From: Hellea sp.
GTDB taxonomy: Bacteria > Pseudomonadota > Alphaproteobacteria > Caulobacterales > Maricaulaceae
Direction: 5' to 3'
DNA length: 52,750 bases
Assembly: GCA_020627655.1 (NCBI GenBank)
Contig: JAHDGM010000010.1
Coordinates: forward strand, 14,058 to 66,807
Positions 1 to 52,750 of the stretch are shown here, piece by piece. The notes below the pieces were generated by a model, which worked only from the letters and a program-made list of their open reading frames with translations, made no database searches and was not told the origin of the DNA. The position numbers were made by a program, and so were the translations under genes. Position 1 is the stretch's first letter; every line of letters begins with the position of its first letter.

Positions 1-2379
1 GTCACACCAGAAATTTCTGGTCTGTATAGCAATACATTTGATAATGACCGTTTAGGTGTTGCTGTTTCCGCTAGTTATCAGAAGCGGGAAGGCGGTGTAA
101 CGCAATCCAATATTGGTTGGCGTGATGGTTATCTTGGAAGTTCCGATTTTGATGGTGAGTGGGGTCGTTTACCATCTGCAAATGAGTGGAATTGGTTGCC
201 CGGTCAGGGTGAGAACCGCCCAGGTGATACTGATGTATATGAGGTTCCGCAAAATGGTGACTATGCATTAACAGATTTCAAGCGTGAGCGGATAAACGGT
301 CAACTTACACTTCAATATGATATTACCGATGATTTACGCCTGACAGCTGACGGTGTTTATGCCTCAAATGAGGTTGAAACGAACACAAGTTCGGCGGGTG
401 TTTGGTTCAATCACGGCGCAACCATTAGTGCCTGGACAGATGGTCCTGTTGCTGGTCCGCGTTACTACACAGAATTTCTCGGAAATTCAGATTTGTCGTA
501 TAGTGGATCTCTTGCCGCGTCTAAGAATGAAAACATTTCATTGGGGCTGAATCTAAATTGGCAGGCCAGTGATCGTCTTAACTTAGAGCTTGATTTTCAC
601 GATTCTACTGCGGAATCTAAGCCAACTAATGACTATGGCACTTCCATGTCTTTGGGTACAACGGTGTTTTCGGTTGCAGAGCAAACCATTAATTTCGAAA
701 ACGATCTGCCGATTATCTCTTATGTGAGTAATAGTCCAGACGTCGGGGATTTGGATGCTGCATTGCGTGAGCAATCCGGTAGTACATTTACGAATAATTA
801 TATGAAGTCTGCGGTTCAGCAGCTGCAGTTTAATGGTAGCTATGAAGTTGACAGGGATATTATTGATAGTGTCGATTTCGGAGTTGGGTGGCTTGAGAAT
901 TCAGTTCGATCCGAATCTGGTTTTATTCAAACAGATAGTTGGGGCGGCGAAAACAGAGAGCCAGGCGATATTCCGGATGATATATTTGAATGGGTAACAC
1001 TGCCAGATAAGTTTGAGGGTGTTTCTGGTGCAGATGATCCAAATATGTTGCAGGGTCTATACCGATTTGATTTTGTTGAGTTGGCTGACCTAGCCGAAAG
1101 CCTGTATGGTATTTGTTCAGCGCCATGGAATGGATCTACATCAGATAATCCGGGAACATGTTTGGCTAATCGAACAGATACTCGTCAAATCACCGAAGAA
1201 ACATTCAGTGCTTACATGCAGTTTAATAATTCATTTAATCTATTCGGTGCGCCAAGTAACCTTACGGTTGGTGCTCGCTATGAGCACACCGATGTTGTTG
1301 CTCCGGCTGAGGTGCAAGTACCGAGCGGAACAAGTTGGACCGGTAATAATGAATTTTTCTTGACGTTTGATGGTACTACAGAAATCACAGACTTTGATGG
1401 CAGTTATGGTTTCTTCCTACCTTCTGTGGACTTTGATGTGGATGTCACGGACAATATGAAGCTACGGGCTTCATACAGTAAAACAATGGCGCGTCAGCGT
1501 TACAATGATTTAGCGCCAGGCCTAAATCTTGATCCATTATTCCGCGCTGTTTCTGGTACAGGTAATTCCGGTGACCCAAGCCTTAAGCCATTTACATCAA
1601 AGAATTTTGATGTGTCGGCCGAATGGTATTATGGGGATAGTAGCTATGTGTCAGTTGGGTACTTTAAAAAGGATATTGAAGGCTTTATTGGCCAGGATGT
1701 ATTTACCGAGAGTTATTATGGTTTAACTCACCCGGGACAAGGCCCTGTTCATTCTGAAATGCGTGCCGCTTTAGGCTCTGCTGCAACGGCAGCTCAAATT
1801 TTGGACTGGTATGAAGCTAATTATCCAAATCTGGTTGTAAATGCAGGAACTCCTTCACGCGCTATTATTGGTTCGCCCAGTGACCCAGCTTTACCATTTG
1901 AAATTACAACTCCAGTCGTTAGTGATCGAACAGATGGGTTCGAGGGGCTAGAAGTCGCGCTTCAGCATACGTTTGGTGATAGTGGCTTTGGCGTTATTGC
2001 TAACTACACGCATGCGACAACAGATTTAACTTATGACAACACTCAATCCTTCCGAGTACTGCAAATTGCTTTGCCCGGGGTTAGTGATAGTGCGAACCTT
2101 GTTGGATTCTATGATAAAAATGGGTTACAGGCTCGTGTTGCTTGGAACTGGCGCGAGAAATTCCTTTCTGGAAGTGGTCGTAATCCGTTTTACATCGAAG
2201 ACTATGAGCAAGTTGACGCCAATATTAGTTACGAAGTGCGGGATGGTCTCACCATTTTCGCAGAAGGTATAGATATTACGGGAACTGACCGCCGCGGACA
2301 TCGTCGTCATAAGAACAACACATTCTTCATGAATCCTCAAAAGGGTCGATACGCCGTTGGTGCGCGCTATAAATTCTAA
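1..2379 (+). CDS. TonB-dependent receptor, 5' truncated by the window edge
   Basis: The frame is open from base 1 to the TAA at 2377-2379, so the start and the plug domain lie upstream of the window; only about 790 residues of barrel are visible. An internal TTG at 196 could be mistaken for a start, but the residues before it are equally barrel-like. The protein has alternating aromatic/polar strands, long acidic extracellular loops, and ends Tyr-Lys-Phe, as outer-membrane barrels usually do. The size and loop style fit the large Caulobacter/Xanthomonas-type receptor subfamily that imports oligosaccharides with TonB-ExbBD energy. The next gene is a GH16 glucanase, so a beta-glucan (laminarin-type) oligosaccharide is the likely substrate; this is inference from context. 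Confidence 0.92.
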   Translation, partial: VTPEISGLYSNTFDNDRLGVAVSASYQKREGGVTQSNIGWRDGYLGSSDFDGEWGRLPSANEWNWLPGQGENRPGDTDVYEVPQNGDYALTDFKRERINGQLTLQYDITDDLRLTADGVYASNEVETNTSSAGVWFNHGATISAWTDGPVAGPRYYTEFLGNSDLSYSGSLAASKNENISLGLNLNWQASDRLNLELDFHDSTAESKPTNDYGTSMSLGTTVFSVAEQTINFENDLPIISYVSNSPDVGDLDAALREQSGSTFTNNYMKSAVQQLQFNGSYEVDRDIIDSVDFGVGWLENSVRSESGFIQTDSWGGENREPGDIPDDIFEWVTLPDKFEGVSGADDPNMLQGLYRFDFVELADLAESLYGICSAPWNGSTSDNPGTCLANRTDTRQITEETFSAYMQFNNSFNLFGAPSNLTVGARYEHTDVVAPAEVQVPSGTSWTGNNEFFLTFDGTTEITDFDGSYGFFLPSVDFDVDVTDNMKLRASYSKTMARQRYNDLAPGLNLDPLFRAVSGTGNSGDPSLKPFTSKNFDVSAEWYYGDSSYVSVGYFKKDIEGFIGQDVFTESYYGLTHPGQGPVHSEMRAALGSAATAAQILDWYEANYPNLVVNAGTPSRAIIGSPSDPALPFEITTPVVSDRTDGFEGLEVALQHTFGDSGFGVIANYTHATTDLTYDNTQSFRVLQIALPGVSDSANLVGFYDKNGLQARVAWNWREKFLSGSGRNPFYIEDYEQVDANISYEVRDGLTIFAEGIDITGTDRRGHRRHKNNTFFMNPQKGRYAVGARYKF

Positions 2380-2406
2380 TCAACCGCTTAAGCGATTGTG
2401 ATGATT

Positions 2407-2438
2407 AAGCCACCTCTGCCCTTTGGAGGTGGCTTTTT
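2407..2438 (+). terminator. Rho-independent terminator after the TonB receptor
   Basis: A perfect 10-bp stem (AAGCCACCTC at 2407-2416 with GAGGTGGCTT at 2426-2435) has a 9-nt loop and runs into a T tract. It lies 27 bp after the receptor stop codon and 26 bp before the GH16 start. It should limit read-through, so the receptor is probably made in excess of the downstream enzymes. Confidence 0.85.
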
Positions 2439-2463
2439 CATTCTTAAACTCAAAGGCAGGATA

Positions 2464-3552
2464 ATGAATATCAAGCTATTTTTATCAACTTTCATTGGCT
2501 CCGCCTTATGTCTGGGGGCTTGTGGAGGGGGAAGTAGTTCAACAGTTACGCCACCTCCCTCATCGTCTGGAGGATCAGGAGGAAATACGGGTGGTGGTAG
2601 TTCAGGGGGTGACCCTCTGCCTGTACCTGACACGCCGCCTATCGGTGAGGATTATCACCCTGCGGGTAAGAATTGGGTTCTTAGCTGGTTCGACGAATTT
2701 GATGGATCGAATCTGGATCGTACCAAGTGGGAAGTTGAAGAAAGTTGCTGGGGCGGCGGTAATAATGAGCGTCAATGCTATACAGACCGCGAAGAAAATG
2801 TGGAGGTTGTCAATGGTGTTTTACGCCTCAAAGCCTACCCGGAAGTTTTCACAGGTCCTGAGTTCCCGCAGGGTTGGCCAGACGGGCGGGGAGACCAGAT
2901 TACGCAGCAATATACGTCCGGTAAGGTCAGGACTAGGGAGCTTGCCGATTGGAAATATGGCCGCTTCTCTGCTCGTATGAAACTACCAAAAGGGCAAGGG
3001 ACATGGCCGGCATTTTGGATGCTCCCAGCAGATAACGTATATGGAGGCTGGGCAGCGTCCGGTGAAATTGATATTATGGAGGCGGTTAATTTAGGCGCCA
3101 GCTGTAATGATTGTGAGGGCGATGTTGGTGAAAACCGATCATCAGGCGCTCTTCATTTTGGAGGCGAATGGCCGGATAATAGATTTGAGACTGATAAGTG
3201 GACCTTATCGGGAGGCGCAGAAGCTGTTGACCAATATCATGTTTTTGGTGTGGAGTGGGGAGAAGGCCGTTTCAACTGGTTTGTCGATGGTGTGAAACTC
3301 TACACTCTTAATGCTGAAGACTGGTATAGTTCGAGCGTTGAAAAAACGCAGAACCCGAATGCGCCATTTGATCAAGCTTTTTACCTTATGTTCAATCTGG
3401 CAGTCGGTGGTAATTTGTCCGAAGGTAATAATGCCGGAGGATTTCAGGTGGGCAGTTTTCCTGATGAAGTCTTGGTGGATTGGGTGCGTGTTTATCAGTG
3501 TGAATTTGACGGGTCTACAGGACGCGCCTGTATGGATGGCGAGACGCCATAA
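2464..3552 (+). CDS. GH16 family endo-beta-glucanase (laminarinase-like) lipoprotein
   Basis: The protein has 362 residues from ATG 2464, which follows a GGCAGG ribosome site; the frame also extends 22 codons upstream into the terminator hairpin, which is not credible coding. A signal peptide ends in lipobox L17-G-A-C20, so it should be a lipid-anchored protein. Residues 21-55 are a Ser/Gly/Pro-rich tether. The GH16 domain fills the rest, with the catalytic signature E201-I-D203-I-M-E206 (nucleophile E201, acid/base E206) and flanking substrate-binding Trp residues. GH16 enzymes of this kind cleave beta-1,3 or mixed-linkage glucans such as laminarin. The receptor upstream and sodium symporter downstream fit uptake of the products. 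Exact linkage specificity cannot be read from the sequence. Confidence 0.92.
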   Translation: MNIKLFLSTFIGSALCLGACGGGSSSTVTPPPSSSGGSGGNTGGGSSGGDPLPVPDTPPIGEDYHPAGKNWVLSWFDEFDGSNLDRTKWEVEESCWGGGNNERQCYTDREENVEVVNGVLRLKAYPEVFTGPEFPQGWPDGRGDQITQQYTSGKVRTRELADWKYGRFSARMKLPKGQGTWPAFWMLPADNVYGGWAASGEIDIMEAVNLGASCNDCEGDVGENRSSGALHFGGEWPDNRFETDKWTLSGGAEAVDQYHVFGVEWGEGRFNWFVDGVKLYTLNAEDWYSSSVEKTQNPNAPFDQAFYLMFNLAVGGNLSEGNNAGGFQVGSFPDEVLVDWVRVYQCEFDGSTGRACMDGETP

Positions 3553-3589
3553 GCTTTGTAATTCAATAGAAATGCATTAGATAACGATC

Positions 3590-5113
3590 ATGGGAAAGCG
3601 TATTAATAATATCGTGATCGTGGGGGGCGGAACGGCAGGTTGGTTGACGGCCGGGCTTATTTCAGCACACCACAAAAAACGAGGTGCAAATGGGTTGAAC
3701 ATTACACTCATTGAATCTCCTGAGATACCGACAATTGGTGTTGGAGAGGGCACTTGGCCGACTATTCGAAAGACTTTATCGCGTATAGGATTAAAAGAAT
3801 CCGATTTTCTTGTGGCTTGTGATGCTTCGTTTAAACAAGGCTCTCGGTTTGATGGTTGGATTTCGGGGGATGAGAAAGATTCTTATCATCATCCATTTGA
3901 GCTTCCGATATCTCCAAATGGGAGCGATCTTATTCATGCGTGGCAGAAATTTGCCCCGAAAAAATCTTTTGCGGAAGCTGTCTGTGTTCAGTGCGCACCC
4001 GCATTGAAACACTTGGCGCCACGACAACGCAGCATGCCGGATTACGCTGGGGCTTTGAACTATGCTTATCATCTTGATGCTGTGAAAATGGTGAATCTGT
4101 TGCGCTGTCATGTCACTAAGAATCTGGGCGTTACTTATATTGAGGATCATGTCATCCAGATAAATGGTGACAAAGATCAGGATATTTCGTCTGTGACGAC
4201 TCGTGAAAACGGTAATGTCTCCGGTGATTTATTCATTGATTGCACGGGAACGTCCTCATTGCTCTTGGGTCAGCATTACGGCGTAGAGTTTATAGATCAG
4301 AGCCATGTCTTGTTTAATGACAGGGCCGTTGTTACTCAGGTTCCAGTTAATGAAAATGATCCGATTGCTTCAGAGACTATTTCTACCGCACATGAAGCTG
4401 GTTGGATATGGGATATAGGTCTGCAAACCCGCCGAGGTGTTGGTTGCGTTTACGCGTCCAAATATATGAAAGATAATCAGGCAGAGCATATTCTTCGGAG
4501 TTATATCCGGGATGAAGATGTTGATGTCCGTATGCTGAAGTTTACTCCGGGACATCGCAGTCATTTCTGGCACAGAAATTGTCTTGCTATCGGCTTGTCT
4601 GCTGGCTTTCTTGAACCTTTGGAAGCCTCTGCCATTGTTTTAGTTGAGCTATCTGCTGAAATGCTAGTAATGAACCTTCCCATGAACAGGGCTGCTATGG
4701 ACATCGAAGCCAAAAAGTTTAATGCGCTTTTCACTTATAGATGGGCTCGAATAATCGAATTTTTAAAATTACATTATGTACTGAGCCGCCGTAATGAACC
4801 TTTTTGGCGAGATAATCGTGATCCAGAGACCATTCCAGATCAGTTGCAAGATAACTTGACAATATGGGAGTACAGATCTCCATCTCAATATGATTTTGAA
4901 CAGGCCAGCGAGGTATTTCCCGCTGCCAGTTATCAATATGTTTTATATGGAATGGGGAGCAAGCCACTTGCTTACCCGCCGCAAGAATCTGTTGATTTAG
5001 AGGTTTTGAAACAGAAAATGCAAAATGTTGTAAGGAAACAGAGAAGTCTTGCTGCGGGCTTACCAACCAATAGAGTCTTATTGGCAGGCCTTGGAAAAGA
5101 AGCTAGTAATTAA
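3590..5113 (+). CDS. Flavin-dependent tryptophan halogenase-like protein 1
   Basis: This 507-residue protein is of the tryptophan halogenase family (PrnA-like). The N-terminal FAD-binding motif is GGGTAGW near residue 15. Lys82, in the F-K-Q-G segment, matches the catalytic lysine of PrnA (Lys79). The segment P-L-E345-A-S matches the region of the active-site Glu/Ser pair, but Ser is replaced by Ala. The family signature WxWxIP appears as W272-I-W-D-I-G277, with Gly for Pro. It starts 37 bp after the GH16 gene on the same strand. True family members use FADH2, O2 and halide to halogenate an indole or other electron-rich ring; the substrate here is unknown and the altered motifs make ordinary tryptophan halogenation doubtful. 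No flavin reductase is adjacent. Confidence 0.88.
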   Translation: MGKRINNIVIVGGGTAGWLTAGLISAHHKKRGANGLNITLIESPEIPTIGVGEGTWPTIRKTLSRIGLKESDFLVACDASFKQGSRFDGWISGDEKDSYHHPFELPISPNGSDLIHAWQKFAPKKSFAEAVCVQCAPALKHLAPRQRSMPDYAGALNYAYHLDAVKMVNLLRCHVTKNLGVTYIEDHVIQINGDKDQDISSVTTRENGNVSGDLFIDCTGTSSLLLGQHYGVEFIDQSHVLFNDRAVVTQVPVNENDPIASETISTAHEAGWIWDIGLQTRRGVGCVYASKYMKDNQAEHILRSYIRDEDVDVRMLKFTPGHRSHFWHRNCLAIGLSAGFLEPLEASAIVLVELSAEMLVMNLPMNRAAMDIEAKKFNALFTYRWARIIEFLKLHYVLSRRNEPFWRDNRDPETIPDQLQDNLTIWEYRSPSQYDFEQASEVFPAASYQYVLYGMGSKPLAYPPQESVDLEVLKQKMQNVVRKQRSLAAGLPTNRVLLAGLGKEASN

Positions 5114-5137
5114 GTCTTATAAAAATGGAAAATTTGA

Positions 5138-5851
5138 ATGCCTAATCATGTTGCCGTCAATCCAAGAGATCATAGTGATCTGAGGATTTTACCTGAACGC
5201 TCTGAGGATATGGGGGATGCTCTCATGTGCTGTGTAACGTTTCCTGAAGAGTTCCGCGCTCTACAAGCGCATTATCCAATTTTGTTTCAACTGAAAGATG
5301 ATGGCGAAATATTGTGCTTGGCATTATTTGGATTTGAGAACGGGGAAAATTTATTCCTGAAGAATGGGAAATGGGATGCCCGCTATATCCCATTGGCCAT
5401 GGATATTCAGCCATTTATGATCGGGAGACCTCAGTCGAAAAATGAAGACCGTAAAGTCGTTATTGATTTGGATAGCCCGAGAATTGGAAAGGGCGAAGGA
5501 GATCGTTTGTTTGAAGAAACAGGCATGGCGACGACTTTCCTGGAAAATATTTCCACGAAACTCGCTTATCTGGATCAAGGTTTTCAGAACGCGTCAGCTT
5601 ATATTGAAACACTGCAAAAACTTGAGTTGCTTGAACCTTTGACGATCGATGTCACGACAAAAGACGGTACTAAAAACCGTCTTGTCGGGTTTCACACTAT
5701 TAATGAAGAAAAGTTTCATGCTCTCGACGGAAAAGCGCTCGAAAGTTTACAGACAAAGGGATATTTGTTTCCTACATATATGCTGTTGGCATCCTTATCG
5801 AATTTATCTGACTTAATAGCGCGACGCGAAACACTGCACCTGCATGGTTAG
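5138..5851 (+). CDS. SapC family protein
   Basis: This 237-residue protein resembles the SapC family: an N-terminal segment with N-P-R-D-H, an E-F-R-A-L...Y-P-I-L-F strand-helix unit near residues 38-52, and an aromatic/Pro region with R-Y-I-P-L near residue 85. It has no signal peptide or membrane segment. The family was named after a Campylobacter S-layer locus gene, but its biochemical role is not established, and similar genes recur beside TonB receptors and halogenase-like genes in Alpha- and Gammaproteobacteria (from memory). The start at 5138 is 25 bp after the first halogenase gene. The end overlaps the cupin gene by 8 nt (ATGGTTAG), implying translational coupling. Confidence 0.85.
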   Translation: MPNHVAVNPRDHSDLRILPERSEDMGDALMCCVTFPEEFRALQAHYPILFQLKDDGEILCLALFGFENGENLFLKNGKWDARYIPLAMDIQPFMIGRPQSKNEDRKVVIDLDSPRIGKGEGDRLFEETGMATTFLENISTKLAYLDQGFQNASAYIETLQKLELLEPLTIDVTTKDGTKNRLVGFHTINEEKFHALDGKALESLQTKGYLFPTYMLLASLSNLSDLIARRETLHLHG

Positions 5852-6875
5852 CCAGCCTGCTGATATATTCCCTGCGTTACCGCCTCTGCAAGAAGTTCAA
5901 AAAACGTCTGTCGCGGAGCTGCGCGAAGACATGTTGAAAAACAAACCTTTTGTAGTTCGGGGGTTTGTCAAAGATTGGCCATTGGTAAAAGCGGGATTGA
6001 AATCTGCCAAAGCTGCTCGAGAATATTTGCTTGAACGGGCCGTTGATCGTCCTTTTGAAGTCTCGATGGGCTCCAACGAATTTGATGGACGTTTGTTTTA
6101 TCGTGATGATATGTCAATGAATGTACAGCAGGGGCGGGCGCGTTTACCCCTAATATTCGAACGTATTGGTAATGTTGAACAGGAACATAATCCTCCAATT
6201 GTTTATTTAAGTGCGATTAGCACTAAAACATATTTTAAGGGGCTAAGAGAAGACAATCCGATAGGCTTGGAAGAAAAGCGACCTATAGAGAGTATCTGGA
6301 TTGGCACAAAAACCCGTATCGCGGCTCATAATGATTTTCCAGATAATCTTGCCTGTGTAGCTGTGGGACAAAGACGGTTCACCGTTTTCCCACCAGAGCA
6401 GTTCCGGAATCTATATATCGGACCCATTGATAATACGCCTGCTGGCCGTGCGATTAGCATGGTGGATTTTCATGATCCGGACTATGAGAAATACCCTCGC
6501 TTTGAACAAGCTTTAAAGGCTGGGTTTACGGCTGTGCTTGAACCTGGTGATGCTATTTATATTCCGTCGTTGTGGTGGCATCATGTAGAAGGATTGAGCC
6601 CGTTTAATGTGCTTATGAATTATTGGTGGCGTGAAACGCCGCAATTTATGGGCGCGCCGCAAAATGCCTTAAACCATGCTATTATGGCTATCCGAGATTT
6701 ACCAGATCATGAAAAGCAAAACTGGCGAGATCAGTTTGATTATTATGTGTTTGACGCTTCTAGTGCAGTGACAGCTCATATAGCTGAGCATGGCCGCGGG
6801 GTGCTGGGGCCTATGACGCAACAAAATGCCGGGAAAATTCGATCATTTCTAATCAAGATGTTGAACAATGAATAA
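5844..6875 (+). CDS. JmjC/cupin_8-type Fe(II)/2-oxoglutarate oxygenase-like protein
   Basis: This 343-residue protein has the cupin-like (JmjC-related) fold expected of asparaginyl-hydroxylase-type oxygenases. The iron-binding triad is visible: H162-N-D164, and a distal His in the I-P-S-L-W-W-H246-H segment. The N-terminal K-P-F-V-V-R-G motif is also typical of the family. Relatives beside halogenase and SapC genes are sometimes called Pass1-related. With an intact metal triad it probably hydroxylates a protein side chain or small molecule; the substrate is unknown. Start and stop both overlap the neighbours by exactly 8 nt (5844-5851 and 6868-6875), so it should be made in step with SapC and the second halogenase. 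Confidence 0.87.
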   Translation: MVSQPADIFPALPPLQEVQKTSVAELREDMLKNKPFVVRGFVKDWPLVKAGLKSAKAAREYLLERAVDRPFEVSMGSNEFDGRLFYRDDMSMNVQQGRARLPLIFERIGNVEQEHNPPIVYLSAISTKTYFKGLREDNPIGLEEKRPIESIWIGTKTRIAAHNDFPDNLACVAVGQRRFTVFPPEQFRNLYIGPIDNTPAGRAISMVDFHDPDYEKYPRFEQALKAGFTAVLEPGDAIYIPSLWWHHVEGLSPFNVLMNYWWRETPQFMGAPQNALNHAIMAIRDLPDHEKQNWRDQFDYYVFDASSAVTAHIAEHGRGVLGPMTQQNAGKIRSFLIKMLNNE

Positions 6876-8367
6876 AAATAACCGAACCATAAAACGTTAT
6901 GTAATCGCAGGTGGCGGAACTGCCGGATGGATGGCGGCCGCCATGCTTGCCAAGACGATGGGGGAAGAAATTGACTTAACACTGATTGAATCTGATATGA
7001 TTGGGACTATCGGTGTGGGTGAAGCCACCATCCCGCCACTTGTTCAGTTTAATGACATTTTAGGCATTAATGAAGCCGATTTTATGAGGGAAACTCGGGC
7101 AACTTTCAAATTGGGTATTAACTTTGAAAACTGGAAAGATGTAGGGGAGTCTTACTTTCATTCCTTTGGTCACACTGGGAAAGATCACTGGACTGCAGGG
7201 TTTCAGCATTTTTGGTTAGCTGGTCAAAAACGAGGACTTGCCTCTTCATATGATGATTACTGTCTGGAAGTTGTCGCTGCTTTTCAAAACAAGTTTGCCC
7301 AGCTTCCAAAAAGTGGACTGAACTACGCCTATCATCTCGATTCTTCAGCCTACGCTAAATTTCTGCGAAAAATAGCGGAAGAAAACGGCGCAAGCCGCAG
7401 GGAAGGCCTGATCGAAACTGTGCAACTGGATCCTGAAAATGGATATATCCAAGCCTTAAAGCTGCAAACAGGTGAAATCATAGAAGGTGATTTTTTCATT
7501 GATTGCACTGGATTCCGGTCAATATTAATGGGGCGTGCCCTTCATGTTGGTTATGATGATTGGACGCATTTTTTACCGTGTGATACGGCGATTGCCGTAC
7601 AGACTCGATCTGTTATTGAGCCGCCGCCTTATACACGGGCGATTGCCCATGATGCCGGTTGGCAATGGAGAATCCCGCTTCAACACCGTACTGGTAATGG
7701 CCAGGTTTATTGTTCCCGACATCTAGACAAGGATAGTGCTCTTCAGCGTTTTCTGGATAACATAGAAGGTGAAACGATTACGGATCCCAAATTTATCCAT
7801 TTCCAAACCGGGGCTCGCCGAAGGCAATGGGAAAAGAACTGCATTGTATTGGGGCTCGCGAGTGGATTTATGGAACCGTTGGAATCCACGTCTATTCACC
7901 TGATCCAGCGTTCGATAATGCGATTTTTGCGGCTGATGCCCAATAATCGTATCGAGTCGGCGGACGTCAAAGAATTTAACGATCAAACTTTTGAAGATAT
8001 GGATAAAATTCGCGACTTTTTGATTATGCATTATTGCGTTACTGAACGTAGGGATAGCGAATTTTGGCGATATTGCGCCAATATGGATATTCCGGATGCT
8101 GTTCAGCAAAAGATTGATTTATTTTCCAATACAGCTCGTGTTTTTCGAAAAAACGAAGAGTTGTTTGCCGAAAATAGTTGGGTGCAGTGCATGATGGGAC
8201 AGGGGATTACGCCAAATAGTTTTCACACCCTAGCAGATAAAATGAGCGATAAAGAGCTGAGTTACTTTTTGGACAAGATCAAAAATCTATTATCCAAGAC
8301 GGTTTCAAAGTTACCACTTCACCAGGATTATGTCCGCCGCTATTGCGGTATAACCGAGATGGACTAA
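6868..8367 (+). CDS. Flavin-dependent tryptophan halogenase-like protein 2
   Basis: This 499-residue protein is a second tryptophan halogenase-family member. It has GGGTAGW near residue 12 for FAD, Lys81 in F-K-L-G (PrnA Lys79 equivalent), an intact W-Q-W-R-I-P signature, and E339-S340 in the P-L-E-S-T active-site segment. Unlike the first copy, all canonical catalytic positions are present, so it is the better candidate for a working halogenase. It starts inside the cupin gene (ATGAATAA overlap) and ends 12 bp before the symporter. The two halogenases share family motifs but have clearly diverged, so they are not a recent duplication. The halide and acceptor cannot be inferred. Confidence 0.9.
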   Translation: MNKNNRTIKRYVIAGGGTAGWMAAAMLAKTMGEEIDLTLIESDMIGTIGVGEATIPPLVQFNDILGINEADFMRETRATFKLGINFENWKDVGESYFHSFGHTGKDHWTAGFQHFWLAGQKRGLASSYDDYCLEVVAAFQNKFAQLPKSGLNYAYHLDSSAYAKFLRKIAEENGASRREGLIETVQLDPENGYIQALKLQTGEIIEGDFFIDCTGFRSILMGRALHVGYDDWTHFLPCDTAIAVQTRSVIEPPPYTRAIAHDAGWQWRIPLQHRTGNGQVYCSRHLDKDSALQRFLDNIEGETITDPKFIHFQTGARRRQWEKNCIVLGLASGFMEPLESTSIHLIQRSIMRFLRLMPNNRIESADVKEFNDQTFEDMDKIRDFLIMHYCVTERRDSEFWRYCANMDIPDAVQQKIDLFSNTARVFRKNEELFAENSWVQCMMGQGITPNSFHTLADKMSDKELSYFLDKIKNLLSKTVSKLPLHQDYVRRYCGITEMD

Positions 8368-8379
8368 CCCAATCCTAGC

Positions 8380-9912
8380 ATGACAATTCTTGATACGATC
8401 ATTGTCATTGGGTTGATCACGGCTTTGATCCTTATTGGCCTGGGCGGGAACAGTAAGGCTGAGTCCACCGAAGAATTTTTTCTTGCAGGACGCCAATTAA
8501 GATGGTGGCAAATTGGGTTTTCATTATTTGCTACAAACTTTTCGGCTTCTGCCATTATCGGTTTGACCGGCGCGGCTTATCTGACTGGTATCGCCATTTA
8601 TAATTACGAATGGGTCGGAATTCTGGCTATGGTATTTTTTGCTTTTGTGCTGGCCAAAGTAGTCCGTAACAGCCAAGTTTACACGATCGCAGACTATTTG
8701 ACGCAAAGATATGATGCGCGCATCAAAACGGCCTATTCCGTGTTTATTATCTTTCTTATTGTCTTCATTGATATGGCAGGATCTCTCTATGCCGGCGGGT
8801 TATTACTGTCTCAGATCATCCCTTCACTTTCTATGAATGGCATTATATTTTTGATCATGGTACTGGCTGGAATTTACTCAGTAATTGGTGGTCTTAAGGC
8901 CATATCGCGCACGGATATGTTTCAGTCCTTGATATTGATCGCGGGTGCTTTTTTGATTTTCTTCTATACAATGAAGGCCGTTGGTGGTTGGTCTAATATG
9001 GCTTCAAACGCCGCTCCTGAAAGCCTGTCATTGATTAGGGGGCTGGATGACAGGGCGGTACCTTGGACCGGGTTGTTGACGGGGATACCTGTACTATGTG
9101 CGTATTTCTGGCTGACGAATCAAAACATGGTACAGTGGGTGCTTAGTGCCAAGTCAGTTCCGGAAGCCCGCAAAGGGTTGTTAATGGCCGGATATCTAAA
9201 ACTCTTGGTCTTGTTTGTTATTATCATTCCGGGTGTCGCTGCCGTTCAGATTATTCCGGATCTGGCAGAAGCAGACCGCATATATCCAGCGCTCTTGCTA
9301 GAGCTCCTACCTTCTGGCGTTCTGGGTATAGTTCTGGCCGGGTTTGTAGCGGCTTTGATGTCGAACACGGATTCAACGCTTCACGCAGCTTCTACAATTA
9401 TCACCATGGATTTCGTGCGCCGTAAATATCCAAATGTTACGCCGCGTCGTCTGGTGTGGTCGGGACGTCTGATAACAGTCATAATTATTATTATCAGCGC
9501 CATTTGGGCGCCTATGATCGGGCAGTTCGGGACTCTGTTTGAATATGTACAGGGATTGCTGTCCTATGCGGTTGCGCCGTTTGTCGTAGTTTATCTTGGG
9601 GGTCTGTTCTGGCCTAGAGCTAATACGGCGGGTGCTGTCACGGCGCTCTCAGTCGGGGGGGTAACGGCATTGATTATTGCGATTTTGCAGCGGGCAGAAA
9701 TAATCGAAGTTCATTATTTGCATGTACCGCTGCCGATTAGTCTCTTGTGTCTTGTCGCTTTGATTTGCGGGAGCATTCTGACATCCGCGCCCAAGGCTCA
9801 ATCAAACTTACTCTGGGCGCCAAATAGAGACCGAAATATACAGACATCCGACCTTTGGGTCGCGGGCTGCCTGATCGCTTTGACGCTTCTGCAGGTTTAT
9901 ATTTTCAGGTAA
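8380..9912 (+). CDS. SSS family sodium:solute symporter (SGLT-like sugar transporter)
   Basis: This 510-residue membrane protein has about 13-14 hydrophobic helices and the layout of the solute:sodium symporter family: an early E-E-F-F-L-A-G-R segment, a helix with N-F-S-A-S-A-I-I-G, and D-Y-L-T-Q-R-Y in the following loop. SSS proteins use the sodium gradient to import sugars, amino acids or other solutes. As the last gene of the glucanase locus it probably carries glucose or short gluco-oligosaccharides across the inner membrane. The 12-bp gap to the second halogenase gene suggests a shared transcript. The start codon has no clear ribosome site. Confidence 0.9.
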   Translation: MTILDTIIVIGLITALILIGLGGNSKAESTEEFFLAGRQLRWWQIGFSLFATNFSASAIIGLTGAAYLTGIAIYNYEWVGILAMVFFAFVLAKVVRNSQVYTIADYLTQRYDARIKTAYSVFIIFLIVFIDMAGSLYAGGLLLSQIIPSLSMNGIIFLIMVLAGIYSVIGGLKAISRTDMFQSLILIAGAFLIFFYTMKAVGGWSNMASNAAPESLSLIRGLDDRAVPWTGLLTGIPVLCAYFWLTNQNMVQWVLSAKSVPEARKGLLMAGYLKLLVLFVIIIPGVAAVQIIPDLAEADRIYPALLLELLPSGVLGIVLAGFVAALMSNTDSTLHAASTIITMDFVRRKYPNVTPRRLVWSGRLITVIIIIISAIWAPMIGQFGTLFEYVQGLLSYAVAPFVVVYLGGLFWPRANTAGAVTALSVGGVTALIIAILQRAEIIEVHYLHVPLPISLLCLVALICGSILTSAPKAQSNLLWAPNRDRNIQTSDLWVAGCLIALTLLQVYIFR

Positions 9913-10046
9913 AATTTTATCCCGAGTTTGAGAAGACTGGCTGCGGGCAATGGTCATGAGTATGACGGCCTAAGCCACTATCCGTGGAAATTTAGAGCGT
10001 TTTTTAGATCGGTCATCATTTTCCGCATTGTTAAGTTTTGATTGAG

Positions 10047-10066
10047 GTGTATCGAAAAACGTACAC
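10047..10066. promoter_or_regulatory. Inverted repeat upstream of the RND efflux operon
   Basis: GTGTA (10047-10051) and TACAC (10062-10066) flank a short A-rich centre that can pair further (CG/CG). It lies in the AT-rich gap before the efflux adaptor and could be an operator or a hairpin. There is no local regulator gene to assign it to. Confidence 0.3.
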
Positions 10067-10093
10067 AAAATAATAATAAACAATAAAATATTA

Positions 10094-10140
10094 TTGAAAA
10101 ACGATAATATATGAGATATGACTCTCTCAAAAGAGGGAGT
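10094..10140 (+). promoter_or_regulatory. Candidate promoter and ribosome-site hairpin of the RND efflux operon
   Basis: TTGAAA (10094-10099) and TATGAC (10117-10122), 17 bp apart, form a plausible sigma-70-like promoter in an AT-rich stretch. Immediately downstream, ACTCTCTC (10121-10128) and GAGGGAGT (10133-10140) form an inverted repeat with one G-T pair, and the right arm contains the adaptor's Shine-Dalgarno sequence. It is either an operator at the start site or a hairpin that can mask the ribosome site. Both readings are inference. Confidence 0.35.
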
Positions 10141-10145
10141 CGTGC

Positions 10146-11378
10146 ATGACCCAATATAGTGAAAATATAGCAATTGTTTCAGGGCCGAAGCTGTGGCTAA
10201 GGCGTTTTTTGGTCTTTATGTTACCGCTGCTTGTACTGGGCGGGGCCATATTTGCTGTCATTCTTATGGGCCAAATGAAACCGGAGCCCGAAGAGAAAGA
10301 AGATGAGGTCAAGGCCCTTCCTGTGCTGACCTCGCTGTCACAGAGCGAAAATGTCACCTTAAGTGTGACAGCGCAGGGTGAGGTGCAGCCGCGCACACAG
10401 ATAAATCTGGTCCCGCAGGTTTCCGGTAAGCTGACTTATATGTCGCCTAAATTCATAGAAGGCGGAGCCTTTAACAAAGGTGACTTATTGGGCAGGATTG
10501 AAGCCGTAGAATATGAACTGCGTGTGGTTCAGGCCAAGGCCAATGTGGCGCAAGCACAAACGAGCCTGACCCGTGAACAGTCGGAAAGCGAGATCGCGCG
10601 GCGGGATTGGCAGGAACTCGGAAACGGCGAAGCACCGTCGGCCCTGACTTTGCGTGAACCGCAAATGGCCGAGGCTTCGGCCCGGCTGGCCGCTGCAAAG
10701 GCGCAACTGGCCGAGGCTGAGTTACAGCTAGCGCGGACTCATCTCTATGCCCCGTTTTCAGGGCGGGTAACCGAGCGGTTTGTTAATCAAGGCGGTTATG
10801 TCACCACGGGCCAGAAGCTGGGCGAAATTTACGCGACCAACATCATGGATGTGCGCCTGCCACTGACCAATACGGATTTAGGGCGGATTGGCCTGGGTCT
10901 CGGTTATCAAGCCGCGGCCAGACAAGGCGTACCGGTGACGTTAAGCGCCAATGTAGGCGGGGTGGAGGCTCGCTGGGATGGCGAGATCATCCGAACCGAT
11001 AGCCGTTTTGATCCGGAAACCCGCGTGCTTTATGCCTATGCTGAAGTACGGGATCCGTTTGGCAAGGCGGCTAAGGACGGCGTGCCTCTGGCGCCAGGAC
11101 TGTTTGTGACCGCGAAAATCAGCGGCGAAGCCGTAGAAAATGCTGTGATTATTCCAAGATCAGCTCTGCGCGGAAAAGATCAGGTTTATATCGCGGCCTC
11201 TGATGAGACATTGCAGATCCGTCCCGTGACGGTGCGGGCATCTGATCGTGACCGGGCTATAATTATGGCAGGTCTATCTGCAGGAGAAAGTGTGGTGACA
11301 TCGCCAATTCGCGGCGCTGCTGAGGGTATGAAAATCGACGTCGTAACCAGTCTCGATCAACCGGAAACTGACGGGTAG
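10146..11378 (+). CDS. RND efflux periplasmic adaptor subunit (membrane fusion protein)
   Basis: This 410-residue protein has one N-terminal membrane helix (about residues 17-40), then the usual adaptor order: a beta/lipoyl strand (Q-G-E-V-Q-P-R-T near residue 77), a helical hairpin rich in Ala/Gln/Glu (about 110-195), the second lipoyl half (H-L-Y-A-P-F-S-G-R-V near 200) and a C-terminal beta-barrel and membrane-proximal domain. Adaptors join an inner-membrane RND pump to an outer-membrane TolC-type channel. The gene has a good GAGGGAG ribosome site and is followed 9 bp later by the pump gene. No TolC-like gene is nearby, so an outer channel encoded elsewhere must be used. Confidence 0.93.
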   Translation: MTQYSENIAIVSGPKLWLRRFLVFMLPLLVLGGAIFAVILMGQMKPEPEEKEDEVKALPVLTSLSQSENVTLSVTAQGEVQPRTQINLVPQVSGKLTYMSPKFIEGGAFNKGDLLGRIEAVEYELRVVQAKANVAQAQTSLTREQSESEIARRDWQELGNGEAPSALTLREPQMAEASARLAAAKAQLAEAELQLARTHLYAPFSGRVTERFVNQGGYVTTGQKLGEIYATNIMDVRLPLTNTDLGRIGLGLGYQAAARQGVPVTLSANVGGVEARWDGEIIRTDSRFDPETRVLYAYAEVRDPFGKAAKDGVPLAPGLFVTAKISGEAVENAVIIPRSALRGKDQVYIAASDETLQIRPVTVRASDRDRAIIMAGLSAGESVVTSPIRGAAEGMKIDVVTSLDQPETDG

Positions 11379-11387
11379 GAGAGCGCA

Positions 11388-14300
11388 ATGAAAGCAATTG
11401 TCAAATGGTGGGCCAGTAACCCAGTCGCTGCAAATTTGCTGATGTTTATTTTCCTGATCGGCGGCCTGGTCAGCTATTTGCAGATCGAGCGGGAATTAGA
11501 TCCTTATGTGGAGTTTCCGGGGGCAAATGTGCAAGTGGCCTGGCCTGGCGCGTCGCCTCAGGACGTTGAAGAGCAGATCGTTGTACGCATGGAGGAAGCC
11601 TTCTCCGAAATACAGGGCGTGCAGCGCATGTGGTCTTTTGCCGGTGAAGGCGGGGGTGCTGTTACGGTGATTGCCAAAAAAGGCGTGGATGAAGCCCGGT
11701 TCATGCAGGATATCAAACGCCAAATGGACGCCATTAATACAATGCCGCCAGCCGCTGAGAGGCCGCAGATCAACCCTTTTAGAAATCGGGATGAAATGAT
11801 CCGCTTGGCCGTCTCGGGTGACGAGAGCGTCTCTGAACGTGATCTTAAACGGTTTGCAGAGAAGACACGGCGCGAAATTGCTTTATTAGGCTATGTGCCG
11901 GCCGTTGAACTGTTTGGCGTTCGTGGCGAAGAAGTCTCTATTGAAGTCTCCGAAGAAGCCATGCGTCAATATGGATTGACCTTTGCTGAAGTGGCGCGTG
12001 CAGTTCGCGGAACTTCGATCAACACATCATCAGGACAGGTTCGCACGGACACAGGCAATATGCAGCTGCGCATGCGCAAACAGGCTGATACAAAGGAAGA
12101 ATTTGAAGATATTATCGTTCGGCAGGATGCCAGCGGGGCGGCTATTCGGGTCAAAGATATAGCTGAGGTCATTGACGGGTTTGAGCAGGTCAATCTGTTG
12201 GCGACGGTCAATGGGGATCGAACAATTCTCGTTCAGGTCATGAGCGGTCCGCAAATGGATATTGTTAAAATGTCTGAAAACGTCAACAACTATGTTGACG
12301 GGATCAGAGAGAGCCTGCCAGCCGGCATGTCTATTACCTTCTGGGATGACGGCGCCGAGATTTACACAGGCCGTATCAATTCAATTGCCAGTAATTTCTT
12401 TCTGGGGCTTTTATTAGTCTGCGCCACTCTCATGTTATTTTTAAGGCCAATCATCGCGTTTTGGGTAACTGTGGGTATTGGCGCCGCATTTGCTGGCGGG
12501 CTCGCTTTGCTACCCATGTTTGATGTTTCGTTTAACTTTATTTCGACCTTTGCTTTCTTGTTGGTGATCGGCGTTATTGTTGATGACGCGATTATCGTCG
12601 GCGAAGCCATTCACTTTAGAACGGAAGAGGGCGAGAGAGGCCTCGAAGCAGCCGTCAATGGGACTAATATGGTGTTAAAGCCAGTTGTCTTTGCCGTCCT
12701 GACGACGATGATATTCTTTGCGCCCTGGATGTATTTATCTGGAGGCACGAGTGAGTTCACACGGGCTATTTCTCTTGTTGTAATTCTGGCATTGACGTTT
12801 TCTCTTCTGGAATCTCTTTTGATACTGCCAGCGCATTTGGCGCATCTTAAACCAGCCAATCCGAAAAGCCGGATCATGCGCCTACAAGGAAAAATCTCTG
12901 ATAGCCTGATTTGGGTGTCCGAAAACGTCTATCGACCCATGATCACCTTTGGCCTGAAACGTCGATATCTGACGGCCTCAGTTTTCGTGGGGATCATGAT
13001 TATGTGTGTCGGGCTTGTGGCCAATGGCTTTGTGAAGTCTACCTTTTTCCCGGAACCTGAATCTGATCAAATCTCTATCTCGGTAGAGCTGCCTGAAGGT
13101 ACGCCCTATAGCCGATCTGAAGAGGTCTTGAAGCAAATTCAAGTCGCTGAAAAGCAGCTCGAAGAAGAGATCGAATCTAAGGGCGGTGAGCTTATTGAAA
13201 ACTGGTATACCCGTTCGCGTGACAATAATGTTCTGGCATTGGTTAAGTTGGTGCCGCCGGAAACACGCACTTTGAGCGCCAAGGAAACAGCAGAGCGTTT
13301 GCGAGAATTAATTGGAGAAGTTCCTGACGCTGAGACTATTTCAGTCGACTACAGAGACGGTAATGACGGCCCGCCAATCCAGTATGTTTTAAATGCTAAA
13401 TCCTTTGAGGATCTGAACGCCGGTGCCGATGACCTGATGGACAAACTCCGTAGCTATGATGGTGTCTATAACGTGGTCAACGATATGGAGAGCGCGGCTG
13501 AGGAAGTTCAGTTTGACTTAAAGCCCGGGGCTGAGTCATTAGGCATAACCCATGCCGAGGTTGCTCGTCAGGTTCGTCAGGGATTTTTTGGTGAAGAGGT
13601 TCAGCGCCTCCCTCGCGATGGTGAAGATGTTCGGGTTTATGTACGCTATCCACGGGCTGATCGGGAAAGTCTTGATTTTCTTAATTCAATCCGCGTGCGG
13701 ACAACAGATGGCCGTGAATTACCATTGGCCAGCGTAGCCGAGCTGCGCTTTGAAAAGGGAACAAACCGTATCCTAAGACGTGAGCGCCAGCGAGCAATCG
13801 TGATCAGTGCGGAAGTGACATCTGAGCGTATCGAAGAAATCCGTAAAGACTTAAACGAAAACTTCTTTCCGGAATTTGAAAAAGCGCATCCAAAGGTCAA
13901 GCGTGGTAATATTGGCCGGGCGCAAGGTGAGGCAGAATTTAGAGCCGAGCTGTTTACGCTCCTCTTGATTGCGCTGGGCGTGGCATATTTTCTGATAGCG
14001 GTTTCGTTTAAGTCTTATGCAGAGCCGATCTTGATCCTGTTTGCGGCGATACCGTTTTGTTATTGCGGCATGATCATGGGGCATTTGGTTATGGGGCAGG
14101 CGATTTCTGTCCTGTCGCTACTCGGGATGTTTGCAGCGGCCGGCGTGGCGGTGAATGACAATCTGGTCTTAATTGATTATGTACACCAGCTTCGAGATAA
14201 AGGCATGGACGGAGCCGAGGCTCTTATCGAAGCTGGAACTCGCAGATTTAGGCCCATCTTATTGACATCTCTAACGACATTTATCGGATTGATGCCATTA

Positions 14301-14495
14301 TTGACCGAGCGATCATTACAGGCGCAGTGGCTTATCCCAATTGGTATCAGCCTTGCCTTTGGCGTATTCTTCGCCCTGTTCGTCACATTGTTTTTCGTAC
14401 CGGCTCTTTACGGTATTGGCGCAGATATTCGCCGATTTGCAATTTCCAACTGGAAAGGAACGCGCCGGATACCGTTCACAAAAGCGATTGCCTGA
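11388..14495 (+). CDS. RND efflux transporter permease (AcrB superfamily)
   Basis: This 1035-residue protein is the normal length for an RND pump. It begins with a W-W-A-S-N-P-V-A-A-N cytoplasmic edge and first membrane helix, followed by a large periplasmic porter domain, a block of helices with the proton-relay Asp pair in V-I-V-D-D-A-I-I-V-G, then a second periplasmic domain and C-terminal helices. The G-x-x-V-N-D-N motif in the second half replaces the common V-N-N-A type. The pair belongs to the environmental HAE-type drug/solvent exporters; substrates cannot be deduced. It follows its adaptor by 9 bp and converges on the glycosyltransferase gene 13 bp away. Confidence 0.95.
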   Translation: MKAIVKWWASNPVAANLLMFIFLIGGLVSYLQIERELDPYVEFPGANVQVAWPGASPQDVEEQIVVRMEEAFSEIQGVQRMWSFAGEGGGAVTVIAKKGVDEARFMQDIKRQMDAINTMPPAAERPQINPFRNRDEMIRLAVSGDESVSERDLKRFAEKTRREIALLGYVPAVELFGVRGEEVSIEVSEEAMRQYGLTFAEVARAVRGTSINTSSGQVRTDTGNMQLRMRKQADTKEEFEDIIVRQDASGAAIRVKDIAEVIDGFEQVNLLATVNGDRTILVQVMSGPQMDIVKMSENVNNYVDGIRESLPAGMSITFWDDGAEIYTGRINSIASNFFLGLLLVCATLMLFLRPIIAFWVTVGIGAAFAGGLALLPMFDVSFNFISTFAFLLVIGVIVDDAIIVGEAIHFRTEEGERGLEAAVNGTNMVLKPVVFAVLTTMIFFAPWMYLSGGTSEFTRAISLVVILALTFSLLESLLILPAHLAHLKPANPKSRIMRLQGKISDSLIWVSENVYRPMITFGLKRRYLTASVFVGIMIMCVGLVANGFVKSTFFPEPESDQISISVELPEGTPYSRSEEVLKQIQVAEKQLEEEIESKGGELIENWYTRSRDNNVLALVKLVPPETRTLSAKETAERLRELIGEVPDAETISVDYRDGNDGPPIQYVLNAKSFEDLNAGADDLMDKLRSYDGVYNVVNDMESAAEEVQFDLKPGAESLGITHAEVARQVRQGFFGEEVQRLPRDGEDVRVYVRYPRADRESLDFLNSIRVRTTDGRELPLASVAELRFEKGTNRILRRERQRAIVISAEVTSERIEEIRKDLNENFFPEFEKAHPKVKRGNIGRAQGEAEFRAELFTLLLIALGVAYFLIAVSFKSYAEPILILFAAIPFCYCGMIMGHLVMGQAISVLSLLGMFAAAGVAVNDNLVLIDYVHQLRDKGMDGAEALIEAGTRRFRPILLTSLTTFIGLMPLLTERSLQAQWLIPIGISLAFGVFFALFVTLFFVPALYGIGADIRRFAISNWKGTRRIPFTKAIA

Positions 14496-14504
14496 TGGGG
14501 CGAA

Positions 14505-14532
14505 GGGTTCAGGATTCAGTTGTCCTGAACCC
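14505..14532. terminator. Hairpin between convergent RND and glycosyltransferase genes
   Basis: A perfect 10-bp inverted repeat (GGGTTCAGGA at 14505-14514, TCCTGAACCC at 14523-14532) has an 8-nt loop. It overlaps the 3' end of the glycosyltransferase gene. No T tract follows on either strand, so it may act as a transcript-end stabiliser or weak bidirectional terminator. Confidence 0.45.
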
Positions 14533-15954
14533 GACACGCTCCATAGCGCCCCATGTTGCTTTTTTACCGCGAAAATGCTGGAAAACGCCCCGCATGCGCC
14601 AAAAGGAACTGATCTGGCGGTAGCCAAAGTTTTCGATGGCGGCGATCAATAAGAGTGTGATCAGGTGACGAGGCTTGGAAAATCGTTCGATTTCGTCTTG
14701 TTCAATCAATAATGCCATAACGCTGATAAATAAGCCGAAACTGAAAATCAGCGCAGTATAGGCCAAGAAGAACTTTATACTCAGCCATCCAAGTACGGCA
14801 AAAAGCGGCAAGAGAAACAATCCCAATAATTCTACAATCGGACCAATAATATCGACAATGACGGAAAGCGGCATGCTGAGCATACCCAGGCGGCCATATT
14901 TGGGATTAAAGATCATATATTTATGGCGGTCGATAACTTCTAATGCACCTCTTTGCCATCTGATCCGCTGCCGGGAGAGGATTTTCAAACTGACTGGGAC
15001 TTCGGTCCAGCAGACAGGCTCTGGAATATAAAGAACGTTATAGTCTTCACCATTATTGATCATATAGCTGTGCATCTTGACTACCAGTTCCAGATCCTCA
15101 CCGACTGTGCTGGTGTCATAGCCTCCTACGGCAACAGCTATTTCGCGGCGGAAAATACCAAAGGCACCTGAAATAAGCGTGAGGGTTCCTTTACGACTGG
15201 CCGCAAGGCGTGCCATTAAAAAGGCGCGGATATATTCAACCACTTGGATACGGGCGAGAAATTTTTTGGGAATATCATATTCGTCCACATGGCCGTTACG
15301 AACCTTACAGCCATTGACAATCCCGATTGTTCCGCCAACGGCAATGACATTTTTAGACGTTTCAACAAATGGCCTAACGGCCTTTAGCAAGGCATTGGGA
15401 TCTAAAAGAGAATCCGCATCGATGACACAAAATAATGGTGTACGCACACATGTCAGGCCGGCATTAATCGCATCAGCTTTCTTGCCGTTTTCTTTGTCGA
15501 GAAAAAGCAGGTTTGGATAAATATCAGATCCATATATATCGCGAATGGGTTGATGGGTAATCGTGCCTGTTTCCCGAACCCTGTTGACTGGAAACATCTC
15601 AAAAGATTCGACCATTTTTCCAACGGTATCGTCACTGGATCCATCATTGACCACTATGATTTGAAAGTCGGGATAATGTAAATTAAGCAGCGCCATGACA
15701 CTGTCGCGAATGGTGAACTCTTCATTATAAGCCGGTACAATAATGGAGATCGGGAGATGAGCGTCAGAACGTAATAATTCCCACTCTGCATGCGTATCAT
15801 CACGTTGAGAGCGCTCATTAATTTCGAACCAGGCTTGGGGCAGGCTCCAAGCATAGACGATGTTTTGGATCAATCCAATCAGGATGATGCACCATGATAT
15901 AGCCATGATGGTGGTTTCGGCCCATTCGGGTATGGTAACGACTTGGATCATCAC
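14509..15954 (-). CDS. Processive family 2 glycosyltransferase, membrane-bound
   Basis: This 481-residue protein has an N-terminal membrane helix, a GT2 catalytic domain (about residues 55-330) and a C-terminal group of membrane helices. Catalytic signatures are visible: V-N-D-G-S-S-D-D-T, the metal-binding D-A-D-S, an acidic G-E-D-L-E, and the processive-enzyme mark Q-R-I-R-W. This is the architecture of PgaC/hyaluronan/cellulose-type synthases that polymerise a sugar and push the chain through the inner membrane. No PilZ domain is present, so it is not a normal BcsA. It overlaps the HEAT-repeat gene by 4 nt (ATGA) and is the last gene of the four-gene operon. The polymer is unknown. Confidence 0.92.
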   Translation of the reverse strand: MMIQVVTIPEWAETTIMAISWCIILIGLIQNIVYAWSLPQAWFEINERSQRDDTHAEWELLRSDAHLPISIIVPAYNEEFTIRDSVMALLNLHYPDFQIIVVNDGSSDDTVGKMVESFEMFPVNRVRETGTITHQPIRDIYGSDIYPNLLFLDKENGKKADAINAGLTCVRTPLFCVIDADSLLDPNALLKAVRPFVETSKNVIAVGGTIGIVNGCKVRNGHVDEYDIPKKFLARIQVVEYIRAFLMARLAASRKGTLTLISGAFGIFRREIAVAVGGYDTSTVGEDLELVVKMHSYMINNGEDYNVLYIPEPVCWTEVPVSLKILSRQRIRWQRGALEVIDRHKYMIFNPKYGRLGMLSMPLSVIVDIIGPIVELLGLFLLPLFAVLGWLSIKFFLAYTALIFSFGLFISVMALLIEQDEIERFSKPRHLITLLLIAAIENFGYRQISSFWRMRGVFQHFRGKKATWGAMERVGFRTTES

Positions 15955-17021
15955 GCCCGTCCCTCATGGATGACATCATGGGCGAGGTCACCCATTGGCC
16001 CGTCACGCCTTGCGACAGAGCGCATTAAAGTTTCGCCGGATTTACCAGACAATAAAGCTGCTCTCATGGCCCAGTAGCGAACCCACAAAAATGGGTCCTG
16101 CATAAGCACATATAGTCTTGAAAACGTGTCGTTGCGCTGCTCTTTCATGGCAATTTTTATGGATCTGATTTTGACGCCGCGATCAGAGTCCTCAAGTCCC
16201 ATTAATAACAGGTCTTGTTTGCTGCCATGCTCGGTCATAACCGAAAACTGAATGGCTGCAGCTCTGACCCGTTCATCGGGGTGATGTATTAAGGAATCGA
16301 AATCGACAGATGTGCGTGCTGGGCGCAACAAAATAAGTGTCTCTAAAGCACCAGCGATGATTGTATTTCGGTGCTTGGCCGCGATGAGTTCTTCTAGCAG
16401 TGGTACAACATTGGGACCAAATCGGCGGAGAACATCAGCAATTAATTTTTCATCCTTGGGAAATGCCGTTGCGATAGATTGAGCAACTTCGGAAACCAGG
16501 CTTAGGACTTGTCTCCGTGCCAGACATCTGGCGACGCTAAGGCGTATATATTTATCATTCGAGTATAAGTTTTCGGCGATGGCTTTGAGTGACGATTGAC
16601 TATCCATGAAGGATAAGGCGTTGAACGCGCGCATACGCTTGCCGCGATTGCCGGTTGTCGTGGCTTTTTGGACAACCGGTTCAAGGTGAAGATGATCGAT
16701 GATTAATTTTAACCGGTTGGCATCTTCGCCTTTTACAATTTTGAAAAACTTTAAAAGACCGCCTGTAATGGCCGTATGATCTTCTATAAGGCCTTCCGGG
16801 AGAGCATAGTGTTTGGGAAATTCCCGGGCACCTAAAAGGTCCTGCAGGAATTCTTCAAATTGCTTTTGCCGAGCAGCCGTAAAGCTGGCGTCTCTGTTGC
16901 GTTTTATGCGGCGGAAACTCAGCCAGACAGCTGTTAGCACGGAAGTTAATGTCAGAATAACCGCTAAGCTGATTAGGCCGGCTAAGAGCGGATCCTCAAT
17001 AGCGTTGAGTAAGTCCGACAT
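15951..17021 (-). CDS. HEAT-repeat protein with an N-terminal membrane anchor
   Basis: This protein of about 356 residues has a single N-terminal membrane helix, a basic stretch, then helical repeats through the rest (for example H-P-D-E-R-V-R-A-A-A-I-Q and D-P-F-L-W-V-R-Y-W-A-M-R-A), which are HEAT-type scaffolding repeats. I chose ATG 17021 because AGGGATGGGG sits just upstream; ATGs at 17057, 17039 and 17030 are possible, and every choice overlaps the preceding gene. It is coupled by a 4-nt overlap to the glycosyltransferase. In this setting it is probably an inner-membrane scaffold joining the synthase to the periplasmic/outer-membrane part. No enzyme function is visible. Confidence 0.85.
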   Translation of the reverse strand: MSDLLNAIEDPLLAGLISLAVILTLTSVLTAVWLSFRRIKRNRDASFTAARQKQFEEFLQDLLGAREFPKHYALPEGLIEDHTAITGGLLKFFKIVKGEDANRLKLIIDHLHLEPVVQKATTTGNRGKRMRAFNALSFMDSQSSLKAIAENLYSNDKYIRLSVARCLARRQVLSLVSEVAQSIATAFPKDEKLIADVLRRFGPNVVPLLEELIAAKHRNTIIAGALETLILLRPARTSVDFDSLIHHPDERVRAAAIQFSVMTEHGSKQDLLLMGLEDSDRGVKIRSIKIAMKEQRNDTFSRLYVLMQDPFLWVRYWAMRAALLSGKSGETLMRSVARRDGPMGDLAHDVIHEGRA

Positions 17022-18147
17022 TGACCCCATCCCTGACATAACTGTTTTCCCGGTCATCTCGGCTTAGAGTGAGATGCATATCCGTTTGCTCGCTGAGTTG
17101 ATATCGCAGGCCGCCAAAAATGCTTTCAGTATCTATGGCAACACCGTTTACGGCTTCAGGAGCCATAGCATATCCGAGACGACCATACAGACGATCAGTG
17201 ATGGGAACTTCGCCAGATAACAGCCAGCCAGTCTGATCATCTTCGCTATCCTGCATGACGTGAATCAGGCGTCCTGTGAGGGTGACTTCATTTGTCAGAT
17301 AGGCTGTGACCTCGGGCGTAAGTGTATGAATGGTATTCGCGTTTTTATAATCATCCATTTGATAGCCTATAGAGGTGTGAAGCGTATGACCCCCTTCTAA
17401 TTTATGGCTATATCCGCCGCGAACCAGAGCCGTGGTTTTTGGCCGGAAGTCTGAGTCTGGTGTAAACCCGCCGCCAATTTCCCAGTTCCATGGACCTTTG
17501 TGAGATGAGCGGGCTCCTGCCATAAATTGAATGTCGGTCGCATCAAATCGTTCATAGCGTGTCGCCCCTGCATTAAAAGCTACGCTCATATCATTAGGAT
17601 TATACTCGGCGCGTACGCTTTGATGGTTCCAGTTGCTTAGATCAGTATCAAATGAGTTGACGCCTGCATTAACATCGATGCGCCACTCATAACCGCGTTG
17701 GCTGCGGCGGGCCTTTTGGGTTAGTTCCAACCCCTTTGTAGCGTCGGTATAATCCGGGTATTTTTGCAAAATGTTTCTAAAATGCATGTCGGCGAGATCA
17801 TAATTTCCGCGGTAATATTCCAGATAGCCATAGCCTGACTGAATGTCCGGATTGCCCGGATAGTCACGCATTAGCTCTTCAAATACCCGCTCAGATTTCT
17901 TGTGTTTATCCGCCCAGGATAAAATACGGGCTTTTGTAAAACGGACATCATAACTGTCGCGAATTTCAGGCTTCTGCGTATCAATTAGCCTAAGGGCCTC
18001 AGAAAAATTTTGAGTGCCTGCTAAGTCCAAAGCTTGCCTCGAAATTATTTCCGGAGATGTTGCATGAGCCATAGCTCCGTATGACAGGATAACCGTTGAT
18101 GTGATTATTGCTCTTGATAGGGTTTTGAAATTACGCAGCATCTTCAA
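16996..18147 (-). CDS. TPR and YaiO-like outer-membrane beta-barrel protein
   Basis: This 383-residue protein has a signal peptide ending A-H-A after residue 29, three to four TPR-like helical repeats (about 30-150, for example the R-D-Y-P-G-N-P-D-I-Q-S-G-Y-G-Y-L-E unit), then a C-terminal barrel of alternating strands ending Gln-Arg-Tyr. This matches the YaiO-like family and parallels exopolysaccharide export proteins such as PgaA or BcsC, which combine periplasmic TPRs with a barrel, though this barrel is smaller. The gene overlaps the signalling gene upstream by 17 nt and the HEAT gene downstream. Likely role: periplasmic passage and outer-membrane exit of the polymer made by the GT2 enzyme. 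Confidence 0.87.
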   Translation of the reverse strand: MKMLRNFKTLSRAIITSTVILSYGAMAHATSPEIISRQALDLAGTQNFSEALRLIDTQKPEIRDSYDVRFTKARILSWADKHKKSERVFEELMRDYPGNPDIQSGYGYLEYYRGNYDLADMHFRNILQKYPDYTDATKGLELTQKARRSQRGYEWRIDVNAGVNSFDTDLSNWNHQSVRAEYNPNDMSVAFNAGATRYERFDATDIQFMAGARSSHKGPWNWEIGGGFTPDSDFRPKTTALVRGGYSHKLEGGHTLHTSIGYQMDDYKNANTIHTLTPEVTAYLTNEVTLTGRLIHVMQDSEDDQTGWLLSGEVPITDRLYGRLGYAMAPEAVNGVAIDTESIFGGLRYQLSEQTDMHLTLSRDDRENSYVRDGVNVGLTQRY

Positions 18148-19330
18148 TCCTCAAATTTCTAAGGGCACGTAGGACGACTTCATCCGGGTTAAACGGTTTG
18201 GTTATGTAGTCGACAGCCCCTCGTTTTAGCCATGTAATCGCATCGTCTCGATTAGCCATGGCTGTTACTAGCATGACAGGAATGGATTTAAGGTTAATTT
18301 CCTGTTGTATCTGGTAGAGCACAGCTCCGCCTTCCAGGCGCGGCATCATGCGATCTAAAATAATCAGGTCTGGCTGTTCTGATCGTAAGTATTCCAAGGC
18401 TTTAACGCCGTCCTCAACTGTATCAGCGCGGACGCCAAAAGTTTCAAAGCGGTGGCGTAAAATATCCCGAACGGCTAGATCATCATCGACGATCAAAACA
18501 TGGAATTGTTTTTTCTTGATGAGTTCCCTGACATGATTGACTAAAGGCAAAATTTCCTGAGCGTTTTCAAAACAATCAGTTGCGCCGGCTTCTACTGCCT
18601 CAACTATGTCTTGAGGGTCGTCTCCTACCATTAGCATGACAATCGGAACCAGTTTTAGATTCTCAACACTACGTACAAATCTTGTCATATCAGTGCCTGA
18701 CATGTCGGGTAGGGTTTGGTGAATTATTATCAAATCCGGGGGATTGTTTACGCATTCCGCCATAGCCGCATGGGCGTGGGTGCATTCTATAACGTCAAAA
18801 TCCGCTCCGAGCATGCTTGCCATTAAGTGCGATAGCCACGGATCACTATGAACTAGTAAAACCGAAGGCTTATGGCTGGGAATGCCATAGCCTTCGGTTT
18901 TAATCGGGTCTGCCCATCGATCCGGGGTAGGATCCGGCTCAATTGTATCAGACTCGAAAGAGGGTTCTGTAGAGTTTTGTTTTTGATTGCGTATGGCATC
19001 AATTTTAGAGATGACTTTGATAAACAGAGAACGGCCAACGCCCGTAAACAGGTCATGGCCATGCCCGTCATCAGTCCCCACATGTTTTTTGAGGAACTTT
19101 TCGAGGTTTCTGGCATTATCCCCTAATATGGGGTATCCATACATTAATGCGTTACCCGCAAGTTTATGGGCCATGATTTTTGCTGACTCGAATGTGGATT
19201 CGTCAAACGTCCGCGCGTTGAGAGCTTCAAAAGCATCCTCAAATTTTGTGCGCGCCTCTGCCAGGTAATCCATATAATTATGGTGCGCCTGACGTTGTGC
19301 CGCCTCGTGGTTATACTCGGCTTCGTTCAA
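18131..19330 (-). CDS. Hpt-REC-REC signalling protein
   Basis: This 399-residue protein heads the exopolysaccharide operon. Residues about 20-105 look like a histidine phosphotransfer domain with His55 in A-H-K-L-A-G-N. Residues about 150-270 form a receiver-like domain that lacks the phospho-acceptor: His204 stands where Asp is expected (I-I-I-H-Q-T-L-P), and the acidic pocket is only H-S-D-P. Residues about 275-397 form a complete receiver with D-D-D, Asp326, a conserved Thr and the Lys in I-T-K-P-F. There is no kinase or DNA-binding output domain, so it probably works by protein contact, perhaps passing phosphate between Asp326 and His55 or controlling the downstream synthase. The partner kinase is not in the window. 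Confidence 0.88.
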   Translation of the reverse strand: MNEAEYNHEAAQRQAHHNYMDYLAEARTKFEDAFEALNARTFDESTFESAKIMAHKLAGNALMYGYPILGDNARNLEKFLKKHVGTDDGHGHDLFTGVGRSLFIKVISKIDAIRNQKQNSTEPSFESDTIEPDPTPDRWADPIKTEGYGIPSHKPSVLLVHSDPWLSHLMASMLGADFDVIECTHAHAAMAECVNNPPDLIIIHQTLPDMSGTDMTRFVRSVENLKLVPIVMLMVGDDPQDIVEAVEAGATDCFENAQEILPLVNHVRELIKKKQFHVLIVDDDLAVRDILRHRFETFGVRADTVEDGVKALEYLRSEQPDLIILDRMMPRLEGGAVLYQIQQEINLKSIPVMLVTAMANRDDAITWLKRGAVDYITKPFNPDEVVLRALRNLRIEDAA

Positions 19331-19444
19331 CCCTACCTAATCACCCTTTTAATGCACTTCCCATTGCGCGGGTGAGTTCCCTATTAGGCCTGAAATATAA
19401 CAAAGGAAGGTTTATAGTGGCTTAGGAGACGTAGTTAAAATTTA

Positions 19445-19450
19445 TATAAT
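19445..19450 (+). promoter_or_regulatory. Candidate -10 element for hisS
   Basis: TATAAT is present in an AT-rich stretch about 110 bp before the hisS start. No convincing -35 box is present at the normal distance. If real, transcription would begin near 19457 and leave a leader of about 100 nt. Confidence 0.35.
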
Positions 19451-19559
19451 AGAATTGGGTATCAATAAGACGCCAGTTCAGAAGGCTTGCGCTTGTGAGA
19501 CGAAGCGCTTACACCGCCATTCACTACACTGGGCTCATTTACTATATATAAGGTTGGAA

Positions 19560-21041
19560 ATGTCCAAAAAGAATAAACCGAACCGCCCGAAAGCCAGACG
19601 TCCGCGCGGTTTTGAAGATAAATCTGCCGATATTATAAGGGCTGAACAAAAGCTGATAGCGTCTGCATTTTCTGTTTATGACAGCCACGGTTTCGAGCCC
19701 TTGCAGACACCCGCATTTGAATATGCTGACGTGCTTGGAAAGTTTCTACCCGACGAAGATCGCCCAAATACAGGCGTATTTGCACTCCGTGATGATGATG
19801 AGCAGTGGATGTCGCTGCGTTATGACCTGACAGCGCCTTTAGCGCGTTTTGTAGCGGAGAATTTTGACGGTCTTGCCAAGCCCTATCGCCGCTATCAGGC
19901 GGGGAGTGTATTTCGAAACGAAAAACCTGGTCCGGGCAGGTTCCGGGAATTTGTGCAATGTGATGCCGATAGTGTTGGTGCGCCAGGGGCTGCAGCAGAC
20001 GCTGAGATGGTTATGTTGGCAGCTGATGTTATGCGAGCTGTGGGTCTAAAGGACGGACAATATCAAGTCCGCGTGAATAATCGCAAATTGTTGGACGGTA
20101 TTTTGGAAAGTACCGGCGTGCCGAATAACGAAGAAGGCGCCATTCAGCGCATGCAGGTTTTGCGGGCAATTGACAAACTTGATCGATTGGGCCCGGATGG
20201 TGTGAGCGCTCTGCTAGGCGAAGGCCGCGAAGATGATAGCGGCGACTACACAGAAGGTGCCAAATTGAACCCTGACGCCATTAAGGCCGTACTGGGCTTT
20301 ACGACGGCCAGCTCAGGTGATCGTGGTCAAATTATAATTGATCTTGAGAAATTGGTAGGCATGTCAGAGCGGGGACAAGCCGGTATTCAAGAGCTCAGAG
20401 ACATAGATAATATTTTAAGCGCTGTGGGAATTTCGTCTGATCGTGCTGCCTTTGATACATCTATTGTTAGAGGGCTTGGCTATTACACCGGGCCTGTCTT
20501 TGAGGTAGAGCTACTCACAGATATCAAAGACAAGAAAGGGCGTCCGGTTCGTATAGGATCTATTGGTGGCGGTGGTCGTTATGATGATCTGGTTTCACGC
20601 TTTCGGGGGCAGGCTGTTCCGGCAACGGGTTTCAGCTTTGGTGTTTCCAGGTTATTGTCCGCACTTGAACGCCTTGATGCTCTAGAGGCTGTTACGCAGC
20701 CACCTGTTTTTATAACCGTTTTTGATCGCGCTTTGTTAGGCGAATATTTTAAAATGGCCGAAGACATCCGCGGTGCAGGGCTTCGGGCTGAAGTTTATGT
20801 TGGTACCGGAAATATTACAAAGCAGATGAAGTATGCAGATCGTCGCGGCGTACAGTTAGCGATCATCATGGGCGAAGATGAAATGTCAAAAGGGGAAGTC
20901 ACAGTGAAGGATCTATATCTTGGCGCTGAAATGGCTAAGGCTATTTCCTCTAATGAGGAATGGAAGTCGGCGCGCCCGGCTCAAGAAACCATTGCAAGAG
21001 ATCAACTGATCGCTGCTCTTAAGGAACGCATTAAGATCTAG
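19560..21041 (+). CDS. hisS: Histidine--tRNA ligase
   Basis: The protein has 493 residues from ATG 19560, which follows AAGGTTGGAA. The frame is open 35 codons further up from a TTG at 19455, but conserved sequence begins with P-K-A-R-R-P-R-G-F just inside the ATG. Class II synthetase motifs are clear: the R-Y-D-L-T-A-P-L segment, motif 2 (F-R-N-E-K-P-G-P-G-R-F-R-E-F), the histidine-specific R-G-L-G-Y-Y-T-G-P-V-F-E, and motif 3 (G-F-S-F-G-V-S-R-L). A C-terminal anticodon-binding domain starts near residue 385. It charges tRNA-His in the cytoplasm. It is a single gene read away from the exopolysaccharide operon. Confidence 0.97.
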   Translation: MSKKNKPNRPKARRPRGFEDKSADIIRAEQKLIASAFSVYDSHGFEPLQTPAFEYADVLGKFLPDEDRPNTGVFALRDDDEQWMSLRYDLTAPLARFVAENFDGLAKPYRRYQAGSVFRNEKPGPGRFREFVQCDADSVGAPGAAADAEMVMLAADVMRAVGLKDGQYQVRVNNRKLLDGILESTGVPNNEEGAIQRMQVLRAIDKLDRLGPDGVSALLGEGREDDSGDYTEGAKLNPDAIKAVLGFTTASSGDRGQIIIDLEKLVGMSERGQAGIQELRDIDNILSAVGISSDRAAFDTSIVRGLGYYTGPVFEVELLTDIKDKKGRPVRIGSIGGGGRYDDLVSRFRGQAVPATGFSFGVSRLLSALERLDALEAVTQPPVFITVFDRALLGEYFKMAEDIRGAGLRAEVYVGTGNITKQMKYADRRGVQLAIIMGEDEMSKGEVTVKDLYLGAEMAKAISSNEEWKSARPAQETIARDQLIAALKERIKI

Positions 21042-21087
21042 AGGAATAAGCGTCTTCACTATATGAAGGACCGAGAATAAAAAAGAA

Positions 21088-21108
21088 CCTTGCCGGGGCG
21101 CGGCAAGG
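21088..21108 (-). terminator. Hairpin with a T tract on the minus strand, after hisS
   Basis: CCTTGCC (21088-21094) and GGCAAGG (21102-21108) form a 7-bp stem. Read on the minus strand it is followed by a T-rich run, like a terminator. Read on the plus strand it is preceded by an A run and followed by no T tract. Both flanking genes are on the plus strand, so its orientation is odd. It may still help end the hisS transcript or mark the leader of the next gene. Confidence 0.4.
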
Positions 21109-21204
21109 CTCAGTAAGAGAGAGACAACTCATCAAAATGACAAGTCACAGGCGATGTATGAAAAACTTCATGAATATCGGCTGAATGACAAATTTGAGAC
21201 TGAT

Positions 21205-21903
21205 ATGGCCGAAAATACCCCCCAAATTGAACTAAAAATTCTCCCCGTAACACCCCTACAGCAAAATTGTTCGCTTCTTTGGGATAAAACCAGCATGGAA
21301 GGCGTATTGATTGATCCTGGCGGAGAAGCTGAGCGATTGATTAAAGACGCCAAAGAACTCGGCGTAACAATCAAGGAAATATGGCTTACCCACGGGCATC
21401 TGGATCACGCTGGGGGTGCAAAGGACATTCGTGAGGCCACGGGTGCCGTTATTATCGGTCCCCATAAAGATGATCAGTTCTGGCTCGATCAGATCGAAGC
21501 CAGCTGGGCTAAATATGGAATGGCGGGAATGGGTAAAGATGTTACGCCTGACCGTTATCTCGAAGAAGGGGACGTGCTGAAACTTGGTGACGTGGAATTC
21601 AGTGTTGTTCATACGCCCGGCCATACGCCCGGACATGTGGTGATTTTCAATCAAGAGCTAAAAATTGCTTTTGTAGGGGATGTCTTATTCCGAGGTAGTG
21701 TCGGGAGAACGGATTTTCCGCGCAGTAATCCGCAGGATCTTATCAAATCCATTCGCCATAAGCTCTGGCCTCTTGGTAATGATATGCGGTTCATTCCCGG
21801 CCATGGTCCTGCCAGCACATTTGGGCAGGAGAGAGCTGATAATCCATTTGTAGGGGATCAGGTTATTGACCGCATGACCGGAAATACGGGCGGAGTCATG
21901 TAG
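21205..21903 (+). CDS. MBL-fold metallo-hydrolase, glyoxalase II/YcbL-like
   Basis: The protein has 232 residues from ATG 21205; an in-frame ATG at 21154 would add 17 residues that precede the conserved family start. The zinc-binding signature T-H-G-H-L-D-H is present near residue 62. Further ligands come from the T-P-G-H-T-P-G-H strand, G-D-V-L-F, and a C-terminal P-G-H-G-P. This pattern fits the YcbL-type thioesterase branch, which hydrolyses S-lactoylglutathione or related thioesters and lacks the glutathione-binding C-terminal domain of GloB. It is cytoplasmic, with no signal peptide. It lies 163 bp after hisS and converges on the dehydratase gene. Confidence 0.9.
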   Translation: MAENTPQIELKILPVTPLQQNCSLLWDKTSMEGVLIDPGGEAERLIKDAKELGVTIKEIWLTHGHLDHAGGAKDIREATGAVIIGPHKDDQFWLDQIEASWAKYGMAGMGKDVTPDRYLEEGDVLKLGDVEFSVVHTPGHTPGHVVIFNQELKIAFVGDVLFRGSVGRTDFPRSNPQDLIKSIRHKLWPLGNDMRFIPGHGPASTFGQERADNPFVGDQVIDRMTGNTGGVM

Positions 21904-21909
21904 GGCTGC

Positions 21910-22182
21910 TTATCCGGCGGCTTTTTCCATGGCCTTGGCCAGAGCCACATCTTTTTCGGTAACGCCGCCCGCATCATGGGTGGTTAGAGTTACATCCACG
22001 CGGTTATAGACATTAAACCATTCAGGATGATGGTCCATTTTATCAGCTATAATCGCTATTCGGGTCATAAAGCCAAAGGCTTGCGCAAAATCGTCAAAAC
22101 GGAAGACTTTGGTAATAAAATCATCCCCGCCAGTCCATCCAGGTAGATCGCTGGCAACATTTTTCGGGTCTAATAAGGTCAT
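21910..22182 (-). CDS. Pterin-4-alpha-carbinolamine dehydratase
   Basis: This 90-residue protein is the normal length for the PCD/DCoH family (PhhB). The active-site stretch D-K-M-D-H51-H52-P-E-W55 and the later T-T-H69-D are the family's catalytic residues. It dehydrates 4a-hydroxytetrahydropterin, recycling the cofactor of phenylalanine hydroxylase. No aromatic hydroxylase gene is in the window, although an aromatic aminotransferase lies 4 kb away. It is a single gene converging on the MBL hydrolase with a 6-bp gap. Confidence 0.93.
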
Positions 22183-22261
22183 AATTTAGCCTTGGTAGGG
22201 TTACATTCATGGGTTCTGCTATATGTCTAAACAATAATGATCCGGAGTGAAACAGGCTTTC

Positions 22262-22657
22262 ATGACAAAGCATAAAAATGCCTATGACCGACCTGCTAAC
22301 CGCGGGGTTGTTTGGTGCGCGAGACTTTTATTCGGCGCAGCTATCTTACTGGTTACCTATGTGTCTTTACTGGAAGCAGGGGCACCTTCCGGTCATCTTT
22401 ATTTAGATAAAGTCCTTCATGCGGGCGCGTATGCTGTGCTCACGGGCTTATTTCTATTCGCCGCGCCGCGATTACCGTTAAGGGGCGTATTTGCCTTTCC
22501 TTTTATATGGAGCGGAATTCTTGAGATATTACAGGGGACAATGGCCACTGGCCGGACGGCTTCTTTGGCTGATTTAGTCGCTAATGGGGTCGGAGGCTTT
22601 GTCGTAATTCTCGTCTGGCTTGGATTTTGCAAGGTATTCAGGGCTCATCTCGCCTGA
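22262..22657 (+). CDS. VanZ-like small membrane protein
   Basis: The protein has about 131 residues from ATG 22262; a GTG five codons upstream (22247) is also possible but overlaps the likely GGAG ribosome site. Four hydrophobic segments are visible. The VanZ-family pattern is present: D-K-V-L-H-A-G-A-Y in one helix and a conserved G-I-L-E-I-L-Q followed by R-T-A-S-L-A-D-L-V-A-N. VanZ itself gives teicoplanin resistance, but most relatives have no known role, and the resistance function should not be transferred. It is transcribed alone, divergent from the dehydratase. Confidence 0.8.
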   Translation: MTKHKNAYDRPANRGVVWCARLLFGAAILLVTYVSLLEAGAPSGHLYLDKVLHAGAYAVLTGLFLFAAPRLPLRGVFAFPFIWSGILEILQGTMATGRTASLADLVANGVGGFVVILVWLGFCKVFRAHLA

Positions 22658-22817
22658 CGGGAATTCTCGTGAACGGCACCCCATATGGGATAGGGTGATG
22701 GGCCTGATTGAGTAAGTCTGATAGACTCAACTGTAACTGAGAATTGAATTTACTGCTCCGGAACGGTTAATATGGCCGTCTATCGGGGTGTTAAAATGTA
22801 ATAAGGTGAGTGTGATA

Positions 22818-24077
22818 ATGACTCAAAAGCGCTTAAAAACAACATCTTGGGTGTTGGGTATATCTCTTATAGCTGTAAGTGCAGCCCAGGCCGGAAGCGG
22901 TCATTATCCGGCACCGCCCAGTCTCATTCCGTCAAATCCTGAAGCCGGTGAATGTTATGCGCGTGTGAAAATTCCGGCGCGTTATGAAACAAGAGGACAA
23001 CAGGTCGTGGTTCAAGAAGGCTATACGGAATATGGTGTCGAACAGCCGCAAATCATGTCCCGCGCCGAACAGGTCATGGTCAAAGAGCCAAGCGTTGAAT
23101 ACCGGGTTCGTCAGCCGCGCTATACCACCGTGACAGATCAGATCATGACGCGGCCTGCCTATGAGAAGCTTCAGGTATCACAGCCTGAATTTCAGACCAT
23201 TACTGAAACTGTCCAAATGACGTCGCCGCGCCTTGTCTGGAAAAAAGGCAATCCGGGTAAATTACGGGCTGAGGGTTATATTATTCACTCAACGGCCGAT
23301 GCTGGGCCGAGCGGACAAGGGTATCGCTCGACAGTAGACTACGGCGCAGCGCAATCTGATGCTATGCATTGTGGCCCGACCTGTGAAATCTGGTGCCTTG
23401 TTGAAGAACCCGGGCAGTCGGTCAGCTATAATCGCCGCGTTTTGAAGAACCCATCTATGGTGAACCGTGTGATGGTTCCGGCTCGGTATGAAACGATTAC
23501 GAAGCAAGTTGTAGCGGATCCGGGCGGCGTTGAAGAAATTCCGATTCCTGCAGAGTACAAAACAATCATGGTCGAAGATGTTCTTCCGGCACGCGCGACG
23601 GGAGCCCACGAAGTGGCACCTGTTTATGAGGAGGTTGCTGTTCAGGTACCTGTTGAAGACGAGCGCTGGGAATGGCGCCGGGTAGTTTGTGAAACCGGTA
23701 CTTATCTAGAGCCTACCGCGCAGTCACAATCTTATAGTGGGTATTCAAGCGGTATGTCTGGCGCCTCAACTTCCCATGGGTCATCATCTGGCTATAGTTA
23801 TAGCAGTGGGCATTCCGGAAGTTATAGCTCTGGTTCGTCCTATGGCAGCACGGGATCTTCCTATCAATCCGGTCACACAACAGGGCAGGTCACTAGCGGT
23901 AGTTATGGCAGTGGGTCACATAGTGGCGGCGGACATTATGCTGGTGCCTATGGCGGCACATATAGTCACACCAATACGGGGACAACCCAATCTTATGATC
24001 CGAAAACGGGCTATTATGAGAATGTGATCGAGGCCTATGAAGGGGTCAAGCGAGAGAACCGTCGTTATCGCCGCTAA
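22818..24077 (+). CDS. Secreted repeat protein with Ser/Gly/Tyr-rich C-terminal tail
   Basis: The protein has 419 residues from ATG 22818, chosen because AAGGTGAG sits 7 nt upstream; a GTG at 22788 would add 10 residues before the signal peptide. The signal peptide ends A-Q-A at residue 25. Residues about 40-165 and 225-300 contain degenerate short repeats of the form P-A-x-Y-E-T-x-x-x-Q-V-V-V, ending in a Trp-Lys or Trp-Glu-Trp segment, as in alphaproteobacterial envelope proteins often annotated as peptidoglycan-binding. Residues about 305-400 are low complexity, dominated by Ser, Gly and Tyr with Thr and His. Location is periplasmic or extracellular; function is unknown. Confidence 0.8.
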   Translation: MTQKRLKTTSWVLGISLIAVSAAQAGSGHYPAPPSLIPSNPEAGECYARVKIPARYETRGQQVVVQEGYTEYGVEQPQIMSRAEQVMVKEPSVEYRVRQPRYTTVTDQIMTRPAYEKLQVSQPEFQTITETVQMTSPRLVWKKGNPGKLRAEGYIIHSTADAGPSGQGYRSTVDYGAAQSDAMHCGPTCEIWCLVEEPGQSVSYNRRVLKNPSMVNRVMVPARYETITKQVVADPGGVEEIPIPAEYKTIMVEDVLPARATGAHEVAPVYEEVAVQVPVEDERWEWRRVVCETGTYLEPTAQSQSYSGYSSGMSGASTSHGSSSGYSYSSGHSGSYSSGSSYGSTGSSYQSGHTTGQVTSGSYGSGSHSGGGHYAGAYGGTYSHTNTGTTQSYDPKTGYYENVIEAYEGVKRENRRYRR

Positions 24078-24595
24078 AGCCGCTTATGCATAATCCATTC
24101 CCGGTCAAGCTGCTGGCCTACCGGGAATTTATAATCTCCGATTTTTTCAAATCCGTGCCGGGCATAGAATCTGTGTCCGGCATAATTTTCGGCATAAACG
24201 CTGAGTACCATATCTGTATATCCATGGTCACGGGCATAGCTAAAAGCCGCTTCCATAAGCTGCGTACCGACGCCTTTACCGCGATAAGACTGCAATGCGT
24301 ATAATTTTGATATCTCGATAGCGCCCGGTATGGGTGGATCGCAAGGCAGTCCATTAGGACAAAGCTTGATATAGGCGATGGGTTCACCCTTATCCTTGGC
24401 TATCCATATGGGCTGTTCAGGATCTCTCAAGGCTTTTTCATAGCTTTCAACGGAGTGACTATCGTTCAAGAAGTAAGCCAGATCTTCGGCGCTATATAAA
24501 TGCCCGAAAGCCTCAGAGAAAGTGGCGGCCCCCAATTTAGATAAGGGAGCCGCCAGTTTTGTTACATCAGCCTGTGTTGCAAGGCGGATTTCCAT
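24074..24595 (-). CDS. GNAT family N-acetyltransferase
   Basis: This 173-residue protein has a GNAT fold. The acetyl-CoA-binding motif A is visible as L-Y-A-L-Q-S-Y-R-G-K-G-V-G-T-Q-L-M near residue 93, followed by a Y-A-E-N-Y-A-G-H-R-F-Y-A-R-H-G-F-E strand-helix typical of motif B. GNAT enzymes acetylate amines on proteins, metabolites or antibiotics; the substrate cannot be told. It begins immediately after the stop of the alanine/glycine symporter gene, so the two are co-transcribed. Its 3' end overlaps the convergent repeat-protein gene by 4 nt. Confidence 0.88.
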   Translation of the reverse strand: MEIRLATQADVTKLAAPLSKLGAATFSEAFGHLYSAEDLAYFLNDSHSVESYEKALRDPEQPIWIAKDKGEPIAYIKLCPNGLPCDPPIPGAIEISKLYALQSYRGKGVGTQLMEAAFSYARDHGYTDMVLSVYAENYAGHRFYARHGFEKIGDYKFPVGQQLDREWIMHKRL

Positions 24596-26050
24596 CTATT
24601 CAATGGAATCCCAATCAGGTTCAATACCTTGTTTTTTGGCTTCAAAGTAATGCTTTGCCATTCTGAACACCAATGGTGACAGTAATAGTAATGCGATTAA
24701 GTTCGGTGCAGCCATCAGTCCGGTCAGCGTATCCGCGATGAGCCAGAAGATATTGACGATGTTTGAAATACTGCCTTCAAGGGCCAATACAGCGGCGCCA
24801 GCGAAAACTACAACAACCCAGCTGATACGGTAAGGTAGAATGCTTTTTTCACCGAATAGGAAGGCGCAGCAGCGCTCACCGTAATAGGACCAGCCTAGAA
24901 TTGTCGTGAAGCCGAAGACAACAAGTCCTAAGGTCACGATGTGCTTGCCGAGATTTGTCAGAGACGCATCAAAGGCGGAAATAGTCAGCGGCGCGCCTGT
25001 GTCACAACCCGCTGGCTGATTACCCGTCATGAGCGTTCCCAGGTTTTCAGGGCTTGCTAAACACTGTGGTTCGATCACACCTGATGTCAGGATAATCAAC
25101 GCCGTGATTGTACAGACGATAAGTGTATCAATAACTGTGCCGAGCATAGCGACCAGCCCCTGATTGACCGGGTCTTTATTTCGAGCGGCTGCGTGCGCAA
25201 TAGGCGCAGAACCTTGCCCGGCTTCATTTGAGAAGATACCGCGGGCAATACCTTTTTGCATGGCCAGAACCATCAACCCAATTGTAATGCCCGTTGTGGC
25301 TTCGTGATACCCAAAGGCACCTTTAAAGATAGATCCAAAAGCAGCAGGAACTTCGCCGATATTCATGCCAATAACGATTAAGCCGGCGATGAAATAAGCT
25401 CCGGCCATGAACGGAACCACGGCACTGGCAACAATACCAATACGTTCGATCCCGCCAATAATAACAGCGCCCGCTGCAGCAGCGAGAACGACGCCCGTGA
25501 ATATAGGCGGGATACTGTAAGTATTGTTGAGTGCATCAGCTACAGAGTTTGACTGGATAGAAGCACCAGTTCCCCAAGCGGCGAGCATGCCGAAGATCGC
25601 AAACGCGACAGCGAGCCATCGCCATTTGGGCCCAAGGCCGTTTTTAATATAATACATGGGGCCACCTACGCGGTTGCCATTGGCATCTATTTCCCGATAG
25701 CGGACGGCTAGAACGCCTTCAGAGAATTTAGTGGCCGTTCCGACAATAGCTGTCATCCACATCCAGAAAATTGCACCTGGGCCGCCAATAGCGATGGCAG
25801 CCGCAACACCCGCAATATTGCCTGTCCCAATTGTGGAGGAGAGGGCGGTCATTAAGGCTGCGAATGGAGAAACATCACCTTCTTCTTCGTCGCCTTTTCG
25901 TTTGCGGAACAGTTGTTTAAACCCGTATGGTATGCGTATGATAGACATCAGACGCAGGCCAAATGTCAAATAAGCCCCGGTTATTAAAAGGAGGCCCATC
26001 ATTGGCCAGCCCCAAACAATATTATTCAAACCTTGAATTAGATCTTCCAT
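24596..26050 (-). CDS. Alanine/glycine:cation symporter (AGCS family)
   Basis: This 484-residue membrane protein has about 11 helices. Family features include the N-terminal I-I-R-I-P-Y-G-F-K-Q-L-F segment, the helix with G-T-G-N-I-A-G-V-A-A-A-I, P-M-Y-Y-I-K-N-G-L-G, and S-N-E-A-G-Q-G-S-A-P-I-A-H-A-A. AGCS proteins import alanine or glycine with sodium or protons across the inner membrane. The gene has a GGGGATATAG ribosome-site region and is directly followed by the GNAT gene. It is divergent from the aminotransferase gene, an arrangement that fits amino-acid metabolism. Confidence 0.95.
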   Translation of the reverse strand: MEDLIQGLNNIVWGWPMMGLLLITGAYLTFGLRLMSIIRIPYGFKQLFRKRKGDEEEGDVSPFAALMTALSSTIGTGNIAGVAAAIAIGGPGAIFWMWMTAIVGTATKFSEGVLAVRYREIDANGNRVGGPMYYIKNGLGPKWRWLAVAFAIFGMLAAWGTGASIQSNSVADALNNTYSIPPIFTGVVLAAAAGAVIIGGIERIGIVASAVVPFMAGAYFIAGLIVIGMNIGEVPAAFGSIFKGAFGYHEATTGITIGLMVLAMQKGIARGIFSNEAGQGSAPIAHAAARNKDPVNQGLVAMLGTVIDTLIVCTITALIILTSGVIEPQCLASPENLGTLMTGNQPAGCDTGAPLTISAFDASLTNLGKHIVTLGLVVFGFTTILGWSYYGERCCAFLFGEKSILPYRISWVVVVFAGAAVLALEGSISNIVNIFWLIADTLTGLMAAPNLIALLLLSPLVFRMAKHYFEAKKQGIEPDWDSIE

Positions 26051-26180
26051 CTATATCCCCTAGAATTTTTTGCCGACCATAAGGCGCATTTTATTTTGTG
26101 CAAGCCCTCAAACACTTTTGACTTTCCACAGCCCTGCGACTCCTATAGGGCATCTGTCTTAAATTACAGGGAGAGCCCTC

Positions 26181-27374
26181 ATGTTTGAAAGTCTCGAAGA
26201 ACGCCCCACAGATGCGATTATGGCGCTTATGGCCTTGGCTAAGGCCGATACAAATCCCAATAAAATCGATCTGGGAGTGGGGGTTTATAAAAGTGATGAC
26301 GGGGCAACCCCTATCATGAGAGCTGTCAAACAGGCTGAAGGACTTTATCTGACAGAAGAAGCGACGAAATCTTACGTTTCGACCATCGGGAATGCAGATT
26401 TTCGTAAGACTATGCTCGATCTCATTTTCGGAGCGGATTATCCGGCTCTGCGTGAAGACCGTATCGCGAGCGCGCAATCTACAGGCGGTTCAGGCGCGCT
26501 TCGCCTTGGCGCGGAACTGATAAAGTCATCGGGTAAAGAGCCATCGGTTTGGGTGCCGACACCGACCTGGGCTAATCATGAGCCATTGATTGGTTCAGCT
26601 GGATTACAAATCAAATCCTATCCATATTATAACCGGGAGACTTTGGGCGTTGACTTTGAAGACATGCTGGATCACTTACGCCAAAACGCCAAACCTGGCG
26701 ATGCTGTTGTCTTGCATGGATGCTGTCATAATCCTACGGGGGCTGATCTTTCTCCGGACCAGTGGGACCGGACCGCAGAGTTTTTACGCGATAATCAATT
26801 AGTCCCGTTCATAGATTTGGCCTATTTTGGTTTGGGCCATGGCCTGACTGAAGACACTTATGGTTTGCGTAAGGTCGGCGAAACTTGTCCTGAGGTTTTA
26901 CTCGCGGCATCATGTTCTAAAAATTTCGCCCTTTATAAGGAACGTGTTGGATTAGTGGCGGCTATCACAACCTCCGCCGATCAAGCGCGTGTGGTTCAGG
27001 GACAGTTTGGGGCTTTACAGCGCCGCCTGACATCAATGCCGCCCGATCACGGCGCAGCCCTTGTAGCGCGTATTTTAGATGATGCGGCGCTACGTGATGT
27101 GTGGCTTGAAGAGCTGACCGAAATGCGCGGCCGGATAAAAGATTTGCGGAAAGATTTATCTGATGCTTTGCGCGTGCAGGGCGCCGAAGCCATGGCCGCT
27201 GCTATTATTGACCAAAATGGAATGTTCTCAACACTTCCGCTTTCAGTGGAGCAAGTGCACCGCCTGCGATCTGAACATTCCGTCTATATGACAAATTCTG
27301 GACGTATAAATATTGCCGGTGCCAATAGCACTAATATTCCGGCCTTGGCGGATGCGATTTTGAAAGTTTTATAA
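26181..27374 (+). CDS. Aromatic/aspartate aminotransferase (class I, PLP-dependent)
   Basis: This 397-residue protein is close to E. coli AspC/TyrB in length and layout. It has the N-terminal I-D-L-G-V-G-V-Y segment, the H-G-C-C-H-N-P-T-G cofactor-binding motif, I-D-L-A-Y-F-G, and the PLP-binding Lys247 in S-C-S-K-N-F. The C-terminal arginine segment (S-G-R-I-N-I-A-G) is also present. It transfers amino groups between aromatic amino acids or aspartate and 2-oxoglutarate in the cytoplasm. TyrB-like specificity is plausible but not certain. A strong CAGGGAGAG ribosome site precedes the ATG. Confidence 0.93.
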   Translation: MFESLEERPTDAIMALMALAKADTNPNKIDLGVGVYKSDDGATPIMRAVKQAEGLYLTEEATKSYVSTIGNADFRKTMLDLIFGADYPALREDRIASAQSTGGSGALRLGAELIKSSGKEPSVWVPTPTWANHEPLIGSAGLQIKSYPYYNRETLGVDFEDMLDHLRQNAKPGDAVVLHGCCHNPTGADLSPDQWDRTAEFLRDNQLVPFIDLAYFGLGHGLTEDTYGLRKVGETCPEVLLAASCSKNFALYKERVGLVAAITTSADQARVVQGQFGALQRRLTSMPPDHGAALVARILDDAALRDVWLEELTEMRGRIKDLRKDLSDALRVQGAEAMAAAIIDQNGMFSTLPLSVEQVHRLRSEHSVYMTNSGRINIAGANSTNIPALADAILKVL

Positions 27375-27423
27375 CCTGCAACGCAGCCTTGCATCACTTA
27401 CGGCCTGGGCTTAATTCTAAGTC

Positions 27424-28389
27424 ATGGATGTAACGCAAATCGAAAATAAAGAGCATGATCGCTCTAACAAATGGCAATCCGGTATCATGGTCTTTGCCAT
27501 GTTCAGCCTATTAGCCTTGACCGGGTTTGTGATTTGGGGCGGCATGGGCGTGGTCATGGCTATTGGCCTATCATTATTTCTGATCTTCACCGTCAGTCGC
27601 GCCTCACCAAAAATGGTTCTTAAAATGTATAAGGCCCGACCATTCGGCCCGAGGGATCTTCCTGCCCTGCAGGATATTTTTGACCGTCTGGTTGAGCGGG
27701 CTGATCTGGAACATGCACCCACACTGTATTACGTGCCATCGAAAATGATGAATGCTTTTGCAACAGGGCGGGGCGAACAAACAGTTGTGGCTGTCACCCA
27801 CGGACTTTTAGAGCATATGAATAACCGGGAGATCGGCGGTGTCCTGGCACATGAGCTTTCCCATATTAAACATAACGACGTATGGGTGATGGGACTCGCG
27901 GATGTGTTTTCACGTCTGACCAACACAATGGGACAGATCGGACAAATCATGCTGTTACTATCCCTTGGCAGTATAATTATGGGCAAGGGCACACCTATTC
28001 CGCCCCTCGGGATTGCCATATTGCTCCTGACCCCGACTATTTCGACCTTGATACAATTGGCTTTATCGCGTTCTCGCGAATATGAAGCCGATTACGGGGC
28101 GGCGCAGATAACAGGCGATCCGGCAGGCTTGGCGTCAGCTCTGCGTAAAATTGAAAAGGCCCATAAAGGCTGGCTGCAGGCGATCATGCCGGGCCGAAAA
28201 GTACCAGAGCCTGCAATGCTGCGTACCCACCCGGCTACGGAAGAACGTATTGAGCGGCTGATGGCTATGGATGGACGTCAAGATATGCCCACGCCTGTGC
28301 GCCTGCCAGAACCCGTCGTAAACCCGCCAAGAGAATACGTTGTTCGTCGCCGTCCGCGCTGGCATATTATGAGCGGTCTGTGGTATTAA
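27424..28389 (+). CDS. htpX: M48 family zinc metalloprotease HtpX
   Basis: This 321-residue protein has two N-terminal membrane helices (about residues 20-60), then the M48 protease domain with the zinc-binding H143-E144-L-S-H147 motif and Glu221 (E-Y-E-A-D) as the third ligand. Two further hydrophobic stretches lie between them (about 155-215). HtpX works with FtsH to degrade misfolded inner-membrane proteins. The C-terminal tail, about 40 residues rich in Arg and Pro, is longer than needed for the domain. It stands 49 bp after the aminotransferase gene on the same strand and converges on PPK2 with no gap. Confidence 0.93.
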   Translation: MDVTQIENKEHDRSNKWQSGIMVFAMFSLLALTGFVIWGGMGVVMAIGLSLFLIFTVSRASPKMVLKMYKARPFGPRDLPALQDIFDRLVERADLEHAPTLYYVPSKMMNAFATGRGEQTVVAVTHGLLEHMNNREIGGVLAHELSHIKHNDVWVMGLADVFSRLTNTMGQIGQIMLLLSLGSIIMGKGTPIPPLGIAILLLTPTISTLIQLALSRSREYEADYGAAQITGDPAGLASALRKIEKAHKGWLQAIMPGRKVPEPAMLRTHPATEERIERLMAMDGRQDMPTPVRLPEPVVNPPREYVVRRRPRWHIMSGLWY

Positions 28390-29202
28390 TTAAATTTCAA
28401 AGTCTTCGAGTTTGAACCCGGGATCAGGGTATTGCGGATTCATATCTTCCAGGGTTTTACGAACAATAGATGAAATAATAGCGCCCCGCCGGGACCGGGA
28501 GTCTGACGGAATAATATGCCATGGAGCCCAGGACGTAGATGTGCGCTGCACCATGGTTTCATAAGCCTCCATGAATTGCGGCCAAAGCTTCCGATCTTCC
28601 AGATCACCGGGATTAAACTTCCAGAGTTTATGCGGTTCGATCAGGCGTTCTTTTAATCGTGTGCCTTGAACCTCATTAGATATGTGAAGCATGAACTTTA
28701 AAATAGTCGTTCCATTTTCACTCAGATGTTTTTCAAAATTATTGATTTGCTCATAACGCTGCTCAACCTGATCCGCGGGTGCAAAGTTTCTAACTTTGAC
28801 AACCAGAACATCTTCGTAGTGGGAACGGTTGAAGACTGTAATTTCGCCTTTACCGGGACAGACATTATGGATGCGCCATAAATAGTCATGAGAGAGTTCT
28901 TTTTTGCTGGGTGCTTTGAAAGCGGCGACATTCACATTGAGCGGCGGGGTGCGCTTTAAAATAGCGGCCGTTGTCCCGTCTTTACCGGATGTATCCATGC
29001 CTTGCAGCACGATCAGAACTGAGCGATTGGCTTCGCCGTAGAGTTTATGTGCAAGCGGGGCGATGGCGCTGGCATTGTCATCACTCGCCGCCCGTGCATG
29101 TTTACCTCTGGCATAATATTCAGGGCGTGTTGGCATATCCGAAAGCTTGAAGGAGTCTGGATTGTCTATGCGGTAGTCTTTGATGAATTGTTCTGCGGTC
29201 AT
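28390..29202 (-). CDS. Polyphosphate kinase 2 family protein
   Basis: This 270-residue single-domain protein belongs to the PPK2 family. The Walker A motif is G-M-D-T-S-G-K-D-G near residue 68, and the Walker B/lid region reads V-F-N-R-S-H-Y-E-D near residue 122. Such enzymes use polyphosphate to phosphorylate AMP, ADP or other nucleotides; which class this is cannot be fixed without a tree. Its start overlaps the end of the ABC-F gene by 4 nt, so the two are translationally coupled. Confidence 0.92.
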   Translation of the reverse strand: MTAEQFIKDYRIDNPDSFKLSDMPTRPEYYARGKHARAASDDNASAIAPLAHKLYGEANRSVLIVLQGMDTSGKDGTTAAILKRTPPLNVNVAAFKAPSKKELSHDYLWRIHNVCPGKGEITVFNRSHYEDVLVVKVRNFAPADQVEQRYEQINNFEKHLSENGTTILKFMLHISNEVQGTRLKERLIEPHKLWKFNPGDLEDRKLWPQFMEAYETMVQRTSTSWAPWHIIPSDSRSRRGAIISSIVRKTLEDMNPQYPDPGFKLEDFEI

Positions 29203-31010
29203 GTGTTCTCTTTCATGGCTTCAAGCTCAAGCCACTCTGTTTCCAGAGCGTCCAGTTGATTTTTAGCCTGTTCTAGCTCGGTAGCGATCTTTGTAAAGGC
29301 TTCGGCATTTTTGGAGAACAGTTCCGGGTCCGCAAGCTGAGTTTCCAGCTGAGTGATAGTGGCTTCAAGGTTTTCCATGTCGCCCGGAATTTGTTCGAGA
29401 CGGAATTTATGTTTGTAGGAGAGCTTATTTGCCTTGGGTTTTTGGGTTTGCTCTGACTTCCCTTTTTCCGCTTTTGATGGCTTCTCTTTGGATTTGTCCC
29501 GGTTCCCGTTTTCGGCGCGGCTTTGTTTTCTTTGGCGGGTCATGTCTGTGTAGCCGCCAGCGTAAATCTCCCACGCACCGGGACCCTCATAGGCAATAGT
29601 TCGTGAAACTGTACGATCCAGAAAGTCCCGATCATGGGACACTAAAAGAACTGTGCCGTCATAATCGGCGATTAATTCTTGCAGTAAATCCAGGGTTTCA
29701 AGGTCCAGGTCATTTGTGGGTTCGTCCAGAACCAAAAGATTAGACGGCAGGCGTAAGCCGCGCGCAAGCTGAAGCCGTCCGCGCTCGCCGCCCGATAAAG
29801 CGTGTATGGGCGTGCGCGCCTGCTCGGGTAGAAAGAGAAAGTCTTTCATATAGCGCTGCACATGAATGGATTTGTCACCGATGATCACGTTTTCCCCGCG
29901 CCCATCTGTAAGAGCTTCAGATAAAAGCCAATCCGGGTTCAGGCTTTCACGTTTTTGATCAACAATAAGCGGTTCAAGGTTGGCACCTAGGCGTATTGCC
30001 CCGCTATCGGCTTCCAGTTCACCCATGATTGTTTTTAACAGGGTTGTTTTACCGGCCCCGTTTGGGCCAACCAATCCGATCCGTTCGCCGCGCATAATCC
30101 GGATTGAAAAATCTTTTATAATTGTGCGCTGGCCAAAGGCTTTGGTGACATTTTTGAGTTCCGCAACAAGTTTTCCAGATTTCTGGGACTCGGCAGTTGT
30201 GAACTGAACACTGCCTTTGACATGGCGTTGTTCCTTGACGGACTGACGTAAATTGGCGAGTTCTTTTACGCGCCGCATATTGCGTTTTCGTCGCCCTGAA
30301 ACACCATGAACAATCCAGTGCTGCTCTCGCACGATTTTCCGATCCAGCTTGTGGCGGTCGAGTTCTTCCTGTTCCAGGAAATTATCGCGCCAATCTTCAA
30401 ATCCTGAAAACCCGTCATCAATATTGTGGGTTTCGCCTCTGTCCATCCAAATGGTGCGCCGGGACAGTTTCTCAAGAAAGCGGCGATCATGCGAGATCAG
30501 GATTATGGCCGAACGCATGGATTGCAGCTCGTTTTCGAGCCATTCAATAGCAGGTAGGTCAAGGTGATTGGTGGGCTCATCCAGCATTAAAATATCAGGC
30601 TCTGCAGCGAGTGTGCGTATCAGTGCCGCGCGCCGGGCTTCACCGCCGGATAGATTTTGCGTGCCGGAATTTTCATCCAGCCCTAATTGATCCATATAAT
30701 ATGGAATTTTATAGCCTTGTTCCGCGCCTTCGAGGCCGCTGCGAACATAATCACCGATAGTCCCAAATCCAGTCAGGTCTGGCTCCTGAGGCAGGTATCT
30801 TGCCGTAATGCCGGGCTTTAAAAACCTGACACCGCTATCTGCTTCGATAAGGCCAGCCGCGATTTTAAGAAATGTGGATTTGCCAGATCCATTACGCCCT
30901 ACCAGACATAATCGGTCATTTTCATAGATCATCATATTGGCGGCAGTCAGCAAAGGCGTCGTGCCAAATGTGAGCGCAATATCCGTTAATGTGAGTAGAG
31001 GTGGGGCCAT
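29199..31010 (-). CDS. uup: ABC-F family ATPase, Uup-like
   Basis: This 603-residue protein has two ABC ATPase domains in one chain and no membrane helices, the mark of ABC-F translation factors. Walker A motifs are G-R-N-G-S-G-K-S-T near residue 40 and G-P-N-G-A-G-K-T-T near 320; signature motifs are L-S-G-G-E in both halves, and Walker B L-D-E-P-T-N appears twice. A highly charged Lys/Glu linker leads to a C-terminal coiled coil (about 535-600), as in Uup. Members act on ribosomes or in DNA/transposon stability. The gene is divergent from the mechanosensitive channel gene and precedes PPK2 in one operon. Confidence 0.9.
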   Translation of the reverse strand: MAPPLLTLTDIALTFGTTPLLTAANMMIYENDRLCLVGRNGSGKSTFLKIAAGLIEADSGVRFLKPGITARYLPQEPDLTGFGTIGDYVRSGLEGAEQGYKIPYYMDQLGLDENSGTQNLSGGEARRAALIRTLAAEPDILMLDEPTNHLDLPAIEWLENELQSMRSAIILISHDRRFLEKLSRRTIWMDRGETHNIDDGFSGFEDWRDNFLEQEELDRHKLDRKIVREQHWIVHGVSGRRKRNMRRVKELANLRQSVKEQRHVKGSVQFTTAESQKSGKLVAELKNVTKAFGQRTIIKDFSIRIMRGERIGLVGPNGAGKTTLLKTIMGELEADSGAIRLGANLEPLIVDQKRESLNPDWLLSEALTDGRGENVIIGDKSIHVQRYMKDFLFLPEQARTPIHALSGGERGRLQLARGLRLPSNLLVLDEPTNDLDLETLDLLQELIADYDGTVLLVSHDRDFLDRTVSRTIAYEGPGAWEIYAGGYTDMTRQRKQSRAENGNRDKSKEKPSKAEKGKSEQTQKPKANKLSYKHKFRLEQIPGDMENLEATITQLETQLADPELFSKNAEAFTKIATELEQAKNQLDALETEWLELEAMKENT

Positions 31011-31092
31011 GATGAGGTGAACTAACCGTGTAATTACATATGTGCAACAAGCAGATGTGGACGAAGAGAATTTTCTAATCTAGAGAACATCC

Positions 31093-34000
31093 ATGGCGTT
31101 GGGAAAACTATACCGATTTTTGGCAATTTTGTTGCTCAGTTTTGTGGTTGTTATTGGGGCGGCATGGTCTCAAGACAGCTCTAACGGCGCGCCGGATTTT
31201 TCAGTTCAGAAACTGGAAGACTTCAAAACGAGAGTCCAGTCGTCAGCTAACGTTACTGACGAACGAAAAGCTCAAATCATTCAATACTATGATGACGCGA
31301 TAGCTAACCTTCAAACAGCCGCAGAGCAGCGCGAGGAAGCGGCGCGCCTGCAACGGGAACTTGATAATGTTCCGCTGACGATTGAAGAGTTGAAAGCAGC
31401 CATTAAGACGGCACAGAGCACGCCTATACGGACGGATTATCCGGACCCTGAAACTATGACGGGAGAAGCTTTATTACGGTTTGAGCGGGATTTGATCACG
31501 CGCGAAGGTGATATGAGGACTTTTAAGGCTGAAGTCACCCGTTATGAAGCGGAACTCGCTACGCTGCCTGAGCAGGGAACCCGGGATAATTTGGCGGCTG
31601 CCCGGGAAACCTTAGCGACTTTAACCGCGGAGCTTGCCGCGTTCGGGAGCGGGCAGTTGGAGGCCGTGACTGCTTCGAGGCGTATAGATATTGAAGCCCA
31701 TTTATATAGATTACGTATGCAAATTTCCGCATTAGAGCTGGAAATAGCCGGGCAGTCTTCGCGCCAACAAATATTGACGTTGAGACGTGACCTTGCGGAA
31801 CTTAACGCAGAGCGGGCAGAGCAGGAAGTTATAGCCCTTCAAAACCAAACGGGTAAAAGACGTGTAAGCCTCGCCGAGCAGGAACGGGCCGCAGCTCTGG
31901 AAAATATTTCAGCGACCGAAACCCTGCATCCCTTGGTTATTGATTATGCCGCCGGTAATGTCGCGATTGCAGAAGACCTGCTCAAAGTGTCTCAGGATGT
32001 TAGTGCCTATCCTAAATTACAGGCGGAGGCTCGAAGCCGGCTCGAAAATATTCAAAGTGACCTGACAGTTGCAGAAAATCTAACCAGCCTGCCTAAAATA
32101 AACCGGCAGTCCAGTGAAACTTTGCGGCGTCTTCGGGATCAAAGACCGTCGATTAATTCGATACAGAGCCGGGCGGATAGTAATCAGGCCGTGTTACTTC
32201 GGGCGACGCAAAAGGGTGTTCAGGTTCGCGAACAGCTCCGAAATATGCCTATCGGGCAGATTAATGCCGATGCGCTTTTATCAGACTGGCGTCAAGATGA
32301 TCCAGAAGCCGTAGATTTGACGGAGCTTGATCTAACGGCTTTGAATAATCTTTACCAAACGCGCCGAGAGCTGTTGCTGGATGTATCAGAAGCCTCTTTA
32401 CATCAAGTATCTGAATCTCAGGCCTTGGGGGCTGTGCAGTCGGATGTCTTGAAAACAACCGAGTCACTGACGAATATCCTGGATCAAAATCTTTTGTGGC
32501 TGCCCAGTGTGAGTGCCATTGATCTGTCTTGGCCTTTAAGGGTTATCCGGGGAACAGGGTCTGTTTTTAAAGCGCAAAACTTAAATCGATCATTTTCGGT
32601 TTTAACAGAACAAATGAAACGGTATTGGCCTTTGACATTTACAGGTCTGGCCCTGGCTTTTGGCATATTGGCGATGCGCCGCCGATTACGGCTGGATGTA
32701 ATTGATGCTGCTAAATCCGTCGGACGTGTGCAGAAAGACCATTATTGGATTACGCCAAGCGTTATTATGACATGTGCCATAATTACGGCGCCAATCCCGC
32801 TCTTATTATTACTGACAGGTTTTCTTTATCAGAATAGCGGCGCGCCTGATGTATTTATTTCGTCTCTGGGGAAAACAGGCATCGAGGTATCAGGATTTCT
32901 TTGGTTCTTTTTAATGTGGAAAGAGTGGGGCAAAGAAAAATCTCTGTTTGATGCCCACTATCAAGTTTCTTCCGGATTACGGAAAAACATCACCCAGCAG
33001 TTAAACTGGTTCATTCCTGTCGCGGGTGTTTTGATTGCTCTCGTGACACTCACGCAAAAAAGCCGTGAACCGGATGTCTATGGAGGATTTAGTCTTTTGG
33101 TTTTCATCCTGACGGCCGGTGTTTTGGCCTGGTTTGGATATAAAATTTTATGGAAAGAAAGGGGGTCTAAGGCAGGTGATCGAAACTGGTTCAAAGGCAA
33201 TCGTAAGATACTTCCATTTCTGCTGATAGGCTTGCCGCTTATCGCAGCAATGCTCGCCGCATATGGCTATTATGATACGGCGCATGTTTTATTATCCAGG
33301 CTGTTCTTTTCCAGTGGTCTCGTCGTAGCCACATTTGTAGTTTATGGCCTTATCCGGCGAACTCTGGTTATAGCGCAAAGACGTCTGGCTCTGCGCCAGG
33401 CTGTTGAACGGCGCGAGCAAATGCTCCGTGCCAGAGAGCAAATCGAAGCGGCTGAAGAACGCGGTGATGCAGCGCCGCCGCAAGTAGATTATGATGAAAT
33501 TGACTTGGAAACCATCAGTCGGCAATCACTACAATTATTGAACACATTTATCATTTTTGGTTTTGCCGTATCCATGTGGATTATCTGGCGGGATCTCTTT
33601 CCGGCATTGTCGGTTTTTGACCGGGTAAATCTCTGGCAATATTCTTTTTCCAATGAAGCCGGTGAAAAGATTATTGATAATGTTACGCTTTGGAATCTTA
33701 TTCAATCGCTAGCCATAGGTGTGCTTACGTTCATTTCAGCCAAAAATCTGCCAGGATTTTTAGAGGTGTTTATTTTAAATCGGTCAGGTCTGGACCGGGG
33801 GACCCGTTATGCCACAGTCAGTGTTCTGGGGTATATCATTATGGCTATTGGCTTTGTCATGGCCTTTAATAAACTTGGTATGGATTGGTCACAGCTGCAG
33901 TGGATATTTGCCGCTCTGGGTGTTGGTATCGGTTTTGGTCTGCAAGAGATTATTGCGAATTTTATCTCAGGTTTAATTATCCTGTTTGAACGCCCAATCC

Positions 34001-34503
34001 GGGTCGGAGATTATATTACCATTGGAAACCAAAGCGGAACGGTGAATCAGATAAAAATCCGGGCAACCACATTGTCTGATCTGGATAACCGAGAAATTTT
34101 CATACCCAATAAAGAATTGATTACACAGAAAGTGACAAACTGGACGCTGACCGACTCCATTACGCGGATCATTATTCCTGTGGGTATTGCCTATGGGTCT
34201 GATACTGACAAGGCGCGGGAAATTATGTTGAAGGTCATCAAGAGTAATTCGAAAGTTTTGGAAAAACCGAAATCGAATGTGTTCTTTCTTGGCTTCGGTG
34301 AAAGCTCATTGGATTTTGAGCTTAGAATTTTTGTTCGCAGTGTCGATGACCGCTTTGGCGTAAGTCATGATCTTCACACGGAAATCAATAAGGCGCTCAG
34401 CAAGGCGAAAATTGAAATTCCGTTCCCGCAAAGAGATATGCGTATTGTCTCTCAAGCACCTTTGCCCGAACAGTTGAAAGGCAAAAGAGCTAAGAGTGAT
34501 TGA
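31093..34503 (+). CDS. Large mechanosensitive channel (MscS superfamily, MscK-like)
   Basis: This 1136-residue protein starts with a signal peptide (cleavage near residue 26), then a long periplasmic coiled-coil region (about 30-460) rich in Glu, Gln, Arg and Leu. About 11 membrane helices follow from residue 510. The MscS core is C-terminal, with the pore helix A-A-L-G-V-G-I-G-F-G-L-Q-E and beta domain I-L-F-E-R-P-I-R-V-G-D-Y-I. This matches MscK/MscM-type osmotic-release channels. The gene runs 15 bp into a TonB receptor gene, so the two may share a transcript, an unusual pairing. Confidence 0.93.
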   Translation: MALGKLYRFLAILLLSFVVVIGAAWSQDSSNGAPDFSVQKLEDFKTRVQSSANVTDERKAQIIQYYDDAIANLQTAAEQREEAARLQRELDNVPLTIEELKAAIKTAQSTPIRTDYPDPETMTGEALLRFERDLITREGDMRTFKAEVTRYEAELATLPEQGTRDNLAAARETLATLTAELAAFGSGQLEAVTASRRIDIEAHLYRLRMQISALELEIAGQSSRQQILTLRRDLAELNAERAEQEVIALQNQTGKRRVSLAEQERAAALENISATETLHPLVIDYAAGNVAIAEDLLKVSQDVSAYPKLQAEARSRLENIQSDLTVAENLTSLPKINRQSSETLRRLRDQRPSINSIQSRADSNQAVLLRATQKGVQVREQLRNMPIGQINADALLSDWRQDDPEAVDLTELDLTALNNLYQTRRELLLDVSEASLHQVSESQALGAVQSDVLKTTESLTNILDQNLLWLPSVSAIDLSWPLRVIRGTGSVFKAQNLNRSFSVLTEQMKRYWPLTFTGLALAFGILAMRRRLRLDVIDAAKSVGRVQKDHYWITPSVIMTCAIITAPIPLLLLLTGFLYQNSGAPDVFISSLGKTGIEVSGFLWFFLMWKEWGKEKSLFDAHYQVSSGLRKNITQQLNWFIPVAGVLIALVTLTQKSREPDVYGGFSLLVFILTAGVLAWFGYKILWKERGSKAGDRNWFKGNRKILPFLLIGLPLIAAMLAAYGYYDTAHVLLSRLFFSSGLVVATFVVYGLIRRTLVIAQRRLALRQAVERREQMLRAREQIEAAEERGDAAPPQVDYDEIDLETISRQSLQLLNTFIIFGFAVSMWIIWRDLFPALSVFDRVNLWQYSFSNEAGEKIIDNVTLWNLIQSLAIGVLTFISAKNLPGFLEVFILNRSGLDRGTRYATVSVLGYIIMAIGFVMAFNKLGMDWSQLQWIFAALGVGIGFGLQEIIANFISGLIILFERPIRVGDYITIGNQSGTVNQIKIRATTLSDLDNREIFIPNKELITQKVTNWTLTDSITRIIIPVGIAYGSDTDKAREIMLKVIKSNSKVLEKPKSNVFFLGFGESSLDFELRIFVRSVDDRFGVSHDLHTEINKALSKAKIEIPFPQRDMRIVSQAPLPEQLKGKRAKSD

Positions 34504-34518
34504 TATTATAGGCGAATA

Positions 34519-36519
34519 ATGCGGTATATTTTGATTATGACGACAGCTCTGACGCTGTCATCAACAGCGCTTGCTCAGACTGTCCATAACCGTGAAAATA
34601 TATCGAGCGATGAAGTCATTGTGACTGCGGAAAGGCAAGTTCAAAAGCGTCAGGATTATCCAGCTTCAATTGATGTTTTATCCAGTGACCGCATCGAAAA
34701 ACTGGCGCCCGTGCATCTAGCTGAAGCCCTCAACACTATTTCCGGTGTTCATATACATAGAGGTAGCGGGCTTGAGCATCTGACGTCCATTCGCTCGCCG
34801 GTTTTAACAGGCGGGGCAGGCGCCGGATCATTTCTCTATTTACAGGATGGTATCCCGCTGCGCGCGGCAGGATTTGCCAATGTGAATGGATTGTTTGAGG
34901 CGCAGACAGAATTTTCTGATCGTGTGGAAGTTTTCAAAGGGCCGGGCAGTGTACTTTACGGCTCTAATGCGCTGCATGGTCTTGTCAATGTGACGAGCCG
35001 GACGCCCGATAACATCAATCGCTATCATATCCTTGGAAGTGAAGACGGATATTTATCTATGGCGGCCAGTCATTCGGGTGAAGATTATGGGATAACCATG
35101 GCTGTTAGCCATGATGACGGGTTTCGCGCGGATAGCGGATATGATCAGCAAAAGATCGGCCTGCGAAAAGATCTGGACCTTGGGGACTGGGGTTTAACTT
35201 GGCAGGCTAGTTTTCATAATCTTAATCAGGAAACCGCCGGATTCATTCGCGGTGAGGATGCCTATCTGGATGACGACATAAGGTTCACCAATCCCAACCC
35301 GGAAGCTTACAGGGATTCAAAATCTATTCGGAGCCATCTAAAACTATCCAAAGAGGTGGGCGGGGATCAAAGCCTGGTGATCATGCCTTATGCACGCTGG
35401 ACGGATATGGAATTCTTACGCCACTTTGTACCGGGTCAGGCCACCGAAAAAGTCGGCCATTGGAGTGTCGGCGCGCTGAATAGCTATTACGGTAAAAACT
35501 TTATTCTTGGATTGGACGCAGAGTTCACCAACGGATTTCTGGATGAGTTTCAAGACGGCCCAAGCCGCTTTTCATTCGTTCAAGGTGCTCATTATGATTA
35601 CGAAGTCGAAGCGATCACTGTGGCCGGTTACGGGGAATATGGTCTGACCCTTGGCGAGAACACGGAGCTATCATTTGGCGCGCGCGCGGAATATGTGGAC
35701 TATGCTTATAATAATAAAATTGACACGGTTGATGTTGGCCGGTTTCGCCGCGTAGATGACCGTTCAGATAATTTCTTTGTCATTACGCCAAAAATCGCGC
35801 TGAGCCATCAATTATCAGATGGACTTAGCCTGTATGCCCGCGCTGTCCGTGGTGCCCGCTCGCCTCAGGTTGCAGATTTATATTCCCTGCAGATCCAACA
35901 AAATCCTGGAGAAATAAAAAGCGAAACCCTCGATAGCTTTGAAGCCGGACTTAAATATGGTGGCCGTAGTGTCAGCCTCGAAGCGGCGGCCTATGTCATG
36001 GAAAAGGATAATTTCTTTTTCCGAAATAGCGCAGGCCTTAATATTACAAATGGTAAAACCAGTCATCGGGGGCTGGAAGTTACAGGTCGCTGGCAAGCTA
36101 CTGACTGGTTGGAATTTTTCGGTAATGTCAGTCTGGCCGATCATAGTTATAATTTTTCGGACATGGCCAGCTCACCATCAAACACGATTGTAGACGGGGC
36201 GAAAGTTGACACTGCGCCGGAAATTATCGGAACCGGCGTTATAAAAATCATGCCCTTTGATGGGGTCTCAACAGAAATTGAGTGGCGGCACCTTGGCGAA
36301 TATTTTCTCGACCCTGGAAATACTCAAACCTATCCCGGTCATGATGTCTTTGTTTTGCGCGGGGAGTCCGAATTTAGTTCTGCTGCAATCCTTTTCGCGC
36401 GGATCGATAACCTTTTTGATAAAGCTTACGCCAATCGTGCCGATTTCGCCTTTGGGGCCGAGCGATACTTTCCGGGACGCCCGCGTACTCTTTTCGTGGG
36501 AATACGCGGGGAGTTTTAA
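34519..36519 (+). CDS. TonB-dependent receptor, CirA/BtuB-like size
   Basis: This complete 666-residue receptor has a signal peptide ending A-L-A at residue 19, a candidate TonB box (D-E-V-I-V-T-A near residue 32) and a plug domain (about 40-160, with V-F-K-G-P-G-S-V-L-Y-G-S-N-A-L-H-G). The barrel ends in an aromatic residue (G-E-F). It is shorter than the receptor at the left edge and resembles those for siderophores, vitamins or metals rather than large glycans. No local gene identifies its ligand. It follows the mechanosensitive channel by 15 bp and converges on the peptidase gene with a 3-bp gap. Confidence 0.92.
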   Translation: MRYILIMTTALTLSSTALAQTVHNRENISSDEVIVTAERQVQKRQDYPASIDVLSSDRIEKLAPVHLAEALNTISGVHIHRGSGLEHLTSIRSPVLTGGAGAGSFLYLQDGIPLRAAGFANVNGLFEAQTEFSDRVEVFKGPGSVLYGSNALHGLVNVTSRTPDNINRYHILGSEDGYLSMAASHSGEDYGITMAVSHDDGFRADSGYDQQKIGLRKDLDLGDWGLTWQASFHNLNQETAGFIRGEDAYLDDDIRFTNPNPEAYRDSKSIRSHLKLSKEVGGDQSLVIMPYARWTDMEFLRHFVPGQATEKVGHWSVGALNSYYGKNFILGLDAEFTNGFLDEFQDGPSRFSFVQGAHYDYEVEAITVAGYGEYGLTLGENTELSFGARAEYVDYAYNNKIDTVDVGRFRRVDDRSDNFFVITPKIALSHQLSDGLSLYARAVRGARSPQVADLYSLQIQQNPGEIKSETLDSFEAGLKYGGRSVSLEAAAYVMEKDNFFFRNSAGLNITNGKTSHRGLEVTGRWQATDWLEFFGNVSLADHSYNFSDMASSPSNTIVDGAKVDTAPEIIGTGVIKIMPFDGVSTEIEWRHLGEYFLDPGNTQTYPGHDVFVLRGESEFSSAAILFARIDNLFDKAYANRADFAFGAERYFPGRPRTLFVGIRGEF

Positions 36520-36522
36520 TCC

Positions 36523-38550
36523 CTATCCATTGAAACAATCATTTTCCAAAAAGTCTTCAATAGCTTTGAGGGCTGTAACCTGCATTTTTTCCGTCCAGGG
36601 CAGACTGTGCGGCTGATCTTTGATGATCACAAGCTTGGAGTTTACTTTATCTTTGACCTTCTTGTGAAAGTTTTTTGATTCCGTATCAGGGACGCGAACA
36701 TCCCTATCACCATGAAAGCTTAGTATGGGAATTGACGCTTTATCAGTGTTATTCATAGGATCCATACCTTTTAGTGTACGGCCTTGAAATGCTCTCTGAA
36801 GTCGGTTGCGACTATCAAGTCGTTTAGTTTGTGTCAGATCTGATACACCTGCACCTGCAATGGCGCATTTATAAGGGCCGTCTGGGCGTACAACGGCAGC
36901 AAAAGCCGCAAATCCACCATAGGAATACCCAAAAATAGCTATACGATCAGGATTTGCATAACCATTTTCAATCATCCACTGGGCGCCATCATCTTTGTCA
37001 TCTTGCATTTTCTGGCCCCATTCAAAATCACCAGATAACCAGATGTCACGGCCCCAACCTGTGCTGCCGCGATATTGCGGTTGTAAGACCGCATATCCGC
37101 GAGAAGTTAGAAACGGGACCCAGCCGGAACTATCCCAGCCCGCATAATCACGTGCCCATGGACCGCCGTGAGGGTGTACAATTGCAGGAGGTGCTGCGTC
37201 GCCTTTTTTCCAACCACGCGGCATTGTTAAGAGCCCGGGGATTTTTTTACCATCTCTGGCATTGTAATATACAAGCTCTGTTTTTGGTAAACTTGTTTTA
37301 GCGAGTTCGGGAATACGAGTGCCTAAGAATTTAAAAGCTTTCCCGTCAGTTGTTAGAAAATAGGCTGGCGGCATATCGGAACCATCAACTGTAACAATCA
37401 TTTTTGTACGATCTTGAGACCAGTCAGAAATAGTTACATTTTTACCTGGGTATTGACGCAAAAATTTTGATTGGGCGGCTTTCAATACGGGATCAAGGTA
37501 GACAGTCTCAATATCTGCACCCATGACGGTGTAGCCTAGTACCTTTCCAAAGTCTCTTTCGCTGGAACTTCTGATAATTCCACCAATGTTAAATTCAGGG
37601 TGTGAATATAAAGGCGAACTATCAAAGGATTCTGTATTTGCATCATACATATAAATTCTGATTTTATCTGAGAACTGGTCTGTCGAAACAAAATACTTAC
37701 CCGTATTATCATTTCGTCCTATTATATTTACATTGTGTCGAGATTTAGTATCTGAAGTAAGTTTTTCTTGTGTTTTAAACGATCCATCAGCAGTCACTAT
37801 TTTTGTTTTTTGCTTATAGCGCCCATCACCATAATCAGAAAAGTTTTTTGCCAATATTTCAGATGTTTTGGGATGCAGCAGGCTAAACCCCTCTTTACTT
37901 GTATCCATGTTGGTGAAGAGTTTATCTTTTTCACCGGTTTTTAAATTGTATTTGAAATAGTCGACGGATCGATCATATACGCCAGTACTTTGAGCTATTA
38001 CAACATGATCTGGGTCGAGGGGCAAAGTAGAAACGAGTTGTCCGGTTCCTACGATAGCAGAACAGATTTTTTCCGCCTCTGACATATCACGTTTTTTACC
38101 TTGATATCCAAAAGGTTCAGAAAATTCAGAAAGATTAATGTCCGTTACCAGGGTTTTAGTCAGATAAGTTTTAGTAGACCCAATGGCTTTGCCTTCGCCG
38201 CAACCAGCTAAGCTGCCTGACCATTTCTTTCTGGAGAACACCTGAATTTTGCCGGCTTTAAGGGCTTGGGCGCCAAGGAACTCCACGCCACCAGAAGGTT
38301 TAACCATCTTAGGGGGTTTTGAGAAATCAGCCGTATCCCAAACAGCAAGTGACAAGACATCGTCTCCGTCTTTTCCTATCAATCCGACCAGATAATCTCC
38401 ATCTCTTGAAAGAGACAGACTGGAAACACTTGGGAGTTTTGCCAAGGTTTCTATGGGAATTTCTTGGGCATTAGCCATTGCGGCATGGCCGAAAGTCAGG
38501 CCGCTAATTATAGCCGAGTTAGTTAAGATTCGTTTTGCTAAGCTGCGCAT
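36523..38550 (-). CDS. Secreted S9 family prolyl oligopeptidase-type peptidase
   Basis: This 675-residue protein has a signal peptide ending A-N-A at residue 28, a beta-propeller-like N-terminal region (about 30-390) and a C-terminal alpha/beta hydrolase domain. The catalytic triad is Ser543 (G-Y-S-Y-G-G), Asp617 (G-D-R-D-V) and His648 (Q-P-H-S). Such enzymes cleave peptides or acylated amino acids in the periplasm. The gene looks more AT-rich than its neighbours. It is divergent from prfA, with an inverted repeat in the shared upstream region. Confidence 0.93.
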   Translation of the reverse strand: MRSLAKRILTNSAIISGLTFGHAAMANAQEIPIETLAKLPSVSSLSLSRDGDYLVGLIGKDGDDVLSLAVWDTADFSKPPKMVKPSGGVEFLGAQALKAGKIQVFSRKKWSGSLAGCGEGKAIGSTKTYLTKTLVTDINLSEFSEPFGYQGKKRDMSEAEKICSAIVGTGQLVSTLPLDPDHVVIAQSTGVYDRSVDYFKYNLKTGEKDKLFTNMDTSKEGFSLLHPKTSEILAKNFSDYGDGRYKQKTKIVTADGSFKTQEKLTSDTKSRHNVNIIGRNDNTGKYFVSTDQFSDKIRIYMYDANTESFDSSPLYSHPEFNIGGIIRSSSERDFGKVLGYTVMGADIETVYLDPVLKAAQSKFLRQYPGKNVTISDWSQDRTKMIVTVDGSDMPPAYFLTTDGKAFKFLGTRIPELAKTSLPKTELVYYNARDGKKIPGLLTMPRGWKKGDAAPPAIVHPHGGPWARDYAGWDSSGWVPFLTSRGYAVLQPQYRGSTGWGRDIWLSGDFEWGQKMQDDKDDGAQWMIENGYANPDRIAIFGYSYGGFAAFAAVVRPDGPYKCAIAGAGVSDLTQTKRLDSRNRLQRAFQGRTLKGMDPMNNTDKASIPILSFHGDRDVRVPDTESKNFHKKVKDKVNSKLVIIKDQPHSLPWTEKMQVTALKAIEDFLENDCFNG

Positions 38551-38600
38551 ATATCATCCCCAAATTTGGTTTTGAATTGTAATAACAAATTTTTTGCCTG

Positions 38601-38619
38601 ATGCAATCCGGCATTGCAT
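38601..38619. promoter_or_regulatory. Perfect inverted repeat between the divergent S9 peptidase and prfA genes
   Basis: ATGCAAT (38601-38607) and ATTGCAT (38613-38619) form a perfect 7-bp inverted repeat with a 5-bp centre. It lies in the 105-bp gap between two divergent genes, where a dimeric regulator could bind. No regulator gene is adjacent, and the site may be chance. Confidence 0.3.
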
Positions 38620-38655
38620 GTAGACAATTCCCTCAAACCCTCCTAATCACCCGCC

Positions 38656-39723
38656 ATGCATATACCGGATCAAAAATTAGCCCAGGTTGTCGATCGCTTC
38701 GAACATATCGAAGCGCGTATGGGGGCGACCACAGATGGCGATGAAATTGTCAAACTTGGCAAAGACTATGCCGAGCTGAAACCCATTGTCGAAGGCGTGC
38801 GGAAGTTGCAAAATGTGCGTGCCGAAATGGAAGATCTCGAAGTCATGCTGGATGATCCTGAAATGGGGTCTATGGCTAAGGAGGAGCTTCAAGCCCTTAA
38901 GGAGAAACTTCCTAAATTAGAACATGAAGTTTCCATCCTTTTACTGCCGAAAGACAAAGACGATAACGCCTCAATTGTTCTTGAAATCCGTGCGGGAACT
39001 GGCGGGGATGAAGCGGCCATATTTGCAGGTGATTTATATCGCATGTATGCGCGTTATGCGCAGTTGGCGGGCTGGAAGGTCGAAATCGAAAGCGAGTCCG
39101 AAGCTGATATGGGCGGATATAAAGAAATCATCGCGTCGATTTCAGGCGCGGGAGTTTATGGTAAAATGAAATTTGAGTCCGGTGTCCACCGCGTTCAGCG
39201 CGTGCCTGTAACTGAAACGCAAGGCCGGATACATACATCTGCCGCAACGGTGGCGGTTTTGCCCGAACCTGAAGATATCGATATTGGTTTTTCCATGGGT
39301 GATGTCCGCGTCGATACTATGCGGGCTTCTGGCGCAGGCGGACAGCACGTCAACAAAACGGATTCCGCCGTTCGCATGACCCATATTCCAACGGGCGTTG
39401 TGGTTGTTTGCGATGCAAAATCTCAGCATATGAACAGGGCCAATGCTGAACGACTTTTGAAGATGCGGCTCTATGACATGGAGAAACAGCGTCTTGACGC
39501 AGAACGCGCTGATGATCGTAAAGGCCAGGTAGGGTCTGGGGATCGCTCAGAACGTATTCGCACCTATAATTATCCGCAAGGCCGGGTAACGGATCACCGT
39601 ATCGGTTTGACCCTTTATAAGCTGGATAAAATTGTTGCCGGGGACGAGCTTTCAGACGTCATTGATGCGCTCATTGCAGAAGATCAAGCCTCACGCTTAG
39701 CCGCTATGGAGGCGGAGGGGTGA
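38656..39723 (+). CDS. prfA: Peptide chain release factor 1
   Basis: This 355-residue protein has the class I release factor layout. The catalytic G228-G-Q230 motif sits in [10 protein letters not shown], matching E. coli RF1, which ends translation at UAA and UAG. A preceding conserved R-A-G-T-G-G-D-E-A segment and a C-terminal [12 protein letters not shown] are also present. The GGQ glutamine is normally methylated by PrmC, whose gene usually follows prfA; here the next gene is on the other strand and unrelated, so prmC must lie elsewhere. Confidence 0.97.
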
Positions 39724-39725
39724 AT

Positions 39726-40676
39726 TTATTTCACTAAAGCGACATTGTTATAACCGGAAATAATGTCTGATAATGTGTCCCCTAAGGTTTGTTGATTGGC
39801 GGATATAAAATATCCGCGCCCCAATGTACAATCTTCCAATAGCTTTTTTAAGTCTTTTCCACTGCGTTTGAGAGTGCCAAAACCGATCATATATACATCA
39901 AGTTCATGGCCACTGCTCTTTATGGTTTCGCATGTCTTATGAAACATTTCCTCTGATTCTTCAGATTCGAGTTTTTCTTTTTCAAGCCACATTTTATTGA
40001 CAGGCTTTCCATCGGTTAGAAGTATTAGAATTTTTTTATTTTCGGGACTAAATGATCTTGGAAACTTCGTGTTTCCAGCAAATGCTCCTGCTGAGCTTGG
40101 GATTAAGCTTCTATATCCCCAGGTTAGGGCCTCATTTGTACCTGTCCCGTTAGCAGATTCAATATTACGGACCATTGAAATCACATCTCGGGAATCTGAT
40201 ATGAAAAATTGAGCTGCCATATTTTGAGAAGGGCATAGTGGACTCCCATGATTGTTGAATCTCTGAGGAGCAGCATAGGCTATAGGTTGGCCGTCAAATA
40301 TGGTATTTATATCTGCGAAGTCAGGCATGAAACATCCCTGAAAGGTTGGCGAGTAATCATATCCACCTATTGGATTGATCCAAGAAGTATGAACATTGGA
40401 AAACGCTACTGAATTGGCATATGGGATAAGTGAAAATACAGCATTTTCATTTGCTGATGTGAAAACCGGATTATCAACGAACCGCTCGAGAGCTCTTTCA
40501 AGAGCCGGAATGCTTCCGCTTGCTTCCATGGAATCTGAAATGTCAAAGACCAAGCTAACTTCCATGTAGTCTGCAACATTTAGAGAAGCAGCTGCATGTA
40601 TGTTAAAGTCGAGATGTGTTTTCCCAATGAGCTTAGTGAATTGAGTCTTTCTCTTTCCTTTGCAGCTCAGTGACAC
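39726..40676 (-). pseudogene. TadG-like von Willebrand factor A protein, C-terminal part (frameshifted gene)
   Basis: This frame has 316 residues from a GTG at 40676. It contains a vWA domain with the metal-binding D-I-S-D-S-M near residue 46 and a T-D-G-K segment near 220, ending three bases from prfA. It is not an independent gene: its first residues (S-L-S-C-K-G...) continue the beta-rich linker expected after the TadG-like N-terminus, which is encoded just upstream in another frame. Going from the upstream frame to this one requires one missing base near 40697-40700. Intact TadG-like proteins are membrane-anchored pseudopilin-like proteins with an extracytoplasmic vWA domain. Sequence error is possible. 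Confidence 0.8.
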
Positions 40677-40693
40677 ATGTTCAGTTGTGTAAA

Positions 40694-40993
40694 TTAAGCG
40701 TCACACTTTAAGCTAGTTCCATCAGGCATTTGTGATGTAATGAAGTCTTGAGTAACATCTGAGCTGTCGGAAACTATTGACCTTGTATTGAGTGATAGTG
40801 ATTTGAGGTGGGTGCTTGCGGCGGATAATACAGCACTATCAAGCCGATCTTGAGCATATGATTTGGTAGAGACGAGGCTATTCGTTTCTAAAGCAGCAGC
40901 TACGCCTAACAGCAAAATAGAACTAACTAATCCCATCAGAATGGCAACATTGCCTTCCTCATTATTGATATAGCGATTTTTTAGATTTAACAT
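40694..40993 (-). pseudogene. TadG-like protein, N-terminal part (frameshifted gene)
   Basis: This frame has 99 residues. It carries a short cytoplasmic start with N-E-E-G-N-V-A-I-L-M-G, the mark of the Flp-pilus TadE/TadG N-terminus, followed by one membrane helix (about 18-38) and a helical stretch. The frame stops at TAA 40696-40694 right after C-D-A. The vWA remainder of the same protein resumes in the next frame, so the original gene ran 40993-39726. No other tad pilus genes are nearby; single TadG-like genes are common in Alphaproteobacteria. Confidence 0.75.
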
Positions 40994-41099
40994 TGGTATG
41001 TCCGAATTATGCGCCAGCGAGCACCTATTATGGACATTTTAACGATTTGCTTAGAATCGAGCTTAACGATTTGTAAATAAGGGTAAACTCGTTATTTTT

Positions 41100-41105
41100 T
41101 ATACT
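41100..41105 (+). promoter_or_regulatory. Candidate -10 element for the 6S RNA
   Basis: TATACT sits in an AT-rich stretch about 15-20 bp before the predicted 5' end of the RNA. TTGTAA at 41071 is too far away to be a standard -35 box, so only the -10 is proposed. Confidence 0.35.
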
Positions 41106-41121
41106 TGTAACCCACTAAAAT

Positions 41122-41299
41122 AAGGCCCACATATCAGGGTGACGGTTGCTGCGGGCTTCGTGATTGGCACTTATCCTAGGGACCTTAATTCATCCTTAGG
41201 GAGCTGGCTCTGTCCGGATCGTGGTTCGGTTATTTCCGGCGCCCACCTGTAAACACAGGTTCATGGGGATTAGACCGCCTTTACGGGTTTTGTGGTACC
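41122..41299 (+). ncRNA. ssrS: Probable 6S RNA
   Basis: This non-coding stretch folds as a long, interrupted rod like 6S RNA, the RNA that binds the sigma-70 RNA polymerase holoenzyme. The ends pair (CCACA near 41127 with TGTGG at 41291-41295, then GTGA/TTTAC and CGGT/ACCG). The terminal hairpin pairs TCCTAGGGA near 41173 with TCCTTAGGGA. In the 3' strand of the central bubble are two hairpins: CCGGA/TTCGG, and CCTGT/ACAGG within CCCACCTG...CAGGTTCATGGG, which resembles the equivalent E. coli hairpin. Length, about 175 nt, fits. The 3' end overlaps the last codons of the convergent DMT transporter gene. The boundaries are approximate. Confidence 0.7.
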
Positions 41300-42207
41300 G
41301 TCACATTTTTCTTATTTCGCGCAATCCAGACCCCTAACATAATCGTTCCAAAGGCTATGGCAATGCGCGGAGTGAAGGATTCGTTTAATAGGGCAATCCC
41401 GGCTATTACCGATACAAAAGGCGGGAAATAATTGATCTTGGCCAGTGTAGTCGGACCATTACTTTCAATCACCTGCAGATAAACGATTGTGGCAAAGCCT
41501 GTCGAACCAACAGCCAGGCCAATTGCCATAAGCCATCCCATAGGTTCAATATGACTTGGTAGTCCGTCAGTCATCAGCGTTATAAAAACTACGCTGATCG
41601 CGGCACATAGCGTCATAAGCGCTGCGCCTAAAAGAGCGGGCGTTTGCGGCGCGCGTTTCGCACCGACTGTTGTGGCTGCATAGCAAAGCGCTGCTCCCAG
41701 AACGGCTAATTGCGCTTTCCAGTCTTTGATGAGTTCCAGGGAAAAATTATCTGGTAGGAATAAAATCACGGTACCGCCAAGGCCAATAGTAAAGCCTATG
41801 AGTTTGCGCCATGACAGTTTTTCCTCAGTGAAGAAATGCGCCAATAGAATGGTCAGCAAAGGCATAACACCAACCAAAATGGCGGAAATGCCGCTATCGA
41901 TAGTCTCTTGTCCCCAGGATGTTAGGAAAAACGGCATAGCCATGCCGGTCACGCCTAGTACAAAATACCAACGCCAGCGCGGATCTCCTATAGGTGGGAA
42001 GCGATAGCCTTTGATATATGCATAGACCGTTATGAGAAAAGCTCCCATTAATGTTCTGAGCGAAACCAGCCAAAGCGGCGACATATAGCGGACACCCACA
42101 TCCACCATAGTGAAAGCTGTGCCCCAGATTATAATGAGGAATAAAGCCGCCGCCCAAAGCCGGGCCCCGGATAACGGAGCGGAAGAATCTGATGTCTGTG
42201 TGGTCAT
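41281..42207 (-). CDS. DMT superfamily (EamA) transporter
   Basis: The protein has about 308 residues from ATG 42207; a GTG at 42222 would add five residues. Ten hydrophobic helices in two EamA repeats are visible, with P-L-W-L-V-S-L-R-T near the end of helix 2, the usual position for this family. Members export amino acids, nucleosides or other metabolites; the substrate is unknown. It is divergent from the DUF3592 gene, and its 3' end overlaps the predicted 6S RNA on the other strand. Confidence 0.9.
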   Translation of the reverse strand: MTTQTSDSSAPLSGARLWAAALFLIIIWGTAFTMVDVGVRYMSPLWLVSLRTLMGAFLITVYAYIKGYRFPPIGDPRWRWYFVLGVTGMAMPFFLTSWGQETIDSGISAILVGVMPLLTILLAHFFTEEKLSWRKLIGFTIGLGGTVILFLPDNFSLELIKDWKAQLAVLGAALCYAATTVGAKRAPQTPALLGAALMTLCAAISVVFITLMTDGLPSHIEPMGWLMAIGLAVGSTGFATIVYLQVIESNGPTTLAKINYFPPFVSVIAGIALLNESFTPRIAIAFGTIMLGVWIARNKKNVTVPQNP

Positions 42208-42286
42208 ATGGCCAAATGACACCGGGACTTTATGGGGTCAATGCTTGTTAAATAAAAAACAATGGTGTTGTGATAGGGTGCCTATA

Positions 42287-44059
42287 ATGGAGGGCGATGT
42301 GTCACGTGGTAAGAAAAATAACAACAGTTCCGGGGCCTGGTTTTTGTACATCTTTGGCGGCATCTTTTTTCTTGCGGGCCTGATCCCGGCAAGTTTTGCC
42401 GTAAAACCCATTTTAAAATCTGTAAGCGCGCAAAACTGGGCTGAAACCCCGGCTATGATTATCTCTGCAGAACTTGACTCTTCTCGTGGTTCTGAAGGCG
42501 GAACAACCTATAGGGCTAAAGGTAGTTATGAATATGAATATCACGGACAAAGTTATACATCCGATCAGATTACATTTGGTGTGGGATCTGACAGTCAAAG
42601 AAAATATCATAGCAATATTGTCAATCAGCTAAAACAGGCGAAAAATTCCGGCCGCCCAATCATTGTGAAAGTGAACCCGAAAAACCCGCAGCAGGCTGTT
42701 GTTTTTCCAAATATCCGCTGGGGTTTCTCCATAATGACTGGATTGTTCGCCCTGATGTTTTCAGGGATTGGAGCAGGCATTATTGCTTTGGGTCGTTATG
42801 GATCTAAAGCCATAAAAAAAGAAAACAAACGACGCCTTCAATATCCAGATAAACCATGGCTTTGGAAGGATGACTGGAATAGCCCGGAGTTTAAAAGTGA
42901 CAGTAAGCTGGGCTTTTATGTGGCATTAGGGTTTGCCGGATTTTGGAACTTCATATCCTGGGGAACACTCATTGCCGCATGGGATGAAATCATTGCCTTT
43001 AAAAATCCCCTAGTTTTAGTGATTTTCTTGTTCCCATTGGTCGGGTTGTGGCTGGGTTGGTGGACGTATAAACTCTATAAACAATGGAAAAACTTTGGCA
43101 GTACCAGTTTTGTATTGGAAAGCTATCCGGGGGCATTAGGACATAGTTTAAAGGGCAAGTTCCGCATTACATCTACGCCTCCTTCTGATACCGAGTTTAA
43201 TGTCCGTTTGACGTGTATTCGGAAAACGGAAACAGGCAGTGGTGATGACCGCAGGACAGTGGAAACTATCTTGTGGCAGGATGAACAATATATACCGGCC
43301 AGTGCCGGCTCACATTCGGATATATTCGAGTTGCCGGTTCACTTTAACCTCCCTGATGACAAACCTCAAAGCTCACTTGATGCTGGTTACCCTGAATATT
43401 TATGGCGCATTGCGGCGAAAGCAGAAGCAGGCTTGATTGATTTTGATCAATCCTTTGAACTTCCGGTTTTCGATCCTGACCAATTTGAATTTAAAACATT
43501 TGAAGTCTCTGAATTGGCAGGTTCTCAAATGTCAATGCAAGGCGGAAAAGCCATTTATACCTACAAAGGTGACTGGACAAAAACGGGCGTGATTTATTCC
43601 GAAAATGGGGAAGGGCAATATTATTACTTCCCGCCAGCACGCCATAAAGGTGCGGCTTTTATGACGCTAATTGTAGCTCTGGTGTTTGGAGGAATTGGTA
43701 TCGCGCCGTTCTTTTCCGATATGCCGGTCTTTATAGCTGTGATTTTTGGACTTTTCGGGCTGCTGGCAGTTTTTATCTCAGCGCAGATGTGGCTTTTGAA
43801 ATCAGCGGTAGAGGTACGCCCCGGTGAGATAGTGCTTAGGCGTGGTTTATTTGATGGTAAGTTTACGCAATTGTCCGTGGGTGATTTGAAACAGATCAAA
43901 CTGGATAGCTCTATGTCCTCAGAGAGTGTCAAATATTACGACATTGTGGTCGAGACCAAGTCCGGTGAAAAATTAAAACTTGCGGATCACTTGCTTGGAA
44001 AACGCGACGTTGAAAGCCTTATCGCTCGAATTAAAGGCGAAATCGGACTAACAGCATAA
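42287..44059 (+). CDS. DUF3592-containing membrane protein
   Basis: The protein has 590 residues from ATG 42287; the frame is open 59 codons further up, but that part lies over the divergent transporter gene. A GTG at 42299 following GGAGGG is an alternative start. A membrane helix (about 15-35) is followed by a DUF3592 domain (about 45-135) with W-A-E-T-P-A-M-I and V-K-V-N-P-K-N-P-Q-Q-A. Helices follow at about 150, 210 and 245, then a soluble beta-rich domain (about 275-430), two more helices (about 460-505) and a C-terminal PH-like region. Function is unknown. It converges on the DUF3617 gene, directly abutting. Confidence 0.75.
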   Translation: MEGDVSRGKKNNNSSGAWFLYIFGGIFFLAGLIPASFAVKPILKSVSAQNWAETPAMIISAELDSSRGSEGGTTYRAKGSYEYEYHGQSYTSDQITFGVGSDSQRKYHSNIVNQLKQAKNSGRPIIVKVNPKNPQQAVVFPNIRWGFSIMTGLFALMFSGIGAGIIALGRYGSKAIKKENKRRLQYPDKPWLWKDDWNSPEFKSDSKLGFYVALGFAGFWNFISWGTLIAAWDEIIAFKNPLVLVIFLFPLVGLWLGWWTYKLYKQWKNFGSTSFVLESYPGALGHSLKGKFRITSTPPSDTEFNVRLTCIRKTETGSGDDRRTVETILWQDEQYIPASAGSHSDIFELPVHFNLPDDKPQSSLDAGYPEYLWRIAAKAEAGLIDFDQSFELPVFDPDQFEFKTFEVSELAGSQMSMQGGKAIYTYKGDWTKTGVIYSENGEGQYYYFPPARHKGAAFMTLIVALVFGGIGIAPFFSDMPVFIAVIFGLFGLLAVFISAQMWLLKSAVEVRPGEIVLRRGLFDGKFTQLSVGDLKQIKLDSSMSSESVKYYDIVVETKSGEKLKLADHLLGKRDVESLIARIKGEIGLTA

Positions 44060-44527
44060 TTAATCGTGGCTGATATCCGGGGGCGGTGTCCAGTCTTTGG
44101 GACATGGGCTGATCCACTTGGCATTTACGATAGATTTATGTTCCCCTAGGGGCGTATCTGCTCGCGTGGTCACAGTATAATGTTTCGGACTATATTCGCC
44201 CTCAAGCTTGCCATTAACGGTAATGCCTAGATCAGGTGAGAAACAGGAAAATCTGCCTGAAGCGTGATGGGAGGTTTGGGTCATTTTCCCGAAATTACAC
44301 TCCCCGCCTTTTGAAAACTTTTCTAAAAGTTTATTGAGGCTGGTACGGGCTCTTTCGGCCGGAATGCAATATTGATAAGGATCATGTTGGCCCGTCTCTT
44401 GATCATTCATATAAGTACTGGTTTCGTAGTTATATAATCCAGGTGTCAGGGTGATCGTAACATCCTGTGCAGTTGCAGGAATCGCTGCAAACGACAAAGT
44501 TAAAGCAATTGGGGCTAGGGCTTTCAT
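44060..44527 (-). CDS. DUF3617-like secreted small protein
   Basis: This 155-residue protein has a signal peptide ending A-T-A near residue 20. The mature part starts with L-T-P-G-L-Y-N-Y-E, the usual family opening, and has four Cys residues (in Y-Q-Y-C, G-E-C, F-S-C and S-P-C) at positions that could form two disulfides in the periplasm. The DUF3617 family has no known function. It is transcribed alone, and its stop abuts that of the DUF3592 gene on the other strand. Confidence 0.72.
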   Translation of the reverse strand: MKALAPIALTLSFAAIPATAQDVTITLTPGLYNYETSTYMNDQETGQHDPYQYCIPAERARTSLNKLLEKFSKGGECNFGKMTQTSHHASGRFSCFSPDLGITVNGKLEGEYSPKHYTVTTRADTPLGEHKSIVNAKWISPCPKDWTPPPDISHD

Positions 44528-44607
44528 AATTGGCTCCTTCCAGACTTGAGTAATTTACGGGCGTTAAAATAATGTCAATGCAGCTGCTACACAGCTGCCA
44601 GTGACTG

Positions 44608-44970
44608 TCAAATATGGTCTTTGAGAGCTGCTTCCACGCCGCTATCCCCTGTATTGGGCTCGCCGGTAGGCTCGATCAGTAGAACTTTGGCTTCCTGATC
44701 TGCTCGCGGTCTATGAACCACTGTTTTGGGCACAATGACTAGTTCCCCGGGGCCGAAGGTAACGCTGTCATGTCCCTCATAATCCATTGTGACTTCGCCT
44801 TCTATGACGAGGAAAAAGTCATCGCTGTCATCGTGTTTATGAAAGGGAAATTCACCCTGAAACTTCACTACCATGACATCATTATCATTATAGCGGCCAA
44901 CCACTTTGGGGTCCCAGTGGGTGTCAAATAAAGCCAGTTTTTCAATAAGGTTGATTTTCCCTGTAGGCAT
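44608..44970 (-). CDS. Small cupin-domain protein
   Basis: This 120-residue single-cupin protein has metal ligands in motif 1 (H44-K-H46, with acidic residues just after) and His86 in motif 2 (V-V-H-R-P). G-E-L-V-I-V-P is the usual strand before the second motif. No signal peptide is present. Its ATG shares one base with the nadA stop codon (TAATG), so it is translationally coupled to NAD synthesis. Small cupins vary widely in function; none can be assigned here. Confidence 0.85.
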   Translation of the reverse strand: MPTGKINLIEKLALFDTHWDPKVVGRYNDNDVMVVKFQGEFPFHKHDDSDDFFLVIEGEVTMDYEGHDSVTFGPGELVIVPKTVVHRPRADQEAKVLLIEPTGEPNTGDSGVEAALKDHI

Positions 44971-46133
44971 TAAATCACCTTGATGAATTTTTCTTTCAGC
45001 TCTGGATTGAAATGACCTTTGACCGGATCGAATTTCACATTGATCATGCGCATGACCGCATCATAGGCGCGTTTGCGTTCCTTTTCATCCACAATAACTT
45101 CATTGGTTTCATTTTTGAGGCACTCGTAGATGTTCTCAAGGGTGATCCGCTTCATGTGCGGGCACAGATTACAGGGGCGCACGAAATCTGTTTCCGGATT
45201 AGACATGGCCACGTTATCTGACATGGAACATTCGGTCAGCAGGATGACTTTGCCAGGCTTGGTATCGCCGACATAATCACTCATGGCTTTAGTCGAGCCG
45301 GTAAAGTCACTTTCTGCGACCACTTCAGGCGGACATTCCGGGTGAGCCAGAACAACAACGCCCGGATTCGCTTCGCGCATATCGCGCACGTCCTGCGCGC
45401 TAAAACGGGCGTGAACTTCGCAGCGGCCATGCCAGGAAATGATTTGAATATCGGTCTGCTTGGCTACGTTTTTAGCCAGGAATTCATCGGGAAGCATGAT
45501 GACTTTGTCCACGCCGCGTTCTTTGGCAATATGTTCGACAATGGCAACAGCATTGGATGATGTGCAGCAGATATCACTTTCCGCTTTTACATCAGCAGAT
45601 GTATTCACATAGGTCACAACAGGAAGCCCTGGATAGCGCTCTTTGATCAAACGGACATCATCGCCAGTTATGGATGAGGCCAGTGAACAACCTGCCCGCA
45701 TGGAGGGGATAAATACCTTCTTATCCGGACAGAGAATTTTTGAAGTTTCGGCCATGAAATGTACGCCGCCTTGAATGATCATATCGGCATCTGTTTTGGT
45801 GGCTTCAATGGCAAGGCCAAGGCTATCGCCGCGGTAATCTCCTACAAGGCTGAAAATATCGGGCGTCATATAATTATGAGCGAGAATGACTGCGTTTTTC
45901 TTTTTCTTGAGTGTGTTTATCGCGTGAACCAGAGGCGCATAGGCGGGCCATTCAAACTCAGGAATGAAATCTTTGACTTGATCATAGAGGTGATCCGTAG
46001 CGGTTTTCACTTCATCATTATATTCAAGCGTGCCTTCGTCGGGTTTTCCGGGCACAGCGCAGACACCGTTTTCAACCTCGAGCGTTTGCCCGATCCAGCG
46101 TCCATTTTCCCAATTGATCAGCTCTTTGCCCAT
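44970..46133 (-). CDS. nadA: Quinolinate synthase
   Basis: This 387-residue protein makes quinolinate from iminoaspartate and dihydroxyacetone phosphate, the second step of de novo NAD synthesis. The three cysteines expected to hold the [4Fe-4S] cluster are visible: Cys149 (A-G-C-S-L), Cys190 (C-C-T-S-S-N) and Cys324 (N-L-C-P-H-M-K). L-A-H-N-Y near residue 85 and [10 protein letters not shown] are other family marks. About 50 extra N-terminal residues precede the core. nadB and nadC, often adjacent, are not in the window. It is followed by the coupled cupin gene. Confidence 0.96.
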
Positions 46134-46200
46134 GCTTTGCCCTTTCGAATGATTGATGAGGTTTATATAGGGATTATGGGCGGCGGTTCAAATGGGAAAA

Positions 46201-46794
46201 TTAGCTCAATTCTGTAAACCGTTCCAAGAACATCCTCTCTGCAGCGATCACAGATTTGGGTGCAATGTTCATACGGATATTAGGCGGCGGCGTTAAAAAG
46301 AATTGATTGGCCTCTTCTATCGTAAAGCCGGCGATTTGTGTGGCCTCCAGCCAGGCACAATAAATATCACATTTCTTGATTTCTTTTTTGAGTTTGGGTG
46401 ACATCTTTGCCGGCAGGCCAAAGCGAATATGGATGGCCTCTTCAAGCCGGTTTTCAAAGGCGCGGTAATCTAATCCCAGCGCATTTTTAAACGGGCTGAT
46501 CATATCGCCTATCACATATTCTGCTGCATCGTGCAGCAAAGCGGTCAAACGCTCTTCTTTGCTGGCCTCAGGGTTAAGGCAGAAGAATAAATCTTCAACG
46601 ATGACGCTGTGCTCAGCCACGCTAAAGGCATGATCGCCCGAAGTTTGGCCATTCCATCTGGCTACGCGCGCAAGGCCCCGCGCAATGTCCTCGATTTCAA
46701 TATCAAAAGGCGAAGGATCTAGAAGGTCGAGCCTGCGGCCTGATAACATGCGCTGCCAGGCCCTGGCTGTTTTGCCGCGAGGGGGTTTTGCCAC
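46201..46794 (-). CDS. HD-domain phosphohydrolase (YfbR-like)
   Basis: The protein has about 197 residues from GTG 46794, which shares one base with the stop of the ketoacyl synthase gene (TAGTG). The frame extends 19 codons further up, but only through the coding end of that gene. HD-domain metal ligands are visible: His55 (G-D-H-A-F-S-V-A), H88-D89 (L-L-H-D-A-A-E-Y) and Asp143. The segment L-L-H-D-A-A-E...G-D-M-I-S-P-F-K closely follows the YfbR type of 5'-deoxynucleotidases, so nucleotide dephosphorylation is likely but not proven. Confidence 0.85.
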   Translation of the reverse strand: MAKPPRGKTARAWQRMLSGRRLDLLDPSPFDIEIEDIARGLARVARWNGQTSGDHAFSVAEHSVIVEDLFFCLNPEASKEERLTALLHDAAEYVIGDMISPFKNALGLDYRAFENRLEEAIHIRFGLPAKMSPKLKKEIKKCDIYCAWLEATQIAGFTIEEANQFFLTPPPNIRMNIAPKSVIAAERMFLERFTELS

Positions 46795-47939
46795 TAAGCG
46801 ACTTTCCTGACAAATATTGCTCCCGCCGAATAACCGGCCCCAAATGAGCATATGAGACCGGTTTCGCCGTTTTCGAAATCGCCAGAATATTTATCAAAGG
46901 CGATGATCGAACCTGCCGATGATGTGTTGGCATATTCATCCAATACGACCGGGGCGTATTTAATATCCACATCTTTGCCGAGCACCTTTTTGGCGATCAG
47001 GACATTCATGGATAAATTGGCCTGATGCAGCCACATGCGTTTAAGATCGGTTAGGGCTATGCCGCCGGCTTCGGCTTCCGCTGTGATCATTTTAGCCACC
47101 ATGGGCACAACTTCTTTGAAGACACTTCGGCCATTTTGAACAAAGAGTTTGTCGGTCAGGCCTTTTTTTCCTCTATCGCCGACCATGCCGTCATCTTCGG
47201 GCGCGCAGTGATTGAGGAAGCCAAAATTATTACGAATATTATTGGAGAATTTGGTGACCAGTTTTGAGTGTATAATTTCCCAGTGTTCAGCAGGGGCGAC
47301 ATCTTCACGTTCAACTAAAATAGCTGTGGCAACATCACCGAAAATAAAGTGGGCGTCCCGGTCTTTGAAATTCAAATGCGCCGTACAGATTTCCGGGTTG
47401 CAGACCAATACGGATTTGGCCTGACCGCCATATATCAGACCGCGAGCCGCTTCGAGCCCGAATGTTGCGGATGAGCAAGCCACATTCATATCAAAGCCGA
47501 ATCCGGAGGTTCCCAGATATTCCTGTACCTCAACAGCGACAGCGGGATAGCCGCGCTGCAAATTGGAGCAGGCGACAATAACAGCATCTACATCTTCGGG
47601 TTTACGGCCAACTTTTTGGAGCGCCGCTTTAGCCGCATTTACAGCAATTTCCGCCAGCACAGATATCTGATCATTACTACGGGCCGGAATACGCGGCGCC
47701 ATAATATCCGGATCAAGAATAGGGTCTTTGGAGATGCAGTAGCGTGATTTAATGCCCGATGCTTTTTCAATGAATGGCGCATTGGAATATTCTAGCGCGT
47801 CCTTAGTTCCTGCCTTAATTGCATCCGCATTTTCAGTGTTCCACTTATCCACATAAGCGTTGAATGCTTCGACCAATTCTTCGTTGGATATGGAGTCTTC
47901 TGGCGTCCATAGACCTGTTGCGCTTATAACGGCTTTCAC
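46794..47939 (-). CDS. 3-oxoacyl-ACP synthase III-type ketosynthase
   Basis: This 381-residue protein has the FabH/thiolase-fold layout with active-site Cys155 in N-V-A-C-S-S-A, His in W-L-H-Q-A-N-L, and Asn in Y-A-N-T-S-S-A-G-S. It is longer than E. coli FabH (about 317), with extra residues in the N-terminal half as in the long FabH-like branch. Such enzymes condense an acyl-CoA with malonyl-ACP to start a fatty-acid or related chain. No other lipid genes are adjacent. The HD-hydrolase gene is coupled to it by a 1-nt overlap. Confidence 0.92.
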   Translation of the reverse strand: MKAVISATGLWTPEDSISNEELVEAFNAYVDKWNTENADAIKAGTKDALEYSNAPFIEKASGIKSRYCISKDPILDPDIMAPRIPARSNDQISVLAEIAVNAAKAALQKVGRKPEDVDAVIVACSNLQRGYPAVAVEVQEYLGTSGFGFDMNVACSSATFGLEAARGLIYGGQAKSVLVCNPEICTAHLNFKDRDAHFIFGDVATAILVEREDVAPAEHWEIIHSKLVTKFSNNIRNNFGFLNHCAPEDDGMVGDRGKKGLTDKLFVQNGRSVFKEVVPMVAKMITAEAEAGGIALTDLKRMWLHQANLSMNVLIAKKVLGKDVDIKYAPVVLDEYANTSSAGSIIAFDKYSGDFENGETGLICSFGAGYSAGAIFVRKVA

Positions 47940-48008
47940 ACTATCACCCTGAATTATTTGTGGGCATAGTAACGTCTCTACTGTGAAGTTCTAGCCCCAA
48001 AAATCGGA

Positions 48009-48194
48009 TTATTCAGAAGGTAAGGTGCCGGAACAGTGGGGTAAATCTCGCGTCTCTATTTCCTTGCAGAGATCATGTTTACGGCGCTCTTCTGCGCGTT
48101 CTTTATCGAGTTTTAGAGAAGAACAAGCGCATAGGGCCAAAACTATAAACCCTGCAAAAACTGTCCGAGCCGATATTAAAGAATTGTCCCGCAT
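48009..48194 (-). CDS. Small putative lipoprotein
   Basis: This 61-residue frame has an N-terminal signal sequence with a lipobox (L-C-A-C near residues 22-25), then a charged helix rich in Lys, Arg and Glu, and two more Cys residues. Predicted product is an inner- or outer-membrane lipoprotein of about 37 residues after cleavage. No clear ribosome site precedes the ATG. It is divergent from the DUF3667 gene. I recognise no family, and the call rests on the signal/lipobox pattern. Confidence 0.5.
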   Translation of the reverse strand: MRDNSLISARTVFAGFIVLALCACSSLKLDKERAEERRKHDLCKEIETRDLPHCSGTLPSE

Positions 48195-48283
48195 GAGTCA
48201 TATATTTCAATTTTTCGAAAAAATTCAAATGAACATTGGGTTAGATTTAAATTCTATGTATTATTCAAGATCAGAGGGGATAT

Positions 48284-49444
48284 ATGGCAACAGAACTGGT
48301 CGATGATTCAAATGAAGCAGCATTAGTCGCTGCTATGCTGGCGTCTGATAAAGTGCCCGATAAAAATCAGGCTGGTCATTGCTTTTCCTGCGATACGCCG
48401 ATGAAGGGGCTTTACTGCACGGAATGCGGTCAGAAAAACGATAATTACCGGCGCTCAATATTTGCCCTCGCCGGAGAGCTTATCGGATCTATTTTTTCAC
48501 TTGATTCCCGTATTTGGCAGACATGGGGGAATCTGCTGCTCCGTCCGGGACGGGTCCCCCGTGAATTTGCCGATGGAGCCCGTACAAAATGGTCTTCGCC
48601 CGTGCGCATATATCTGGCCATGTCGATCATTTTATTTGGTTTCATGAGTTGGACGAACACCCATCTGATGAGTCTCGATGTGGAAGCTGTTGTGAAAGAC
48701 GGCGTTGAAAAACCTTATGAGGAGTTGACCGAAGCGGATCTGGCGACGAATTGGCAGACAAGGTTTTTTGAAACCCAGAAAGATATTGATACCCGAAATG
48801 CGGGGCGGGATTTTAAGCTGCTGGACATATGGCTGAAGGGTAATCAGGACAGGCTTACAGAACAGGCTGAGGTGTCTCTGGAAGAAGCTGCAGCCATTGA
48901 TGAAGAGTTGCCGGAAGCTTTGAAAAACCTGCCGGAGACTAATGTGGCCAAAACTGAAGACGGCGGATTTAATATCACGATTGGCGGGGAACGTCTTGGC
49001 GGCGAGCAGGGCAGCCGTTTTATGATGAACCTGATAAAAAGCCCGGCCTTGTTGACGGATAGTTTTAATAAATATCTACCGCGGCTGATGTTTTTTATGA
49101 TGCCTTTTACCATGCTTCTAGGGGCTATATTCATCCGGGATAAAAAAAGAGCGCTTCTTTTTGATCATCTTGTTCATGCCGCATATATTCACGCATTGGC
49201 GTTTTTTCTGTTTCTGGCAGGGATTTTACTGTCCAAAGTTCTTCCCGGTATTTGGGTTTTTCGGGGTATTTTTATTATGCTGCTGATATATCTGCCCTGG
49301 TCGTTAAAGCGCATGTTCGGACGGGGCTGGTTTAAAACTATCATGGCCTCCTATATGGTCGGCTTTATTTACCTGTTTATTATGATCCTCGCACTGACCG
49401 GTTTTATTTCCTGGGATATAAGCAAGACTTTAGCGCTGGCTTAA
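48284..49444 (+). CDS. DUF3667-domain membrane protein with zinc ribbon
   Basis: This 386-residue protein has a short N-terminal region with paired Cys residues (C-F-S-C and C-T-E-C, about residues 32-50) that form a likely zinc ribbon. The DUF3667 core follows (R-R-S-I-F-A-L-A-G-E...L-L-R-P-G-R-V-P-R-E-F). Membrane helices lie near residue 110 and in the C-terminal third (about 265-375). The middle (about 125-240) is soluble and acidic. The family has no known function. It converges on the helicase gene with a 4-nt overlap. Confidence 0.87.
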   Translation: MATELVDDSNEAALVAAMLASDKVPDKNQAGHCFSCDTPMKGLYCTECGQKNDNYRRSIFALAGELIGSIFSLDSRIWQTWGNLLLRPGRVPREFADGARTKWSSPVRIYLAMSIILFGFMSWTNTHLMSLDVEAVVKDGVEKPYEELTEADLATNWQTRFFETQKDIDTRNAGRDFKLLDIWLKGNQDRLTEQAEVSLEEAAAIDEELPEALKNLPETNVAKTEDGGFNITIGGERLGGEQGSRFMMNLIKSPALLTDSFNKYLPRLMFFMMPFTMLLGAIFIRDKKRALLFDHLVHAAYIHALAFFLFLAGILLSKVLPGIWVFRGIFIMLLIYLPWSLKRMFGRGWFKTIMASYMVGFIYLFIMILALTGFISWDISKTLALA

Positions 49445-51037
49445 GCCTGGGTTTTGGAGGCATCTTTCCGGGGCCTGGGTTTGCGTTTAAAACCGGATTT
49501 CCCGCCCTTGCGAGGCCCGTTTTGGGGCATCCCGGATTTATTCCCTTTCCGCGGCTTGCCGCTATGACTGCGCTCACCATCAGCTTGATTGCGTTGCTTG
49601 TTAGGCTTGCCTTTTCCTTTGTAAGGTTTGCCGCCTTTTCTGCTGTCTTGTCGGCTGTCCTGACTGTGGCCCTGTTTGGGGCCCTGGCGTTTTGTCTTAT
49701 TTGGCTTTTTGCTTGATTTGCCATGGTGTGACGGACGGTCTGCTTTGGGCTTGTCGCCCATAGAGGCCAATTCCTCTTCGGCCGTTTTGGGCCGTTTTTT
49801 CTTCTTGAACTTTTTACGCCTGGGATCTTGATGACGTTCATAGGATCCATCCGGCTTATCCGCTTTTGGCAAAGCGGGCCGTTTATTAATTTCGGCTATC
49901 TTTTTACGAAACTCTTCCGGGAGGGGCATAACCGGAATGGTTGTCTTGAGGAGTTTTTGGATATCTTTGAGATAGGCGCGTTCTTCTGTGTCGACAAAGG
50001 CTATGGCCTTACCTTCGCGCCCGGCGCGTGCCGTACGCCCAATGCGGTGGACATATTGTTCCGGGACATTCGGGATTTCAAAATTGATGACATGGCTAAT
50101 GCCTTCAATATCAATGCCGCGCGCGGCAATATCAGTAGCAACCATAAAGCGGATTTCGCCTTCGCGAAAAGCGGCGAGGGCCCGTTGACGCTGATTTTGG
50201 CTTTTATTGCCATGAATAGCTTTGGCTTCGAGCCCTATTCTGGCCAGACGTTTGACCACACGGTCTGCACCATGCTTTGTGCGGGTGAAGATCAACGCCC
50301 GGTTAATATCTTCTGATATCAATGTCAGGTTCAAGAGGTCTTGTTTTTCCTTCTTATCGACAAATATCATGGACTGATCGACTTTATCGGCTGTGCTGTT
50401 AGGCGGGCTGACAGATACATGGACAGGGTCTGTTAGAAATTGAGCCGCAAGTTTTTTAATTTGAGGTGTCATCGTCGCGGAGAAAAATAAAGTCTGACGC
50501 TCCTTGGGGAGTTGCGGCACAATTTTCCGCAGCGCATGAATAAAGCCCATATCCATCATCTGATCAGCTTCATCTAAAACCAGAACCTCAACATCAGACA
50601 GGCGCAAGTCCTTACGATCCAAAAGGTCAATCAGGCGGCCGGGCGTCGCCACCAAAACATCATTACCGCCGACCAGTTTTTTGATCTGCCGATGAATGGG
50701 AACGCCGCCAAAAATACAGGCCACGGTTAGATAAGGCATAGAGCGCCCGTAATCGCGGACAGACACGGCGATTTGAGAGGCCAGCTCACGCGTTGGGGCA
50801 AGGATTAAGGCGCGGGCTCCGCGTTTGGGCGGATCGCGCATTGGCAATATGGGATAAAAGCGGCAGTGAAAAAGCGGCAGTTTTGCCGGTGCCTGTCTGC
50901 GCAATGCCCATCAGGTCTTTTCCGGCCAAAACATCGGGTATAGCCTTTTGCTGGATGGGTGTCGGGGTGGTGTAACCCAGCTTCTCCAGCGCTTTGTGAA
51001 CAGGCGCAGCAAGATTTAAGGAATTGAAATCGGTCAT
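49441..51037 (-). pseudogene. DEAD-box RNA helicase, RhlE-like, split by a frameshift
   Basis: The N-terminal part runs from ATG 51037 in one frame and includes the Q motif (T-P-I-Q-Q-K-A) and Walker A (A-Q-T-G-T-G-K-T). The rest continues in another frame to 49441, with P-T-R-E-L-A, D-E-A-D, S-A-T, and H-R-I-G-R-T-A-R-A-G. The switch falls near 50848-50854, where the first frame leaves the family pattern after L-P-L-L-S and the second picks it up at L-P-M-R-D. One extra base (or two missing) explains it. The C-terminal tail, about 130 residues, is Lys/Arg/Gly/Pro-rich, as in RhlE. The helicase would remodel rRNA or mRNA. Sequence error cannot be excluded. Confidence 0.88.
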
Positions 51038-51207
51038 GCGGACTTTCGGTTCGGACTATTCTTATTCTTTGGCCCGTCCCCTTGCGAAAATACCGGAATA
51101 AATTCATGAGCCTCTTGCACCGCGCCCTATAGGGGCGGGGAGTCTGTGTCAAACAAAGATGTCAGAAATGTCAGATAGGCTTCAGGTGGCAAGATAAAGC
51201 CATCGTT

Positions 51208-51309
51208 TAAATTTATAAATTATTGTCATCCCGCACCAGGACGCAGTCCGTCGATGCGGGACCTCTGCCAGGTAGGTTCCCGGATCAAGTCCGGGATGAC
51301 AATTGGGTT
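51208..51309. repeat. Palindromic intergenic repeat, copy 1
   Basis: An element of about 100 bp bounded by TTGTCATCCCG (51223-51233) and its inverse CGGGATGACAA (51292-51302), with inner palindromes (CCCGCA/TGCGGG). A shared A/T-rich lead-in (TAAATTTATAAAT) comes before it. It lies in the gap of about 300 bp between the helicase and the broken SEC-C gene, which otherwise shows nothing coding. A second copy is at 51605. This is the style of alphaproteobacterial non-coding palindromic units. Confidence 0.85.
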
Positions 51310-51339
51310 TGTCGTTTCTCAGTGTAAGGGATTTAAGAT

Positions 51340-51595
51340 TTAATCCCGCCAATAATCTCTGCGATTGGCTCCATCATATTTGCCTGATTTCAGGCAGCAC
51401 TTCTTGAAAGCTCCGGCCCGAACCACAAGGGCAAGGATCGTTACGACCAAGCTTTTCCAGTAGTGAAATCTGCCCGCCTTTAATGGTTCGATAGCCACGC
51501 TTGACGTTGGTTTCAGATGGGAATCCCTTACGGCGTTTTGAGGTGACCTCGAAAGCAAATATGATCAGGATTATGTTTGGTATATTTTGGCATGA
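51340..51595 (-). pseudogene. Broken small SEC-C motif gene
   Basis: A SEC-C zinc-binding motif is spread over two frames. One reads [15 protein letters not shown]; the last metal-binding part, [11 protein letters not shown], follows in another frame (the one with an open run from 51558 to the stop at 51340). One extra base near the junction (about 51405) explains it. A third frame shift or lost start lies further upstream, where an ATG at 51593 opens only 21 codons. SEC-C motifs bind zinc and occur in SecA and many small proteins. It lies between two copies of the same repeat. Confidence 0.7.
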
Positions 51596-51604
51596 TAGCC
51601 TCCC

Positions 51605-51719
51605 TAAATTTATAAATCATTGTCATCCCGCACCAGGACGTTAGTCCGCCGATGCGGGACCTCTGTTAGATAGGTTCTTGATGAGGTCCCGGCTCAAGGC
51701 CGGGATGACAATTGGGTTG
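51605..51719. repeat. Palindromic intergenic repeat, copy 2
   Basis: This is the same element as at 51208 in the same orientation, about 10 bp longer, with ends TTGTCATCCCG (51620-51630) and CGGGATGACAA (51701-51711). The outer parts match closely, and the centre differs by several substitutions and insertions. Paired changes keep the inner hairpin (CCCGG/CCGGG), suggesting that structure matters. Confidence 0.85.
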
Positions 51720-51728
51720 TCCTCGGCG

Positions 51729-52142
51729 CTAACGCCGAAGAGCTTTATGTGTTTGCCCCCACTTTGTTGGGGTGCTTTTATGGGGCTTGGCGATGACTTG
51801 GTAATCATCGAAATATAATATTTGCCCCGGGTTTTCCGTGCGGGCTTCTGTTATCCAGATATCTCCAGCGCGCAAAATATCGACCATATGCCGGGTTCGC
51901 TGGATCATGGTTTTCGCGTCATCGCGAAACCAGCAAATCCCGACATTATGCCCGGCATAATCAAAGTGATGCTCGTCCGGGGAGGGCAGGTGTTCTTTAA
52001 ACCAGTCCACCTCCTTCATAAGAGCATCAATCAGATATGAGGCCATTAATTGATCATCCCGCGCTATAAACGCCGTCTGAAATATCCCGTTGTCAATATT
52101 GCGCAGTTTGGAAGCCCACGGTCCAATAAACCGTAAGTACAC
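51729..52142 (-). CDS. Conserved hypothetical protein
   Basis: This 137-residue frame starts at GTG 52142 (V-Y-L-R-F-I-G-P). It is rich in Trp, His and Asp, has no signal peptide or membrane helix, and has a coherent, globular composition, for example D-W-F-K-E-H-L-P and H-F-D-Y-A-G-H-N-V-G-I-C-W-F. It looks like a genuine small cytoplasmic protein, but I cannot name a family. It stands alone between the second repeat copy and the groEL end, about 390 bp away. Confidence 0.65.
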   Translation of the reverse strand: MYLRFIGPWASKLRNIDNGIFQTAFIARDDQLMASYLIDALMKEVDWFKEHLPSPDEHHFDYAGHNVGICWFRDDAKTMIQRTRHMVDILRAGDIWITEARTENPGQILYFDDYQVIAKPHKSTPTKWGQTHKALRR

Positions 52143-52388
52143 TGTGGTGTCTCCAAAATGTTATTTGAAAAATGCGCAGGCCGCTTGGCGAGCGCGAGGC
52201 TTAATAAGTTAGCCGATTGACGGCGGGATGATATGCGCAATGAAATACATGGCGGCCTCTTTTTTATTTCAGAGGCGCTGGGTAGGGGAGGCAGAGGCTG
52301 GAGTCAAGGTAATCACTTCGCGAAACCTTTGTTGCGTGAAAGCTTCGTTTCACAGCCCGTTTCACGGGCGTTCCATGTGTTTTGTATT

Positions 52389-52418
52389 AAAAAAGGCCAC
52401 CCGAAAGTGGCCTTAATT
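52389..52418 (-). terminator. Rho-independent terminator of the groEL transcript
   Basis: On the minus strand, a 6-bp GGCCAC/GTGGCC stem (arms at 52395-52400 and 52407-52412) is followed by a run of seven T. It lies about 120 bp after the groEL stop. The rest of the 52143-52533 gap holds no convincing gene. It does contain a second inverted repeat (AAAATCGAT...ATCGATTTT at about 52451-52473) that may add to termination. Confidence 0.85.
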
Positions 52419-52533
52419 TGGTTCCAGATGGGATTTTCTTGGCGCTTACTAAAATCGATACTCAATCGATTTTCCAGCTGCGCTGAACGTCAACGCCTCG
52501 AAAATGCTCAAAGGAATGATTGTAGGCGCGAGC

Positions 52534-52750
52534 CTACATCATTCCTCCCATGCCGCCCATGCCGCCCATATCAGGCATGCCGCCGCCAGCAGATTCTGGC
52601 TTAGGTGCATCAACGATACCGGCTTCGGTTGTCAGGATAAGACCTGCAACAGAGGCGGCGTCCATTAAGGCTGTGCGGACAACTTTAACCGGGTCAATGA
52701 TACCGGCTTTGACCATGTCGACATATTTTTCATTCTGAGCGTCATAGCCG
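52534..52750 (-). CDS. groEL: Chaperonin GroEL, C-terminal end only
   Basis: Only the last 71 codons lie in the window; the gene continues past base 52750. The frame reads G-Y-D-A at the edge, then [16 protein letters not shown] and T-E-A-G-I-V, and ends in the Gly-Gly-Met repeat tail typical of GroEL. GroEL with GroES folds proteins in the cytoplasm. The short Met-ending tail is a normal length. Confidence 0.97.

Follow-up and report, generated by a model that had tools for sequence, protein, structure and literature searches.

The window analysed here is a stretch of 52,750 nucleotides from Hellea sp. Its open reading frames and Pfam matches are consistent with the gene run described in the first-pass annotation, namely a halogenase-SapC-cupin-halogenase run in a glycan locus after a TonB receptor. 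The run comprises seven genes on one strand, together with a hairpin, laid out as follows.

1..2379, + strand, TonB-dependent receptor, C-terminal 792 aa, a member of the cassette-linked receptor clade
2407..2435, + strand, strong terminator-like hairpin with a T run in the gap between the receptor and the enzyme genes, a probable partial terminator
2464..3552, + strand, GH16 glucanase-like lipoprotein (PF00722, E 7.5e-15)
3590..5113, + strand, halogenase 1, Hal1 (PF04820, E 2e-118)
5138..5851, + strand, SapC (PF07277, E 4e-64)
5844..6875, + strand, Cupin_8, an FIH-like JmjC-type 2-oxoglutarate Fe(II) oxygenase (PF13621, E 1.6e-66)
6868..8367, + strand, halogenase 2, Hal2 (PF04820, E 8e-186)
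8380..9912, + strand, sodium:solute symporter, SSF (PF00474), the last gene of the tight run

The N-terminal 209 aa of the receptor lie upstream of the window (gene start L006:13378), the gene being split by a 10-N scaffold gap that adjoins window base 1. From GH16 to SSF, the intergenic distances are 37, 24, -8, -8 and 12 bp, negative values being overlaps, and the GH16 protein carries, as judged by eye, an LGAC lipobox and an EIDIME catalytic motif. A LacI gene is located upstream of the receptor (L006:12089-13210, + strand), and GH3 and two SSF-type genes, also upstream, are found on the opposite strand. Taken together, the receptor, GH16, GH3, SSF and LacI genes identify the region as a TonB-receptor carbohydrate utilisation locus. 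In Xanthomonas and its relatives, such loci reportedly bring together a receptor, glycosidases, an inner-membrane sugar carrier and a regulator. Compared with them, the halogenase-SapC-cupin cassette is an extra element here, and the term "halogenase" does not occur in the text of the paper on the Xanthomonas loci (PMC1790865).

The core order of TonB receptor, (Hal1), SapC, Cupin_8 and (Hal2) recurs in Alpha-, Beta- and Gammaproteobacteria, so that the linkage and order of the genes, for which the first-pass annotation had proposed a survey, are conserved across classes. A lack of conserved linkage, which that annotation had named as a refutation of its idea, is clearly contradicted. Among 111 assembled cassettes, 110 of them distinct (L086 and L179 are duplicates), Hal2 is present in 101 and Hal1 in 69; the halogenases are optional parts, and SapC and Cupin_8 form the steadier pair. 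Sphingobium sp. RAC03, a non-pathogenic isolate of an algal phycosphere, for example, has a cassette with one halogenase. The named loci correspond to the 80 best of 547 relatives found for the window cupin, with its own cupin type over-represented, and neighbour genes of high-GC genomes are open reading frames called by a simple script. Six genomes were picked for carrying the cupin, mostly in several copies. A receptor of this family is found no more than 5 kb away from 53 of their 63 halogenase genes and from 17 of their 19 Cupin_8 genes, whereas such surroundings make up 3.6-6.8% of the genome in the five of them considered, the window's draft being left out. At a background of 6.8%, the binomial p is about 1e-51 for the halogenases and 2e-18 for Cupin_8, far above genomic background, which excludes chance. 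Additionally, of the 60 Cupin_8 places in a phylum survey, 55 had such a receptor at 5.5 kb or less and 49 had a halogenase at 3.5 kb or less, and four had none of receptor, halogenase and SapC in reach. Genomes carry up to four cupin copies, most of them adjoining their own receptor. Terminator-like hairpins follow the receptor in 31 of 108 cassette loci versus 1.4 expected from mononucleotide shuffles; the median gap from the receptor to the next gene is 131 bp, and the median hit-to-hit gaps inside cassettes are 41, 34 and 19 bp.

The cassette is also tied to a particular group of receptors. The receptor clade consists of 116 tips representing 113 distinct genes (three tips are duplicates), and SapC and the cupin lie within 5.5 kb of 110 of these genes; the remaining three (L165, L197 and the second receptor of L172, which sits at the edge of its sequence stretch) have a partial cassette. 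The clade contains none of the 44 unlinked receptors taken from the same family and genomes, and the receptors of two SapC-cupin loci, L084 and L200, are placed just outside it. A second cassette type, consisting of Cupin_8 and halogenases without SapC, maps to a second receptor clade in 13 of 13 cases. Receptor and cassette distances correlate with r of 0.74-0.82, kinship being ignored, and where a genome has several cassettes, these differ from one another about as much as the corresponding receptors do. These counts concern receptors found with a profile built from 13 receptors, all beside a cupin, which misses other receptor families. The unlinked receptors adjoin GH2, GH43, GH28 and alginate lyase genes, so the cassette is dispensable for glycan uptake in general. 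By position, no halogenase or Cupin_8 gene lies within 5 kb of these 44 receptors, and halogenase, SapC and cupin are absent among the 25 listed of 75 families near them, families having been assigned in 80 of 141 neighbouring open reading frames. The cassette therefore tracks the receptor clade, not the sugar or the glycosidase content, in line with the remark in the first-pass annotation that nothing in glucan use needs a halogenase.

Both window halogenases score far above the curated PF04820 cut-off of 21 bits (Hal1, 396 bits; Hal2, 619 bits), and across cassettes they form two separate clades, each fixed in its own cassette position. In the window, both have the GxGxxG FAD motif and the Lys and Glu that are catalytic in halogenases. 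According to motif searches, GxGxxG, Lys and Glu are found in 68, 68 and 66 of 69 Hal1, and in 101, 90 and 96 of 101 Hal2, respectively. The window Hal2 has all the halogenase motifs, including WxWxIP, which is present in 96 of 101 Hal2 and in none of 69 Hal1, where WxWxIG/A/S is found instead (WxWxIG in the window). Additionally, LEAS replaces LEST in the window Hal1 and is found in 62 of 69 Hal1. With its altered motif, Hal1 is a divergent paralogue. Some related loci contain halogenase-like genes without the motifs searched for. The closest solved relatives of Hal1 are 9ltb (571 bits), on which a literature search found no paper, and 2pyx (Tryptophan halogenase, 511 bits).

The best solved match of the window Hal2 is Xcc4156 of Xanthomonas campestris (PDB 6y1w, 638 bits), which in turn is a very close relative (1025 bits) of the Hal2 at an X. 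arboricola locus, L159, ordered TBDR-SapC-Cupin_8-Hal2 without Hal1. Judged from this L159 relative, a cassette of the same type is very probably the origin of the characterised brominase. Xcc4156 is reported to brominate indoles in vitro and the Xcc enzymes to accept indole and bromide (PMC7336383). BrvH of Brevundimonas BAL3 (PDB 6frl, 432 bits) belongs to the same halogenase superfamily branch as the window Hal2, but is nearer to halogenases of loci without SapC and Cupin_8; its nearest relative among those tried is in a receptor-halogenase-halogenase locus (L285, 620 bits), and the brvH gene is reported to adjoin a second halogenase gene (PMC5945002). The statement in the first-pass annotation that some such halogenases accept indole and bromide is thus correct where BrvH (PMC5945002) and the Xcc enzymes (PMC7336383) are concerned. 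However, BrvH turns over indole so slowly that its authors doubt that indole is the natural substrate (PMC5945002). Open substrate sites are reported for BrvH and Xcc4156 (PMC5945002, PMC7336383).

The cupin retains an intact HxD...H iron triad (H162, D164, H246), invariant in five relatives, and across cassettes the HxD pattern is found in 98 of 111 and the WWH pattern in 105 of 111. Its best solved relatives are FIH (E 1.5e-28) and JMJD5/JMJD7, which are protein hydroxylases; the alignment covers cupin profile positions 10-267, triad included, although FIH is distant (103 bits). An Arg of the cupin aligns with the Lys by which FIH binds 2-oxoglutarate, and would be the corresponding basic residue.

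SapC matches PF07277 with 216.6 bits against a cut-off of 28.9. Its predicted structure model is confident, and a structure search with it returned no fold match in PDB or BFVD. Of 289 genomes of the class, 56 contain PF07277, at 67 places in total; flanks were fetched for 60 of these places, the window copy being read directly and six left out. Among these 60, 55 are generic SapC outside a cassette, with no neighbour family recurring in more than six, four are in cassettes (L081, L084, L086, L091) and one flank (L087) gave no SapC match above 150 residues. SapC alone therefore does not mark the cassette and was rejected as a linkage anchor. For the SapC family, whose function is not known to us, the analysis supplies partner genes and a confidently predicted fold that no solved structure matches. 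The literature search found no paper combining SapC with a tryptophan halogenase, nor one on this cassette among the matches listed, and SapC is not named in the available part of PMC12710340. Two papers mention both a tryptophan halogenase and a TonB-dependent receptor, one of them concerned with oil-exposed communities.

Tentatively, and with less than even confidence, the cassette can be read as a module that modifies proteins and serves a single clade of TonB-dependent sugar receptors. SapC would recognise a protein segment in the cytoplasm, Cupin_8 would hydroxylate a side chain, and Hal2, plus Hal1 where present, would oxidise or brominate an aromatic side chain, the likeliest target being the receptor, either its chain prior to Sec export or a short stretch of that chain. 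By eye, none of the cassette enzymes has an N-terminal signal peptide, while the receptor is exported, so that a modification of the receptor would have to precede export; to our knowledge, there is no known case of this. The hairpin after the receptor gene would fit high receptor and low enzyme expression. As for the purpose, it may be guessed that uptake is tuned, or that the receptor is shielded from phages and receptor-borne toxins. A more specific version, which is rather doubtful, holds that the sugar receptors of the bacterial outer membrane are halogenated and hydroxylated by the cells' own enzymes, with SapC as a cytoplasmic adaptor of unprecedented fold that passes the unexported chain to the FIH-like hydroxylase and to one or two flavin halogenases; each cassette would then serve its own receptor, and the modification might alter how ligands gate the receptor or conceal it from phages and receptor-borne toxins. 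On the other hand, part of the pairing could stem from joint control by LacI and from vertical inheritance, in which case no relation of enzyme to substrate need be assumed.

At the residue level, a column test over 89 receptors, covering W, Y, H, aromatic, N, D, K, R, C and P, found no receptor column lost with Hal1 or Hal2 as predicted, and the sole column below 1e-4 points in the wrong direction; with only six receptors lacking Hal2, the Hal2-loss half had little power. Two Trp columns are conserved at 0.99-1.00 in both linked clades versus 0.34 and 0.27 in the 44 unlinked receptors. With the Trp prediction fixed beforehand, a set of halogenase-only receptors was then fetched, which numbered 19 after one of the 20 (L294, at least 9 kb from its halogenases) was dropped. 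With kinship ignored throughout, the NWR Trp is found in 11/19 of them versus 12/44 unlinked (p 0.026), the other Trp in 12/19 versus 15/44 (p 0.051), either in 15/19 versus 22/44 (p 0.050) and both in 8/19 versus 5/44 (p 0.014). This sequence-level enrichment is a weak result and not a confirmation, and the two Trp typical of the clade are still present in 6/6 receptors whose loci lost both halogenases. With this and the null column test, the receptor residue was rejected as a modified site. The earlier reading is thus partly supported, the suggested halogenation or hydroxylation of the receptor or of a peptide having received no clear support from residue-level tests.

Alternatively, and possibly though not probably, the product or substrate of the cassette is a small molecule or a free peptide, such as a brominated or hydroxylated indole or tryptophan derivative, produced when sugar is present and acting as a signal, deterrent or cofactor. 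Flavin halogenases generally make metabolites. Both Xcc4156 and BrvH are reported to act on free indole-type substrates in vitro (PMC7336383, PMC5945002). However, the very low indole turnover of BrvH, which made its authors doubt indole as the natural substrate, speaks against this, as do the up to four cupin copies per genome, most of them next to their own receptor, where one should do for a diffusible product. Moreover, no frequent carrier, ligase or peptide-synthesis gene appears among the neighbour clusters listed, few of which are Pfam-named, and one NRPS-like cluster, judged by eye, occurs in 4 of 110 loci. MibH-type RiPP halogenases, which are reported to act on Trp within a peptide and not on free Trp (PMC5945002, PMC7336383), offer a parallel, but the gaps inside the cassette are too small for a precursor-peptide gene, and a RiPP cluster was therefore rejected.

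It is improbable that the substrate is some other protein, for instance TonB/ExbB, the symporter, a chaperone or even SapC, with the receptor only a co-regulated partner. The FIH-like cupin, the open substrate sites reported for BrvH and Xcc4156, the cytoplasmic location, which suits an internal target, and the constancy of SapC and the cupin as partners are all compatible with it, but the lock of two cassette types to two receptor clades would be left unexplained. Still less probable is mere co-regulation, with the cassette a set of general response genes carried with sugar-induced receptor operons. LacI-type genes, labelled by eye, are found close to 60 of the 110 cassettes and GH3 genes close to 66, which would agree with this; however, glycosidase content differs between cassettes and its pairing is looser than that of SapC and Cupin_8, and the 44 unlinked receptors have glycosidases and regulators without the halogenase and Cupin_8 neighbours or, among the families listed, SapC. 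Finally, it is very unlikely that the halogenase-like proteins have ceased to be halogenases and serve as flavin- or oxygen-dependent sensors, or assist receptor expression as accessory proteins, since, even if Hal1 in particular may have lost halogenation, as its missing WxWxIP (69/69), its LEAS and the related genes without the searched motifs would allow, Hal1 mostly keeps the FAD motif, Lys and Glu, Hal2 mostly keeps its motifs, and its close relative Xcc4156 is reported to be an active brominase (PMC7336383).

Flavin halogenases of the BrvH/Xcc4156 type are studied as biocatalysts. Finding a very close Xcc4156 relative in a cassette locked to a receptor clade focuses the search for their native substrate on proteins or peptides linked to that clade. 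If the receptor were the target, as the receptor-dedicated reading proposes, the modification would be of a type new for outer-membrane proteins.

A phage origin of the cassette was rejected, as the one match of the cupin in a phage collection is an unannotated faecal contig, also with a halogenase match, that is probably bacterial DNA. As a separate observation, the halogenase locus of phage S-H38 is not among virion genes beside oxygenases, whereas that of the SAR11 phage HTVC008M is, and the latter could be a parallel.

In the window, the first-pass annotation had described two halogenase genes, a SapC gene and a cupin gene between a GH16 enzyme and a sugar symporter, following a TonB receptor; its coordinates and gene names for 2464-9912 were borne out by the open reading frames and Pfam matches.

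Genes of the window locus
ending at 2379, plus strand, TonB receptor (first 209 residues in the upstream contig)
2464-3552, plus strand, GH16 lipoprotein
3590-5113, plus strand, halogenase 1 (Hal1)
5138-5851, plus strand, SapC
5844-6875, plus strand, Cupin_8
6868-8367, plus strand, halogenase 2 (Hal2)
8380-9912, plus strand, SSF symporter

Overlaps of 8 bp are found at both the SapC/cupin and cupin/Hal2 junctions. Just before window base 1, the receptor gene is interrupted by a 10-N scaffold gap (~14047-14057 of L006, the fetched stretch of this locus) with overlapping sequence on either side, the split being a product of the assembly and not a genuine break in the gene. A LacI gene lies upstream of the receptor, with a GH3 gene and two SSF-type genes on the opposite strand, and the presumed specificities of GH16 and GH3 fit beta-1,3-glucan use. 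The genome (2.59 Mb, 89 contigs) carries one Cupin_8 gene at E 1e-12 and, besides the two flavin halogenase genes of the cassette, two more at full length, a fifth match being short and weak. A secreted ecotin-domain protein (L007:8588-9454) comes after another of its halogenases (L007:6946-8466), and no TonB receptor was seen within that 18-kb stretch; a third halogenase locus (L008:3707-9490) comprises a receptor, a gene with weak resemblance to sulfotransferases and, in convergent orientation, a Hal1-like halogenase.

The cassette is real and widespread. In a survey anchored on the cupin, profile matches to the receptor, SapC and a halogenase were found at 77, 77 and 74, respectively, of the best 80 of 547 relatives in named genomes, some missing parts being due to contig ends, and the parts present followed the order receptor, Hal1, SapC, cupin, Hal2. 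Among the taxa in the record titles are Sphingomonadaceae, Hyphomonadaceae, Xanthomonas, Massilia, Duganella and SAR92 relatives; a contig labelled Bacillus (L119) also holds a full cassette, which is probably a wrong label or contaminating DNA. In a phylum sample of 398 genomes, the cupin occurred in 32 genomes at 60 places, with a receptor within 5.5 kb at 55, a halogenase within 3.5 kb at 49 and SapC within 1.5 kb at 37, and four places had none of the three in those ranges. A plasmid of Sphingobium sp. RAC03, in an annotation made by others, repeats the window layout (receptor, SapC, cupin, halogenase, GH16, LacI, MFS, GH3). Since five loci of the first set keep SapC and cupin with both halogenases gone, and Hal2 and Hal1 are present in 101 and 69, respectively, of the 111 assembled receptor-SapC-cupin cassettes (110 distinct by cupin sequence), SapC and cupin form the stable pair and the halogenases look like optional tools. 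In 11/110 loci the cassette has a DUF6445 gene nearby, in one of them after Hal2 (L189:12005-12706); elsewhere, a gene similar by eye and a second cupin both follow Hal2 (L216:7517-9027).

What the cassette tracks is a lineage of receptors, and not the use of sugar in general: it maps to one receptor clade, glycosidases are looser partners, and halogenase, SapC and cupin are missing from the families listed beside unlinked receptors. The tree comprised 184 receptors, including 44 unlinked ones (more than 5 kb from any halogenase or cupin) from five of six cupin-bearing genomes. The SapC cassette fell in a single clade of 116 tips, corresponding to 113 distinct genes given that three tip pairs represent the same genes (window/L006, L086/L179 and L091/L215), and none of the 44 unlinked receptors fell inside it. 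SapC and cupin adjoin 110 of the 113, the exceptions being L165 (cupin and Hal2), L197 (only the cupin) and, at L172, the second receptor (halogenase at the stretch edge). The receptors of two SapC-cupin loci (L084, L200) belong to the sister group; L195 has a second receptor that lies outside the clade and is merely close to a cassette. A second cassette type, which combines cupin and halogenases and has no SapC, belongs to another receptor clade (13/13), and a third receptor group has the cupin alone beside 3/6. Around the cassettes, GH3 was found in 66/110, GH16 in 42/110 and LacI-type regulators, labelled by eye, in 60/110, GH3 and MFS representatives being confirmed. For unlinked receptors, 80 of 141 neighbouring ORFs yielded 75 Pfam families; among the 25 of these that were listed are GH2, GH43, GH28, alginate lyases and sulfatases, and halogenase, SapC and cupin are absent from these 25. 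In the six genomes, a halogenase lies within 5 kb of 36/92 receptors, including all 14 top-scoring ones versus 22/78 of the remainder, which reflects clade membership and is not independent evidence, as cupin-linked receptors had supplied the sequences for the profile.

Pairwise distances correlated with those of the receptor for SapC (r 0.82), cupin (0.81), Hal2 (0.74) and Hal1 (0.82), values that include shared ancestry. Nine within-genome pairs differed by 1.05-1.27 in the receptor and 0.66-1.54 in cassette proteins; of seven hand-picked between-genome pairs, five were closer (receptor 0.27-0.67) and two were not (0.93, 1.09). Hal1 (69/69) and Hal2 (100/101) form two well-supported clades, each also holding a few genes of other context.

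The cassette enzymes resemble modifiers of proteins or peptides. Modification dedicated to the receptor is the likeliest single explanation, held tentatively; a small molecule or peptide as product or target is possible at lower probability, another protein as target is rather unlikely, co-regulation as the only tie between these genes is doubtful, and a non-halogenating role is improbable. A strong, terminator-like hairpin (12 pairs and a T run, 2407-2435) directly follows the receptor gene, and such hairpins occupy the receptor-to-next-gene gap in 31/108 cassettes versus 1.4 expected from mononucleotide shuffles; this is compatible with high receptor and low enzyme levels, as an enzyme-substrate pair would need, and may have other reasons. 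A receptor residue needed by the halogenases might disappear where they were lost; over 89 main-group receptors, no residue vanished along with them. Two tryptophan columns (within DSWGG and WNWRE in the window receptor) reach 0.99-1.00 in both linked clades versus 0.34 and 0.27 in unlinked receptors, overall tryptophan content being 1.4-1.5% and 1.1%, respectively. It had been set beforehand that receptors beside a halogenase only should carry these tryptophans; the two were present in 12/19 and 11/19, respectively, versus 15/44 and 12/44 of unlinked ones (p 0.051 and 0.026, kinship ignored), an enrichment at best, and these residues persist in six receptors at loci from which both halogenases have gone. 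The tryptophan test does not confirm the receptor as target.

The best solved match of the window Hal2 is Xcc4156 of Xanthomonas campestris, which is reported to brominate indole derivatives and not to accept free tryptophan (PMC7336383); a peptide substrate was suggested there and for BrvH of Brevundimonas (PMC5945002). Because Hal2 of the Xanthomonas arboricola cassette L159 is such a close relative (1025 bits), this reported brominase very probably, judging by sequence, belongs to this cassette type. Among the window's two and two further halogenases compared, BrvH is nearest to one from L285 (620 bits), a receptor-halogenase-halogenase locus without SapC.

The best solved relatives of the cupin are FIH (E 1.5e-28), JMJD5 and JMJD7, hydroxylases of proteins or peptides; the list of matches also holds C2orf60 (TYW5), whose substrate is RNA. 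The SapC fold (predicted structure, mean pLDDT 95.7) looks unprecedented among the libraries searched, since no match was found in the PDB (best Foldseek E 0.21; 0/997 chains at Z 2) or viral models. The common alphaproteobacterial SapC (L040, most of L041-L099) is a separate unlinked gene without a conserved neighbour, and L099:9587-11233 is a natural DUF6065-SapC fusion.

Among 101 Hal2 proteins, the FAD motif is present in 101, WxWxIP in 96, the LEST/LEAT site in 96 and the lysine, by pattern, in 90. Hal1 retains the catalytic lysine in 68/69 and glutamate in 66/69, with WxWxIP replaced by WxWxIG, IA or IS in 69/69 and LEST by LEAS in 62/69, so its chemistry may differ. All cassette parts come from known families and both halogenase types were already known; no description of this cassette was found in the literature searched, which covers few subscription journals. 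Halogenase-like genes lacking the FAD motif, catalytic lysine and other searched motifs (L277:6886-8343, L280:6855-8267, also L278, L281, L294, L211, L226, L227 and L234) adjoin intact ones, mostly near receptors. The halogenase of Pelagibacter phage HTVC008M (L235:5905-7299) lies within a virion gene block adjoining dioxygenase genes, a setting not shared by that of phage S-H38 (L236).
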